Positions 1-64,000 of a stretch of DNA of 64,000 nucleotides are shown here, in pieces; positions within the stretch are counted from its first letter, which is position 1, and every line of letters starts with the position of its first letter. The translations under genes were made by a program, and so were the position numbers. The DNA is from Chlorobium sp. (GTDB taxonomy: Bacteria > Bacteroidota > Chlorobiia > Chlorobiales > Chlorobiaceae): the NCBI GenBank assembly GCA_005862225.1, contig SZXV01000002.1:620001-684000 (forward strand). Direction: 5' to 3'. A model generated the notes under the pieces. It did no database searches. It was not told the DNA's origin and was given only the letters and a program-made list of their open reading frames with translations.

Positions 1-12
1 GCGCAGTATCAT
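1..12 (-). CDS. possible xseB start (exodeoxyribonuclease VII small subunit), cut by window edge
   Basis: Only four codons (M-I-L-R) are visible, opening on an ATG that overlaps the TGA stop of xseA in an ATGA arrangement. In many bacteria the small subunit gene xseB follows xseA with just such an overlap, so this is the natural guess. The visible residues are too few to confirm it; a different gene, or no gene, is equally compatible with the bases seen. Confidence 0.25.
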
Positions 13-1220
13 CAGGGCCTCTTCTCACCGATGATCATTGCGGGCAGAATTCCATCATGAAACAGAAGGCTTACTTCATCAGAAGCTCCCAGCTTGTTGG
101 CGCTGGTCATGAATTTCACCTCTTTTTTGACAAGGATATATCCTCGTTCAAGTGTTTTTCGGTAATCGAGAAGCCCCAGTTGCTGTTTTACTGACGTGTA
201 GCGCTGAACTTGCTGGCTATAGGTGGTCAAGATGGTTCGCGACATCTGGGCAATAAGAGAGTCGAGTCGCTCATGAAACTGCTGCATCTGGAGTGGTGGG
301 CGGTTGAAAGCAAAACTGTTGCAAATCGAATAGACATGACGGTCAGCGCCGTCAAGTTTTGCCTGTAACGCCCGCTCTTGTCTTGAAATAACAATGTCGA
401 GATTTCGAAGGAGTTGTTCGGTATCCGGTACTGCGAGTTCGGCTGCAATGGAGGGAGTTCCTGCCCTCAGGTCGGCGACCATATCGGCAATGGTGAGATC
501 AGTTTCGTGACCGACAGCACTGATGACAGGTATTTTTGAGTGGTAGATGGCATTGGCGACAAGTTCACCGTTAAAAGCCTGTAAATCTTCCAGCGAACCA
601 CCACCTCTTGCAATAATAATCACTTCCGGTCGGTGGCGCCTGTGTTTTGTAGAGTTAAAATAGGCGATACTGGCGGCTACTTCTTCAGCGGCATTGTACC
701 CCTGTACTTTAACAGGATACAGAAGCACTTTTGCAGCAGGGAATCGTCGTTCCAGCACGTTGCTCATATCTTCTATTACTGCTCCGGTTGGAGAGGTGAC
801 AAGTCCGATGGTTTCCGGAATTGCGGGAATTGCTCTTTTGCGTTCAGTGCTGAAGTAGCCTGCTTTGGCAAGTTTCTGCAAAAGCTCGGCAAAAGCTTGC
901 TGCAAAGCGCCCTGCCCTGCTTCAGTGAGAGAGGTGCAGATGAGTTGGTAGCGTCCTGATGGAGGATAAACTTCAAGACGTCCTTCAGCAACGACATCCA
1001 TGCCGTCTCTGAGTGTAACGCCAAGACGACTGGCGGTTGTTTTCCATATCACTGCAGGTATCTGGGCACCTTCATCCTTCAGCGTCAAATAAATGTGTCC
1101 GGAACCATGCCGCTTGAAATTTGAAATTTCCCCCTTGATCTTTACCTGGGGAAAAAGCGTTTCAAGCCCGGTTTTGATCTGTTGCGTCAGTTGGCTGACC
1201 GATAGAATTTCAGCGCTCAT
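12..1220 (-). CDS. xseA: exodeoxyribonuclease VII large subunit
   Basis: Large subunit of the nuclease that degrades single-stranded DNA to oligonucleotides, acting in mismatch repair and recombination. The 402-residue protein has the N-terminal OB-fold (KIKGEISNFKRHGSGHIYLTLKD near residue 28) and the family core with ARGGGSLEDLQAFN and AVGHETD in the middle, followed by a helical C-terminal region. It is slightly shorter than the E. coli protein (about 456 residues), the loss lying in the helical tail. The start MSAEILSVSQL matches the usual N-terminus. It runs away from the AT-rich accessory stretch to its right. Confidence 0.96.
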   Translation of the reverse strand: MSAEILSVSQLTQQIKTGLETLFPQVKIKGEISNFKRHGSGHIYLTLKDEGAQIPAVIWKTTASRLGVTLRDGMDVVAEGRLEVYPPSGRYQLICTSLTEAGQGALQQAFAELLQKLAKAGYFSTERKRAIPAIPETIGLVTSPTGAVIEDMSNVLERRFPAAKVLLYPVKVQGYNAAEEVAASIAYFNSTKHRRHRPEVIIIARGGGSLEDLQAFNGELVANAIYHSKIPVISAVGHETDLTIADMVADLRAGTPSIAAELAVPDTEQLLRNLDIVISRQERALQAKLDGADRHVYSICNSFAFNRPPLQMQQFHERLDSLIAQMSRTILTTYSQQVQRYTSVKQQLGLLDYRKTLERGYILVKKEVKFMTSANKLGASDEVSLLFHDGILPAMIIGEKRP

Positions 1221-1517
1221 AAAAAGTCGAAGGGAGAAGTGTCAAGGATCATCTTAACTCTTAATATGGGAAAAATTCAATGAGCTTGTTGGTAAAAATA
1301 AAGCATGAATATTTCTCTCCGGCGGGAAAGAAAAAATTGAAAATTAATTATTTAAATTTATACATTTAATCTATACATTATTCTGTTATACCCGGTTATG
1401 GTCAGGAAGGTTTGTAGACCTTAAATATTTTCTGAAGCTGCCGTATATTTGTCTGAAGGTATTTTAGCCATGCTGACTTGATGGGTTCGAAAGGGAATAA
1501 ATTCAACGGCGACCATT
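1221..1517. other. AT-rich divergent intergenic region
   Basis: This 297-base gap separates the divergent xseA and the Ig-like protein gene, so it should hold both promoters. It is strongly A/T-rich around 1325-1395. A small inverted repeat, aaggt/acctt with a 6-base loop, lies at 1407-1422. I searched by eye for riboswitch cores and tRNA-like cloverleafs and recognised none. Confidence 0.5.
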
Positions 1518-2600
1518 ATGAAGTTTTTTTCAAAGATACGCTATACAGTCATTGGGATTTCGTTCCTCTTGATCGGCTTGGGCATAGTTTCAGTGTTGGT
1601 ATCAAAACCTGATCTGATTGTTCGAAATATTAAGGCTCTGTTTATAGCTCCTGGTGCAACCGCAATTTCTGAGGCACATAGTCTGACCGTTGGTCAGGCG
1701 ATAACCAGTTTGAAGCCGCTGACAGCCAGCGGAGGAGTGGCCCCTTATAATTATAGCGTGAGTTCAGGTATACTTCCAGAAGGTCTGGTTCTTAATGCAA
1801 AAACTGGTGAAGTGACAGGTACACCAAGCAGGGTTTATTCTACTGCGAATGTAACTTTTTCAGTTAGAGATGCGAATCATCTTGTTGCCTCAACACGGAG
1901 TAGTATAAGCTTTACTGTAAATCCAGCTCCAAAAATTGCTGCTGTAACGAATGTGAAGAGTTTGACAGCGGAACCATCAAAAAACGTTAATACGTTTATT
2001 GCCACTTCCGCAACAGTGCGAAATTCAGAAGTTTTGAATAAAACAAAAAAAGATGAAGCCCGTATCAAAAAACATGATTTTGCTCAAAATGTATCTGCAC
2101 ATCCTCTTCGTGTTTTGAATGAGCAGAATCATAAAAAGGTTGCAATGTCATCCAAAAAGTTAATTGACGAGAAACAAGTTACGCACAGGCGAACCAATGC
2201 TAAGGTAACTGTGGATATAGCTGCTACAATAAAGGATACTTATAATAATATTGCTTCCGATGTTACGACGGGCTTGGTTCACTTCAATGAAAATGCCGAG
2301 CAGTCAGCAATGGCCAGCAAGACGGAAAAAAGTATATCAAAGGATAATAATATCGCTCCTGTGCAGGTGACCACTTCTGATGCTGTTGGCACGGTAGATG
2401 CAAATGATGTATCCTCAACAGCAGTGGATAATAATAATGGTACGCTTTCCTCTTCCAGCAAAGAACAAGGCCTGACGGATGTCACAATAATGAGTGATTT
2501 AACACTTGGCTCAGTAGTGGCAACTCATGGTGAAGATTTGACGATTAATGAAACACTCCTTGCTGCTGTTCCTCCTGTAGTTATCTATACAACAGAATAA
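1518..2600 (+). CDS. secreted or membrane-anchored protein with putative Ig-like domain; function unknown
   Basis: A 360-residue protein without a recognised function. Residues about 8-30 form a hydrophobic signal or anchor segment (YTVIGISFLLIGLGIVSVLV). Residues about 55-140 match the bacterial putative-Ig (He_PIG) pattern: a G-G-x-x-P-Y-x-Y-S strand, LPEGLVLNAKTGEVTGTP, then a FSVRDAN strand and FTVNPAP. Such domains occur in surface adhesion proteins. The remaining 220 residues are low in complexity, rich in Ser, Thr, Asn, Asp and Lys, with no further domain visible. The base composition is more A/T-rich than the neighbouring housekeeping genes. Export and a surface role are inferred from the signal segment and Ig domain. 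It stands alone, with no obvious operon partner. Confidence 0.75.
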   Translation: MKFFSKIRYTVIGISFLLIGLGIVSVLVSKPDLIVRNIKALFIAPGATAISEAHSLTVGQAITSLKPLTASGGVAPYNYSVSSGILPEGLVLNAKTGEVTGTPSRVYSTANVTFSVRDANHLVASTRSSISFTVNPAPKIAAVTNVKSLTAEPSKNVNTFIATSATVRNSEVLNKTKKDEARIKKHDFAQNVSAHPLRVLNEQNHKKVAMSSKKLIDEKQVTHRRTNAKVTVDIAATIKDTYNNIASDVTTGLVHFNENAEQSAMASKTEKSISKDNNIAPVQVTTSDAVGTVDANDVSSTAVDNNNGTLSSSSKEQGLTDVTIMSDLTLGSVVATHGEDLTINETLLAAVPPVVIYTTE

Positions 2601-3825
<1,225 letters not shown>

Positions 3826-4848
3826 ATGATCAACAGCAATTTTTTGGTGGAACTGGCTGAACTGCTTGATGTAGATAGTGATGTGGCAGGTCGGTTGTTG
3901 AGTGATTTTTATTCAGCCATGGTTACTGATTTTCTCGCTGTTGGCACGCTTTCTGTGAAGGGTCTTGGCACGTTTACTGTCAAGCATATTCCTGTAAAAA
4001 AAAAGAGTACCGCTTCCAGCATTATCTATACTCCACCTGTAAATATTTTATCGTTTGAATGGCGAGTTTCCAGACCTGATGATGTTGTGCGTATTGCTCT
4101 GTCGTATTTATTTATGACTCAAGTTGAAGCTCGTCGGTTTGGACGTATTTTAGGAAAAGTTTTTTCCCGGGCTGTGAAACAAAGAAAAGAGATATACATT
4201 AATGGCTTTGGAAAATTTTCTCTTGAATCAGGATCTTATCGTTTTATTCCTGAGTCTTCACTTGAATTGCTTCTGAATAGAGAGTATCAGGATTTAAAGG
4301 AAGTTGTTCTTACTCAACATAGAGCAAGAAATGGCACCGTAAAAACGTTTCGTTATGTTGTAATCTTTTCGGTAATGTTGCTTCTCAGCGTGTTCGCTGC
4401 TTCTTTTTATTACAGTCCCCAGGATGTCTGGTTTTATTTTTTTAAGGCTCCGAAGGTTCATGGTAGTGTTGTCTCTTCTGAGACCAGAGTTACACAAGTT
4501 GATCGTCTGGAGTCAGTTCAGGATACCGCTGCTATGTTATCAAAGCATGAGAAAGCTGCTGATTCTGTTGTTCTTGTGACTGACGGTTATACCATTGTTC
4601 TTGTGACTTTTAGTAATTTAGCAACTGTTCATAAAGAGGTGCTTCGTCTGCGTACAGAAGGTATTCCGGTTTTTGTCTGGCCGGGATATGAAAAAAAGAT
4701 CAAATATTACAGGTTGATTACAGGAAGCTTTTTGAATCGCAGGGCGGCTGTTGAGCGCCTCAAGCGAATGCCTGAAAAAATTGGTGGCAGAGCGTATATC
4801 CAACATGTTATCAAGAGGGTTGTTCTTCATGGAGAAAAAGGGTTGTAA
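3826..4848 (+). CDS. membrane protein with two HU/IHF-like domains and a C-terminal SPOR domain
   Basis: A 340-residue protein of the type seen in Bacteroidota and Chlorobiota. Residues about 1-75 and 85-150 look like two HU/IHF-like DNA-binding modules (VKGLGTFTVKHIP and INGFGKFSLESGSYRFIP correspond to the HU beta strand before the arm). Residues about 175-197 form one transmembrane segment (VVIFSVMLLLSVFAASFYY). Residues about 252-325 resemble a SPOR domain (YTIVLVTFSN, YYRLITGSFLNRRAAVERL), which binds denuded septal peptidoglycan. The layout suggests a link between cytoplasmic DNA and the septal wall, but this is inference. Its 3' end overlaps bchY by 20 bases, so the two are probably co-transcribed. 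The ATG follows two TATAAT hexamers. Confidence 0.8.
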   Translation: MINSNFLVELAELLDVDSDVAGRLLSDFYSAMVTDFLAVGTLSVKGLGTFTVKHIPVKKKSTASSIIYTPPVNILSFEWRVSRPDDVVRIALSYLFMTQVEARRFGRILGKVFSRAVKQRKEIYINGFGKFSLESGSYRFIPESSLELLLNREYQDLKEVVLTQHRARNGTVKTFRYVVIFSVMLLLSVFAASFYYSPQDVWFYFFKAPKVHGSVVSSETRVTQVDRLESVQDTAAMLSKHEKAADSVVLVTDGYTIVLVTFSNLATVHKEVLRLRTEGIPVFVWPGYEKKIKYYRLITGSFLNRRAAVERLKRMPEKIGGRAYIQHVIKRVVLHGEKGL

Positions 4849-6064
4849 CACATTACACCCCCAGTCGATGTGTCCCGCATTCGGAGGGCTGAGGGTACTG
4901 ACAAGAATTGACGGAGTCCAGGTCTGCCTGGTCGCCGATCAGGGTTGTCTTTACGGACTGACTTTTGTTTCGCATTTTTATGCCGCACGAAAGTCGATTA
5001 TCTCTCCTGAACTGATGAATGTTCAGATTTCAGGCGGAACCATGATTGACGATGTGCGTCGTACCATAGGTGAGATTGCTGCTGATCCTGGAGTGAGATT
5101 TATTCCGGTTGTAAGTACCTGTGTGGCTGAAACTGCTGGTATTGCTGAGGAGCTGTTGCCAAAGAAAGTTGGCAATGCAGAGGTGCTTCTTGTTCGTCTT
5201 CCTGCCTTTCAGATCAGGACGCACCCCGAAGCGAAAGATGTTGCTGTCGCGACGCTTTTGAAGCGTTTTGCACAATTTGAGAGCGTGAAAAAAGCTAAAT
5301 CGCTGGTATTGCTGGGAGAGATTTTTCCAGTTGATGCCATGATGATAGGAGCAATTCTTCAGAAAATAGGCGTAGAGTCTGTGTTAGCTCTTCCAGGAAC
5401 GGCGCTTGAGGATTATATCGAAGCAGGCATGGTTGAGGCATGTGCGGTACTTCACCCTTTTTATGAGCGTTCAGTATCGTTGTTTGAAGAGCATGGAGTG
5501 AAAATTATCAAAGGAAACCCGATCGGAGCCAATGCCACTGCACAGTGGATACGTCGCATCGGTGAGGCTCTTGAGCTTGATGCCGGGACGGTTCAGGCTG
5601 TTGCAGAAGAGGAGAGTCAGAAGACTCGTGACGTGCTTTCCCGGTTTACTCATCTGAACGGCAAAGTGATCGTTGCTGGTTATGAAGGAAATGAACTGCC
5701 TGTTGTTCGTCTTTTGCTCGAGGCTGGCCTTGAGGTTCCTTACGCATCAACCTCAATAGCTCAGAATCTGCTCGGTGAGGAAGATCACAATGTCCTTTCA
5801 ATGCTTGGTACAGAGATTCGCTATCGTAAATATCTTGAAGAAGACATGCAGGCGGTGATCGATTATGAACCGGATCTTGTTATCGGAACCACCTCACTGG
5901 ACAGTTTTGCAAAAGAGCGCGGAATTCCGGCAATATATTATACGAACAACATCTCTGCACGACCACTCTTTTTTGCTGCAGGTGCTGCAACTGTTCTGGG
6001 AATGATTGGAGGGCTGCTTGGGAAGAGAGAGGTGTTCAAAAAGATGAAAGATTATTTTGACTGA
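4829..6064 (+). CDS. bchY: chlorophyllide a reductase subunit Y
   Basis: BchY pairs with BchZ to form the catalytic part of chlorophyllide a oxidoreductase; with the ATPase BchX it reduces the C7-C8 bond of ring B, making the bacteriochlorin ring. The family signature CPAFGGLRVLTR..QVCLVADQGCLYGLTFVSHFYAARKS is intact. Cys15, Cys40 and Cys98 have the spacing of the [4Fe-4S] cluster ligands known for this subunit. The frame in the ORF track opens 26 codons earlier, but ATG 4829 gives the protein start nearest the conserved block, and the upstream codons lie in the preceding gene. The protein is 411 residues and lacks the longer N-terminus of purple-bacterial BchY. bchX and bchZ are not in the window. 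A hairpin terminator follows. Confidence 0.95.
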   Translation: MEKKGCNTLHPQSMCPAFGGLRVLTRIDGVQVCLVADQGCLYGLTFVSHFYAARKSIISPELMNVQISGGTMIDDVRRTIGEIAADPGVRFIPVVSTCVAETAGIAEELLPKKVGNAEVLLVRLPAFQIRTHPEAKDVAVATLLKRFAQFESVKKAKSLVLLGEIFPVDAMMIGAILQKIGVESVLALPGTALEDYIEAGMVEACAVLHPFYERSVSLFEEHGVKIIKGNPIGANATAQWIRRIGEALELDAGTVQAVAEEESQKTRDVLSRFTHLNGKVIVAGYEGNELPVVRLLLEAGLEVPYASTSIAQNLLGEEDHNVLSMLGTEIRYRKYLEEDMQAVIDYEPDLVIGTTSLDSFAKERGIPAIYYTNNISARPLFFAAGAATVLGMIGGLLGKREVFKKMKDYFD

Positions 6065-6070
6065 CAGGAC

Positions 6071-6100
6071 AAAAAAAAAGCCGGAGTCAAATCCGGCTTT
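6071..6100 (-). terminator. intrinsic terminator between bchY and frr
   Basis: A perfect 9-bp stem, aaagccgga/tccggcttt, with a 6-base loop. Read on the minus strand, the stem runs into nine T residues, so it is a strong terminator for rpmE-frr; on the plus strand it is followed by only three T residues, giving weaker termination for bchY. The two genes converge here. Confidence 0.85.
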
Positions 6101-6123
6101 CTGCATTGGTCTTCAACCAGTTG

Positions 6124-6684
6124 CTATACCTCCATAATCTCCTTCTCTTTCATAACAATCAGCTCTGTTAGCTGTTTTTCGTATTTGTGGAGCATCTCAT
6201 CAGCCTCTTTTTTGCCTTTGTTTTTATCGTCTTCGCTGATAGCTTTTGCTTTTTCAAGTTTTTCAATTTCCTGAATCATGTCGCGCCGAAGATTGCGAAG
6301 AGATACTTTGGAATCTTCCCCGAATTTTTTGGTGAGTTTGACAAACTCTTTCCGGCGTTCTTCGGTAAGCGGGGGGATCGTGACCCTGACGTTCTGGCCA
6401 TCTGCGGCCGGGTTGAGGCCAAGATTTGCATCGCGAATAGCCCTTTCAGTAGCCGAGACCATGGATTTGTCCCAGATCTGCACCATAAGAGTATGGACAT
6501 CAGCAACACTTACGTTACCCACCTGTTTCAGTGGCATCTGCTGGCCATAAGCTTCAACCTTGACACGATCAAGAAGTGTTGTCGTCGCTTTTCCTGTCCT
6601 GATCGAAGCAATTTCATGCTGAAATGCTTCGATAGTCTTTTTCATTTTAGGCTCAGTTTTCTGATAAACCTCCCTGACACTCAT
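6124..6684 (-). CDS. frr: ribosome recycling factor
   Basis: RRF splits post-termination ribosomes together with EF-G. The 186-residue length and sequence are typical: SIRTGKATTTLLDRVKVEAYG near residue 28, WDKSMVSATERAIRDANLGLNP in the middle, RVTIPPLTEERRKEFVKLTKK and the long C-terminal helix. The start MSVREVYQKTEPKM is the usual one. It lies 48 bases downstream of rpmE on the same strand and ends at the terminator shared with bchY. In many bacteria frr follows pyrH; here pyrH is at the opposite end of the window. Confidence 0.98.
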   Translation of the reverse strand: MSVREVYQKTEPKMKKTIEAFQHEIASIRTGKATTTLLDRVKVEAYGQQMPLKQVGNVSVADVHTLMVQIWDKSMVSATERAIRDANLGLNPAADGQNVRVTIPPLTEERRKEFVKLTKKFGEDSKVSLRNLRRDMIQEIEKLEKAKAISEDDKNKGKKEADEMLHKYEKQLTELIVMKEKEIMEV

Positions 6685-6732
6685 ACTTTTTCCAATGGGT
6701 TAGTGTTGGTTTGCTGAAAAAAGAAAGCTTTT

Positions 6733-6960
6733 TTATTGCGCATTTGCCTGTGCAGCAGCAGATTTTGCAAAGCGCTTGTTGAAGCGTTCGACTCGACCGG
6801 CAGTATCAACAAGCGTCTGTTTTCCGGTATAGAAAGGATGGCAGTTGTTGCAGATGTCAACCTTGATGGTTGGTCGGGTTGAGCGGGTAACAAAGGAGTT
6901 GCCGCAGTTGGCGCAGTTGACGGTGACTTCCTTGTACTTTGGGTGAATATCTTGTTTCAT
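6733..6960 (-). CDS. rpmE: 50S ribosomal protein L31
   Basis: Zinc-binding L31 of the large ribosomal subunit, bridging to the small subunit. Two CxxC pairs (CANC and CNNC) show the zinc-containing type rather than the Cys-less paralogue made under zinc shortage. The ORF track opens at 7023, but the first 21 codons have no family match, and [12 protein letters not shown] is the canonical N-terminus, giving 75 residues with an Ala/Gln-rich tail. It is the first gene of a likely rpmE-frr unit and is divergent from recG. Confidence 0.95.
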
Positions 6961-7059
6961 GACTTTCGTTGACTTTGTCGTACAATAAATGATATGGCCA
7001 GCAATAAAATTGTAAAGGTGCAAATATACAAGAATTTCAATCCAGTTACAACCATTAAT

Positions 7060-9180
7060 ATGACCGGAGCGACCTCAGTCACCTACCTGAAAGGGGTAGG
7101 AATAAAAAAGGCATCCATACTGAAGGAGGCAGGTATTGTGACGCTTGATGATCTTTTTGATTACTATCCACGCCGATATCTTGACCGTAGCGCCATGAAA
7201 AGTATTGGAACTCTTGCTGATGGTGAAACGGTAACGGTTGTTGGTACAGTGATCAAAACACAGCTTGAAGGTGATCTGCCCGGCAAAGCGCGGTTTAAGG
7301 CATGGCTGGGTGACGCTACCGGCGTGCTTGAACTGACCTGGTTCAGAGGTGTTCGGTATTTCTCTCGAAGCGTGGTTCAGGGGGAATCGCTTGCTGTCTA
7401 TGGGAAAGTGAGCTATTTCGGCAGTCAGGCGCAGATGCAGCATCCCGATTATGATCGTCTTGGTTCCAATGCACATCAGGTTCATGAAGATGAGTGCAGC
7501 GATTTTGAACTCTATAATACGGGCAAGATTATTCCGATCTATCAGACCACTGAGGCTATGAAGCAGGCAAATCTGGCTTCGAAGCAGATGCGCACCATTA
7601 TTGCCCGTGCATTTGAACAGTGTGTTCCGGGGCAACGGGAAAATCTTACAGTTTCTATGGTTACTGATCATGGTTTACTCTCACTTTCGGAAGCATATCG
7701 CGAGATTCATTTTCCTTCATCTCAAAAAAGACTTGATCAGGCTCGTTACCGATTGAAATGGACGGAACTTTTTTATGCCCAGCTTTTATTTGCCCTTCGC
7801 CATAGCGAAATCAGGCGCAATAAAGCAGCGGTAAAGTTCACCCACTCTGGTGATGTGACCCAAAAGCTCTATGCGGGTCTTCCTTATGCGTTAACCGATG
7901 ACCAGAAACATGCTGTGCGTGATATCTATCGCGATCTCAGAAGTGGAAGTCCGATGAACCGGCTTCTGCAGGGAGATGTTGGTTCAGGAAAGACTATTGT
8001 GGCAATGTTTGCCATGGCTCTTGCTGTCGACAATAAGCTCCAGTCAGCATTTATGGCACCGACCGAAATTCTTGCGGTGCAACATTATCTTGTCATGAAA
8101 CGTTATTTTACGCCTCTTGGTTTGCACGTTGGGATTCTGACAGGAAAGCAGGGGAAAAAAGCCCGCCAGACAGTGCTGGAGGCTCTCAGTGCCGGAAATC
8201 TGCATATTGTTGTAGGCACTCATGCCATGATTGAACATGGTGTCGTTTATGCCAATCTTGGACTGGTTATTATTGACGAACAGCATCGCTTTGGGGTTTT
8301 ACAGCGGAAAGCTCTTCAGGAAAAGGCGATCCATCCGCATGTGTTGCTGATGACAGCCACACCCATACCAAGAACCCTTACGATGGGTGTTTTCGGCGAT
8401 CTTGATGTTTCTGTTATTCGTCAAAAGCCTGCCGGAAGAGTTGCGATCAAAACTTTTCTGAAGTCTGAACAGGAGAAGCTGAAGGTGTATGACCTTCTTC
8501 GTTCACAGATAGCAGAAGGGAGGCAAGGCTATATTGTGTATCCGCTTGTGGAGGAGTCTGAGAAGATGGATCTGAAAGCGGCGGTTGAAAGTTTTCATGA
8601 GCTTTCTGCTGCTGTGTTTCCCGATCTCAGACTCGGCCTGATTCACGGACAGATGACTCCGGATGAGAAGGAGCGTGTTATGGAGCAATTCAGGTGCGGT
8701 GAAATTGATCTGCTTGTTGGCACGACAGTTATTGAGGTTGGGGTCGATGTGCCGAATGCTACCGTGATGGTTATTGAACATGCCGAGCGGTTTGGTCTGG
8801 CTCAGTTGCATCAGCTCAGGGGGCGGGTTGGCCGTGGAGAGCACCCTTCCATCTGCGTTCTGCTCTATGCGAAAATGACGCCGGATGCTCGCGAACGGCT
8901 TGGAGCTATGGAGTCAACCAATGACGGTTTTGCCATATCAGAAATTGACGCGCAAATAAGAGGCGTGGGAAATATTCTTGGAAAAGAGCAGTCCGGTACG
9001 TTGAGCGGCTTGAGAATTGCCGATCTGAACGCGGATTATACTATCATGCAGTTGGCAAGATCTGCGGCATTTACTCTTGTTGAGCAGGATGGTCAGTTGC
9101 GGGAAGCACAACATGCCATGATACGGGAGTGTTATCTGCGTCAGTACCACGATCGTTTTGCTCTGGCTGATATCGGATAG
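7060..9180 (+). CDS. recG: ATP-dependent DNA helicase RecG
   Basis: RecG reverses stalled replication forks and migrates Holliday junctions. From the chosen start the protein is 706 residues, normal for the family: N-terminal helix-hairpin-helix-like [13 protein letters not shown], wedge OB-fold ([12 protein letters not shown]), Walker A GDVGSGKT near residue 305, DEQH box near 405, TATPIPRT, and the C-terminal QLRGRVGRG helicase motif VI. The longest frame begins at 6994, but those 22 codons overlap the divergent promoter region and match nothing I know, so ATG 7060 is preferred; neither start has a clear ribosome binding site. Confidence 0.97.
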
Positions 9181-9221
9181 TCTGGTTTGAATACAAATAA
9201 AGGATTGAGTATTGTTTGAGT

Positions 9222-10166
9222 ATGAAAAAAGATCAGGAAAAAGTTCCAGTCGGGTTGGTTATGGAGGTCTCTGGCGCCTCTTATATTGTTGTTTCTGATG
9301 ATGGAACCAGATATCGGTGCCGTACCTTTCCAGGGACGAAAACTGAGAATGGGGATTCATCGCTTGTTGCCGTTGGTGACAGGGTTGAGCTGAAAATGAT
9401 TGAAACCGGAACGGCGTTGTCCGAAGCGGCAATTACGCTTGTTCTGCCTCGCCACAGCGCGCTGACAAGAAAAAGGGATGTTCGTCGAAACAGGAGCAAG
9501 GAGAAGGTCCAGGTCATAGCCGCCAATATTGATCAGTTGGTTGTTGTTGTTTCGGCGATTGATCCTCCTCTCAGCACCCGGTTGATCGATCGTTACCTTG
9601 TTTTTGCGGAATCCGAACAGATGGAGACGGTGATTGTTGTTAACAAGATGGATCTTGATGATTTTAAGGAAACTCGTGAGTTGATGGAGCCCTATCATGC
9701 GCTTGGATACCGAATTGTTTATACCAGCGCTGAAGAACAGCGAGGCATGAAGGCGCTTGAGAAAGTGTTGAAAGGAAAACTTTCTGCGTTCAGCGGGCAT
9801 TCCGGGGTTGGTAAATCAACATTGATCAATCAGCTTTCCGGTCAGGAGAGGCTTCGAACCGGCGAAACAAATATGAAAACCGGAAAAGGCTTACATACAA
9901 CGACCAATTCTGTTATGCTGGTTCTCCCTCGTGGGGGCTATATTATTGATACACCCGGGATAAGGGAGTTTAATCTTTCAGGCATTACACGCGATAATCT
10001 GCGATTCTATTTCAGGGAGTTTCTTTTATGGATGCCGGAGTGTAGCTACTCTTCATGTTCCCATACCGTTGAGCCTGAGTGTGGAATTATGAAAGCGGTC
10101 GAGTCGGGCAGTATTGATCCCGACCGTTACGATAGTTATCTTGCCATTTATGAGAGCATAGATTAA
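9222..10166 (+). CDS. rsgA: ribosome small-subunit biogenesis GTPase
   Basis: RsgA (YjeQ) is a circularly permuted GTPase that acts late in 30S maturation. The sequence shows an N-terminal OB-fold, then G4 (VNKMDL), G1 (GHSGVGKSTLIN) and G3 (DTPGIREF) in the permuted order, and a C-terminal zinc site CSYSSCSHTVEPECG. ATG 9222 is used here, giving 314 residues. An in-frame TTG at 9216 sits closer to the aagga at 9200-9204, so the start could be two codons earlier. It follows recG by about 40 bases. Confidence 0.96.
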   Translation: MKKDQEKVPVGLVMEVSGASYIVVSDDGTRYRCRTFPGTKTENGDSSLVAVGDRVELKMIETGTALSEAAITLVLPRHSALTRKRDVRRNRSKEKVQVIAANIDQLVVVVSAIDPPLSTRLIDRYLVFAESEQMETVIVVNKMDLDDFKETRELMEPYHALGYRIVYTSAEEQRGMKALEKVLKGKLSAFSGHSGVGKSTLINQLSGQERLRTGETNMKTGKGLHTTTNSVMLVLPRGGYIIDTPGIREFNLSGITRDNLRFYFREFLLWMPECSYSSCSHTVEPECGIMKAVESGSIDPDRYDSYLAIYESID

Positions 10167-10194
10167 TTTTTTTCATCAAGGACCGTTATGCCTA

Positions 10195-11574
10195 ATGATT
10201 ATTACCGTTAATCCTGCAACTGAAGAGCCGATTGCCGAGTATCAGACGATGACCTCCGGTGAGATCGAAGAAATTTTAGAGGTATCCCTGCGAGATGCGC
10301 TTTTATGGAAAAGAGTGTCAATTCCTGAACGCAGTGTGTTGATGAGGCGTCTTGCTGCGCTCATGCGTCGTCAGAAAGATCGTCATGCAGCGCTGATAAC
10401 CCGTGAAATGGGCAAACCACTTGCGCAGGCGGTTGCTGAGGTTGAAAAATGTGCATGGGTCTGTGATTTTTATGCCGACAATGCAGTGTCATTTTTGAAA
10501 CCGGAAAAGAGCGTTCTTGATGAAGGCGTACGGGGAGTGGTGAAATTTGAGCCAATTGGTCTTGTGCTTGGCATTATGCCCTGGAATTTTCCCTTCTGGC
10601 AGGTGTTTCGGTTTGCGGCACCGGCAATCATGGCTGGTAATGGTATTATTGTCAAACACGCTCCGAGTGTTACCGGATCAGCGATTGCCATTGAAACGCT
10701 GTTTCGTGAAGCAGGGTTTCCTGAACATCTCTATAGAACGGTTCATGTTGCCGTTGAGGAAGTTGATTCTATGACGGCCTTGATGATTGAGCATCCTGCT
10801 GTTCAAGGCATCTCAGTGACAGGAAGTACTGCGGCAGGACGTGCCGTTGGCGCCAAGGCAGGCAGAGCTCTTAAAAAAAGCGTGCTTGAGCTCGGTGGCA
10901 GCGATCCTTACCTTGTGCTTGATGATGCCGATATTTCACAGGCAGTTGCCATCTGTGCATCGGCCCGTCTTCTCAATTGTGGTCAAAGCTGTATTTCCGC
11001 AAAGCGCTTTATTGTTCATTCTTCAGTCATAAAAGAGTTTGAGTTGCTTCTTTTACAACGAATGCAGTCTGCTGTGATGGGTGATCCCTTTGATCGCGCT
11101 GTTGAAATTGGGCCGATGGCTCGCCAGGATCTTCGTGAGCAGTTGCACAGTCAGGTGTGCAGGAGCGTTCTTCAGGGAGCCCGCTTGCTTTGCGGAGGCG
11201 CAATCCCTGAAGGAAAAGGTTTTTTCTATCCTCCCACGCTTCTCTCGGGAGTGCAAAAGGGGATGCCAGTCTACAGTGAAGAGACATTCGGGCCTGTCGC
11301 AACACTTATTGAAGTCGCCGATGAGGATGAGGCCATACGAATTGCCAACGATACTTCTTATGGGCTGGGTTCAGCAGTTTTTTCCCGAAATATTGAAAGA
11401 GCCCTTGCTGTAGCGGATCAGCTTCAGACAGGGAACTGTTTTGTCAACAGTTCGGTAAAATCGGATCCCAGGTTGCCTTTTGGCGGTGTGAAAGAGTCTG
11501 GATATGGACGTGAACTGTCGCTGTATGGAATACATGAATTTGTCAACATAAAAAGCCTCTGCTTTTCAGGATAG
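10195..11574 (+). CDS. NAD(P)-dependent aldehyde dehydrogenase, succinate-semialdehyde type
   Basis: A 459-residue aldehyde dehydrogenase most like short succinate-semialdehyde dehydrogenases (GabD/YneI type). Visible motifs: MPWNFPFWQ before the cofactor site, SVTGSTAAGRAVGAKAG, the general-base Glu in LELGGSDP (about residue 232), the nucleophilic Cys in NCGQSCISAKR (about 266), and EETFGPVATL. It would oxidise succinate semialdehyde or a related short aldehyde to the acid; the substrate is inferred from family resemblance. The best-spaced ribosome site (caagga) serves an ATG at 10188 that opens only a 7-codon frame overlapping this start. A 224-base AT-rich gap and the giant autotransporter follow. 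Confidence 0.9.
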   Translation: MIITVNPATEEPIAEYQTMTSGEIEEILEVSLRDALLWKRVSIPERSVLMRRLAALMRRQKDRHAALITREMGKPLAQAVAEVEKCAWVCDFYADNAVSFLKPEKSVLDEGVRGVVKFEPIGLVLGIMPWNFPFWQVFRFAAPAIMAGNGIIVKHAPSVTGSAIAIETLFREAGFPEHLYRTVHVAVEEVDSMTALMIEHPAVQGISVTGSTAAGRAVGAKAGRALKKSVLELGGSDPYLVLDDADISQAVAICASARLLNCGQSCISAKRFIVHSSVIKEFELLLLQRMQSAVMGDPFDRAVEIGPMARQDLREQLHSQVCRSVLQGARLLCGGAIPEGKGFFYPPTLLSGVQKGMPVYSEETFGPVATLIEVADEDEAIRIANDTSYGLGSAVFSRNIERALAVADQLQTGNCFVNSSVKSDPRLPFGGVKESGYGRELSLYGIHEFVNIKSLCFSG

Positions 11575-11798
11575 ATCATTTTTCCGTTTCAGCAGAAATT
11601 AAGGATTTGATAAAAGAAATTATTAGCTATAACTTAAGATATAAGAAGAGAACGCATTATTTTGATGTTTTAAGTCTTTATATTATAGCGTTTTATATTT
11701 TTATCTTAACTATCTTGTTCTTTTCCTTTCGACTACAGTTTAGAATCAGCGCTCGGTTTATGCGTGTATATTAACTCATTTTTATCGTGGAGAAGATT

Positions 11799-14700
11799 AT
11801 GCCCAGCTCCTTTTCTTTGTCTCTTGGCAAGCTTTATTCATGCAGACAATCGATATATCGAGTTACTAAAGGTCTTCCCCCATTGATTTTTGCCTTGTTG
11901 TCCTCAGTCTTGGAAAGATGTTTTCTGCAGTTCCAGAAAAATCGTGTTTTGCTCAAAGCGATTTTCACACCAACTCTTATTTCTTCTATCCTCCTTATCG
12001 GATTATTCCTGATTGTCGATACGAAAAATGTTTTTGCTGCAAACACCATCGTAAATTTATCTGGCGACTCCAGTCATGAGTATGATGTCGAGGTCGGTGC
12101 AGTGCCGGGAAATGGTTCTGGTAAGTCCGTTGTGGCTTCTTCTGGAAATCCTCTTGATGTTACCATTGATGTCAATGGAAACTATAGTGTAACTCCGGGA
12201 GCTCCGGACGGTACCACCCTCATTATAACCGAGGCATCTTCTGGACCATCAGGTAGTTCTGGACCCTTAGTGAATTTGACCGTAAATACCGGTTCATATA
12301 AGGTCACTCCTGGCGCATTGGTTCCCAATGGTATAACAGCCGCAGTTCAGGGGGTATCCAAAGGATCGAATGGCGGCAACGGGGGAGATACCTATGTCGC
12401 GGGTAACGCTGGTGACGGAGGCACAGGCGCAAACGGTGGGAGTGTCACGGTCACACTCAATGGCAGCGCTTCTGCTACCAATGGAACAGGTTTAGCAGCC
12501 TTGAGTCTCGCTGGTAATGGGGGCAATGGAGGTAGTGCCTATGTTATAGCAGGGAGCTCTGGCAGTGGAGGGTTGGGTGGTTACGGCGGGGACGCGACTG
12601 CGACCCTCTCTAATCTCAACAGTTCTGTTTCTACAGTTGGTAATAATTCTGTTGGTGTTCTCGCTTTCAGTCAGGGCGGCAATGGAGGATCGGGTGGCGG
12701 CGGCGGAGGTCTTGTCTATAGTGCCGGTGGCGGTAGCCCGGCAGGCAGAGGTGGTCATGCATTAGTAAGTACTGATGAGGGGACATCAATTACGACCACA
12801 GGTGACTACTCCTACGGCATTGAGGCGCGCTCTCTTGGTGGAGGTGGTGGCTCCAGCTCTGGCGGTTTCGGTCTCTTCTATTCTGGTGGAGGCGGGGGTA
12901 GTACGGGTGGCAATGGCGGTATGGCCGAGGTGAGTGCCAGAGGTTTAATAACAACTTCTGGTAATTACGCGCAGGGTATTTTGGCCCAGTCTATTGGTGG
13001 GGGCGGCGGTGATGCAGGGACATCCCTGGGTTTGGTTGCCTTGGGTGGAGATGGTTCTGCAGGCGGTAGCGGCGGCACTGTACAGGTAGGAGTTGCCAGC
13101 ACAGGAAGCGTTAGAACGTCAGGTTTTGGTGCCAACGCCATTGAGGCACAGTCTATTGGCGGAAGCGGAGGAAATGGCGCAAGTTCAGGTGGACTGGTTT
13201 CTCTCGGTGGCAAAGGTTCTGACACGACGGTTGGAGGCGCAGTTACAGTATCGAACAGCGGGATGCTTACAACGGCAGGTGCCCAGGCGGCGGGTATTCT
13301 GGCTCAGTCAATCGGCGGCGGAGGCGGCAACGGCGGCACTGCCGCAGGTCTGTTCGCGGCTGGCGGTAGTGGTGGCAGCGGCGCTGACGGCGGCAGTGTG
13401 ATCGTCAGTAACGGGGGCAATATTTCTGCAGGCACAAACGGCCTTGTTTCAGCCAATTCTCCTGGCATTCTGGCTCAGTCGATTGGCGGCGGTGGAGGTA
13501 ACGGCGGGGGTGCTATTGCAGTTGGGCCAGGTATCAGTGCAGCTTTTGGGGGCGATGGCGCCGGAGGCGGAAAAGGCGGAAGCGTCGCCATTAAGCGGGA
13601 CAACATCGATCAGAATTTAGCTACAGCTTACCATATAAATACATACGGCGACCAGTCATCCGCTGTGGTGGCGCAGTCGATAGGCGGTGGCGGCGGCAAT
13701 GGGGGATTTGCTGTTTCCGCTTCCGGTGGTGCCCTTTTTAGTATAGCCATTGGTGTTGCAGGTTCCGGTGGGTTCGGTGGAGATGGTGGTTTGGTCAGTG
13801 TGGGGACGAAAGGAACGCTTTCGACCGTTGGTTCAAATTCTGATGGTATTCTGGCGCAGTCGATAGGCGGCGGCGGTGGTAATGGAGGATTTTCTGTTTC
13901 TGCAAGCGTTGGTGGTCTCGCCGGTGTTTCGGTTGCCGTGGGAGGAAGCGGTGGTACTGGCGGCAATGCCTCGGATGTGACAGTTTCAAATCTGAGCAAT
14001 ATTGATACCTATGGTGCCAATTCGTATGGAATTGCAGCGCAATCACTTGGCGGAGGTGGCGGTAACGGAGGGTTTACTGCAGGAGGAGCAATTGGCGCCT
14101 TGGGTGTCAGTGTAGGCGTCGGTGGAAAAGGGGGTTCAGGGGGATCGTCCGGCACGGTGACGGTGAACAGCTCCGGATCAATTATCACCTGGCGAGATAA
14201 CTCTACCGGTATTCTGGCGCAATCGCTGGGCGGTGGCGGCGGCAATGGCGGTTTTTCAGCCATAGGCACTCTTTCTCTTGCGGGAAGTGTTTCTGTCGGT
14301 GTTGGTGGCTCAGGCGGCATCGGACAGATTGCTGAAGACGTTATTGTCACTGCTGATGGTGGCGGTCAGTCGCTCTTTACCAGTGATTATTCTCTTGTTA
14401 CGTTTGGTCAAAATGCTGACGGTATCCTGGCACAGTCAATCGGCGGAGGTGGCGGTAACGGTGGTTTTGCCGGTACTCTTGCTCTCAGTGGTTCCGCAAG
14501 TGCCGGGATTTCACTTGGTGGCAGTGGCGGCATTGGAAACAGTGCAGGTACTGTCAGTGTGACAAGTGGTAATACTACGTTTCATAACAATATTTATACT
14601 GATGGAGATAATTCCAATGGTATTCTTGCGCAGTCGATCGGAGGTGGTGGTGGAAATGGTGGTTTTGCAGTATCGCTTTCCGGCTCGCTGCAAGGTCTCG

Positions 14701-17700
14701 GTTCTGCGGCGGTCACTCTCGGTGGGAATGGCGGAAGCGGTGCAACCGGTAATAGCGTTATAGTCAATAGTATCGGCAATATTAAAACCAACGGTGATAT
14801 GTCGGCCGCTATTTTTGCGCAGTCGGTCGGCGGTGGCGGAGGTAATGGCGGTTTCAGTGCAGCACTTTCCGCCAGCACCGGATTTTTTGGCGGCGCAGTG
14901 GCAATCGGCGGTTCGGGCAGTGGTGGAGGCAATGGCGGCAGTGTCATCGTGAACAGCACGGGCGATATTCAGACATCCGGCATGCAGTCTTCTGGTATTT
15001 TAGCACAGTCGGTTGGCGGCGGCGGTGGCAACGGTGGTTTTGCGGGATCGGGAGCTCTTTCTTTTGGCGGCGTTTCAGCGGCGGTCGGGCTTGGTGGAAG
15101 TGGCTCAAGTGGCGGTGATGGTTCTACGGTGGACGTTACCAGTATTGGAAACATTACAACTACCGGCGATGAGGCAAGCGCCATCATTGCGCAGTCGGTT
15201 GGCGGCGGCGGAGGTAATGGAGGTTCGACCATCGGCCTGTCGCTTGGAGCTTTGGCGGGAGCGAGTGTCAACATTGGTGGCAAGGGCGACAGTGGTGGCA
15301 ATGCTGCAGCAGTTACCGTGCATTCTGCCGGCAATCTGTCAACAGGTATAGAAGGAGCTGCTGGCAATGATGCCTATGGTATTCTGGCGCAGTCGATTGG
15401 TGGTGGTGGCGGCAATGGCGGTTTCAGCGGAAATATTACTTTTGGTGGTCTTGCGGGTATTGGTGTTTCTGTTGGTGGTTCCGGTGGTTCCGGCGGTAAA
15501 GCGGATCAGGTAATTGTAACGGGTTCAGGCAATATCAGCACATTTTTTGATAATTCCAGCGCTATCCTGGCGCAGTCGCTCGGTGGCGGTGGCGGCAATG
15601 GCGGATTCAGTTTTTCGGCTGCGGGTTCTGCTTCCTTTGAGGGGATTGGTGCAGCGGGTGCTGTTTCGGTTGGCGGTTTTGGTGGTACGGCAGGAGCGTC
15701 GTCAGTCGTCACCGTCAACAATACGGGCACGATCCTGACACAGGGTTTTAACTCTCATGGAATTGAGGCGCAATCTCTGGGTGGCGGCGGCGGCAATGGC
15801 GGTCTTTCTGTCTCTGGAGCATTTACGGTCGGCGCAGTGGGAATAGGTGTCTCGGTTGGCGGTTTTGGTGCTGGCGGCGGAGATGCTGGCGCGGTCATGG
15901 TTAATAGTTACAGCACAACTGGTTTTAATTCTCCAGTCTATGGAATTACTACATTGGAGACCGATGGCGACCAATCGAATGGTATTTTTGCGCAATCCCT
16001 TGGTGGTGGCGGAGGTAACGGAGGCTTTTCGGCAACAATCGGTGTTGCATTGCAGGGAGCAGCCGCTGGTGTTTCGGTCGGCGGATTTGGCTCCGGTGGC
16101 GGAAACGGTGAAGTGGTATCGGTTACAAGTTATAATAATATTCTGACGCAGGGAGACAAATCCAATGGTATCCTTGCCCAGTCAATCGGTGGTGGTGGCG
16201 GGAACGGCGGTTTTTCGATCGGACTCTCCGGTGGCTCAGAGTTTGGAGGTTCGGTTTCGGTTGGCGGTTTTGGTGCTGGAGGCGGAGATGCCTCTTCAGT
16301 GACAGTGAAGAACTATGGCACAATATGGACAAAGGGTGCTGATTCCAATGGTATTGAGGCACAATCTCTCGGTGGAGGCGGCGGCAATGGCGGATTCTCG
16401 ATTGCAGGTGCGTTTACGACAGGCTCGGCTGCTCTTGGTGTTTCTGTTGGTGGTTTCGGTGCTGGCGGCGGAGATGCTGGTGCTGTTGAGGTTGACAGCT
16501 ACGCCAAGGCGAATGGTGGCGTACCTGTCTTGATTGCGTCTGCGATGCTCACTCTTGAGACTGATGGCGACCGTTCGAATGGTATTCTGGCTCAGTCAAT
16601 TGGCGGCGGTGGCGGCAATGGTGGATTTTCCGGTGCTGGAGCTCTTTCTCCTGGCGGTGCTGCCATTGGTGTTTCGGTAGGAGGTTCTGCGCTTGGTGGC
16701 GGCGGTTTGGGTAACACAGTTACTGTAACAAGCGTTAATAATATCCTGACGCTGGGTGACAAGTCTAACGGTATTCTTGCGCAATCTATTGGCGGCGGTG
16801 GTGGAAACGGTGGTTTTTCGATCGGACTTTCCGGAGGTTCTGAATTTGCGGGGGCGCTCTCTGTTGGCGGTTTTGGTTCAGAGGGAGGAGATGCCTCTTC
16901 AGTCACTGTCCAGAACTTTGGCACAATATGGACAAAGGGTAATGATTCAAATGGTATTGAGGCTCAATCTCTTGGCGGCGGCGGGGGCAATGGCGGATTT
17001 TCGATTGCCGGTGCTTTCACGACAGGCACGGCTGCTCTTGGGCTTTCTGTGGGCGGTTTCGGCAATGGGGGCGGAAATGCCAGTGCTGTTAAGGTTGAAA
17101 GTTACTCCCATGCACTCAATATTGCTCCTGTTGCAGGAATATTCACCCTTGAGACCGATGGCGACCGTTCCAACGGTATTCTGGCTCAGTCAATCGGTGG
17201 TGGCGGCGGCAATGGCGGATTTTCCGGTGGATTGAGCGCTTCGACTTCAGGCGGTGCTTTCACAGCTTCTGTTGGCGGCTTTGGTGCTGGCGGTGGCAAC
17301 GCAGGAATTGTTACGGTTACCAGCTATAATAATATATTGACGAAGGGTGAAGATTCTAACGGCATACTGGCTCAGTCACTCGGCGGTGGTGGAGGAAACG
17401 GTGGCTTTTCGATTGGCTTGAGTGGTGGCACTGATTTTGCCGGTTCACTTTCGGTTGGCGGTTTTGCGACTGGGGGTGGTGGTGATGGCAGTACTGTGAC
17501 GGTCAATAGTGTCGGTACAATCAAAACAGGGGGAGACCGCTCGAATGGTATCGAGGCGCAATCAATCGGTGGTCGCGGCGGTAATGGAGGTTTTTCACTT
17601 GCCGGCTCTTTTGCACTTGGCAATGCAGGTTTGAGTGCAACTATTGGTGGTGCAGGCTCTGACGGTGGTCTCGGAGGAGATGTCACCGTCAACAGCACAA

Positions 17701-20700
17701 ATATCATTACCGATGCTATTGCGACCATAGAGACGACAGGCCAGAGTGCCAACGGCATTGAGGCGCAGTCAATCGGCGGCGGCGGTGGTAATGGTGGCTT
17801 TTCTGGTGCTTTCACTGCTACGGCAGACGCCAAGGCCTCTTTGTCTCTCAGTGTTGGTGGTTTTGGTGCTGCTGGTAATAGTGCAGGAGCTGTTAATCTT
17901 ACAAGCGTTGACAACATCCTGACCCATGCAGACGGATCGAACGGAATACTGGCGCAGTCTGTGGGCGGCGGCGGCGGGAATGGAGGGTTCAGTTTTGCTG
18001 GCACACTTTCAGTACCGGAAGGTAACAGTTTAAGTCTTTCGGCTTCTCTTGGCGGTTTCGGCGGTTCTGCTGGTGATGCTGGCACGGTCATGGTCGCATC
18101 TACCGGTCGCATCTCTACCCTTGGGAATCATGCCGATGGAGTGGTTGCGCAATCTCTTGGTGGTGGTGGTGGTAACGGAGGTTTGAGCGTAGCAGGAACT
18201 TTTAATTTTGCAAGTGCCAATAATGTTCCTTCGATTACCGCTTCTGTAGGTGGATTTGGTGGCTCTGGTGGCGCTGGCCATGATGTGAGCGTCACACGCA
18301 TTGGTGATACCGTAACGATTAGTGATGAATCGGTTGGTATCCTGGCTCAATCAATCGGTGGTGGTGGCGGCAATGGAGGGTTGAGCGTTGCAGGATCTAT
18401 TGGTGGGCCGGATTCAAAGCAGATTTCGGCATCTGTAGGTGGATTTGGCGGAGCTGGCAGCGAGGCTGGCATAGTAACGGTAAACAACACTGGCAATATT
18501 AAGACAGGCTCTTCGTCAGTTCAGAATCAGCAAATCGCCGAACTTGGCACAGTATTTGACAAGGTCACCGTAATTACTGGTCGTAATTCCGATGGCATTC
18601 TGGCGCAATCGATTGGTGGTGGTGGTGGTAATGGTGGTTTTTCATTCAGCGGAGCGGTAGCTCCTACAGGTGAAAATACGAATGTCAACGTCGGCCTAAC
18701 TGTCGGGGGATTTGGGGGTGATGGAGGAACCGGTGACAATGTTAATGTTACCAACCACGGTTTGATTCAGACTATCGGACCTGCTGCCAACGGCATTGAG
18801 GCACAATCGATCGGCGGTGGCGGTGGCAATGGCGGCAGTGCGCTTACAGGATTGCTCGCTGGAGGTGATGCCCAGGCTGGAAAAGCTGTTAATGTTGCTG
18901 TTTCCGTTGGTGGTATGGGAGGCGACGGAAATATTGCAGGAGATGTCCTGGTTGAGCAGTACGGTGGAATTCTGACCGAAGGAGCGGGATCAAACGGTAT
19001 TCTCGCGCAGTCAATTGGCGGCGGTGGCGGTAACGGCGGTGGTGCTAATTCACTTTCATTGCAGCTTGGCACTTCCTGTACGTTTTCTTTATTTGGCCTT
19101 GTGACCAAGGTCATCAGCAGTGTCAAGGCACCGAAGAATCCCAGCGTGAATGTTCAGGTTGATATTGGTGGCTGGGGTGGTACGGGTAATGACGCTGGCA
19201 ATGTGACGGTCACCAATCATGATTTTATTACAACAACCGGCAATGCTTCTGCGGGCATTATGGCGCAGTCAATCGGCGGCGGCGGCGGCAATGGCGGTCA
19301 GGCCATCGTAGGATTAAACGGTATGTTCCCTGGCGCAGAGTATGTTGATTATGCCATCACGGCTGTGACTTTGCCTATCAGTACGACAGGCTTATTGCAG
19401 GGATTGGGCAGATTCACGCTCGGAGGTTTTGGCGGAGCAAGTGGTGACGGTTTTGCTGTCAATGTCACAAACAATGGTTTGATTCAGACATCTGGTTCCG
19501 ATGCATACGGAATCTTCGCCCAGTCGATCGGTGGTGGCGGCGGCATAGGCGGTAACGCCTCGTCGGGTATTACAGGTTTGCTTAGCATCGGTGGTGGCGG
19601 TGGCGCAAGTGGTGATGGAGGTGCAGTCACGGTTATCAATAAGCCATCGCTAACAGCCACGGCCAATATTACAACTACAGGTTACGGTTCAACGGCAATT
19701 TTTGCCCAGTCGGTTGGCGGCGGCGGCGGTAATGGCGGATCGGCAGGAGGACTTATCTCTCTTGGTGGCGGTCCACGTTCCTGGATTCCTGGAGAGGTAA
19801 CGGCTTCAGCGGGTAATGGCGGTACTGTCTCTGTGAGCAATGATGCTACCCTGCATACCACAGGTGGCAATGCCGACGGCATTGAAGCCCAGTCAATCGG
19901 CGGCGGTGGCGGTAACGGTGGCAGCTCCGGACTTTCCGGGATAGCTGTCGGAGGCAAAGGCGGGGCCAGTGGCGATGGTGGTGACGTTACGGTTACCAAC
20001 TCGGCAACAGCGAAAATTGTAACAGAAGGAGCTGCTTCTGACGGTATCTTTGCCCAGTCTGTCGGCGGCGGTGGTGGCAATGGCGGTGGTACTGGGCTTG
20101 GGGTTGTTACTATAGGAGGAAACGCCAGCGGCGGTGGCAATGGTGGTCGTGTGACGATCAACAGTTATGGTACGGATGCTCTATCGATCAAGACAACAGG
20201 TGACGATGCAGTCGGTCTTTTTGGGCAGAGCATAGGCGGTGGTGGTGGGAATGGTGGCGCCACATTTATCTCGGCGGTCGGGGTCGGTGGAAAGGGTGGC
20301 TCAAGTGGTAATGGCGGCGAGGTTGATATCACCAACACCGCCTGGATAAGCACTTCAGGCAAGGGTTCGGATGCGATCCGTGCCCAGTCCATAGGCGGTG
20401 GCGGCGGTTCTGCAGGAGGCGTCTCCGATTCTGGCTTAAACGGTATAGGACTGATTGTCTCGGTTGGAGGTTCCGGTTCTGGCGGTGGAACAGGCGGTCA
20501 GGTCTCTGTTGATAACGCCAACAAACTGCATACAGTCGGTGATGCGGCAAACGGTATTTTTGCCCAGTCAATCGGCGGTGGCGGCGGCATAGGTGGTGGT
20601 GCCATTGGGGCTGTTGTTGTTGGCGGTAACGATGGTCAGCAAGGAGACGGTGGCGACGTGACGGTCATGAACAGGGAATATGGAATAATCTGGACCCAGG

Positions 20701-23700
20701 GTTCAATGGCCAACGGTATTTTTGCCCAGTCGGTAGGTGGAGGCGGCGGTGTTGGTGGTGGAAACTCTGCGACTGATCTCCTTGGCTTCAAGACGATCAT
20801 TGGTGGTAACGGCAGCGGCGGCGGTAATGGTGGAGCTGTGACTGTTGATAACTATAGCCGGATTGAGACCGATGGTTTTGCATCGCAGGTAATATTGGCG
20901 CAATCTGTGGGTGGCGGTGGAGGCAACGGGGGGGTTGCTGGTGGTGCTGGCGCTCAATTTTCAGCACAGTCTCTTGATGTGGCCGTTGGCGGAAATGGCG
21001 GCAGTGGTGGAAATGGCGGCGCTGTTATCGTCAATAATTATCAGTCAGGTACTCTTGTGACCAATGGAGCCAATTCTACGGCCATTTTTGCCCAATCGGT
21101 TGGTGGCGGTGGTGGTAACGGAGGTGGCGCATTGACAGGTAGCGGAGGAACCAGTACAGCGTCTGTGATTCTTGGCGGCGATGGTGGCGGCGGCGGCAAC
21201 GGTGGTAACGTGACGGTTGTCAACAATGGTCACATCGAGATCAATGCCAATAACTCGATTGGTATTATGGCACAATCGGTTGGTGGCGGCGGTGGAACAG
21301 CAGGCTCGGCGCTCGGTGTGGCTGTTGTACCGGTCTCCATCGGTGGTCAGAACGGCGTTCTTGGAACTGGCGGCGATGTCAGCGTTACCAATACCGGATC
21401 TATAATCATTAATGGTGATAATTCTGTTGGTATCTTCGCGCAATCGGTTGGTGGCGGCGGCGGTCTCGTCCAGCCAGGCGGCGGAGCCAGCAGTCTGGCC
21501 CTGCTCAATGGCGGTAATGGGATAGGAGGTACTGTTACTATCAATAATACGGCAGGTTCCATCACGGTCACTGGCGCCAACAGTGTCGCACTGTATTCGC
21601 AGAGTGTTGGTGGTGGTGGTGGTGCTGTTGGGCTTGCCTCCGATCCTCCGGGACAGATTGGCGCATTCCTCTTTTCCGGTTCGTCAGGGGGTCTGGGGGC
21701 TGCTGATGACACCATTATCAACCAGACAGGAGACCTGATTGCTCATGGAGTCAATTCGATTGCACTGATGGCACAGAGCGATGCGCCAGGTGGTACTGGA
21801 AACATTATTGTCAATATCCTGAATGCAGGGTCAACACCAAGCAACATTGAGGGAGGCAGCGACCAGGGAGCTGGCGTCTATATCCTGAATGGTGCTGACA
21901 ATTGGCTCAATAATCACGGGATAATTACTACGGTTCTGGGTGTTGACGGTTTTGCCGTACGCGCAAATTCAGGTAATGATAATATCGATAACTTTGGTCG
22001 GGTAATCGGTTCAGTGGATCTTTCAGTTGGTCGGGGTACTGATGTTAACTCCTTCCATAATGAGGAGCATGCAGTTTTCGACTCAGGTGTCACCGTTTAT
22101 TTGGGTGCAGGCAACCTGTTGACCAATGATGGCTTGCTGAGGCCAGGCGGATGTCAGAATGTGCTGACAACCAACCTTACCGGGGATTTTCTTCAGACGT
22201 CAAACGGCACCTATGGGGTCGATCTTGATCTGAGGAACCAGATTGCAGACAGACTGAATATTACCGGGACCGGCAATGTTTCGGGCGCCATAACTCTTAA
22301 CCTGATTGAGCCTGAAATTTATGCTGGATATGCTTTGCCAGGTCAACATAACAATGTGTTGATATCTGCAACAGGCGGAGTGTCTGATAACGGTATAACC
22401 TTTCTGGCACCCAATACGGTGGTTGCACACTATTCACTGCTCTACCCGAATCTGACAGATATTGACCTGAATTATGTGATTGATTATTCTCCTTCCGGTC
22501 TGACGCAAAATCAGCATTCAGTTGGCAACGCAATTAATCAGATACAACTGGCTCAAATATCGCCAGCGTTCAGGCCTGTTGCAAGTGCGTTATTTTTTCA
22601 ACCGGACACGCCCACACTTGCAAGGATTTATGATTCACTATCGGGTGAAGGAACGTTACAATTCCAGCGGGTTGGCTTTTTGGCAAACGATATGTTTTTT
22701 AAAGCCATTGCTCACAGGACAGAATATTGGCTTTCCAAAGATACCTATGACTCCTCCGGTCACTCTTATTTTGACCCATCCAGGGCCAATGGTATGCCAC
22801 GAGGGTCAAATCGCAATTGGCGGGTATGGATGAATCAATACCACGAAAGTGGATGTTTTGATGGTGATCCTGTCATTGGGTCGGCAAATTTTAATGATCG
22901 CGGTGATGGTTTTGCTTTCGGACTTGACAAGCAGATATCGTGTAACACATTGATTGGTGTTGCTGCGGGCCATAGTCGATTTTCATTCAATGTGCCTGAT
23001 CGTGAGATGAGCGGTAATGTTGATGCGCTGCATATCGCAGGCTATGGCGCGATACTCCAGAACAATTATTATGTTACTGCTTCTCTGGGGTATGATCATT
23101 TTAATAATGACGAGAAACGACATGCCTTCATTCCTGGTGTTTCGATGGATTTTCCGTGTGGAAACCAAATGAATATATCAGGGTTTGATGAATATCTTTC
23201 TGGTGTATTTCAAAGCTCTTCTTTTAGCGCTGATGTTGAGGCTGGTTATAAAATTCAGCTCAATACCGTTGATGTTACACCATTTGTAGGCTTAAAGTTT
23301 GGATCGATGTCTATGGATAGTTTTACCGAGACCAAAATGTGGGATGGCATGAGTCAGATCGGGTTATCCTATGATCATCGTATCATCAATTCGTTGCCAC
23401 TGCGACTCGGTATGCAACTGAAAACGAAAACTGAGCTTTCTTCTGATGCGCTCTTGTCAGTAGCAGTCAGTGCCGCATGGAAGCATGAATTCGAGCCAGA
23501 ACGGTCGATAAAAAGTTCGTTTATCACCGCGCCGGGTTTTGATTTTGTAATACAGGGATCACAGTCAGCAGTAGACTCCATGCTTAGTGGTATCGGATTA
23601 AACCTGACCATCAAAAAAAGCTGTGCACTGTTTGTGAATTTCCAGTGCGATACTTTTGGTGTTGGTCAAAGCTATGCCGGAATGGCAGGTTTACATATTT

Positions 23701-23708
23701 CCTGGTAG
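11799..23708 (+). CDS. giant autotransporter (type Va) with glycine-rich repeat passenger
   Basis: The frame encodes 3,969 residues from ATG 11799, which has ggagaag 7 bases upstream; the GTG at 11787 in the ORF track lies in that ribosome site. The N-terminus has two hydrophobic stretches (about 27-40 and 58-75), the second ending at VFA-AN, a likely signal peptidase site near residue 80. The passenger consists of nearly fifty repeats of 60-90 residues, each carrying G-I-x-A-Q-S-[ILV]-GGGGGNGG, then a VSVGGxGGxGG strand and a V-T-V-x-x-x-G-x-I strand, the pattern of a beta-solenoid. Repeats fade near residue 3300. The last 280-300 residues form an autotransporter beta-barrel ending in an aromatic residue (HISW). 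Several Cys lie in the barrel, which is uncommon. Function is likely adhesion or surface coating. It is followed by a strong terminator and appears to be transcribed alone. Confidence 0.93.
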   Translation: MPSSFSLSLGKLYSCRQSIYRVTKGLPPLIFALLSSVLERCFLQFQKNRVLLKAIFTPTLISSILLIGLFLIVDTKNVFAANTIVNLSGDSSHEYDVEVGAVPGNGSGKSVVASSGNPLDVTIDVNGNYSVTPGAPDGTTLIITEASSGPSGSSGPLVNLTVNTGSYKVTPGALVPNGITAAVQGVSKGSNGGNGGDTYVAGNAGDGGTGANGGSVTVTLNGSASATNGTGLAALSLAGNGGNGGSAYVIAGSSGSGGLGGYGGDATATLSNLNSSVSTVGNNSVGVLAFSQGGNGGSGGGGGGLVYSAGGGSPAGRGGHALVSTDEGTSITTTGDYSYGIEARSLGGGGGSSSGGFGLFYSGGGGGSTGGNGGMAEVSARGLITTSGNYAQGILAQSIGGGGGDAGTSLGLVALGGDGSAGGSGGTVQVGVASTGSVRTSGFGANAIEAQSIGGSGGNGASSGGLVSLGGKGSDTTVGGAVTVSNSGMLTTAGAQAAGILAQSIGGGGGNGGTAAGLFAAGGSGGSGADGGSVIVSNGGNISAGTNGLVSANSPGILAQSIGGGGGNGGGAIAVGPGISAAFGGDGAGGGKGGSVAIKRDNIDQNLATAYHINTYGDQSSAVVAQSIGGGGGNGGFAVSASGGALFSIAIGVAGSGGFGGDGGLVSVGTKGTLSTVGSNSDGILAQSIGGGGGNGGFSVSASVGGLAGVSVAVGGSGGTGGNASDVTVSNLSNIDTYGANSYGIAAQSLGGGGGNGGFTAGGAIGALGVSVGVGGKGGSGGSSGTVTVNSSGSIITWRDNSTGILAQSLGGGGGNGGFSAIGTLSLAGSVSVGVGGSGGIGQIAEDVIVTADGGGQSLFTSDYSLVTFGQNADGILAQSIGGGGGNGGFAGTLALSGSASAGISLGGSGGIGNSAGTVSVTSGNTTFHNNIYTDGDNSNGILAQSIGGGGGNGGFAVSLSGSLQGLGSAAVTLGGNGGSGATGNSVIVNSIGNIKTNGDMSAAIFAQSVGGGGGNGGFSAALSASTGFFGGAVAIGGSGSGGGNGGSVIVNSTGDIQTSGMQSSGILAQSVGGGGGNGGFAGSGALSFGGVSAAVGLGGSGSSGGDGSTVDVTSIGNITTTGDEASAIIAQSVGGGGGNGGSTIGLSLGALAGASVNIGGKGDSGGNAAAVTVHSAGNLSTGIEGAAGNDAYGILAQSIGGGGGNGGFSGNITFGGLAGIGVSVGGSGGSGGKADQVIVTGSGNISTFFDNSSAILAQSLGGGGGNGGFSFSAAGSASFEGIGAAGAVSVGGFGGTAGASSVVTVNNTGTILTQGFNSHGIEAQSLGGGGGNGGLSVSGAFTVGAVGIGVSVGGFGAGGGDAGAVMVNSYSTTGFNSPVYGITTLETDGDQSNGIFAQSLGGGGGNGGFSATIGVALQGAAAGVSVGGFGSGGGNGEVVSVTSYNNILTQGDKSNGILAQSIGGGGGNGGFSIGLSGGSEFGGSVSVGGFGAGGGDASSVTVKNYGTIWTKGADSNGIEAQSLGGGGGNGGFSIAGAFTTGSAALGVSVGGFGAGGGDAGAVEVDSYAKANGGVPVLIASAMLTLETDGDRSNGILAQSIGGGGGNGGFSGAGALSPGGAAIGVSVGGSALGGGGLGNTVTVTSVNNILTLGDKSNGILAQSIGGGGGNGGFSIGLSGGSEFAGALSVGGFGSEGGDASSVTVQNFGTIWTKGNDSNGIEAQSLGGGGGNGGFSIAGAFTTGTAALGLSVGGFGNGGGNASAVKVESYSHALNIAPVAGIFTLETDGDRSNGILAQSIGGGGGNGGFSGGLSASTSGGAFTASVGGFGAGGGNAGIVTVTSYNNILTKGEDSNGILAQSLGGGGGNGGFSIGLSGGTDFAGSLSVGGFATGGGGDGSTVTVNSVGTIKTGGDRSNGIEAQSIGGRGGNGGFSLAGSFALGNAGLSATIGGAGSDGGLGGDVTVNSTNIITDAIATIETTGQSANGIEAQSIGGGGGNGGFSGAFTATADAKASLSLSVGGFGAAGNSAGAVNLTSVDNILTHADGSNGILAQSVGGGGGNGGFSFAGTLSVPEGNSLSLSASLGGFGGSAGDAGTVMVASTGRISTLGNHADGVVAQSLGGGGGNGGLSVAGTFNFASANNVPSITASVGGFGGSGGAGHDVSVTRIGDTVTISDESVGILAQSIGGGGGNGGLSVAGSIGGPDSKQISASVGGFGGAGSEAGIVTVNNTGNIKTGSSSVQNQQIAELGTVFDKVTVITGRNSDGILAQSIGGGGGNGGFSFSGAVAPTGENTNVNVGLTVGGFGGDGGTGDNVNVTNHGLIQTIGPAANGIEAQSIGGGGGNGGSALTGLLAGGDAQAGKAVNVAVSVGGMGGDGNIAGDVLVEQYGGILTEGAGSNGILAQSIGGGGGNGGGANSLSLQLGTSCTFSLFGLVTKVISSVKAPKNPSVNVQVDIGGWGGTGNDAGNVTVTNHDFITTTGNASAGIMAQSIGGGGGNGGQAIVGLNGMFPGAEYVDYAITAVTLPISTTGLLQGLGRFTLGGFGGASGDGFAVNVTNNGLIQTSGSDAYGIFAQSIGGGGGIGGNASSGITGLLSIGGGGGASGDGGAVTVINKPSLTATANITTTGYGSTAIFAQSVGGGGGNGGSAGGLISLGGGPRSWIPGEVTASAGNGGTVSVSNDATLHTTGGNADGIEAQSIGGGGGNGGSSGLSGIAVGGKGGASGDGGDVTVTNSATAKIVTEGAASDGIFAQSVGGGGGNGGGTGLGVVTIGGNASGGGNGGRVTINSYGTDALSIKTTGDDAVGLFGQSIGGGGGNGGATFISAVGVGGKGGSSGNGGEVDITNTAWISTSGKGSDAIRAQSIGGGGGSAGGVSDSGLNGIGLIVSVGGSGSGGGTGGQVSVDNANKLHTVGDAANGIFAQSIGGGGGIGGGAIGAVVVGGNDGQQGDGGDVTVMNREYGIIWTQGSMANGIFAQSVGGGGGVGGGNSATDLLGFKTIIGGNGSGGGNGGAVTVDNYSRIETDGFASQVILAQSVGGGGGNGGVAGGAGAQFSAQSLDVAVGGNGGSGGNGGAVIVNNYQSGTLVTNGANSTAIFAQSVGGGGGNGGGALTGSGGTSTASVILGGDGGGGGNGGNVTVVNNGHIEINANNSIGIMAQSVGGGGGTAGSALGVAVVPVSIGGQNGVLGTGGDVSVTNTGSIIINGDNSVGIFAQSVGGGGGLVQPGGGASSLALLNGGNGIGGTVTINNTAGSITVTGANSVALYSQSVGGGGGAVGLASDPPGQIGAFLFSGSSGGLGAADDTIINQTGDLIAHGVNSIALMAQSDAPGGTGNIIVNILNAGSTPSNIEGGSDQGAGVYILNGADNWLNNHGIITTVLGVDGFAVRANSGNDNIDNFGRVIGSVDLSVGRGTDVNSFHNEEHAVFDSGVTVYLGAGNLLTNDGLLRPGGCQNVLTTNLTGDFLQTSNGTYGVDLDLRNQIADRLNITGTGNVSGAITLNLIEPEIYAGYALPGQHNNVLISATGGVSDNGITFLAPNTVVAHYSLLYPNLTDIDLNYVIDYSPSGLTQNQHSVGNAINQIQLAQISPAFRPVASALFFQPDTPTLARIYDSLSGEGTLQFQRVGFLANDMFFKAIAHRTEYWLSKDTYDSSGHSYFDPSRANGMPRGSNRNWRVWMNQYHESGCFDGDPVIGSANFNDRGDGFAFGLDKQISCNTLIGVAAGHSRFSFNVPDREMSGNVDALHIAGYGAILQNNYYVTASLGYDHFNNDEKRHAFIPGVSMDFPCGNQMNISGFDEYLSGVFQSSSFSADVEAGYKIQLNTVDVTPFVGLKFGSMSMDSFTETKMWDGMSQIGLSYDHRIINSLPLRLGMQLKTKTELSSDALLSVAVSAAWKHEFEPERSIKSSFITAPGFDFVIQGSQSAVDSMLSGIGLNLTIKKSCALFVNFQCDTFGVGQSYAGMAGLHISW
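12361..21790 (+). repeat. tandem GGGGGNGG-type coding repeats in the autotransporter passenger
   Basis: I count about 46-48 copies of AQS[ILV]GGxGG or close variants, spaced mostly 180-270 bases. The core Q-S-x-G-G-G-G-G-N-G-G is highly conserved, the linking strands vary, and the third residue before AQS alternates between L, E, F and others. In the middle, copies end GGF or GGL; near the C-terminal side copies end GGS, GGG or are broken. The third codon positions vary among copies (ggc, ggt, gga), so the core is kept by protein selection and is not a fresh DNA amplification. Confidence 0.92.
16131..17906 (+). repeat. higher-order tandem repeat of about 600 bases (three units)
   Basis: Three successive units begin with N-N-I-L-T at 16131, 16734 and 17325, giving lengths of 603, 591 and about 582 bases, all multiples of three. 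Each holds three basic repeats in fixed order: one with GGFSIGLSGG, one with GIEAQS...GGFS(I/L)AG, and one with GGFSG. The first two units are close copies (TIWTKG, GAFTTG and TLETDGDRSNGILAQS occur in both); the third has diverged. This shows that triplets of repeats were duplicated together. Confidence 0.88.
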
Positions 23709-23728
23709 GAAGAGCGGGTAGTAAACAT

Positions 23729-23764
23729 AAAAGCCTCTGTATCAGGTGGATACAGAGGCTTTTT
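23729..23764 (+). terminator. intrinsic terminator after the autotransporter
   Basis: A perfect 15-bp stem, beginning aaaagcctctgtatc, with a 5-base loop (aggtg), followed by T residues on the plus strand and an A run at the other side. It therefore works in both directions, ending the autotransporter transcript and that of the converging short LuxR-type gene. Confidence 0.9.
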
Positions 23765-23792
23765 ATGAGTTGAATGTAAAAAGCCTTACAGC

Positions 23793-24296
23793 TCAGGATG
23801 CTACTGCGAGTTCTGAAAGGTAGGTCTTTATTGACTGGTGTTTTCCAAGGCCAAGCTTTTTATGCATTCTGTAGCGAATACTCTCCATTCCTCTTGTCGA
23901 AATGCCCACAGAACGACCAATCTCTTTTGTGTCGTAATTCAGCTTGACAAGAAGGCTTATCCTGAGTTCGCGCTGGTTAAGATTTGCATGTTTCTTCTGT
24001 AATTTCGACAAAAAGACTGAATCAGATTCCGTTAATTCGATATTCAGGCGTTTTTCGATAGTCTCAGTTTCAATCAGGCTCAAACATGAATCAGTCATCA
24101 TTCTTTTGACGCCGCTATCAATATCCAGCGAGTGTATCTGGTCAAGAAGATTACGTAAAGAATTTGTTTTTTCAGCTATAGCTGTTGAAACTCTTGTCAG
24201 TTCCAAATCCTGATTTGCAATTCTCATTCTTAGCTCACCGATCTCTTTTTCATAATCGGGAATAGATTTTTTGTTCTGTTCTGCTTGTGCGTTCAT
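23793..24296 (-). CDS. short LuxR-type regulator (coiled coil plus HTH), truncated paralogue
   Basis: A 167-residue protein with a coiled-coil region (about 15-50) and a C-terminal LuxR/GerE-type helix-turn-helix (LNQRELRISLLVKLNYDTKEIGRSVGISTRGMESIRYRMHKKLGL). It aligns from its second residue (NAQAEQNKKS) to residue about 243 of the 408-residue regulator at 25720-26946 (NAQAEVNKKS) and onwards to the end. It therefore has the DNA-binding half but lacks the roughly 240-residue N-terminal part. Over about 45 bases near the 3' end the two genes are nearly identical. The start lacks a clear ribosome site. It converges on the autotransporter, which suggests but does not prove a regulatory link. 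Confidence 0.85.
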   Translation of the reverse strand: MNAQAEQNKKSIPDYEKEIGELRMRIANQDLELTRVSTAIAEKTNSLRNLLDQIHSLDIDSGVKRMMTDSCLSLIETETIEKRLNIELTESDSVFLSKLQKKHANLNQRELRISLLVKLNYDTKEIGRSVGISTRGMESIRYRMHKKLGLGKHQSIKTYLSELAVAS

Positions 24297-24798
24297 TGTA
24301 TTTAATCATCAGGGTTATTCTGTTTATGACATCATCTTTACGCTATTAATACGTTTTCCCGGTAAGTTCTTATAACAGCTTAAAGACATACCGGTTTTTT
24401 GGTGGCATCAAACTTTATTTTAGTGCACTGGAGAGCGATTTTACATCCGTTCATTACTATTCTTGACGTGTTCACAAAAGTAATATTTGTTTTTTTTTAA
24501 AGAAATGCAAAAAATATTCGTATTTCTATAAAAAATACTTTTAGTGTCATACTCTTCTGAAGTATAAAATACGTGTATTTTTTGGATATAATAGATACTT
24601 GATACTGTTTCTGATAGATTACGTTATTCGATTCAGCTACATTGTCAATGTTTGCTTATCAGGTTATTGATAGATTTTGGTAACTGTAAGTGACTTGATC
24701 ATAATTTATCTGGATTTCAAAATTATTTTTGCCTTGTCTCTTCATTTTCACTTATTCACAAAATTGATAAGCGGCATTTTCTTTATTTAGTTTACACA
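24297..24798. other. AT-rich divergent intergenic region with inverted repeats
   Basis: About 500 bases between the short LuxR-type gene and the lipid-kinase gene, which diverge. It is very A/T-rich. A cluster between 24509 and 24605 contains several ATAC/GTAT inverted motifs and a TATAAT at 24587-24592. I found no trace of the missing N-terminal regulator domain on the minus strand, and no small gene or RNA I can name. Confidence 0.55.
24566..24581. promoter_or_regulatory. candidate operator: AAAATAC-GT-GTATTTT inverted repeat
   Basis: Perfect 7-bp arms with a 2-base spacer lie 5 bases upstream of a TATAAT hexamer. A related, weaker element (AAATA-TTCG-TATTT) is at 24512-24525, and an interrupted ATAC...GTAT pair is at about 24549-24565. 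Dyad sites of this size suit a dimeric helix-turn-helix regulator, possibly one of the flanking LuxR-type proteins. In such AT-rich DNA, chance dyads are common, so this is a lead only. Confidence 0.35.
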
Positions 24799-25704
24799 AT
24801 GGTAAAAAATTTTTTCCGTTACATTTTTATTTTTAATCCCGCAGCAGACAAAGGGCGTGCTTTTCGCAAGTCGCAGTGGCTTCATGAACTGGTGTCTGGC
24901 AGAAAAGACTCTTTGGTGATAACAACAACTTATGCTGGTCATGCGGGTGATATTGCGCGTTGTGAGGCAAGAGAAAATATCTGTCTGATCGCTTGTGGTG
25001 GAGATGGGACGATTCATGATATAGTTAATGCTGTTGCTGGTGCCGGTATTACAATAGGGGTTTTACCGATAGGATCGGCCAATGATTTTATCAAAACGCT
25101 GTATCCTGATAAAATCGACTCCTTTGATATCACTCACTTTTATAATGCATCATGCAAAAATGTTGATCTTGGAAGTGTTTTTTATGGTAAAGCCGAGCAC
25201 CGTTATTTTGTCAATTCACTGGGGATCGGTTTGACCGGAAGTATTGCAAAGAGCGTTCAACAGACGACGTGGCTCAAAGGCGAATCTGGATACATATATG
25301 CTCTTTTGCGAGTCCTGTTTGATTATGTGCCATTGGCAATGACCATAAAGATTACTCTTGAAAATTCAATCATGGAGCTTCATGAACCTGTTTTTGCATT
25401 TTCAGTGTTGAATGGAAAAATTGAGGGCGGAAAATTCAGGATAGCTCCACATGCGGAATTATCGGATGGTTTCCTGGATGTCTGTATTCTCAAAGCAGTA
25501 CCTAAACATGAATTTTTTCGTTATGTTTTGAAATATCTGCGAGGGATACATATCACCGACCCACAGGTTATTTACTGCAAGGCAACGGCTGTTGAAGTGA
25601 TTCTTGAGAAGCCCCATGTTATGCACATGGATGGAGAGGTTTATGACAACATTTGTGGCAGGATTACGATTTCAGTCGTTTCAAATGGGCTTTCTGTGAT
25701 ATAG
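24799..25704 (+). CDS. diacylglycerol kinase family lipid kinase (YegS/BmrU type)
   Basis: A 301-residue soluble lipid kinase of the DAGK catalytic family, expected to phosphorylate diacylglycerol or a related lipid with ATP. It shows the N-terminal FIFNPAADKGRA strand-loop, the nucleotide-binding GGDGT motif (about residues 67-71), GVLPIGSANDF, and in the second domain NGKIEGGKFRIAPHAELSDGFLDV and HMDGE. Length and motif order are normal. It sits between the two paralogous LuxR-type genes, which are on the other strand, and converges with the longer one, their stops lying 15 bases apart. The lipid substrate cannot be read from the sequence. Confidence 0.9.
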   Translation: MVKNFFRYIFIFNPAADKGRAFRKSQWLHELVSGRKDSLVITTTYAGHAGDIARCEARENICLIACGGDGTIHDIVNAVAGAGITIGVLPIGSANDFIKTLYPDKIDSFDITHFYNASCKNVDLGSVFYGKAEHRYFVNSLGIGLTGSIAKSVQQTTWLKGESGYIYALLRVLFDYVPLAMTIKITLENSIMELHEPVFAFSVLNGKIEGGKFRIAPHAELSDGFLDVCILKAVPKHEFFRYVLKYLRGIHITDPQVIYCKATAVEVILEKPHVMHMDGEVYDNICGRITISVVSNGLSVI

Positions 25705-25719
25705 ATCACTCTTTCTGTT

Positions 25720-26946
25720 TTAACCGGCGAGTTCTGACAGATAGCTTTTTATCGACTGATGTTTTCCAAGGCCAAGTTTTTTATGCATTCTGTAGCGGAT
25801 GCTTTCCATGCCTCTGGTTGATAAGCCGATGGAGCGGGCTATATCTGCGGTGTCGTAATTCAGCTTTACAAGCAAGCTTATTTTCAGTTCACGTTGATTA
25901 AGGTGAGGAAATTTTGTCTGAAGTTTTGATAGAAAAAGTAAATCAGACTCAGTCATTTCAATGTCGGGCTGTTTTTCGAGCACTTTATTTTCTATAAGAC
26001 TCCGGCAGGAGTTGGCCATCTCTTGTTTAAGGTTGGGATCTATGTCAAGGGACTCTATCTTTTCAAGAAGATGACGGAAGCCATTCTTGCTGTCAGCTAT
26101 AGCTTTCGATATTTTGGCAAGTTCCATATTCTGTGTCTCGATTTTCCTTGTAAGATTGGTTATTTCGTTTTGCATATCGCGAGTTGACTTTTTGTTCACT
26201 TCCGCTTGTGCATTTGTCTTGATAACCATCTGGATGATTCGACTTTCAAAGTTTTGTTGAAGTAAATGTATTTCACTTTTCTTTTTTATCTCTTTTGCAA
26301 TGAGGTCTGAGCGCAGAGAGTCTATAGCCATGAAAAATGGATAATACGGGTTGCCCGGTGGCGGTGTTGTAATTTGTTCGTCAAGCATATTAAGCCATGA
26401 GATCCTTGCAATAGCCTCAAGAAACCGTTTTTTTATTGCAGGTTCGGGGTGGTTGTTCTCGGATCCGCAGTTCCCTGTTGCAAGTGTCCCCGCTTTAAAC
26501 GCAATCACTTTTTCAATGGAATCTTTATAAGTATCAGCCAGAATAACACAAACTTTTTCTGGAGCGACCGCCGCAAAAGTTTCTACAATGATACGCATGG
26601 ATTCGGGGATATTGTAAAAGCCTATGACCCCGAGCATCGGACTCCAGTTAAAAAAAAGATCGGTTATTGCCAGTTTGTAGTTAAAGGAGATGCTGGAGAT
26701 GTGAGCAAGATCAAACAGAATGTGAAACTGTTTGTTTATAAGATCAGATTCAGAGAGCACAACCTGCAACAGGTCAACGTCCATAAAGTCAAGAATAATA
26801 TCATGCTTTTCCTCAACCTCAACCCAGGTGTGAACGATATTATCATCAATGACGCTCATCCATTTGCTATACCCGGCACCAGGGTGATGACTTTTCCAGT
26901 GGTTTTTTTTTGTTGTTGCAAGTATTGGCCTTATTGGGCTTTCCAT
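25720..26946 (-). CDS. LuxR-type regulator with N-terminal sensor-like domain
   Basis: A 408-residue regulator. Residues about 1-165 form an alpha/beta domain (DNIVHTWVEVEEKHDI, DLAHISSISFNYKLAITDLFF, MLGVIGFYNIPESMRIIVETF) resembling the STAS-like input domains in some Bacteroidota and Chlorobiota regulators; I cannot name it with certainty. Residues about 240-300 are coiled coil, and about 340-405 a LuxR/GerE-type helix-turn-helix (LNQRELKISLLVKLNYDTADIARSIG). No receiver-domain phosphorylation motif is seen. Its C-terminal 165 residues are paralogous to the short gene at 23793. The start codon has no clear ribosome site. Targets are unknown. Confidence 0.8.
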   Translation of the reverse strand: MESPIRPILATTKKNHWKSHHPGAGYSKWMSVIDDNIVHTWVEVEEKHDIILDFMDVDLLQVVLSESDLINKQFHILFDLAHISSISFNYKLAITDLFFNWSPMLGVIGFYNIPESMRIIVETFAAVAPEKVCVILADTYKDSIEKVIAFKAGTLATGNCGSENNHPEPAIKKRFLEAIARISWLNMLDEQITTPPPGNPYYPFFMAIDSLRSDLIAKEIKKKSEIHLLQQNFESRIIQMVIKTNAQAEVNKKSTRDMQNEITNLTRKIETQNMELAKISKAIADSKNGFRHLLEKIESLDIDPNLKQEMANSCRSLIENKVLEKQPDIEMTESDLLFLSKLQTKFPHLNQRELKISLLVKLNYDTADIARSIGLSTRGMESIRYRMHKKLGLGKHQSIKSYLSELAG

Positions 26947-27197
26947 TGTCTTTTTTGTGGAGGGTTAAGCAATACTTATTGTTTCCTGATGTGTTATTGA
27001 ATAGTAATTACAGGAGTTAACCTGAATATAGTCAACAGTATTTACTTTATTAAAGGAAATAAAAACCAATTAATATCGCTTTTTTACAATAAAGCATTAG
27101 CCAGTCATATTCCCTCCTTTTTTTATATTCATTTATATCCGATTGATTATCATGATAGTCGGCACAGTTGGCCATTAACACAAAGGGTGTCTTGATT

Positions 27198-28451
27198 ATG
27201 CAGGTTGTTGTTTTTGAAGATAGCAGAGTTTTGGCGCTGAAGCCTCTTGTTAATCTTAAGCCGGTTTATGGCCTTTACACTGGTTTTCGTTCTCTTCAGG
27301 AAAAGTTTGAGCAGTCGACAAAAGGGTGTGTGAAGTTTACCTGGCATCTTCGTCGTTATCTTGCATCTTTTTATGCTGAACAGCATCCGGAATGTCTGGT
27401 TAACCAGCTTGAGCAGAGGGATGTGCTGCTGGTCAATGGTCGAATAGTTTGTGATGAGGCAGCAGCAAGAGTGATCATTGAAGGTGCCTTTGATGCAGGA
27501 AAAGCTTATATGCAGGGTGATAATCTTCTGTTTGCAAGAGTTGACAGTTCACTTCTTCTTATGGCAGAAGGGAGCATCATGCCTGATCTTATCGATACAT
27601 CCCGCCTGGCTTCGGAGCTTGTTACCGAATCGGTAACTGGTTTCAGGGTTATCGATAATCTCTGGGATGTGAGCGCTTTTCATGCAGATGAACTTGTGCG
27701 GGATGCTGAAACGCTTGAACTTGGTCGTATTGAAGGCGACATTCATCCTTCAGTTGCCATTGTCAATCGTTCAAATATTTATGTGGGTGTTGGAGCTGTT
27801 GTTCGTGCTGGTGCCGTGCTTGATGCTGATGATGGATTTGTTGCCGTTGGCTCCGGTGCCATTGTTGAACCGCAGGCAGTGTTGATGCAGAACGTTTTTC
27901 TTGCTCCGTGGTCAGTGGCAAAAATCGGTGCAAAGTTGTACAGCAATGTTGCTGTCGGGATGGCATCCAAAGTTGGTGGTGAAGTTGAGGATTCTCTGCT
28001 CGAACCGTTTGCCAATAAACAGCATGACGGTTTTCTTGGTCACTCTTATATTTCTTCATGGTGTAACCTTGGCGCGGGAACCAATACGAGCGATCTCAAG
28101 AATAACTATGGTCATATAACGTTGCAGAGTAATGGGCACTTGTATAAAACGGGGCTTCAGTTTCTTGGACTATTGATGGGTGATCACAGTAAGAGTTCCA
28201 TCAATTCAATGTTCAATACCGGTACCGTTGTCGGAACAGGAGCAAATATTTTCGGTGATGGATTTCCTCCGAAAGCGGTGCCCTCTTTTTCCTGGGGCGG
28301 GAGCTCTGGTTTCGAGCATTATGATGTGGAAAAAGCGGTTGAAACCGCAAAAAAGGTTATGGAGCGTCGCAAGGTGATGATGAGCAGCGCCTACGAGTCA
28401 ATGTTCCGTTTTATTGCTGAAACGGAAGGTTTAAAACGTTCATTTGAATAA
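27198..28451 (+). CDS. GlmU-like bifunctional sugar-phosphate acetyl/uridylyltransferase, alternative Bacteroidota/Chlorobiota type
   Basis: Likely makes UDP-N-acetylglucosamine for peptidoglycan and lipopolysaccharide. The C-terminal half (about residues 175-385) is a left-handed beta-helix of hexapeptide repeats (VAIVNRSNIYVGVGAVVRAGAV, GAGTNTSDLKNNYGHI), as in GlmU acetyltransferase domains. The N-terminal half lacks the classic LAAGxGTRM nucleotidyltransferase loop, as in the alternative GlmU family (TIGR03991) of this superphylum. The track frame starts on TTG 27168; ATG 27198 is preferred because aaaggg lies 11-14 bases upstream and MQVVVFEDS is a normal start, giving 417 residues. trpG follows after 17 bases. 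Confidence 0.82.
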   Translation: MQVVVFEDSRVLALKPLVNLKPVYGLYTGFRSLQEKFEQSTKGCVKFTWHLRRYLASFYAEQHPECLVNQLEQRDVLLVNGRIVCDEAAARVIIEGAFDAGKAYMQGDNLLFARVDSSLLLMAEGSIMPDLIDTSRLASELVTESVTGFRVIDNLWDVSAFHADELVRDAETLELGRIEGDIHPSVAIVNRSNIYVGVGAVVRAGAVLDADDGFVAVGSGAIVEPQAVLMQNVFLAPWSVAKIGAKLYSNVAVGMASKVGGEVEDSLLEPFANKQHDGFLGHSYISSWCNLGAGTNTSDLKNNYGHITLQSNGHLYKTGLQFLGLLMGDHSKSSINSMFNTGTVVGTGANIFGDGFPPKAVPSFSWGGSSGFEHYDVEKAVETAKKVMERRKVMMSSAYESMFRFIAETEGLKRSFE

Positions 28452-28468
28452 AATTAAAGTACGGTTAC

Positions 28469-29032
28469 ATGATTTTTGTTGTAGATAATTATGATTCTTT
28501 TACCTATAACCTGGTGCAGTATATAGGAGAGTTCGGCGAAGCGGTTGAGGTGTATCGTAATGATGAGCTTTCAGTGAAGGAAATTGTCGCGAAAGCTCCT
28601 GCGAAGATTGTTATCTCTCCAGGTCCGGGGACTCCTGATGATGCCGGGGTATCGGTTCAACTGATCCATGCCGTCATGGGTAAAATTCCGGTACTTGGTG
28701 TTTGTCTGGGGCACCAGTCTATTGGTGTGGCTCTTGGCGGAAAAGTTATCAGGGCAGACTGCATCATGCATGGAAAAACATCACAGGTTTTTCATGATAA
28801 CTGCGGAATTTTCAGAGGTGTTGATAATCCATTTGTTGCAACAAGGTATCACTCTCTGGTCGTGGAGCGGTCAACACTACCCGATACTCTTGATATTCGA
28901 GCCTGGACTGAAGATGGGGTTATTATGGGGATGGATTCGGAGCAGCTCAAATTGTACGGTGTTCAGTTTCATCCTGAATCCATCATGACTGTTGAAGGGA
29001 AAAAAATTATCAGAAATTTTCTTGCATTGTAA
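28469..29032 (+). CDS. trpG: anthranilate/aminodeoxychorismate synthase glutamine amidotransferase
   Basis: Class I glutamine amidotransferase subunit that feeds ammonia to the TrpE or PabB synthase for tryptophan or folate. It starts with the typical FVVDNYDSFTYNLVQY and has SPGPGTPDDAG, the nucleophile in GVCLGHQSIG (Cys about 80), and the His-Glu pair in QFHPESIMT (about 169). The length of 187 residues is standard. The sequence cannot separate TrpG from PabA, and in many bacteria one protein serves both; the partner subunit is not in the window. It lies between the glmU-like and LOG genes on the same strand. Confidence 0.92.
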   Translation: MIFVVDNYDSFTYNLVQYIGEFGEAVEVYRNDELSVKEIVAKAPAKIVISPGPGTPDDAGVSVQLIHAVMGKIPVLGVCLGHQSIGVALGGKVIRADCIMHGKTSQVFHDNCGIFRGVDNPFVATRYHSLVVERSTLPDTLDIRAWTEDGVIMGMDSEQLKLYGVQFHPESIMTVEGKKIIRNFLAL

Positions 29033-29050
29033 GCATCTGGTTATGGATTT

Positions 29051-29764
29051 ATGGATATTTATTGTCGTTCTTCAGGGAGAAGGAAAGGCTTGCAGGAGCA
29101 TGCCAGTATAAAGCCGGAAAGTGATTTTATGGCTGACGGTTGGCGTGTTTTTAAAATTATGGCGGAATTTGTCAGTGGTTTTGAGATGATGTCCGAGGCG
29201 GCTCCGGCAGTGAGCGTTTTCGGTTCTACAAGGGTCTCAGCAGGAAGTCCGGAGTATATGCTTGCTGAAAAGCTTGGTCGTCTGCTTGCCACTGAAGGGT
29301 TTTCGGTCATTACGGGAGGTGGTCCTGGTGTTATGGAGGCGGCAAACAAGGGCGCCCAAAATGCAGGAGGAGAGTCCATTGGATTTCATATCCAGCTTCC
29401 AAACCAGCAACAGCCCAACCATTATATTGATCATGACAAGCTTGTGACTTTTCAGTATTTTTTTGTGCGTAAAGTTATGTTCATAAAATACGCACAGGCA
29501 TTTATCGCTCTTCCGGGTGGTTTCGGTACGCTTGATGAAGTTATGGAAGCCATCACGATTATATACACAGGAAAAAGCGAACGGTTTCCTGTTATATTAC
29601 TGGGTAAAAGTTACTGGGAAGGGTTGTATCGCTGGATTGAGGATACCATGCAGAAGGAGAGGGGCTATATCAGTCCTGGAGCACTTGACTTTATCTTTCT
29701 TGAAGATAGTGCTGAAGATGTTATTGCGGTGATCAACAGATTTTATAATGAAAGTGTCAGTTAA
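29051..29764 (+). CDS. LOG-family nucleotide 5'-monophosphate phosphoribohydrolase (TIGR00730)
   Basis: LOG-family enzymes cleave ribose 5-phosphate from cytokinin or purine nucleoside monophosphates. The two signatures are present: GGGPGVMEAANKGA (about residue 98) and LPGGFGTLDEVMEAIT (about 157). The core begins with VSVFGSTRVSAGSP near residue 54; the first 40-45 residues are an extension seen in the longer type of the family. In bacteria without cytokinin signalling the role is usually thought to be nucleotide clean-up. Its stop overlaps the stop of the converging haem-binding gene within a single TTAA. Confidence 0.88.
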   Translation: MDIYCRSSGRRKGLQEHASIKPESDFMADGWRVFKIMAEFVSGFEMMSEAAPAVSVFGSTRVSAGSPEYMLAEKLGRLLATEGFSVITGGGPGVMEAANKGAQNAGGESIGFHIQLPNQQQPNHYIDHDKLVTFQYFFVRKVMFIKYAQAFIALPGGFGTLDEVMEAITIIYTGKSERFPVILLGKSYWEGLYRWIEDTMQKERGYISPGALDFIFLEDSAEDVIAVINRFYNESVS

Positions 29765-30222
29765 TTTTTGAACCCGGTACTCTCCTGTTTTTCAAAAGTT
29801 GCTTTCAGCCATTGCAACAGCTCTCTGGATTGACTTTCCGTGAGTTTTGCACTTGGTTCCATGAAGTAATAGATGCGTTGATGAGCAGTTCCTTCCAGAA
29901 TAACGCTCCTGATTTTACTTCTTGACCGTTTGATTTTAGTATTATTTGTATTGTTCCATGTAGAAAAATTCAGGGCAGTTCTGCCTGAAGCCACGGTGGA
30001 GACGGTCAGCCATGATACCGGGGCGACGTAGGCAATGGATGTCCATCGGGTTTCGTTTGAGTGGCAATCATAACAGGCCTGTTTCAGAAAACTTTTTATG
30101 GTGTCAGGGAGTTGAATTTCGGAATCCGCTGGAGGGTTGATGCGTTGAAGTGGTACAAACTGGATAACCATGAGCCAGAGAATTGACCAGCTTGCTATGG
30201 ATTTAAACGAAACAGTCATCAT
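29761..30222 (-). CDS. haem-binding domain protein (Haem_bd type, CxxCH)
   Basis: From MM at 30222 the protein is 153 residues: an N-terminal hydrophobic export or anchor segment (about 8-25), then ACYDCHSNETRWTS with a single c-type haem site (CxxCH), followed by IAYVAPVSWLTVSTVASGRTALNFSTW and a C-terminal helix, matching the Haem_bd family order. The track frame extends to 30609, but the extra 129 codons run through the divergent regulator gene and show no coding character. It is presumably a periplasmic electron carrier or haem sensor; the partner is unknown. It diverges from the small HTH gene with a 51-base gap. Confidence 0.82.
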   Translation of the reverse strand: MMTVSFKSIASWSILWLMVIQFVPLQRINPPADSEIQLPDTIKSFLKQACYDCHSNETRWTSIAYVAPVSWLTVSTVASGRTALNFSTWNNTNNTKIKRSRSKIRSVILEGTAHQRIYYFMEPSAKLTESQSRELLQWLKATFEKQESTGFKN

Positions 30223-30273
30223 TGCCCGAATATGAATTGTGTTGGTATTTCTTATAATTAAAAGCGTATTATT

Positions 30274-30612
30274 GTGATATTCCCCTGTGAAAAAGCTGTG
30301 TGGTATTATCTGCCTCAAATCAGGGCCGATCTTGCTATCGAACTTGTTAAAACAGGTATAACTCAGTCGATGGCTGCAAAGAAACTTGGTGTTACACCTG
30401 CTGCTGTTTCTCAGTATATCCATAAAAAACGAGGTACGCAATCGCCAAAAAGCAGTACCTACAAGCTCGAAATTGAGGCGGCGGTCAAAAAGATGTGTGG
30501 TGAAGAGGTATTGTCCGCTGACCTTTCGCGTATTGTGTGCAACTGTTGTCGGATGTTGCAAAAAGAGGAAGAGGGTGAAGGATGTGGCCTTACGACTACA
30601 GCTCAACAATAA
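30274..30612 (+). CDS. Xre-type HTH regulator with C-terminal cysteine motif (COG2522-like)
   Basis: A 112-residue protein starting on GTG. Residues about 28-55 are a Cro/C1-type helix-turn-helix ([27 protein letters not shown]). The C-terminal part has CNCCRML preceded by a further Cys, a cluster typical of the predicted COG2522 regulators found in archaea and some bacteria, and suited to metal or Fe-S binding or redox sensing. No ligand is known to me. It diverges from a haem-binding protein gene, which may be a target, and its last 17 bases overlap the end of bshC on the other strand. Confidence 0.78.
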
Positions 30613-32287
30613 TGTGTGCTTCCGTTGAATAACCGTTGAGAAGGTTTTTCAGAGTGTCAATCAACTCCATTCCATATTTGTTGAGATAATAAAAAATATT
30701 GATAAGCCTTTCCTGAGGTAGTCCTTCCGGAAAAAGAGCGGTTTCTGCTTTCAGAATCTGCTCAAGGAGATCTTCATGTTTGCGTCTGCTGGCTTTCCAT
30801 GTTTTCTGCTCAATACCTTCGATAATTTTTTCTGACTGGACTGATGATGCTGCTAACAGCGGTTCAAGAGTCGGGTCAATTTTGGCAAGCACTGGACCGA
30901 GAGCGGCCAATGTTCGACGAATCTGCTCTTTGGTCTCTTCGAAAAGGGCCTCAAGCTGGGGGTTTTCGGAGATTCCAACGGCATTTTTCTTGAGTTGTTG
31001 CAGGTTACTAAAGACCGCGAAATAAATTTGCTTGCGCGAAAATCCCGGTTTGCCTGTAACCTGAAGCAATTTATCCATAATTCGGCTTATTTTTGGCTCA
31101 ACCAGCGTAAAGCTTCCTCGGGGAATAATAAACGGCATGGTTATACCAAAATGCTCGTAATTTTTCCGGTATTGTGCAAGGTAGCTTATCTCTCCGGGAC
31201 CGGCAATGCAGGCGAAGGAAGGCAGGACATAATCCTGGACAATAGGTCTGAGAACGACGTTTGGGCTGAATTGTTCAGGGTGATCCTGACACAATTCAAG
31301 CATCTGGTGTTTAGAGTAGCGCTGTTTGTCGGGCACAATCAAGAAAGAGTCCTCTGTGGGCTGTTCTATTTTCTGTCGCTGGCCATGATGGTTGATGTAA
31401 TAGAGGTTGACTGATCTTGGTTTTGACTGTGCTGAGTAGCCAAGATTTTCAAGACGGGTACTTTGGGAGACGACATTGTATGAAGATGCTGGCGAGGATG
31501 AGAGTTCACGTAAAAAAATACTGGACGAAAGCTTCTTGAACTCTGGATCCTGGCTTGATAACAGAATCAGCGGTTGTTCTTTGAAGAGCCGCATCATGGT
31601 GCTGGCAAAGCTTATCTCAAAAGTGTTCCCGGGAAAGTAACACTCCGTGAGTATATCCGATATGGTGTTTTTGTAGGTTGAATCGGGCATGAGCCTCAAA
31701 AACTCAGTGACTGTCCGGTTAATCTCCTCACTGAAGCAGGAGTTGGCAACCATCTGCTCAGGCATGCGCCTGTAGGGCTCCTGCTTGAAATGAATAACCT
31801 GATTTTCCGAAAAAATAGCAGTGTGGGCCGATTCGTCATAGTCGTGGTCTTCACCTTCAAGCCAGAAGATCGGCACAAAATTGTATTCGGGAAAGAGCGT
31901 TTTCTGCCGTTCGGCAAAAATTATTGCAGTAAGAGCTTTATAGATGGTGTAAAGCGGCCCTGTAAAGAGGCCCAGTTGCTGTCCGGTCACAATGGCCATA
32001 CATCGAGGTGAGCGAAGCTTTTCAATCTCCCTGAGATGAAGCGCAGTGCCCCCCCAGCGACTGTTTTGACGCGAAAGCATCCGTACAAGGGCTTCCCGAT
32101 CAAATGTTCTCGAGCTGAGTAATCCAAGCTGACGGTAGTAATCGGCTTCCCGTTGATAATCAAGGTGAAAACACTCAGCAACCAGATCTGACCGTTCAGG
32201 GCAGTCGGATGTATAGTCACGAAAAAGCTTTGAAAATCCTTTTTTTGGTGTCAGGATATTTTTATAGTCAAGCAGAAAGGTATTCAC
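30596..32287 (-). CDS. bshC: bacillithiol synthase, cysteine-adding enzyme
   Basis: BshC adds cysteine to glucosaminyl-malate in the last step of bacillithiol synthesis. It shows the family's [35 protein letters not shown] (the nucleotide-site signature) and [24 protein letters not shown], and a long C-terminal coiled coil (about 430-520). The track opens at TTG 32317 inside surE; GTG 32287, five bases after the surE stop, gives [10 protein letters not shown] and 563 residues, and is my choice, though not certain. Green sulfur bacteria contain N-methyl-bacillithiol, so the gene fits. It is the last gene of a patatin-surE-bshC run; bshA and bshB are not in the window. Confidence 0.93.
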
Positions 32288-32291
32288 TGTT

Positions 32292-33062
32292 TTATTTTTG
32301 CAGGTTCCATTGTTCAAGAGTGTTGATATAGCTGTGGTTGGTCAGGTCGCATGAAATTGGTGTGACAGCGACATAATTCTGACGAACAGCAAATTCATCT
32401 TTGCGAACAGTATCATCAAGCAGGGAGAGGGTGCCATTCAGCCAGTAGTAGGGGTTGCCGAACATATCGTTTCGTTCAATGGCATCTTCCTCCCATCGGG
32501 ACAGTCCCTGTTCAGTGATCATTATTCCTGCAATCTGCGATTCCGGGATGTTTGGAATATTGGCAGAAAGAATAGTGTCTGACGGAAGCCCTTCAAGAAG
32601 CACTTTTTTTGCCAGTTTGCGTGCAAATTTTCCTGCGTAAGTAAAGTCGGCATGTTCGTATGTTGTCAGTGAAAAGGCCAAAGAGGTAATTCCCTGAATA
32701 GCGCCTTCCAGAGCTGCGGCTACCGTGCCCGAATAGATCGTATTGATGGCCGTGTTGCTGCCATAGTTGATGCCTGAAACAATAAGATCCGGTTTTGATG
32801 GCAGAATATGGCTCAGTGCGACTTTGATGCAGTCTACAGGAGTCCCGGATACTGTATAGCCAAAAAACCGACCGTTTTTCAGGAATTTTTTGATTCTTAA
32901 TGGCGTCCCGAGAGTCATTGCATGGCTCATTCCACTGTGTGGTTCAGCCGGAGCGACGACGGTAACCCGTCCGATTTTTTTCATTGCCGCAGCAAGAGCG
33001 TGGATCCCCTCACCTTCAATGCCGTCATCATTACAGACCAGTATGTGCGGTTTCTGTTGCAT
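32292..33062 (-). CDS. surE: 5'/3'-nucleotidase SurE
   Basis: Metal-dependent phosphatase of nucleoside monophosphates. The metal-site motif [10 protein letters not shown] lies at the N-terminus, followed by [16 protein letters not shown] and the [25 protein letters not shown] core; the 256-residue length is normal. ATG 33062 ([14 protein letters not shown]) is chosen because family proteins begin a few residues before NDDG; ATG 33089 and the track start at 33137 would add residues without a family counterpart. It sits 102 bases downstream of the patatin gene and 4 bases before bshC on the same strand. Confidence 0.94.
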
Positions 33063-33164
33063 GTCCACGCGGCTCTGTGTGTTTCTCATAAAAAAGTTGC
33101 AGTGTCTGATGTCTCGCGGGTACGTCGGATCTGTCAAGTGTGTAAAAGTACAAAAAACTTCAGC

Positions 33165-35999
33165 TTAAAAGTTATGGCCGATACTGAAATAAATAATGGT
33201 TCTCGAAAATTTCAACGATGTTGATGGAACTCCATAATGGTTTTCAGGAAAAGAAAAAGCTTTTGATACAGTAAGGCTTGTCGGGCCAAGCGGGGTTTCC
33301 CATATCAAGCTGCTTCCAATGCCGTGAATAAGATATGCCGGAGAGATATCGTTCAGTTTTTCCCAGACATTGCCGACATTGTAATGAAGGAGCAGTGATG
33401 TTGGAAAAATAATATCAAACGATGGTTTGTAAGCGAAGTGCATTCCGGCCGCCGCCATATTGTTGCATGGAAGCTCATTTTCCTGTAATCCGATGAATCT
33501 TTGACTATATGTCGTTCCCGGTCCTCCGAGAAAAAATTTTTCGGACAGGCGGGTATTGCTGCTGCTCAAGCCGAACAGGCCAGAAAGTTGCAGTGTTGTT
33601 TTGCTTCCCAGGGGAATATTTTCTTCGTGATTACCGGACACCTGCCAGAAAACTTCATGATTATCAAAAACTACCGGGGTAATGGAATATCTCAAGTTTG
33701 TATAGGCTCCTGATGTGGGAATCAGCGGGTGGTTTCTCGAATCGAGGGTAAATTGAGTGCCGACTGAGAGCATCGTGCTGTTTCCGGTCTTCAGTGGAGC
33801 GCTCATGTTCAGTTCGCAATAGGATTGTGCATTTTGAAGGGTTATATCAGCAATCAACTGTCCGTTTTTTCGGATTCTTGTGCCAAAAGCTGAGTTGATT
33901 CCATACTTCTGAATTCCATAATTTTGTAAATCCCCGGAAATATCCCGATGCTCAAAAGAGTGCTGGTCGTAAAACAGACGGGAAGACATTGTCAGATGTG
34001 ACTTTCCTATTCTTGGCATATTGAGTTCAAGGGCGGACACATAGCTCTTTTTTCCAGCTTTCAGCCAGCCACCGACAGAACTCGTCGTTCCTCTAAAATT
34101 TTCGTTTCTGACATCGACGAGGAACTGTGCGTTGTTCGTTTCGTCGTAGCGTAATCCGAGCCTGAGCACGGATGATGGCTTTTCTTCAAGAGAAAAGTTG
34201 AGGAAAGGATTCTTGTCAGTCGCAGATGATGCGGAGATGGATACACGATTAAAAACGCCAGTTTCGTAAAGATTATTGATCGATTCCTCAGCCTTTTGTA
34301 AATGGAACGCCTGCGTGGTGTCGATTTTGATCTCTCGTTGTATTGGCGTGATTCCCGTGATATTTTTATCAGTGCGTATTTCAATACCTTCGGGTTTTCC
34401 TGAAGATACTTCAATGTGTAAAGAGTCTTTTTTCAGGGAGGTACTTTTTATGGTGACAAGGCTGTATCCTTTTTTTCGGAATGCTGATATCAGTGATTCA
34501 AGTGCCGTTGTGCCTGCCGCATTGGTATAGAGGCATTGCGTCACTGGCCTGAAGCAACGCTCAATCTCCTCTGTCGAAAGAGCATCAGGCGGTCCACCTG
34601 TAATGCTGATGCCGTTTATTGTCGGAAGTGCATCAAGATGAAAGAGCACTGTTTTACGGTGTATGTCGAGTTCGGCATAGACTCTCGAAAAAAGATCCGT
34701 TGCCAGGAGATCCTCAAGGGCTTTGTTCAGGTCAGTGGCATTTCGGAGAATAACCGAAACAAGAGGGTCAAGTCTGGGGTTTTCTTGCTCAAAGAGAGCT
34801 GTTTTTGTAAAAGATCCAATAGCGACTCCTTTTGGACAACTTTTTTTGATATGGTGTTGAATAGTTTTTGCAGCAACTTTGCCTTCAGCATACCCCGCAT
34901 CAACCAGAGCCTTGATATTGAAAAAGTTGGTAGCTTTATGATCGCCGAGTTTGGGAGTTATCACTATATCTGCTTTGGCAAGCTGCGCAGGATACTGTAA
35001 TTTTGTAAGGATTGTCATGGCTTGATCGGCGGCTTTCCATGGAAGATCAAGCTCACCTCCGGTAGTATACATACTGCCATGCGTATCAACTGCAATTTTA
35101 TACTCTGCATGAAACGTTTCAAGCTCATCTACCGGGAGGTTTGCAACGAGTCCTCCGTCAACCAACTGATAATTGTTCCGTTTGATGGGTTCGAAAAGAA
35201 TGGGGATAGTGCTGCTTGCCCTTATTGCTTCTGAGAGAGAGCCGCTTGAAAGTGTTATACGCATTCCAGAAACCAAGTCGGTCGATACGGCCCTGAAATT
35301 GATCGGAAAAGTTGAAAAATCACCTGAAGGATGATAAAGAGCGTTCAGCGCCAGGAGATCGAGGGTGGCAGTCATCTCCTGGGTGGACTGAAGGGAGGTT
35401 GGGATGAGAAGTTTCAGTTTTTCAAAACGGATTGCGACGGAAGCGCGGTCCCGGATGCGCTGCTGTTCAAGAAAAATATTTGATCGGGAATAATCATTAT
35501 GAAGAGAAACAAGAGATTGCCAGGGGAGAGTCTGGACAATTTCTTCAAGTTCCTCCGGGCGGTATCCGCAACTGTAAAGACCTCCGATAATGGCGCCCAT
35601 ACTTGTTCCGGCAATACAATCAATGGTAATCCCTGCTTCATCAAGCGCCTTGAGGACGCCTATTTGCGAAAGGCCGTTTGCTCCGCCTCCTGAAAGTGCC
35701 AGCCCGACAGTTTTTCTTGCTGGTCTCATGGCCGGGAATAAAGCGTAGCGATGCAGGGGAAGTTTAAGGGTATCGGGATAGACCAGGGTGCTCTGCGACG
35801 CACCGGCATCAGGTTGTGCGGTTATTTCCATGAGAAAAGTGGCGCTGAGCAGTGCTGCCAGGCAGAAAATAAGTCTGACGTTCAACAACGGTGGTTCTCC
35901 TCGTTTATTAAGTCTTGATAACGGTTTTATGCGTACTGTTTTTGAGATCTCCTGTGGACTTGATATCTTCAGCTTTAATGTATAACCTTTAGTCTTCAT
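33165..35999 (-). CDS. patatin-like phospholipase fused to POTRA and BamA-type beta-barrel (type Vd, PlpD-like)
   Basis: A 944-residue outer-membrane protein of the patatin-type (Vd) autotransporter class. A hydrophobic signal segment (about 40-60) follows an unusually long basic N-region. The patatin lipase domain (about 96-300) has the oxyanion GGGANG, nucleophile GTSMGA (Ser about 133) and the partner Asp in VDGGL. POTRA-like domains follow (about 430-590; [18 protein letters not shown]), then a 16-strand barrel of the BamA/Omp85 class ending in IGHNF. It would hydrolyse phospholipid acyl esters at the cell surface. The ATG 35999 is chosen; the track's 36008 ATG shares the CATG palindrome with the accD start. 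Confidence 0.93.
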
Positions 36000-36006
36000 T
36001 GTAAAC

Positions 36007-36846
36007 ATGGCTTGGTTTCAACGGGTAAAACCCTCAATACGTCCGACCGACAAGCGAGATATGCCGGAAGGGTTGTGGTGGAAATGTGAAAAGTGTGGAG
36101 CGATGCTTCACAAGAAACAGCTTGAAGACTACGTCTATACCTGTTTGCAATGCAGTCATCATTTCAGAATATCTCCTTACAAGTATTTTTCGATCCTTTT
36201 TGATGGAGACAGGTACTCCGAGTTTGACGATGATCTGCGTGCGGCGGATCCACTCTGTTTTACCGATACAAAAAAATATCCTGACAGGGTCCATGATACT
36301 ATTGAAAAGAAGGGAAAAACAGAAGCCTGCCGGAATGCTTATGGAGAATGCGGAGGCAGCTCTCTTGTTGTTTCTGCAATGGATTTTGGCTTTATCGGTG
36401 GTTCAATGGGCTCTGTTGTTGGTGAAAAAATAGCGCGTGCTGTTGATAAATCGCTTGAGCTGAATGCTCCCCTTCTTGTCATTTCCCAGTCAGGAGGAGC
36501 CCGGATGATGGAGGGTGCTTTCAGTCTTATGCAGATGGCCAAAACTGCCGCCAGGCTTACAAGGCTCAGCGAAAAAAAACTGCCCTATATCTCTCTTCTG
36601 ACTGATCCGACTATGGGAGGGATTACCGCCTCTTTTGCCATGCTTGGAGATATCAATATCAGCGAACCGAAAGCCCTGATAGGGTTTGCAGGCCCAAGAG
36701 TTATCCGGGATACCATCAAAAGAGACCTGCCTGAAGGGTTTCAACGCGCCGAATTTTTGCTTGATCATGGTTTCCTTGATCGGATTATCTCCCGGAGGGA
36801 ACTGAAAAGCGAACTGGTCGCTCTGCTTGGTTTGTTGAAGGTTTAG
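36007..36846 (+). CDS. accD: acetyl-CoA carboxylase carboxyltransferase subunit beta
   Basis: With AccA it transfers the carboxyl group from biotin to acetyl-CoA, giving malonyl-CoA for fatty acids. The N-terminal zinc ribbon (CEKCGAML and CLQCSHHF, about 27-49) and the crotonase-like core ([53 protein letters not shown]) are intact; 279 residues is normal. [11 protein letters not shown] is the standard start, although no ribosome site precedes it and it diverges immediately from the patatin gene. It converges with thyX, leaving two bases between the stops. Confidence 0.97.
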
Positions 36847-36848
36847 CT

Positions 36849-37514
36849 TCAACATGTTGAGCGCCAGTTCAGTGCTGTAGCAGTGACAGGGAATTGTTCC
36901 ATGAAAATCTTTTTGATTTCAAGGGCAATTTCCTGGTGCTCCTGTTGAGTGCTTTTATCAGTTCTTACCTCCAGATAATGGATCCAGCTTCTTACCGATC
37001 CCTTCATATACAGTTTGGTTTGAGTGCCCAGCGGAAGAAGCACTCTTGCACATTCCTTTGCAATACCCTTTTCAAGCGCCAGATTGTATTCTTCAAGCGC
37101 ATGTCGGGCAATGCGATCCTGTGAGTCATTAAACCACTGTATTGTTGTTTCATCAAGATCGTTCAGGGAGTTTTGGCGGTTTTTGCTGTCCTGCCGCCTT
37201 GGCTGGTATCGCTCAATCTCCTGTGCTTTGGCGTACCGCTGTGAGAATTCCTGAAACTGGAAACTTTTGTGGCGGAGAATTTGTGGTGAAATGGCTCTTG
37301 AGGTCACAATTTCAACCGTCATATCCACCATTTCAAAGACGCTCCAGTGCTTGTGAGTAATACAGTAAGCGAGCAGCTTTTCATAATCGAGAGTCTCCTG
37401 GTGAGGGCTCGATACTCTTGCGCAGTAGGCAATAAGTCCCTCAGGGGAGAGTGTCTGGTTCTCAACCTGAATAAGCGGGGATGTTACTGAAATGAGGCGA
37501 ACCAGCATTTTCAT
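36849..37514 (-). CDS. thyX: FAD-dependent thymidylate synthase
   Basis: ThyX makes dTMP from dUMP with methylenetetrahydrofolate, using FAD. The 221-residue protein has [13 protein letters not shown], the signature region [17 protein letters not shown], and [28 protein letters not shown] near the end. In the classical ThyX motif RHRx7S the third residue is Arg; here it is Lys (RHK). The rest of the motif, including the distal Ser and Arg, is present, so I expect an active enzyme. No thyA is in the window. It diverges from clpP. Confidence 0.95.
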
Positions 37515-37742
37515 CAGGGTTTTGACGTTGATTGAGCTAAAATATAGAGAAACTGCTCCATTTTTCCTGCTTATTACTCCGGGGCCAGGCTTCCTTTTTT
37601 ACTAATTGAAGCCGGATCTCTTGATTTATTGTTGTCACTGCGTATTTTGCACATCAGTATCCGGAGTTCCTTCATCAGGCTTCAGGGGTGGAGTTATTTG
37701 GAGCCAATCCGGTTCTTACCAATTTCAAACAATAGGGTACTT

Positions 37743-38420
37743 ATGGCAAATATTAATTTCGGGTTTGAACATCATGCCAGAAAAATGTATTCAGGCGCTA
37801 TAGAACAGGGAATTACGAACACTCTTGTGCCGATGGTTATAGAGACGTCAGGGCGGGGCGAGAGAGCGTTTGATATTTTTTCAAGGCTTTTGCGCGAACG
37901 CATTATTTTTCTCGGAAGCGGGATTGATGAACATGTCGCCGGCCTGATTATGGCTCAGCTTATTTTTCTCGAGTCTGAAGATCCGGAACGGGATATTTAT
38001 ATCTATGTCAACTCTCCGGGTGGCAGTGTCTCTGCCGGTCTCGGCATATATGACACCATGCAGTATATTCGTCCGGAAGTCTCAACAGTCTGTGTCGGTA
38101 TGGCTGCAAGCATGGGTGCATTTCTTCTTGCCAGCGGAGCAAAAGGAAAAAGAGCTTCACTTCCTCATTCAAGGATTATGATTCATCAGCCCTCCGGTGG
38201 CGCGCATGGGCAGGAGACTGATATTATTATCCAGGCGCGGGAAATAGAGAAGATCCGCAGGTTGCTTGATGAACTGCTTGCCAAACATACAGGCAAGGAG
38301 GTGCAGCAGGTAAGGGAGGACTCGGAAAGGGATCGCTGGATGAACGCACAGGAGGCGCTTGATTATGGTATTATCGATGCCATTTTTGAAAAACGACCCC
38401 TGCCTGAAAAAAAGGACTAA
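37743..38420 (+). CDS. clpP: ATP-dependent Clp protease proteolytic subunit
   Basis: Serine protease core of ClpXP/ClpAP. Catalytic Ser in [14 protein letters not shown] (about 123), His in [10 protein letters not shown] (about 148) and the later Asp are present, as is the substrate groove [20 protein letters not shown]. The track frame begins at 37629, but [11 protein letters not shown] at 37743 starts a normal 225-residue protein, slightly longer than E. coli ClpP at the N-terminus. valS starts 16 bases after its stop, so the two are probably co-transcribed. clpX is not in the window. Confidence 0.96.
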
Positions 38421-38436
38421 CCCGAACGATGTTATC

Positions 38437-41148
38437 ATGAGCGATCAGACCGAGCAGTTCAATCTGGAAAAAAGCTATAACCATCAAGATGTTGAAGGGC
38501 GATGGAGTAGTTCGCACTGGGAAGCGATAGGGAGTTTTCATGCTGAAAGCTCCCGTGTGCTTGAAGAGGGAAAAGAGCCTTACACGGTTCTCATGCCTCC
38601 CCCGAATGTTACAGGAAGTCTTACGCTTGGCCATGTGCTGAACCATACGCTGCAGGATATTTTTATCCGCTACAGCCGAATGACAGGCAAAGAGGCTTTG
38701 TGGCTTCCCGGAACCGATCATGCAGGTATTGCGACACAGACGGTGGTGGAACGAAAGCTGAAAAAAGAGGGTATAACCCGGCATGATCTTGGGCGAAAGG
38801 AGTTTCTTGGTCACGTCTGGCAGTGGAGGGATGAGTATGGCGGTCTTATTCTCAGGCAGCTTCGCCGGCTTGGTATTTCATGTGACTGGCGACGCAATCT
38901 CTTTACCATGGATGAAAGCGCATCCAAAGCGGTTATCAATGCCTTTATTACGCTTTACCGTGACGGCTTGATCTACAGGGGTACCCGTATTATCAACTGG
39001 TGCCCGGTCTCACAGACAGCACTCTCCGATGAGGAGGTGATCATGAAGCCTCGCAAGGACAAGCTTGTTTCTGTGAGGTATGCTCTTGTCAGTCATCCCG
39101 GCGAATATATCACTATTGCGACGGTCAGGCCTGAAACCATTCTGGCGGATGTTGCCATTGCCGTTAATCCGGCGGATTCCCGTTATCGTCACCTGATTGG
39201 CGAGCTTGCGGTTGTGCCGGTTGCCGGAAGGCATATTCCCGTTATTGCTGATGACTATGTTGATATTGAGTTTGGTACAGGCGCCCTGAAAATCACTCCC
39301 GCACATGATGCCAACGACTATGCCGTTGCACAGCGTCATAATCTTCCGATTCTTTCTGTTGTGGGTAAAGATGGCAGAATGACCGATGAGTTTGGTTATG
39401 GCGGCATGGACCGTTTTGATGCTCGTGAAAAAATCCTCAAGGATCTCGATGAACTCGGCAATCTTGTCAGCGTTGAAGAGTACGAGCACAATGTTGGTTA
39501 TTCCGAACGTGCAGACGTGGTGGTTGAGCCCTATCTGTCCGAGCAGTGGTTTGTCAGGATGAAGCCTCTTGCAGAGCAGGCGCTGCAAGTCGTCAATGAT
39601 GGCGAAATCCGCTTTCATCCCCAGCACTGGATCAATACCTACCGGCACTGGATGGAGAACATTCAGGACTGGTGCATATCCCGCCAGCTCTGGTGGGGAC
39701 ATCGCATTCCGGCATGGTATGACACTGAAGGCAGGGTTTGGGTGGCTGCCACTTGGCAGGAGGCCTGTCATCTTGCCGGTACCGACAAGCTTGTGCAGGA
39801 TGATGATGTGCTTGATACATGGTTCTCTTCATGGCTCTGGCCGCTGACCACCCTTGGCTGGACGGATAAACAGAGCGTCAATGACAATCTCAAAGCGTTT
39901 TATCCAACCAATACCCTGGTCACCGGGCCGGACATCATTTTTTTCTGGGTAGCCAGAATGATCATGGCAGGACTCTATTTCAAGGGAGAGGTTCCTTTTC
40001 GTGACGTCTATTTTACCAGTATTATCCGTGACATGAAGGGGCGCAAGCTCTCAAAATCGCTCGGTAATTCGCCTGACCCTATCAAGGTGATGGATACTTA
40101 TGGAACCGATGCCTTGCGTTTTACTATTATCTATATTGCTCCTCTCGGCCAGGATGTTCTGTTCGGGGAGGAAAAGTGCGAGCTTGGGAGGAATTTTGCG
40201 ACGAAAATATGGAATGCTTCACGCCTTGTTTTCATGCAGCGCGAGAAGTATTTCACTGATCAGGCTGACTTTACCGCCGTTTATCGCGACTTTAATCCTC
40301 GTTCCGGAAGTTTTAGTCTGGCCGAGCAGTGGCTGCTTGCCGGATATAATGCTATGCTTGAGCGTTATCATAACGCTTTTCGCCAGTTCAGGGTGAATGA
40401 CATTGTCAGGATGCTTCATGACTTTTTCTGGCGAGATTATTGTGACTGGTATCTGGAGGCGCTCAAGGTGAAGATTTCAGAAGAATTAACCATTGAAAAA
40501 GCTCAGGAGGCGATCTGTCTTGCTGTTTATGTGCTTGAGGGTATCCTGAAGGCACTTCATCCTGTTATGCCATTTATCACTGATGAGATATGGCGTTATA
40601 TCCTTCCTCGTTCAACAGATGAGAGTATTGCGCACTCGGCGGTGCCTGTTGCCGATCCTGAGCTTTCAGCTCTTGATGTGCGTGGGTTTTCTCTTTTACA
40701 GAAGGTTACTACTGAAGTACGGAGTCTCCGCTCATTATTTGGTGTTCCCCATAACAGTCAGGCAAAGATTCTTATAAGGCCGGCCAGTGACGGCGATCGT
40801 CAGGTGTTTGAGGCTAATCTTTCTTTTTTGGCAGCACTTGCTCACTGTGTTCCGTCACTGATGACCGACAGCGAGCGTCCGCATCATGCGGCAGGTTCTG
40901 TGGTTGAAGGAAGTGAACTATTTGTCCTTCTTGAGGGGTTGATATCATTTGACAAGGAGCGGGTTCGTCTGCAGAAAGAGATAGATAATGTTTCAGCTTA
41001 TGTTTCATCGGTTCGCAGAAAGCTTTCTAACCATGCATTTGTCGATAATGCTCCTCTCGATGTTGTTGCAAGGGAAAGTGAAAAACTCCGGGAGGCAGAG
41101 GATAATCTCGAAAAACTCAACAGTAATCTTGCAGTTTTGAGCGATTGA
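38437..41148 (+). CDS. valS: valyl-tRNA synthetase
   Basis: Class I synthetase that charges tRNA-Val. The HIGH-type motif is in [15 protein letters not shown] (about 55-70), the KMSKS loop reads [14 protein letters not shown] (about 533), the editing (CP1) domain contains [17 protein letters not shown] and the C-terminal coiled coil is [24 protein letters not shown]. From ATG 38437 ([14 protein letters not shown]) the protein is 903 residues, usual for the family; the 26 extra codons in the track overlap clpP. It is downstream of clpP and followed by a 170-base gap before rpoD. Confidence 0.97.
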
Positions 41149-41318
41149 AAGGATAGGGAATTGAGGGATTGTCTGTTTTTTGCTCTTTGGTCGGGAAGGT
41201 GATAAATGTTTTAATTAGATTTAATCCGCAAAAAATGGTATTCTCCGACTTTTCTGGTTTACCAAGACAAACTGGTGTGAGTAGTTTAACTTGCTGAAGT
41301 TCTCAAGGAGAGTTCTAC

Positions 41319-42218
41319 ATGAGGCAACTCAAAATAAGCAAACAGATAACCAATCGCGAAAGCCTTTCTCTGGATCGTTACCTGCAGGAAATAGGAAAAT
41401 ACGATCTTCTTACTGCTGAGGATGAGGTTAGACTGACCAAGGCTATCAAAGAGGGTTTTGATATGCCTGTTGATACGACTGAGTACAAGAGAGCAAAACG
41501 TGCTCTTGATAAACTGATCAAGGGGAACCTGCGATTTGTGGTTTCAGTGGCAAAGCAGTATCAGAATCAGGGCCTTACCCTTGGCGATCTTATCAATGAA
41601 GGGAATCTTGGGCTAATCAAGGCGGCAAAGCGATTCGATGAGACCCGTGGATTCAAGTTTATCTCTTATGCAGTATGGTGGATCAGGCAGTCTATTCTTC
41701 AGGCTCTTGCTGAGCAGTCGAGAATTGTAAGGCTTCCTCTCAACCGGGTGGGTACTCTGAACAAGATCAGTAAGGCTTACAGCCAGCTTGAGCAGGAATT
41801 TGAACGCGATCCCAATACCAGGGAGCTTGCTACCCTGCTTGAAATGGATTCGCAGGATGTGGCTGATACCCTTAAAATTGCAGGTCGGCATGTGTCGGTC
41901 GATGCCCCATTTGCCCAGGGCGACGATAACCGTCTGCTTGATGTCTTGCAGAACGATGGTCATCTTCCAGACTATGGTCTTAACCGGGATTCACTGACCC
42001 TTGAGGTTGAGCGCTCGCTCTCCGTCCTTGCACCGAGAGAAGCCGATGTCATCAAGTCATATTTCGGGATTGGCATGGATAATCCGCTAACACTTGAAGA
42101 GATTGGAGAGAAATTTCGTTTGACTCGGGAGCGCGTTCGGCAGATCAAGGAAAAAGCGATCAGAAGACTGCGTCAGTCGGCATACAGCAAAATTCTGAAG
42201 GAGTATATCGGAAGCTGA
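41319..42218 (+). CDS. rpoD: primary-type RNA polymerase sigma factor (RpoD/SigA), short form
   Basis: A 299-residue sigma-70 family protein without region 1.1, the form used as the main sigma factor in Bacteroidota and Chlorobiota. Visible are region 1.2 ([22 protein letters not shown]), region 2 ([58 protein letters not shown]), region 3 and region 4 ([29 protein letters not shown]). An aggag lies 9 bases upstream of the ATG. The 170-base leader suggests its own promoter. It converges with the LptF/G gene. That it is the main sigma factor is inferred from its type. Confidence 0.93.
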
Positions 42219-42243
42219 ATGATTTTTCGTTACTCGTTTTGGC

Positions 42244-43323
42244 TCAGTCGACAGCGGTTTTATAAATCACATACCCGATCCCAAGGAAGAGGATATTTGG
42301 CAGCCATGCAGCAAGCATGGGACTAATCAGGCCCTGGTAGCCTGCAATTGCAATGGTTTTCTGCAGTCCGAGATAAAGAAATCCTGCGAAAAGGGTGATG
42401 GCGATTTCAGAAGCGAGTCCACCCCTTTTTTTCTTTGCTGAAAGTGGTACTCCTATAAGGATGATGATCAGCGAGGCAAAGGGTAATGCTATTTTATTAT
42501 GAAATTTGACCATTGAACGCTCAAGGCCGGAAAATCCGGCTTTTTGTTTTTCGGAAAGAAAATGGTAATGGCGGATGATATTCATTTCATCTGGTTGCAG
42601 ATTGAGCTCTTCGAGTGATTGCGGCGACATCGCAAGCTGTATTGTTGTTGATGGTTCGAAACGAAAATTCTCATGATTTTCAGGGAACAGTCGGGACGAA
42701 ACGTTCTGCATGATCCACACTTTTTTTACGGGATTATAACGCATTGAATCAGCATCCGTTCGCGATATAAGGTGGGCGCCATTGAATTGTTCGATGGTCA
42801 CGGTGTTGAGGGTGGAGCGTTCGGGATCAAAAGTCCCTATTGACACTATTCGGTTTCCATGCTCAAGAAGATGAATATTGTGGTTCTCTTTTCTCTGGGC
42901 GCTGTTTTTGTTGAAATGATGCTGTTCAAAAGAGTGGGTTCCGGTAAATGCAGCAGGAGCTACCCACAACGCATTGAGAAGATTTATCATCAGGATGAGA
43001 AGCCCGCCGGTAAAAAAAGGCTTCAGGAGTTGGCGCATGCTTACACCGGCTGAGCGAATTGCTGGCAGTTCCCCCGACAATGAGAGTTTGCCCGAAACAA
43101 GTATTGAGGAGAGTAGTGTGCTGATCGGAGAGGTTACCAGCAAAATGGATGGTATCAAAAGGAGGTAATAATAAGCAATCTCACTGAACCCGAGACCGTT
43201 GTCCATAAACTCATCAAGTCTTTCAACCATGTTGATGAGAATAAACAGGCAGACAAAGACTAACGATGAAAAAAGAAAGGCTTTGGCAAACTGCCTGAAT
43301 ATATACCTGTTGAGAATTTTCAT
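42244..43323 (-). CDS. LptF/LptG family lipopolysaccharide export permease
   Basis: Inner-membrane permease of the YjgP/YjgQ family, which with LptB and LptC extracts lipopolysaccharide for transport to the outer membrane. The 359-residue protein starts MKILNRYIFRQFAKAFLFSSLVFVCLFILINMVE, a hallmark of the family, with three N-terminal transmembrane segments, a periplasmic domain (about 125-270) and three C-terminal segments after FHNKIALPFASLIIILIGVPLSAKKKRGG. The two family members cannot be told apart here; the length equals that of LptG. It is followed upstream by the M16 peptidase gene on the same strand (35-base gap). Confidence 0.93.
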   Translation of the reverse strand: MKILNRYIFRQFAKAFLFSSLVFVCLFILINMVERLDEFMDNGLGFSEIAYYYLLLIPSILLVTSPISTLLSSILVSGKLSLSGELPAIRSAGVSMRQLLKPFFTGGLLILMINLLNALWVAPAAFTGTHSFEQHHFNKNSAQRKENHNIHLLEHGNRIVSIGTFDPERSTLNTVTIEQFNGAHLISRTDADSMRYNPVKKVWIMQNVSSRLFPENHENFRFEPSTTIQLAMSPQSLEELNLQPDEMNIIRHYHFLSEKQKAGFSGLERSMVKFHNKIALPFASLIIILIGVPLSAKKKRGGLASEIAITLFAGFLYLGLQKTIAIAGYQGLISPMLAAWLPNILFLGIGYVIYKTAVD

Positions 43324-43358
43324 AGGTCTATCCAGGCAGGTGTGCAGCCAGATACAGC

Positions 43359-46286
43359 TTAATAGCCAAAAATATCATCAACCTTCAGCTCTTTGACGGT
43401 TCCGTATTTCCGCAGGGTTGCCATGTCAAGATTTTTTTTGTTGCCAAGTACCAGCATGACATGTTTTTTGTTGTTGAAATGGAGCTTGTGAAACTGTTCA
43501 ATATCGGAAAGGGTAAAATGTTCTGCGCCCTGAAAAATTTCTTTTCTGATATCATGGTTATGTCCAAGACGGAGGGCCTCTTCGTAATTGAACAGGATCT
43601 CTGATTTTGTCAGTCGTTCGGTTGAAATTTTCTGCAGAATGCCGTTTTGCGCTGTAGCAAAAAGTTTTGGTGACTTTGGCAACTCTTTCATCAAGTGGCC
43701 GATTCCCTCAAGTGCTTCCGGCAACTTGTCTGCCTGGGTACCGATATAACTGACAATATAGTTATGTTCCTTTTTTTGTTTTGGTGTTTTGTATACCGAA
43801 AACACCGAGTATGCCAGTGCTTTGGCTTCACGCAGTTCCTGGAAGACCACTGATGACATCCCTCCGCCGTAATATTCGTTGAAAATGGTTGCTATTGGGA
43901 CAATGGAAGGCTCGTACAGTTCGTCTCTTGTCAGCATAATAACCTCTGCCTGCGTCATGTCGTAATCAACGACGTAGACAAGATTCTCATTCTGTTCAAG
44001 ATCCTTGAAAGGATCATTTGTTGGCGGGGTTTGGAACGACTCGGGATAATGGCGAACTGAACGCAATTCACTCAGTACCTCCTGTGAAGAGTCCGGACCG
44101 TAATAAAGAACCCTGTGGCGATACTGCAAGAGTGTTCGCAGCTCTTCAAGAAGCTCTTTTGAGGTAACTTTCTCCAGCTCACGGTTGCTGAGGACGTTTG
44201 TAAAGGGCGAGACAGGCCCGTACTTGCCATAGCTTGTCATGGCCTCAAAGAGTATTTTTTTCTTTGACAGCTTGTCATCGGCCCGCTCCTTTATGACTCC
44301 GGCTTTCAGCTTTTCAAGCGCTTCTTTATCAGGCCGGGTATCAACCAGAAGTTTTTCAAGAAGTCGAATAGCTGCGGCAGAATTTTTCTGAAGTCCGGAC
44401 AGCTTCAGGTAAACGTATGTATCAGAAGTGAATGCAGAAAAGCTCGCACCAATTTTATAGAGTTCCTGACTGAACTCTTCAGGAGTGAAATCGGATGTGC
44501 CAAGATAGGAGAGATAATCAAGGGCAAGTTCAATTTTTTTGCTGTTGTTTTTTCCGATATCAAAGACGTAGTACAACGAGAACAGCTCATTTTCCCGATT
44601 TTGCACGTAATGCAATTTAATGGACGGGTTGACGTCAAAAAAACCGATATCTTTTTTATAGTCAAGAAAAGCAGGTCTGGTTTTTTCAGATTTCAACGCC
44701 AGCAGTTTTTCAGCAAAATGTGACGAGGTGTCGCGGTTTACCTTGATAGGGGTAATCGGCGGCTTCTGGATTTTCGCTTCACTTTCCGGAGTGCCGTGCT
44801 CTTTATATACGGCAACGTAATTCGAGTGATAATGTTTCTGGGCAAAAGCAACAATGTCCTGTTTGGTGATTTTCTGGAGACGCTCAATCTGGCTGACATG
44901 TTGCTGCCATGGCATTTCCCAGACAAAGGAATCGACATAAGCCTCTACCCGTCCACGATTTGTTTCATACAGTTTAAGCTGCTCTATTTTCAGGTCATTG
45001 ATTGCTGCTTCCAGAAGCCAGTCAGGGAACTTGCCCTCTTTGAGAAGGTCGAGTTGATTGAGCAGCTTTTCCTTTACCTCGTCAAGGCTCTGGCCCTCCC
45101 TTGGTTTTCCACTCAGAATATGGGTGGAGTAATCTTTCATCATCACGAGCATTGAACCGGCATCAAGCACTTTCTGTTGCTGGTTCAGGTTCAGGTCAAT
45201 CAGGCCTGCGGTTTGATTGAAGAGGATTTTGTCAATCAGGGTCAGGTAGTCTGCATCAGTGCTATTGATTCCATTGAACCGGAATCCAATGACCAGCTCT
45301 TCAGATTCAGGCCCCTTGATTCTTATGACCGAGGGTTTTGTGACCTCCTCTTCGACACCCGGGATAAAAACTGGTATCTTTTTGGGTTGCAGCACCGAAA
45401 ATTTTTGATCAATCATTTTGATGGTTACATCAGGATCAAAATCTCCGGCAATACAGAGAGCCATATTGTTCGGCACATAGTAAGTATGGTAGTAATCGAC
45501 CACATTCTTGATCGAAGGATTTTTCAGATGCTCGGCCTTGCCGATGGTGGTCTGCGTACCGTACGTGTGCTTTTTAAAAAGTCCGGCAAAAAGTTTTTCC
45601 CATACTTTGCGACTGTCGCTGTCCATGTTCATGTTTTTCTCCTCATACACCGTTTCCAGTTCAGTGTGAAAGAGTCGCATGACAGGATTGCGGAATCGTT
45701 CCGCTTCAATGGTCAGCCACTGGTCAAATTTGTTGGAAGGAATATCGTTGACATAAACAGTCTGTTCGACCCAGGTGTATGCGTTTGTTCCCTGGGCGCC
45801 TATAGAGCTGAGCAGCTTGTCATACTCGTTGGGGACGGTATAGCCAGCGGCAGCGTTTGAGAGTGAGTCAATTTTCTTGTAAATAGCTGCCCGTTTTTCA
45901 ATGTTGGCTGTTGAACGGTACTCTTCATACAGTTCGGTAATCTTTTCAAGCGCCACGTGCTCCTTTTCATAGTCAAGAGAACCAAGAGAATCAGTTCCCT
46001 TGAAGAGCATGTGTTCCAGATAGTGTGCCAGACCGGTTGTCTCTGCGGGATCATTCTTGCTTCCTGCCCGGACGGCAATCGAGGTATAAATTCTCGGCTC
46101 GTCATGATAGGGGCTCATAAAAACTGTAAGCCCATTCTTGAGGGTATAAATTCTTGTGTGGAGGGAGTCTCCGGGAACCGTTGTGTATGTGTATGGCATG
46201 GAGTCGTTCTTATGCATAATGGGCGAACAGGAAGTTAAATGCAAAAAAAGTATTCCGATGATGAGCATTGGAATACTGCGGTTCAT
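43359..46286 (-). CDS. M16 family zinc metallopeptidase, lipoprotein
   Basis: A 975-residue insulinase/pitrilysin-type peptidase with two M16 halves. The inverted zinc motif HYLEH is at about residues 88-92 in [18 protein letters not shown], with the third ligand region [11 protein letters not shown] about 75 residues later; the second half lacks HxxEH, as usual. The track frame opens at 46361, but [20 protein letters not shown] at 46286 forms a lipoprotein signal peptide with a lipobox ending LTSC, so that start is chosen. It should act in the periplasm or at the outer membrane on peptides. It is divergent from uvrB and precedes the LptF/G gene. Confidence 0.9.
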
Positions 46287-46644
46287 ACTTGGCTGAAAAT
46301 GATCCGGCATCGAAAAAAAGATAATAATGGGATTAAAAGCACATAATTGCAACCAGATCAAGAACCTTTTTGAAAATAAACGTGCCGTAAGTTTCTACCC
46401 TTTGATTTTCCCTGAGGCTCTTGCCGGGGCTATACCTGCAAGCTCTAATATTAACTATATTCCAGGGGAAGAACTAACAATGCGGATTAATAGTTCTTCT
46501 GGAGTACTGTAGATGGCGATTCTTATTCTTGTATCGTATAGCCCCTTTATGAGTGGTTTTTTTTTGCAAAGGTTGTCATATTGGTAGCACAGGGCTTCAG
46601 CAGGTGAGCGGAAAACAGAAAAACATCAGGAGGGGGCGTTATTT
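46287..46644. other. divergent intergenic region M16 peptidase / uvrB
   Basis: A 358-base gap that must carry promoters for both flanking genes. It holds one strong inverted repeat (46468-46499, separate entry) and a ggaggggg ribosome site for uvrB at 46629-46636. The 61-codon ORF at 46327 has no motif or ribosome site and I do not regard it as a gene. Confidence 0.55.
46468..46499. promoter_or_regulatory. candidate regulatory inverted repeat gaagaacta/tagttcttc
   Basis: Perfect 9-bp arms separated by 14 bases, flanked by cca and tgg that could extend the pairing after a 3-base bulge. There is no T run next to it, so it is not a classic terminator. It lies about 145-175 bases from uvrB and about 180 from the M16 gene. 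It may be an operator or a structured leader; nothing in the sequence decides this. Confidence 0.4.
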
Positions 46645-48699
46645 ATGGTAGAACGCACAGGCGGAACATACAGGCTTGTCAGTCCCTACAGTCCGGCGGG
46701 TGATCAACCGAAAGCCATTGAAGCACTTTGTGATGGTGTGATGTCGGGAAATCCTTACCAAACTTTGCTGGGAGTGACGGGTTCCGGAAAAACCTTTACC
46801 ATTTCCAACGTTATCACCCAGGTCAACAAGCCTGTGCTGGTGATGAGTCATAACAAGACTCTTGCTGCGCAGCTTTACGGAGAACTCAAGCAGTTTTTTC
46901 CTGATAATGCGGTTGAGTACTTTATCAGCTATTACGATTTTTACCAGCCGGAGGCCTATCTCCCTTCGCTTGACAAATATATCGCCAAAGACCTTCGTAT
47001 CAATGATGAAATTGAGCGGCTTCGGCTCAAGGCCACCAGCGCATTGCTGAGTGGCAGGAAGGATGTGATTGTGGTGAGTTCGGTCAGTTGTATTTATGGT
47101 CTTGGCTCTCCTGAAGACTGGAAAGCACAGATTATCGAACTGCGTTCCGGTATGGAAAAAGATCGCGATCTTTTTCTAAGGGAGCTGGTTGCCCTTCATT
47201 ACATTCGTGATGATATTCAGCCGACATCAGGCAAGTTTCGGGTAAGAGGTGATATTATCGACCTTGTTCCCGCTCATGAAGAGCTTGCCCTCCGCATTGA
47301 GTTCTTTGGATCGGAGATTGAAAGTATTCAGACTTTTGATATTTACAGCGGCGAGGTTCTCGGTACTGATGACTATGCCTTTATTTATCCAGCCCGCCAG
47401 TTTGTTGCTGACGAGGAGAAGCTTAAGGTCGCCATGCTTTCCATTGAAAACGAGCTTGCCGAACGATTGAACTTTTTTCGCTCGGAAAACCGGTTGCTCG
47501 AAGCTCGACGCATCGAAGAACGCACCCGTTACGATCTTGAGATGATGAAAGAACTTGGCTACTGTTCCGGCATAGAGAATTACTCACGCCATCTTTCAGG
47601 ACGTCCTGCCGGTGAGCGTCCCTGCTGCCTTCTTGACTATTTTCCAAAGGACTATCTTGTTGTTGTTGATGAATCGCATGTGACATTGCCGCAGATACGT
47701 GGTATGTATGGAGGAGACCGTTCACGCAAAACTATTCTGGTTGAGCATGGCTTCAGACTTCCTTCAGCACTTGACAACCGACCACTCCGATTTGAGGAGT
47801 TTGAAGAGATGGTACAGCAGGTTATCTGTGTCAGTGCCACTCCCGGTGATCATGAGCTGTTTCGTTCCGGTGGCGAGGTTGTTGAGCTGCTTGTTCGCCC
47901 TACCGGCCTGCTTGATCCACCGGTTGAGGTTCGTCCGGTCAATGGGCAGATCGACAACCTCATGGCTGAAATTCGGATTCATACCGGCAAAGGGCACAAA
48001 GTACTGGTGATGACCCTGACCAAAAGAATGTCCGAAGATCTGCACGACTTTTTCAGAAAAGCGGGTATTCGTTCACGTTACCTGCATTCAGAGATCAAGA
48101 GCCTGGAACGAATCCAGATTCTGAGAGAACTCAGAACTGGCGATATTGATGTGCTTGTCGGAGTCAACCTGCTGCGTGAAGGGCTTGATCTGCCGGAAGT
48201 CTCTCTGGTGGCAATTCTTGATGCCGATAAAGAGGGATTTTTGCGAAATACCCGTTCGCTGATGCAGATAGCAGGAAGGGCAGCCCGAAATCTTGATGGT
48301 TTTGTCGTTTTATATGCAGATGTGATCACCCGCTCAATTCGGGAAGTGCTTGATGAAACCGCAAGGCGTCGGACTATTCAGCAGCGATACAATGAAGAAC
48401 ACGGTATTACGCCACGCTCCATCATAAAATCGGTTGAGCAAATTCTCGATACCACCGGAGTGGCTGATGCCGAGGAGCGCTACAGGAGAAAACGTTTTGG
48501 GCTTGAGCCCAAGCAGGAGCGAGTGCTTGCCGGGCTTCTGGACACTCTGACTCCCGAAGCCGGTTATGCCATCGCCGCAGAACTCAGAATTGAAATGCAG
48601 GAAGCTGCTGTCCAGATGGAGTTTGAAAAAGCGGCATATTTGCGAGATGAGATAAGCAAGCTTGAGCAGGCACTTCAGCGGCCACCGGTTGCGGGGTGA
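46645..48699 (+). CDS. uvrB: excinuclease ABC subunit B
   Basis: UvrB verifies DNA damage and positions UvrC for incision in nucleotide excision repair. The 684-residue protein has Walker A GVTGSGKT (about 43), the beta-hairpin [14 protein letters not shown] (about 342), [19 protein letters not shown] and a C-terminal UVR domain (MQMEF-type helix [19 protein letters not shown]) that contacts UvrC. A ggaggggg sequence lies 8 bases before the start. No other uvr gene is in the window. Confidence 0.97.
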
Positions 48700-48807
48700 T
48701 TTTTTCTGCTGTTTGTTTTGTTTCGAAGAAATACCTTATTAGAATAACAAAGTGGGTTTGGGGCCTCTGTTACTTGTTACTATGCCATTCACTATAGTTC
48801 GTCCTCA

Positions 48808-51003
48808 ATGATAGCACAGATAGGGAAAGATCATTACAATAAACTCCACGAGATACTCCAGCTTTCACGCAAGAATCTCAAAAATTTTGATGAATCACTG
48901 ATTCAGCGGGCGTTTTTTATGTGCTACCGGGCACACGAGGGAGAAAAAAGGGCTTCGGGGGAGCCGTTTTTCTTTCACCCGGTTGAAGTTGCCACTATTT
49001 TGCTTACGGAACTTCCGCTTGATGGTGTTTCAGTCGCGGCTGCTCTTCTGCACGATGTTATTGAGGACAGTGGCTATACTTACGAAGATATTGTTGCCGA
49101 ACTGGGTGTTGAGGTTGCTGAAATTGTGGAGGGTCTTACCAAGATCTCCGGTATCATGATCAATCGCGAGACGACGCAGGCGGAAGGATTTCGCAAGATG
49201 CTGCTCTCGATGGTCAAGGATATCAGGGTTATTCTCATCAAGTTTTGTGACCGTCTGCACAACATGAGGACCCTGGAATCACTGCCGGAGCATCGACGTC
49301 TTAAGATAGCTCTTGAAACCCGCGATATCTACGCTCCTCTTGCGCACCGTTTTGGCCTTGGAAAAATGAAGGTTGAGTTTGAGAATCTTGCACTCAAGTT
49401 CATTGATCCGGAGATGTTCGATTTTCTCGAACAGAAAATTCGTATGAGCAGGGGAGACAGGGTTAATTATCTTGCCAAAATGATTACTCCCATAAAAGCC
49501 GATCTTGCACAGCAGGGGTTCAAAGTGGAGGTGAATGGGCGGGCAAAGCATCTTTTTTCGATTTATAACAAGATGCGCAACAAGAATAAAACCTTTGAGG
49601 ATATTCATGATCTTTATGGTATAAGGGTAATTGTTGATACAGAGCGCATTGCTGACTGTTTTTCGATTTACGGCTTTATCACTCAGCAATATCCTCCTGT
49701 TCCGCAGTACTTCAAGGATTATATTTCAGTGCCAAAGCACAATGGGTATCAGTCTCTTCATTCGGCAATTATGGGTCCGAAAGGGCACATGGTTGAGCTG
49801 CAGATTCGGACGCAGCGCATGCATGAATTTGCAGAACTTGGTGTCGCGGCTCATTGGCGGTACAAGGAAAAGATATCAAGGGATGATGTCAACATTGATT
49901 CATTTCTTCGCTGGGCCCGGGAGCTGATCAAGGATGCTGATTCAGCGGCCTCTTTTATGGAGGGCTTCAAGCTCAATCTCTATCACGATGAGATCTACGT
50001 GTTTACTCCGAAAGGAGATATGAAGACCATGCCTGCCGCCGCCACTCCGATAGATTTCGCTTATGCCATCCATACTGAAATCGGCAACGGCTGTATTGGT
50101 GCCAAAGTGAACGGGAAGATTGTTCGTCTGAACGCGCAGCTTAAATCCGGCGACCGGGTTGAGATCATTACCTCAAAAAACCAGAAGCCAAAATCTGACT
50201 GGCTTAAAGTGGTCGTAACCCAGCGAGCCAAGCTGAAAATCCGCTCTGCCATTAATGAAGATCGGCGCCTGCAAATTGAGAAAGGGCGCGGGATGTGGGA
50301 GAAGATGGTTTCCGGCACCAAAAAACTGTTGTCGGACAATGATATTATCCAGCATGTAAAAGGATACGGCCTCAAAACCCCTGCTGATTTTTTCAGCGCT
50401 CTTGCCAGTCAGCAGATCAATGGCGAAGAGGTGATTGAACGAGCGAACAGTTCCCGTAAGGAGGAACCGGCACCAAAAACCTTTAATGATGAAGCGCGAG
50501 AGGTTGAGGATTATCTCCAGAAAGCCCGACATGAACAGGAAGAGGGTCTGCCTTCAAAAAAGGATGAGGTTGTTATTGCCGGTATGAACAATATCGCGTA
50601 TGCCTATGCGAACTGTTGCCAGCCAGTTCCCGGTGATGATGTGATTGGCTTTGTTACTGCTGATGGAGTCAAGATTCATCGTAAAAATTGTGTGAACGTC
50701 AGTAACGATAATCTCCTGAAAAGTGAGCGTATTGTATCGGTTTCCTGGAACCGGAAAGTCGAGACCGATTTTCTTGCGGGTATCAAGATCGTTGGCGAAG
50801 ACCGTTTGGGGATCATGAATCAACTTACAACAGTTATTTCCAAATTTGATACCAATATTCGTACGATTTCACTGAACGCCCACGATGGTATGTTTGTTGG
50901 CACTATGATGATTTATGTTCGGAATGCCGAAAAACTTAATACTCTGATGGAGAAACTGAAAAAAGTGCAGGGAATTTTTACTGTCGAACGGCTGATAAGC
51001 TGA
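48808..51003 (+). CDS. bifunctional (p)ppGpp synthetase/hydrolase (Rel/SpoT)
   Basis: Stringent-response enzyme. The 731-residue protein carries the HD hydrolase domain (VAAALLHDVIEDSGYTYEDI near residue 75-90 and FCDRLHNMRTL), the synthetase domain (about 230-345; KTFEDIHDLYGIRVIV, HNGYQSLHSAI), a TGS domain (about 390-450; IYVFTPKGDMKTMPAAATPIDFAYAIHTEIG), a helical/zinc-finger-like region with NCCQPVPGDDVIGF and HRKNCVN, and a C-terminal ACT domain. Motifs of both activities look intact. The start is on ATG after a 108-base gap from uvrB, with no clear ribosome site. The lemA-TPM genes lie downstream after 203 bases. Confidence 0.95.
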   Translation: MIAQIGKDHYNKLHEILQLSRKNLKNFDESLIQRAFFMCYRAHEGEKRASGEPFFFHPVEVATILLTELPLDGVSVAAALLHDVIEDSGYTYEDIVAELGVEVAEIVEGLTKISGIMINRETTQAEGFRKMLLSMVKDIRVILIKFCDRLHNMRTLESLPEHRRLKIALETRDIYAPLAHRFGLGKMKVEFENLALKFIDPEMFDFLEQKIRMSRGDRVNYLAKMITPIKADLAQQGFKVEVNGRAKHLFSIYNKMRNKNKTFEDIHDLYGIRVIVDTERIADCFSIYGFITQQYPPVPQYFKDYISVPKHNGYQSLHSAIMGPKGHMVELQIRTQRMHEFAELGVAAHWRYKEKISRDDVNIDSFLRWARELIKDADSAASFMEGFKLNLYHDEIYVFTPKGDMKTMPAAATPIDFAYAIHTEIGNGCIGAKVNGKIVRLNAQLKSGDRVEIITSKNQKPKSDWLKVVVTQRAKLKIRSAINEDRRLQIEKGRGMWEKMVSGTKKLLSDNDIIQHVKGYGLKTPADFFSALASQQINGEEVIERANSSRKEEPAPKTFNDEAREVEDYLQKARHEQEEGLPSKKDEVVIAGMNNIAYAYANCCQPVPGDDVIGFVTADGVKIHRKNCVNVSNDNLLKSERIVSVSWNRKVETDFLAGIKIVGEDRLGIMNQLTTVISKFDTNIRTISLNAHDGMFVGTMMIYVRNAEKLNTLMEKLKKVQGIFTVERLIS

Positions 51004-51206
51004 GAAGTCAGTAAACCATGGGAAAATGAATGTTATCATCCCGTGTTCCTTCCAGCTCAGCCGGAGCGTCATGCTGAAATATTTGCGGTCGTACAAGTTT
51101 CTAAGCTGCTTCGCGCGAGCGTGATACAGGAAGCTGGATGTCACCCATGGAAAAAAAGATGTGTTTATTTATAATGATGATATAACCCAACAGCAAGGAG
51201 ACAATT

Positions 51207-51794
51207 ATGAAATATTCAATGGCAAGGATTATTGCGTTTTTTCTTTTTTTCAGCACCATGTATGGCTGTGGATACAACAGCATCCAGCAGAATGAAGAGA
51301 CCGTAAACCGATCATGGGGAGATCTTGAATCCCAGTTGCAGCGAAGGGCCGATCTTGTGCCGAATCTTGTAGCAACGGTCAAGGGTGCTGCTAACTTTGA
51401 AAAGGAGACACTGACAGCGGTTGTCGAAGCAAGGGCAAAAGCCACCTCAATTCAGCTTACTCCCGAAATGCTCAGTGATCCGGCGGCCATGGCAAAGTTC
51501 CGCGAAGCTCAAGGTGGACTGACCTCAAGTCTGTCGCGCCTTATGGTGGCTGTCGAGCGTTATCCTGAACTCAAGGCAAACCAGAACTTCCGCGACCTGC
51601 AGAATCAGCTTGAGGGAACTGAAAACCGTATAAGTGTCGCCCGTCAGCGATATAACGGGGCGGTTGAAACCTTCAACTTCTCAATCAGGAAGTTTCCGAA
51701 TTCCATGACAAACTCTCTGTTGCTTAAACTGAAAGCCAAAGAGTATTTCAAGGCTGACGAGGCTGCCAAAGTTGTACCAACGGTTAAATTCTGA
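51207..51794 (+). CDS. lemA: LemA family lipoprotein
   Basis: A 195-residue LemA-family protein. The N-terminal hydrophobic segment ends in TMYGCGYN, a lipoprotein-like Cys near residue 24, followed by [32 protein letters not shown], the family hallmark, and long helices. The molecular role is not settled; LemA genes often neighbour TPM-domain genes, as here. A strong aaggag site precedes the start by 7 bases. Its TGA stop overlaps the ATG of the next gene (TGATG), which points to translational coupling. Confidence 0.92.
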
Positions 51795-52570
51795 TGACAC
51801 TTGCTCACATGTATCGGTTCATGAAGCATAGGTCGGGGGCATCCCTATTGCTTTTTATGCTTATGCAGGTTGTGTCGTTCAGCAACCTGAAAGCAATCCC
51901 TGTGCCAGCTCTGACAGGACGGATTAACGATTATGCCTCCATGATATCAGCGCCGGTCAGGGCAGACCTTGAGACGAAACTTGAGCAGCTCGAAGCTGCA
52001 GAGTCAACACAGATTGTCATTCTGACCGTTCCGTCACTTCAGGGCGATCCAGTCGAAGATTTTTCAATAAGAGTTGCCGAGGCATGGAAGATAGGTCACA
52101 AAGGTTCCGACAATGGTGTGCTGCTTATTGTTTCAAGGGATGACCACAAGGTGCGTATTGAGGTTGGTTACGGTCTTGAAGGCAAGCTGACCGATCTTCT
52201 TGCTGGTCGAATTATTAACGACGAGATTGTTCCAGAATTCAAGACAGGTCAGTTTGATGCAGGCTTCACCACTGGAGTTGCATCACTTATTGCGGCAGTT
52301 CATGGAGAGTACAAGGCACGGCCACAGGCAAAACAAAACAAAGGCAAACCGTCATTTCCCCTGCTTACCATTATTCTGCTTGTGTTCTACTTTCTCAGCC
52401 AGATTTTCCGTGGTCACAGGGGCGGTGGAATGATGAGTGGTGGTCTTGGTGGTGGGTTTTATGGCGGTGGCGGCAGTTTCGGTGGCGGCAGTTTCGGTGG
52501 CGGTGGAGGAGGAGGCTTCGGTGGCGGCGGCGGTGGTTTTGGCGGCGGCGGCGCATCAGGGGATTGGTAA
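51794..52570 (+). CDS. TPM-domain membrane protein (YgcG family)
   Basis: A 258-residue protein with a signal peptide (about 10-35), a TPM domain (about 42-175; GRINDYASMISAPVRADLETKLEQLE, TQIVILTVPSLQG, DNGVLLIVSRDDHKVRIEVGYGLEG), one transmembrane segment (about 192-208) and a Gly-rich tail ending GGGGASGDW, the standard ending of this family. TPM domains were proposed as phosphatase-like or as protein-folding and membrane-repair factors; the true function is open. Translation is coupled to lemA by overlap, and another TPM gene follows after 23 bases, so lemA and the two TPM genes form one unit. Confidence 0.9.
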   Translation: MTLAHMYRFMKHRSGASLLLFMLMQVVSFSNLKAIPVPALTGRINDYASMISAPVRADLETKLEQLEAAESTQIVILTVPSLQGDPVEDFSIRVAEAWKIGHKGSDNGVLLIVSRDDHKVRIEVGYGLEGKLTDLLAGRIINDEIVPEFKTGQFDAGFTTGVASLIAAVHGEYKARPQAKQNKGKPSFPLLTIILLVFYFLSQIFRGHRGGGMMSGGLGGGFYGGGGSFGGGSFGGGGGGGFGGGGGGFGGGGASGDW

Positions 52571-52593
52571 ATTCCACATAAAAAAAACTGAAA

Positions 52594-53253
52594 ATGAGTG
52601 ATCCGGCAGAAAAATTTCTTACCGCTGAAGGGCGGCTTCATATAGAGTCGCATATCGCGGAGGCTGAAAAGCGTACCTCTGGAGAAATTGTTGTCATGGT
52701 GGTGCCTTCAAGTTACCGCTATCCTCTTGCATCGATGCTCGGTAGTTTGCTTCTGGCGATGCTCATTGCCATTGCTGCGACATTGTTTATCGAGATAGAG
52801 AAATTTATCGGGAATGAGAGTATCTGGTTCTTTCCTGCCGTATTCAGTTTCTCGTTCATCCTCTTCCACGAACTGATCAAGCGTGTCCCTCTCTTTAAGC
52901 GTTTGTTTGTTAAAGACTCAGACATGAAGGAGGAGGTTGAAGAGGCGGCTATTCACTCTTTTTATCGAAGAAATATCAATAATACCGCTGATCATACAGG
53001 TGTTCTCATCTACATTTCACTGTTCGAGCGAAAAGTTCGTGTGGTTGCCGATAGAGGCATTAACAAAAAAGTTGACCAGAATGTCTGGCAGGAGATTGTT
53101 AACATCATCACAGCAGGTATTCGCGCAAAAGCACAGGCGCAAGCCATTGTTGCCGCAGTTGACCGGTGTGCTGCTATTCTTTCCACCCATTTTCCTCTGA
53201 AAGCTGGTGATCGCAATGAGCTTGGCAACGAGGTTATTATTGGCAGAGATTAA
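52594..53253 (+). CDS. second TPM-domain membrane protein
   Basis: A 219-residue protein with TPM features: ESHIAEAEKRTSGEIVVMVVPSS at the N-terminus and TGVLIYISLFERKVRVVADRGINKKVD later. Two transmembrane segments lie between (about 46-66 and 72-92), inserted within the TPM-like domain. There is no signal peptide and no Gly-rich tail, unlike its neighbour. It is the third gene of the lemA cluster. A role at the membrane with LemA is inferred from the clustering. Confidence 0.82.
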   Translation: MSDPAEKFLTAEGRLHIESHIAEAEKRTSGEIVVMVVPSSYRYPLASMLGSLLLAMLIAIAATLFIEIEKFIGNESIWFFPAVFSFSFILFHELIKRVPLFKRLFVKDSDMKEEVEEAAIHSFYRRNINNTADHTGVLIYISLFERKVRVVADRGINKKVDQNVWQEIVNIITAGIRAKAQAQAIVAAVDRCAAILSTHFPLKAGDRNELGNEVIIGRD

Positions 53254-53337
53254 AAAGAAATCGTTTTGATTATTCTGTTTAAATGTTTTTTTACAGTCAG
53301 TTGTAACATTGCTCAATAACTATAGGACAGGTTCGTT

Positions 53338-54435
53338 ATGAAAAAAACAGCATTGTACCCCTGGCATGAACAGGCTGGAGCTAAAATTATTGATTTTGGT
53401 GGCTACCTGATGCCAGTGCAGTATACGGGAATTATTGCCGAGCATAATGCTGTCCGGAGCGTTGCGGGAATTTTTGACGTGTCGCACATGGGCAACTTTT
53501 ATGTGAGGGGGCGTCTGGCCAAGGATTTTCTTCAGTACATGACGACGAACGATCTTGATATGGCCCAGGATGGCCAGGCGCAGTACAATCTCATGCTCTA
53601 TCCGAGTGGAGGCATTGTTGACGATCTTATTATCTATCGTATTGACAGCGAAACATTTTTCCTTATTGTTAACGCAAGCAATGCGCCGAAAGATTTTGAG
53701 TGGTTGCAGCAGCATACAGGAGCTTTTGAAGGTGTTGAGCTTGAGGACCATACGGATCGCCTTTCCCTGATTGCCCTGCAAGGGCCGCAGGCTCTGGATA
53801 TTCTTGCTCCTGTTTTTCCTTCGGTTGATGTTGAGTCGCTTGGCTCATTTCAGTTTTGTTCAACCTTTTTTCAAGGGGCAGAGGTGATTATCGCCCGAAC
53901 AGGATATACTGGTGAAAAAGGTGTGGAGATCTGTTTGCCCAATGAAGTGGCCATATCGTTATGGGAAGCTCTCATTGCAGCAGGAAAAGAGTCTGGTATT
54001 CAACCAATTGGACTTGGTGCTCGCGACACCCTGCGGCTTGAGATGGGATACTCACTGTATGGTCATGAGATTGACCAGGATATCAATCCTCTTGAAGCTC
54101 GACTGAAGTGGGTGGTAAAAATGAACAAGGGGCATTTTATTGGCAGGGAAGCGTGCCAGCAGGTTATGACTAATCTGCAAAGAGGAGTTGCCGGTTTTAT
54201 TCTGGATGGTCGTATCCTTCCGCGACAGCATTTCAAGGTATACAATTCCGATCGTCAGGAAATCGGCTGGGTGTGCAGTGGAACCCTTTCCCCCACATTA
54301 CAGAAGCCAGTGGGAACCTGTAATATTGTGCGCGAATACATTACCCCTGGAACCCCCATACTGGTTGAAGTTCGTGGCGCGCTTCATACGGGAGAGATAG
54401 CTGCCCTTCCGTTTATTACAACGTCATTGGGATAA
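53338..54435 (+). CDS. gcvT: aminomethyltransferase (glycine cleavage system T protein)
   Basis: Transfers the aminomethyl carbon from the H protein lipoyl arm to tetrahydrofolate, releasing ammonia. The 365-residue protein has [20 protein letters not shown] near the N-terminus, [33 protein letters not shown] and [16 protein letters not shown]. The start lies after a ggacagg site. The rest of the glycine cleavage genes are not in the window, and I see no glycine riboswitch in the 84-base upstream gap. ftsK follows after 36 bases. Confidence 0.96.
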
Positions 54436-54471
54436 AAGCAAGCTGGAAATAAAGAGGATTGTACGGTAAAT

Positions 54472-56886
54472 ATGAAAAAAAAGAGTAACGGCGCCACAGC
54501 AAAGCCTCTTGACATGAAGGCGCTGAAAAAAGAGATCATCGGCATTGTCTTTATGCTGGCCTCACTTTTTCTGATTGGCGCCGTATTGAGCTTTAATCCT
54601 TATGATGAGGTCAGTTACGGTACGCTTGCCTGGTACGATATTTTTAGTAATGCAGCAAGGGATGCCGCAGAAAACATTCACAATCCATTTGGATTATTTG
54701 GAGCAAGACTTTCTGCGTTTTTTATCCACTCCGCTCTTGGCTATATGGTTATTGTACCAATAACCTCATTTTTTTTCTGGGGCTTATCGTTATTGCAGGC
54801 AAAAAGTCTTAAACCGGCGATTCTGTTTTTTCTTTACAGTGTTCTTATGTCGATTGATGTCGCCAGCATGTTTGGTCTTACTTCTGAACCATTCAGTGAT
54901 CTTATGGCGGGTGCAATTGGCAGAATGCTTGCAGTGCTTTTATCCACGGTTATTGGTTTTTACGGCGCATGGATTTTTCTTGGCGTTATTGCTCTGGTGT
55001 TGACTTTTTATATGGGCCGAGGGATGCTTTCCACGATCATGAGAACAGGGAGCATCCTGAAAAACGGTTTCAGCAAGTTATTTGCTGTTTTGAGGTCAAA
55101 ACGTGAAGAGAGACGAAAAAAAAAAGCCGCACAGCAAAGACTGAAAGAGGGAAAAAAAAAGAGGGTAGATCTTAAAAAACAAGAACAGGAACGGCATGCC
55201 GTCATCCCTGATAAGCGCGCTCCCTCTCCCCATCCCATCAAGGGTGAACGTGTACAGCCAGACTCTTCATTACCAGAGTTGTCACCTGTCGAGGTGGCTG
55301 GATTGGCCCATATCCCTGAAGTTGCCGGTGAACCTGAAATGATTATTTATAAGGGTGTTCGTGAAAAAGAGGCCGATCTTGATGAGCGCAAGCTGAAAGT
55401 GCAGACCAAGGACAGGGAGGCTTATCGTTTTCCATCCATTGACCTTCTGGAAAAAGTACCTGATGATGATGATCGGATTGATGAGCATCATCTTGCAGAG
55501 AGCAAACGCAAGCTGCTTGAAAAGCTCAGGATTTACAAGATTGAGGTCAAGAGAATTTCTACGACAGTCGGTCCCCGTGTGACACTGTTCGAACTTGAGC
55601 TTGAGCCGGATGTCAAGGTCAGCAGGGTTAAATCACTTGAAAATGATCTTGCGATGGCGCTCTCGGCCAGAGGAATTCGCATTATTGCCCCTATTCCCGG
55701 CAAAAATGCGGTTGGTGTCGAGATTCCCAACAGCAAGCCAAAAACAGTTTGGCTTCGCTCAGTGTTGCAAGTTGAAAAATTCAAGAACAGCACCATGATG
55801 CTGCCGATTGTGCTTGGCAAAACAATAGCAAATGAAGTTTGTATTGCCGATCTGGCCACGATGCCTCATCTGCTGATTGCGGGCGCAACCGGAGCTGGAA
55901 AATCCGTCTGTATCAATGTTATTATCTCCAGCCTGCTTTATGCGTGCAGTCCCGACAAAGTCAAGTTTGTGATGATTGATCCAAAAAGAGTTGAGCTTTT
56001 TCAGTACCAGCATCTGAAAAACCATTTTCTCATGCGTTTCCCCGGGATTGAAGAGCAGATTATCACTGATCCACAGAAGGCAGTGTATGCACTCAGGTGC
56101 GTGGTCAAGGAGATGGAGCTCCGTTATGAAACCCTTGAGAAGGCAGGTGTTCGTAATATCGGCGACCATAACCGTCGTATGCCGGAGGAGGCACTTCCCT
56201 ATATTGTGGTCGTTATTGATGAACTTGCCGATCTTATGATTACGGCCGGAAGGGAGGTCGAGGAACCGATCATCCGGATAGCCCAGCTTGCGCGAGCCGT
56301 CGGCATTCACCTTATTGTGGCGACTCAGCGTCCTTCAGTCGATGTTATTACCGGGATTATCAAGGCGAACTTTCCCGCCAGAATTGCTTTCCAGGTTGCC
56401 AGCCGGGTTGATTCCCGCACGATTCTTGACGGTTCAGGCGCAGAGCAGCTTCTTGGCAACGGTGACATGCTCTATCAGCCATCGAATCAACCGAAATCGA
56501 TGCGTATTCAGGGGCCTTATGTCTCGTCCGGTGAGGTTGAAGAGATTACCTCTTTCATTGGTTCCCAGCATGCTCTGAAAAACATCTATATGCTTCCTGT
56601 TCCGGATGCGCAGAAGGGCAATGGGATGCAGGCTTCCGGTTATCAGGAAAAAGAGGGAAGAGACACCATGTTTGAGGAGGCAGCAAGACTTGTGGTGACG
56701 CATCAGCAGGCAAGTGTTTCCTTGCTGCAAAGACGTCTGAGGCTGGGATTCAGCAGAGCGGGACGAGTGATGGATCAGCTTCAGTTCAGCGGGATTGTGG
56801 GGGAGGCTGACGGTAGTAAAGCAAGGGAAGTCCTCATTCATAATGAAGACTCCCTGGAACTTTTATTGAGAAATCTTGACAGGTAA
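54472..56886 (+). CDS. ftsK: DNA translocase FtsK/SpoIIIE
   Basis: Septal DNA pump that clears chromosome ends during division. The 804-residue protein has an N-terminal membrane domain with about four segments (about 23-190), a basic, charged linker (about 195-330; RSKREERRKKKAAQQRLKEGKKKR), the motor domain with Walker A GATGAGKSVC (about 470) and Walker B VVIDELADLM, and a C-terminal winged-helix gamma domain (LLQRRLRLGFSRAGRVMDQL) that reads orientation sequences. It is shorter than E. coli FtsK because the linker is short. It converges with the nfu gene. Confidence 0.96.
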   Translation: MKKKSNGATAKPLDMKALKKEIIGIVFMLASLFLIGAVLSFNPYDEVSYGTLAWYDIFSNAARDAAENIHNPFGLFGARLSAFFIHSALGYMVIVPITSFFFWGLSLLQAKSLKPAILFFLYSVLMSIDVASMFGLTSEPFSDLMAGAIGRMLAVLLSTVIGFYGAWIFLGVIALVLTFYMGRGMLSTIMRTGSILKNGFSKLFAVLRSKREERRKKKAAQQRLKEGKKKRVDLKKQEQERHAVIPDKRAPSPHPIKGERVQPDSSLPELSPVEVAGLAHIPEVAGEPEMIIYKGVREKEADLDERKLKVQTKDREAYRFPSIDLLEKVPDDDDRIDEHHLAESKRKLLEKLRIYKIEVKRISTTVGPRVTLFELELEPDVKVSRVKSLENDLAMALSARGIRIIAPIPGKNAVGVEIPNSKPKTVWLRSVLQVEKFKNSTMMLPIVLGKTIANEVCIADLATMPHLLIAGATGAGKSVCINVIISSLLYACSPDKVKFVMIDPKRVELFQYQHLKNHFLMRFPGIEEQIITDPQKAVYALRCVVKEMELRYETLEKAGVRNIGDHNRRMPEEALPYIVVVIDELADLMITAGREVEEPIIRIAQLARAVGIHLIVATQRPSVDVITGIIKANFPARIAFQVASRVDSRTILDGSGAEQLLGNGDMLYQPSNQPKSMRIQGPYVSSGEVEEITSFIGSQHALKNIYMLPVPDAQKGNGMQASGYQEKEGRDTMFEEAARLVVTHQQASVSLLQRRLRLGFSRAGRVMDQLQFSGIVGEADGSKAREVLIHNEDSLELLLRNLDR

Positions 56887-56891
56887 GATTT

Positions 56892-57152
56892 TTACACTGA
56901 TTCAACTCGTACAATTTCCGGAATTGCTTTTTTGATCGCCTGTTCAACGCCAGCACGAAGAGTAAGGGTGCTCATCGGACATGAACCACATGCGCCAAGC
57001 AGTTTAACATCAACGACCATATCTTTGCTGATGCCGACAAGCTGACAATCTCCTCCGTCAACTTGCAGGTATGGGCGTACGGTTTCAAGTGCGGCAATAA
57101 CCCTGTCGTAGAGCGCATCGCTGTTAGGCAGATAATCCTTACTGGTGCTCAT
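56892..57152 (-). CDS. NifU-like C-terminal domain protein (Fe-S carrier)
   Basis: An 86-residue stand-alone Nfu domain. VRPYLQVDGGDCQLVGI is followed by LLGACGSCPMSTLTLRAGVEQAI, where the CxxC pair holds a transferable Fe-S cluster between two monomers. It lies downstream of mrp on the same strand, matching an Fe-S delivery role. The N-terminus (MSTSKDYLPNSDALYDRV) is short and normal. Confidence 0.92.
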   Translation of the reverse strand: MSTSKDYLPNSDALYDRVIAALETVRPYLQVDGGDCQLVGISKDMVVDVKLLGACGSCPMSTLTLRAGVEQAIKKAIPEIVRVESV

Positions 57153-57261
57153 GGTATAATGTGTTTACAATGATAGAAAATTATGGTTACTTCGTCATTC
57201 ACAGACCTTAATATCAAACCTGCTGTGCAAAAAAACAATATCAAAGTGATGATAGTTCCTC

Positions 57262-58149
57262 TTACTGTTGCGCGGCCCTCATCATTGAAACCATTCGGAC
57301 AACCTCTGTTGCGCTTTGCCTGATCGCTTTCGATGTTGCTGATTCGGGATGGCTGAGCATATAGGGCTCCCCGTTATCACCGCCTTCACGGATGGCCCTG
57401 TCAATCGGAACAGATCCGAGGAAAGGCACTCCATTGGTTTTGGCAAATATTTCTCCTCCATGCCTGCCGAAAATATAATCTTTGGTACCATCCGGAAGCT
57501 CGTAGTAGCTCATGTTTTCCACCAGCCCGAGAATGGGAACATTGACTTTTCGGAACATACTGACGGCTTTTGAGACATCAGCCATGGCAACATCCTGAGG
57601 TGTTGTGACAATAACCGCTCCAGTCAACGACACCGTATGGGCAATGGTGATCTGGATATCTCCTGTGCCAGGAGGAAGGTCAAAAATCAGGTAATCAAGG
57701 TCACCCCACTCCACGTCACTGATAAACTGCTTGATCGCGCTGGAGACCATGGGGCCGCGCCAGATCACTGCGGTATCGATATCGATCAGAAAGCCGATCG
57801 ACATCAGCTTCACACCGTATTTTTCAAGTGGGACAAGATTTTTTTCCACCACATCCGGTTTGGCATCAACGAGCCCGAACATCGTTGGAATGCTTGGTCC
57901 GTAAAGATCGGCATCAATCAAACCCACTTTTGCGCCTGTCTGGGCAAGGCTGATCGCAAGGTTAACGGCAAAGGTCGATTTTCCAACGCCACCCTTGCCT
58001 GAAGCAATGGCAATAATATTCTTTACCTGTTGCAGCGGACGGTTGTTATTGCAGTGCTGATGGCCGCAGGATGAATGTGATGATGATGAATGATTGTTGC
58101 CTTGGTGGCTGCAGGATGAATGTGTGGATTCATCATGTACTGTAGACAT
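57262..58149 (-). CDS. mrp: Mrp/NBP35-family P-loop ATPase, Fe-S carrier
   Basis: Iron-sulfur carrier ATPase. The core has the deviant Walker A SGKGGVGKST (about 49-58), GLIDADLYGPSIPTMFG, WRGPM, DLPPGTGDIQ and GLVENMSYY. The CxxC that follows ENMSYF in ApbC-like proteins is absent here (ELPDGTKDYIF), as in Bacteroidota-type proteins. The usual N-terminal MIP18-like domain is replaced by 35 residues rich in His, Ser and Cys (SSCGHQHC), a possible metal-binding tail. The 295-residue length follows from this. It lies between der and nfu on the same strand. Confidence 0.93.
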   Translation of the reverse strand: MSTVHDESTHSSCSHQGNNHSSSSHSSCGHQHCNNNRPLQQVKNIIAIASGKGGVGKSTFAVNLAISLAQTGAKVGLIDADLYGPSIPTMFGLVDAKPDVVEKNLVPLEKYGVKLMSIGFLIDIDTAVIWRGPMVSSAIKQFISDVEWGDLDYLIFDLPPGTGDIQITIAHTVSLTGAVIVTTPQDVAMADVSKAVSMFRKVNVPILGLVENMSYYELPDGTKDYIFGRHGGEIFAKTNGVPFLGSVPIDRAIREGGDNGEPYMLSHPESATSKAIRQSATEVVRMVSMMRAAQQ

Positions 58150-58207
58150 AGAGTGTAGAGTTTGATATTACAGAAAAAATATAATCGGCATGGTAAAGTT
58201 CAAAAGA

Positions 58208-59521
58208 CTATTTCTGAAGAAAACGCATTGAAATGGGGACTCCATCCAGAGTGAAATGTTCACGCAGCTTCTTTTCAAGAAACTTCCTGAAATTGCTTTG
58301 CACAAGAAGTGGATCATTGCAGAAAAAAGCAAAGACCGGCCAGGCGGCATTGATCTGTGTCATGTACTTGATTTTCAGCTCTTTTCCTGTTTTCGTGGAC
58401 GCATGGGTTTGTGACAGAGCCTCTTCCAGAAATTTATTAAGCACGCTTGTCGTTATTTTGCGAGATCGGTTGCGGCTGATCTCCTGTGCCGTGTCGATTG
58501 CCCTGTACAGGTTCTTTTTGGTCAGCGCTGAAATAAAGACGACAGGAACGTAAGAGAGGTTTCCCATGTTCATCCTCAGATTTTCCTCATAAATCTTGCT
58601 GGTTTTTGAATCCTTTTCGATCAGATCCCATTTGTTGATCAGTAACAGCGCCCCTTTTTTGCGCTCGACGGCCATATTGATAATCTTCATATCCTGCTTT
58701 TCAATCCCAGGTTCAGCATCAAGCATCACCAGGGCAACGTCGCAACGCTCAATGGCCTTTTCAGTTCTCAGGGAACTGTAGTATTCGATCCCGGCATCTA
58801 TTTTTGTGCGTTTTCTCAGTCCTGCCGTATCAATCAGAATAAACTCCTGCTGCTTTCTTGTAAAGCGGCTGTCGATTGCGTCGCGGGTGGTGCCCGGAAT
58901 ATTGGACACAATCAGGCGGTTTGAACCAAGCAGTGCATTGACAAAGCTTGATTTTCCGACATTTGGTCGTCCAACCACGGCAAGCTGGATGGCAGCATCC
59001 TCAGCCAGAGGCACTCTTTCAGTTTCAGGCAGTGACTCAAGAATGTCGTCAAGCATATCGGCCACTCCGCTCCCATCCCTTGCCGAGAGAAAATAAGGCT
59101 TGGTAAATCCGGTGCTGATAAACGATTCAGCATCAAGGTTGAGCTGTGGCGATTCAACCTTGTTGACTGCAAAAAAGAGCTGCTTGTGCTGGAACGTGCG
59201 TTGCAGCAATCGTCCGAGTTCAAGATCTTCGTAAGAGAGGCCTGCGCGCACATCGGTCAGAAAGATGATGATGTCGGCATCGCGGATGGCCATCAGCGTC
59301 TGCTCAAGCATTGCCTTGCTGATGATGTCGCCATCGGCGTTGTAGCCGCCAGTATCCATCAGGAGAAACTGTTTGCCCTGCCACTCGCCCTCTGCGATGT
59401 GGCGGTCTCTCGTGACACCGGGCGTCGGGTCGACTATGGCGCTTCGCTGGCGCAAAATTCTGTTGAACAAGGTTGATTTGCCGACGTTAGGACGGCCCAC
59501 CAGAGCAATTAAAGGCTTCAT
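58208..59521 (-). CDS. der: GTPase Der (EngA), ribosome biogenesis
   Basis: Double GTPase needed for 50S subunit maturation. The first G domain has [14 protein letters not shown] (about 8-21), DTGGY and NKVE; the second has [17 protein letters not shown] (about 186-202), DTAGLRKR and NKWDL; a KH-like domain ends the 437-residue protein. All core motifs are intact and the length is normal. mrp starts 58 bases beyond its stop. On the other side it diverges from rplM across a 152-base gap. Confidence 0.97.
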
Positions 59522-59628
59522 AAAAACAGAGACGGTCTTGGTAAAAAAGTTGTTACGGGAGTTCTTCTGGAATTCCTGTTGAGATATAAGGTATAATTTG
59601 TAGAATTAAGTGGAATAATTTACATTCA

Positions 59629-59654
59629 TGGACTTTATTTTTCGCAATAGTCCA
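59629..59654 (+). promoter_or_regulatory. hairpin in the rplM leader
   Basis: Arms tggact and agtcca (6 bp) enclose a 14-base loop, 19 bases upstream of the rplM start. A TATAAT hexamer lies at 59592-59597. Leaders of rplM operons are autoregulated by L13 in several phyla through stem-loops, so this may be the target, but the pairing is short and I could not test its conservation. Confidence 0.35.
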
Positions 59655-59673
59655 GTTAATCTTAGTATAGAGC

Positions 59674-60123
59674 ATGAGCAAGACGTTAAGTTTTAAGACA
59701 TATTCGGCAAAGCCCGCAGATGTTGATCGCAAATGGTATGTTATTGATGCAGAGGGTCAGGTCTTGGGCAGAATGGCTTCTGAAATTGCGAAAGTCCTGA
59801 GGGGCAAACACAAGCCGCAGTTTACCCCACACATTGATACTGGCGACTTTATAGTTGTAACCAATGCTGACAAAATTGCGCTCAGCGGTAAAAAGGAGGA
59901 TCAGAAAAGCTACTTTTCACACTCCCATTATCCCGGTGGCGTTAAGGTTGACAGTATGAAAGACCTTCTCAAGAAAAAACCGGAAAGAATTGTTGAAAAT
60001 GCTGTCTGGGGAATGTTGCCACACAACAATCTCGGTCGTCAGCTTTTCAGAAAACTCAAGGTTTATGCTGGCGCAAATCACCCGCATGCTTCACAGTCTC
60101 CTGTAGAAATGAAAGTAAACTAA
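59674..60123 (+). CDS. rplM: 50S ribosomal protein L13
   Basis: Early-assembly protein of the large subunit. The 149-residue protein has the family features [53 protein letters not shown] and [20 protein letters not shown]. It is the first gene of the rplM-rpsI pair, with rpsI starting 18 bases after its stop. The start [14 protein letters not shown] fits related proteins. Confidence 0.98.
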
Positions 60124-60141
60124 ATATTTAACGGATTGGGA

Positions 60142-60531
60142 ATGAAAGAGGTTATTGATACAGTAGGTCGCCGTAAAACCGCCGTGGCCAGAGCTTTTAT
60201 GACTCCGGGAAAAGGCCGGGTTATTATCAACAAAAGGCCGGTTGAAGAATATTTCAAGGATGAATTCAAACGTAACCAGGCTCTCAGGCCTCTTTTGATT
60301 ACTGAAAAATCCGAAGAGTTTGATATCAGGGTGAATGTTCAGGGTGGTGGCGTCAGCGGTCAGTCTGGAGCAGTCAGCCTTGCCATTGCCCGTGCTCTGA
60401 CTGAGTTTGATGAAGCAGCTCGCGCCATTCTTAAAACAGAGAAACTTCTGACAAGAGATCCGAGAATGGTTGAACGGAAAAAATTCGGGCGCAAAAAGGC
60501 CCGCAAACGTTTCCAGTTCTCCAAACGTTAA
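60142..60531 (+). CDS. rpsI: 30S ribosomal protein S9
   Basis: Small-subunit protein whose C-terminal tail reaches the P-site tRNA. The 129-residue protein begins [33 protein letters not shown] and ends in the canonical FSKR. The track opens on TTG 60136; ATG 60142 is the normal start and has gga sequences upstream. [19 protein letters not shown] is the family core. Confidence 0.98.
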
Positions 60532-60629
60532 TCTGGCGCTTGCTCTTTTTACTATAAGTTTAATTTCAGAACACAACATCGCATATCATGCCATTCTGAA
60601 GATCATTCAGATGAAGCTTTCCGGAAGTG

Positions 60630-60648
60630 TCCGGCGCCCTGCGCCGGA
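60630..60648 (+). promoter_or_regulatory. GC-rich hairpin in the rpsB leader
   Basis: A perfect 8-bp stem, tccggcgc/gcgccgga, with a 3-base loop, in an otherwise AT-rich 172-base gap and 55 bases upstream of the rpsB start. No T run follows, so it is not a simple terminator. S2 regulates its own operon through the leader in several bacteria, so a control role is plausible but unproven. Confidence 0.45.
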
Positions 60649-60703
60649 TACCGGGCAGTACAGGCATGGTAGAGGAATAACTAAATCATAACCACAGGTT
60701 ACT

Positions 60704-61465
60704 ATGTCACATTTCCAGCTTGAAGAGATGCTCCGCGCGGGAGTCCACTTTGGTCACCTTGCCCGTCGCTGGTGTCCAAAAATGAAGCCGTATATTTTCA
60801 TGGAAAAAAACGGTGTTCATATTATTGATCTCCAGAAAACCGTTGTTCTTGCCGATGAAGCACTCAAGGCGCTTGAGGCTATCGCGCAGACCGGCAAAGA
60901 AATCATGTTTGTCGGCACAAAAAAACAGGCCAAACACATTATTGCCGAGCAGGCAGAGCGTGCCGGAATGCCCTATGTCTGTGAGCGCTGGCTGGGCGGT
61001 ATGCTCACCAACTTCCAGACAATCCGCCAGAGTATCAGACGCATGAACTCCATTGACCGGATGGCCACTGACGGCACTTATGATATGATTACCAAGAAAG
61101 AGCGTCTCATGCTTGGTCGTGAGAAAGAGAAGCTCATGAGAATTCTTGGAGGTATTGCCACCATGACAAGGCTTCCAGCCGCACTCTTTATCGTTGACAT
61201 CAAGAAAGAGCATATCGCCATCAAGGAGGCCCGTTCACTTGGTATCCCCATTATTGCGATGGTTGATACAAACTGTGACCCTGAACTGGTTGATTATGTC
61301 ATACCGGCAAATGATGATGCCATCCGCTCCATTCAGCTTATGGTCAAGGCTGTTGCAGATACGGTTATCAAGGCACGCGAACTGAAGGTTGAGCATGAGG
61401 TTCTTGCCGAGATGGATGAGGTCGAAGTGGATGCCGATAACGAACTGGAAGAGATCAGCGAATAA
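60704..61465 (+). CDS. rpsB: 30S ribosomal protein S2
   Basis: Small-subunit protein needed to bring S1 to the ribosome. The 253-residue protein has the signatures [50 protein letters not shown] and [26 protein letters not shown]. The acidic C-terminal tail ([13 protein letters not shown]) is usual. tsf follows after 40 bases; the pair matches the common rpsB-tsf operon. Confidence 0.98.
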
Positions 61466-61505
61466 TCATTGTTTACAATCAACAAGAGAAAATAGTAAAA
61501 GTTAC

Positions 61506-62372
61506 ATGAGCCAGACTTCAGCAAAAGATGTAAAAAATCTTCGTGATATAACAGGTGCAGGGATGATGGACTGCAAAAAAGCCCTTGATGAAACAGGTGG
61601 TGATATTGAGCAGGCTATCGATTATCTGCGCAAAAAAGGTGCAGCCCTTGCAGCGAAACGTGCTGACAGGGATGCCAAGGAAGGAATGGTCAGCATCAAG
61701 GTAACTCCTGACCACAAGAGTGGTGTTATTCTTGAATTGAACTGCGAGACTGATTTTGTTGCTCGTGGTGATGACTTTACCGGTTTTACTGAGACGCTTG
61801 GTGATCTTGCTCTTGCAAACCGCACGACATCTCCCGAAGCTCTTCTTGCACTGACGCTTGGCGAAGCTTATGGTGGTGAATCTGTTGATGATGCCATGAA
61901 AACCATGACAGGCAAGCTTGGCGAAAAAATCAATCTCAAGCGCCTTGCTTTTTTTGATGCTCCGAATGGCCTTGTTGAGGGATATATTCACCCGGGCGCA
62001 AAACTTGGCGCGATCATTCAGATTGATACTGACAAGCCTGAAGTTGTCAGGGGACTTGCCAAAGATCTTGCCATGCAGGTCGCGGCGGCTGCGCCGGTGG
62101 TTGTTGACCGCTCTTGTGTTCCTGCCGACTATATTGCCAAAGAGTCTGAAATTTATCGTCAGCAGGCTCTTGAACAGGGCAAAAAAGAGGAATTTGTCGA
62201 CAAGATAGTTCTTGGACGACTTGAAAAGTACTACCAGGATGTGGTACTCAGTGAACAGACCTTTATTAAAGATGACAAGGCAAAGGTATCCGGTGTGCTC
62301 AGTGACTGTCGAAAACAGCATCAGGCAAAGGTCGATGTCATTGGATTTGTTCGCTATCAGTTGGGAGAATAA
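61506..62372 (+). CDS. tsf: translation elongation factor Ts
   Basis: Exchanges GDP for GTP on EF-Tu. The 288-residue protein has the UBA-like N-terminus ([37 protein letters not shown]), then [18 protein letters not shown] and the C-terminal core with [17 protein letters not shown] 61506 is the true start; the 39 extra codons of the track frame lie in the end of rpsB and the spacer. A strong terminator comes right after the stop. Confidence 0.98.
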
Positions 62373-62376
62373 GTTG

Positions 62377-62408
62377 AAAAAAGCCTCGTTGTTCGAGGCT
62401 TTTTTTTT
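62377..62408 (+). terminator. intrinsic terminator after tsf
   Basis: The stem aaaaaagcctcg/cgaggctttttt (12 bp) has a 5-base loop (ttgtt) and is followed by more T residues. It ends the rpsB-tsf transcript 4 bases after the stop codon and separates it from pyrH. Confidence 0.93.
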
Positions 62409-62455
62409 ACTCAATGTGTTTTTTCCATTAACCCTTTGTTGCTGAGGATAAGGAT

Positions 62456-63175
62456 ATGCTCCAGTACAAGCGCATCTTGCTGAAATTGAGTGGTGAAGCA
62501 CTTGCAGGTGATGATGGTTACGGCATCAATGCCAGAATGCTTGAACGGTATGCCGAGGAGATCAGGGAAGCACGCGATATGGGCGCTCAGATTGCTCTTG
62601 TGATTGGAGGAGGCAATATTTTTCGAGGCATGTCGGAGGCAGCAGCAAATATGGACCGGGTGCAGGCCGATTATATGGGTATGCTTGCAACCGTCATTAA
62701 CGCCTTGGCTTTTCAGGATGCGCTGGAACGAAAAGGGGTTTTTACCCGCCTTCAGACGGCTATAAAAATGGAACAGATGGCAGAGCCTTTTATCAGAAGG
62801 CGTGCTGTTCGTCATCTTGAAAAAGGACGAGTCGTTCTTTTCGGTGCGGGCACAGGAAACCCCTATTTTACGACCGATACGGCGGCCTCACTAAGGGCGA
62901 TTGAGATTGAGGCGGATATTATTGTCAAGGGCACCAGAGTTGACGGTGTTTATGATTCAGATCCTGAAAAAAACGCCAATGCGCAGTTTTTTGCAGATAT
63001 CTCCTATCTGGATGTGATACGTAAAAATCTTCGGGTTATGGATATGACCGCTATCACACTCTGCAGCGAAAATTCTTTGCCTATTGTGGTCATGAATATG
63101 AATGAGAAAGGGAATCTGACAAGGTTGCTGCGCGGTGAAAAGATTGGTTCACTTGTTCATGGAGAGCTCTCCTGA
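62456..63175 (+). CDS. pyrH: uridylate kinase (UMP kinase)
   Basis: Phosphorylates UMP to UDP; a hexameric enzyme of the amino-acid-kinase fold. The 239-residue protein begins [15 protein letters not shown], has [41 protein letters not shown] and [21 protein letters not shown]. The ribosome site aagga is just upstream. It lies after tsf, as in many bacteria, but frr is elsewhere. Its last 19 bases overlap recX on the other strand. Confidence 0.97.
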
Positions 63176-63654
63176 AAGAATTCTTCATTTTCAGAATCAG
63201 TCTTAATAAAATGGTTGATTGCCAACTGAATCTCATTCCATGCAAATCCCCGGTTACGCAGGAAAAGCTCAAGTTTTTTTTTCTTCTCAATTTCTGTCGT
63301 GCCACGCAGTGAGCGGATTTTTTTTTCTGCAGCCTGAAAGCACAGTTCACCACTCTCATAGTTTTTCAGGAGTTCTGCAATAATGTTCTCTGAAACGCCT
63401 CTTTTCCTGAGATCAGCCACTATTTTTATTTTCCCAGCCGGTTTTCGCCGCGATTGACTTCTGACCAACTCCATACTGAAGGCCAAGTCGTTCTGCACCC
63501 CCCGGCTTGTCAGCGTCTCAAGTACCTCTTCAATAATTTCCGGGCTATACCCCTTTCTCTGAAGTTTCCGTTGCAGCTCTTCCCGACTGTGACTGCGCAA
63601 GCCAAGCAGTTTGAGCGCCAATACCATAGCAGAGGAAGAAGAATTATTCAGCAT
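63157..63654 (-). CDS. recX: regulatory protein RecX
   Basis: RecX dampens RecA filament growth. Its three-helix modules are seen: [44 protein letters not shown] (about 13-55), then [16 protein letters not shown]-type helices and a final [16 protein letters not shown]. From ATG 63654 ([17 protein letters not shown]) the protein is 165 residues, a usual size; the track start at 63813 adds 53 residues without a RecX counterpart, and neither start has a clear ribosome site. It converges with pyrH and diverges from the bchF/V start. recA is not in the window. Confidence 0.85.
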
Positions 63655-63825
63655 GATCAAATCATTAAGAGTCAGCAAAGTGTCAGCAAGAGGATGCAAT
63701 CTAATGTTCGGATAATATCTGTTCAAAATAAATGTTTTACTATATTCCATCCTTTTCAGGATGAACATGTCGGTTGTGTACCGGTATATCAGTCTGTTTT
63801 TTCTATCAGTCAAGCATAAAAGAAG

Positions 63826-64000
63826 ATGCCGCGCTATACTCCAGAACAGCTTGTCAAACGAAACGCATCAGTTTGGACCGATATTCAGATTATTCTTGCT
63901 CCGATCCAGTTTCTCTTTTTTATTGCCGGATTAACCATCACGGTACTCTATGCCAATGCTCTTTTCGTTCCCGGTCTTTATTGGGTCAGTCTTGCAATTT
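63826..64000 (+). CDS. vinyl-bacteriochlorophyllide hydratase (BchF/BchV), cut by window edge
   Basis: The frame is missing from the ORF track because it has no stop before the edge. The first 58 residues, [21 protein letters not shown] followed by [20 protein letters not shown], match the N-terminus of the 3-vinyl bacteriochlorophyllide hydratases BchF and BchV, small membrane enzymes that hydrate the C3-vinyl group in bacteriochlorophyll c/d/e synthesis. Green sulfur bacteria have both paralogues, and 58 residues cannot separate them. An agaag just before the ATG is a ribosome site. The gene diverges from recX. Confidence 0.8.

Follow-up and report, generated by a model that had tools for sequence, protein, structure and literature searches.

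A conserved sensor-less member of a Chlorobiaceae regulator family, probably acting without its full-length relative

Introduction

GerE of Bacillus is a stand-alone LuxR-type helix-turn-helix (HTH) protein without a sensory domain, and in the way it acts it is the closest counterpart of the protein described here. A different kind of reduced regulator is represented by TrlR of Agrobacterium, a truncated LuxR-family antagonist that keeps the sensor part while lacking the DNA-binding domain (PMC3907764). The locus considered below lies in a 64,000-nucleotide stretch of a Chlorobium contig (SZXV01000002.1, positions 620,001 to 684,000; hereafter the window), where a gene for a 167-residue protein (P0001, 23793–24296, minus strand; the short gene), a YegS/DAGK-type lipid kinase gene (24799–25704, plus strand) and a gene for a 408-residue protein (P0002, 25720–26946, minus strand; the long gene) lie next to each other. 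All evidence presented is computational, and it confirms as real the three genes named in the original prediction from this DNA.

Like TrlR, the short protein is a truncated LuxR-family paralogue found beside a full-length regulator in one cell; however, its truncation is the opposite one, with the HTH kept and the sensor gone, and it also occurs without the full-length form. From GerE it differs in carrying about 56 coil residues and a linker before the HTH, and in that close full-length relatives survive. By predicted fold the HTH resembles those of the NarL/LuxR (GerE-type) regulators VraR, ComA and NarL, but the Chlorobium proteins have neither a receiver nor an autoinducer domain and their sequences do not reach the Pfam cut-off for GerE. 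With the STAS/SpoIIAA anti-sigma-factor antagonists the long protein shares the fold of its N-terminal domain, yet here this domain is fused to a coil and an HTH, and in this survey it was seen only in Chlorobiaceae. At this locus one can follow how a signal-responsive regulator became signal-blind through domain loss, since full-length relatives, the inherited promoter element and decayed codons are still visible in living species; moreover, in species with only the short form it can be tested directly whether a truncated regulator depends on its full-length relative.

Domain Architecture

An AlphaFold2 model of the long protein, built on a 43-sequence alignment (mean pLDDT 86.8), comprises a mixed alpha/beta domain at residues ~10–190 (26377–26919, minus strand), one helix of about 98 residues at 202–299 (26050–26343, minus strand) and an HTH at 333–407 (25726–25950, minus strand). 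The first of these, with pLDDT values of 86.8 and 88.2, was matched by Foldseek to SpoIIAA/STAS proteins with probabilities up to 1.00 and TMt up to 0.70; since the E-values are modest (best match 4hyl_B, probability 1.00, TMt 0.68, E 0.0066), the STAS likeness is at the level of fold only. The long protein has no Pfam STAS match at E<=1, and inspection of the A1 consensus by eye found no D-S-S-G-like signature with a phosphorylatable serine at the expected turn, which reads ISFNYK. The HTH is of the tetrahelical, C-terminal NarL/GerE fold, its Foldseek matches being the DNA-binding domains of VraR, ComA, GerE (among them PDB 6jqs) and NarL, with probabilities of 0.98–0.99 and TMt of 0.71–0.83 at modest E-values. 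As Pfam GerE scores only 16.3 bits in the short protein (a weak match, E=0.0076) and 12.7 bits in the long one against a gathering cut-off of 23.5, both are divergent relatives by fold rather than Pfam-level members of that family. Of 395 genomes sampled from the whole phylum, 78 contain the STAS-like domain, and every one of these belongs to Chlorobiaceae; searches of the library consulted turned up no paper on an architecture of STAS-like domain, coil and NarL-type HTH. Proteins of this architecture form a Chlorobiaceae-specific regulator family without an above-cut-off Pfam match.

As had been proposed, the short protein belongs to the same family but has no sensor: BLASTP aligns its residues 2–164 with residues 245–407 of the long protein, ungapped and at 65% identity (E=5e-73). 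It keeps the HTH (residues ~90–164, aligned to long residues 333–407; 23805–24029, minus strand) and part of the coil (residues 1–56, equivalent to long residues 244–299; 24129–24296, minus strand). The further proposal that it begins exactly where the coiled coil begins fails, because the helix predicted in the long protein spans 202–299 and the short start lies opposite residue 244, in mid-helix.

Origin and Conservation of the Short Gene

The near-identical 3' segments from which a fairly recent duplication or gene conversion had been suggested turn out to be of small extent. The DNA identity of the window pair is 53–72% per 20-codon block, with the single exception of codons 141–160 (53/60), and near-identity is confined to the last ~25 codons. 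Codons 141–160 encode the recognition-helix region, which at the protein level is nearly invariant throughout the family, so that purifying selection accounts for the similarity and gene conversion need not be invoked. Furthermore, orthologues of the short gene at more than 40 Chlorobium loci are 80–92% identical to it and thus closer than its neighbor in the window at 65%, and for the window pair dS is ~1.8, near saturation; a recent duplication or conversion is therefore ruled out. The short gene is evolving under strong constraint (dN 0.04–0.13, dS at least 0.8, dN/dS ~0.02–0.09), and in a tree of 101 rows it falls within a clade of 27 short genes (support 100/95), whereas the long gene belongs to a separate clade (the W-long clade, support 98/90), the short gene changing more slowly than the long one (branch lengths 0.085 and 0.40, respectively). 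On these sequence comparisons, the short gene is an old and strongly conserved regulator gene of green sulfur bacteria rather than a recent copy.

The lipid kinase gene (Pfam DAGK_cat 2.4e-19, YegS_C 1.3e-22) is a conserved divergent neighbor that adjoins the short gene in most contigs long enough to tell. Since the same long/short arrangement recurs in independent genomes, it reflects neither chance nor an assembly join, and no such join is seen at the short gene, which also has a conserved promoter-like element. In other Chlorobium species (for example at loci L059, L061, L063 and L081), a full-length gene occupies the short gene's side of the kinase, and the C-terminal half of these genes is 84–88% identical to the window short protein. 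The W-long genes, for their part, sit between the lipid kinase and a glmU-like gene.

The promoter-like element, ATTAC-N7-AACACGTCA with a fixed N7 gap, precedes all 47 short genes of the window type, the distance to the start being 131–376 nt for nearly all of them; the same element stands 54–65 nt before full-length genes such as those at L059, L066, L078, L080, L083, L086 and L110. In the window, its core (ATATTAC-N7-AACACGTCA) lies at 24464–24486 on the minus strand, and alignments place a conserved A/T-rich block (TACGAATATT..TTGC..) upstream of it (24487–24560, minus strand). Immediately 5' of the short start, 27 nt (24297–24323, minus strand) match the EHRITQM codons of full-length genes and constitute a decayed remnant of lost codons, with z>3 in 27 of 49 short genes. 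The retained element and these decayed codons together indicate that the short gene descends from a full-length one: it is a full-length gene minus the N-terminal part, with the upstream region kept. The loss may have happened once or several times, with 3–5 label changes on the trees and AU tests of a single clade giving p=0.46 and 0.32.

At the position of the short start, 43 full-length rows have Met in 21, Leu in 16, Ile in 4 and Thr in 2. A conserved internal translation start was considered for the full-length genes and rejected as a general feature, Met being present in only those 21 rows.

Role of the Short Protein

The original prediction cast the short form as a built-in antagonist or constantly active partner of the long one. 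As a general role this is contradicted by seven genomes of 97–100% estimated completeness (G036, G050, G051, G052, G063, G065, G080) that have at least one short gene and no full-length match, their contigs matching, in number and position, loci L084, L049, L039, L060, L037, L064 and L088. A sensor-domain profile that includes relatives with as little as 26% identity finds no match in them at E<=0.1, so that antagonism of the long form cannot be the general job of the short one. The main caveat is that these seven appear from matching records to be metagenome-assembled, which makes gene absences possible; the kinase–short region is contiguous in several of them. Conversely, a short gene is present in each of the 13 W-long genomes whose estimated completeness is at least 90%, and it is thus the long gene that is the optional partner. 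This constant company fits a functional link, but simple shared ancestry as well.

The best-supported reading of the role of the short gene, to which we give a probability of about 0.6, is that it encodes a stable, signal-blind DNA-binding regulator that works alone and arose from a full-length gene by loss of the sensor. Because it occurs even in species without the full-length version, it probably serves as an independent regulator and not as a built-in antagonist; genomic distribution supports action of the HTH without sensor or full-length partner, the activity itself being predicted. On this reading the ancestor was a full-length one-component regulator with STAS-like domain, coil and HTH, divergent to the lipid kinase; the sensor part was then lost with the old promoter region retained, and the new start lies at a codon that in many full-length relatives is an internal Met. 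The resulting protein would probably dimerize through the remaining coil and helices, and how strongly it is expressed would determine its output, with feedback plausible at the conserved element before its gene. In the long protein, the HTH is nearly identical and presumably under the control of the STAS-like domain, and in the window clade the two proteins may read overlapping sites. A more ambitious scenario may be sketched, which we regard as speculative and, taken as a whole, improbable: after loss of the sensor in place, the sensor-less form would have taken over as the conserved core regulator of the genus, with the sensor-bearing copies turning optional and faster-changing, and the Chlorobiaceae-only STAS-like sensor, linked as it is to a lipid kinase locus, may read the state of membrane lipids.

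The exact element occurs only once in its own genome, and a search there for a wider regulon gave matches at control level; within the window, no second copy with the fixed N7 gap was found. The element may be a promoter only and not an operator. AACACGTCA, at its fixed 7 nt from the ATTAC box, occupies the place where a transcription start might be expected. The lipid kinase gene shows no clear conserved promoter motif.

The strongest rival to the signal-blind regulator acting alone, possible though in our judgment unlikely, is competition at DNA, whereby in the window clade the short protein would occupy the operators of the long one and damp or preset its regulon without forming mixed oligomers. 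The 91% identity of the recognition regions in the window pair makes competition at shared sites possible in this clade, the last HTH helices being nearly invariant family-wide; besides the constant presence of a short gene in near-complete W-long genomes, a degenerate copy of the element (ATTAC-N8-AACACATCA, 26987–27008, minus strand) lies 62 nt before the long gene start. However, other W-type long genes do not preserve this copy well, and across loci the recognition regions of short and long proteins agree at 69–91%, shared operators being hypothetical.

Weaker than competition at DNA, and rather improbable, is the version in which short and long proteins pair through the coil, the short one being an antagonist or always-on partner. 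The kept half coil and linker could support such pairing, and the two genes lie within 3.2 kb of each other. Against this stand the seven short-only genomes, an average agreement of only 47% between the short coil and that of the neighboring long protein, and the slower change of the short gene compared with its supposed target. Nor is the short coil clearly more variable where the long form is missing: over residues 8–58 it is 82–86% identical to that of the window in the nearer short-only genomes and 71–75% in the more distant ones, against 80–84% in long-bearing genomes, and is thus comparably kept with or without the long form. A dominant-negative protein of the TrlR kind would lack the DNA-binding domain and co-occur with the partner it inhibits; the short protein retains that domain and is found where such a partner is absent.

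It could also be imagined that the sensor was lost because the short protein now receives input in trans, providing the DNA-binding arm of some other sensory system, such as a FIST protein and a hybrid histidine kinase encoded beside it in a sister group. At about 16 loci of the sister group (L064, L065, L069–L073, L075–L077, L079, L082, L084, L085, L087, L088), genes for a FIST protein (~401 aa; Pfam 2.9e-42) and a hybrid histidine kinase (~850 aa; HisKA/HATPase/REC) lie 3' of the short gene on the same strand. We consider such input in trans very unlikely: the short protein lacks a receiver domain and no FIST gene is present in the window genome, so that this reading would hold at best for part of the genus. 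Decay of the short gene into a fragment, or an artefact of assembly, may be dismissed: the gene does stem from a longer one by N-terminal loss, but its frame is intact and begins at the same start in dozens of assemblies made independently, and a dN/dS far below 1 likewise speaks against this reading.

Neighboring Genes and Further Homologues

The gene on the 3' side of the short gene in the window had been put forward as its possible target. This autotransporter-like gene (11787–23708) encodes a repeat-rich protein of 3973 aa and is separated from the short gene by a gap containing a 15-bp hairpin terminator (23729–23763); relatives have no such gene at that place. In about 20 of them the short gene directly adjoins a homologue of the window aldehyde dehydrogenase gene (10195–11574), and the autotransporter therefore looks like a lineage-specific insertion between the two. 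Being missing beside the short gene at those ~20 loci, it is not a conserved partner or target, and the single N7 element in the window likewise provides no second copy for it.

Several observations bear on other members of the family. In the window's own genome, a third match (C4:20547) is weak (E=0.012), and the stretch translated from L004 is stop-rich in the frame read. A tandem pair of short genes (L060:326–820 and 1296–1790) is present in a genome without a long form. Six genomes (G025, G030, G035, G039, G050, G081) each have several extra short homologues, mostly frames of ~160–190 aa with 35–56% identity to the long query, which suggests that sensor-less forms may have multiplied within the genus. 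Finally, the short paralogues at three loci (L104, L105, L106) are of another, second sensor-less type: they lie elsewhere, lack the conserved element and adjoin an RND-type efflux gene and a gene for a membrane protein of 426 aa that has no Pfam match.
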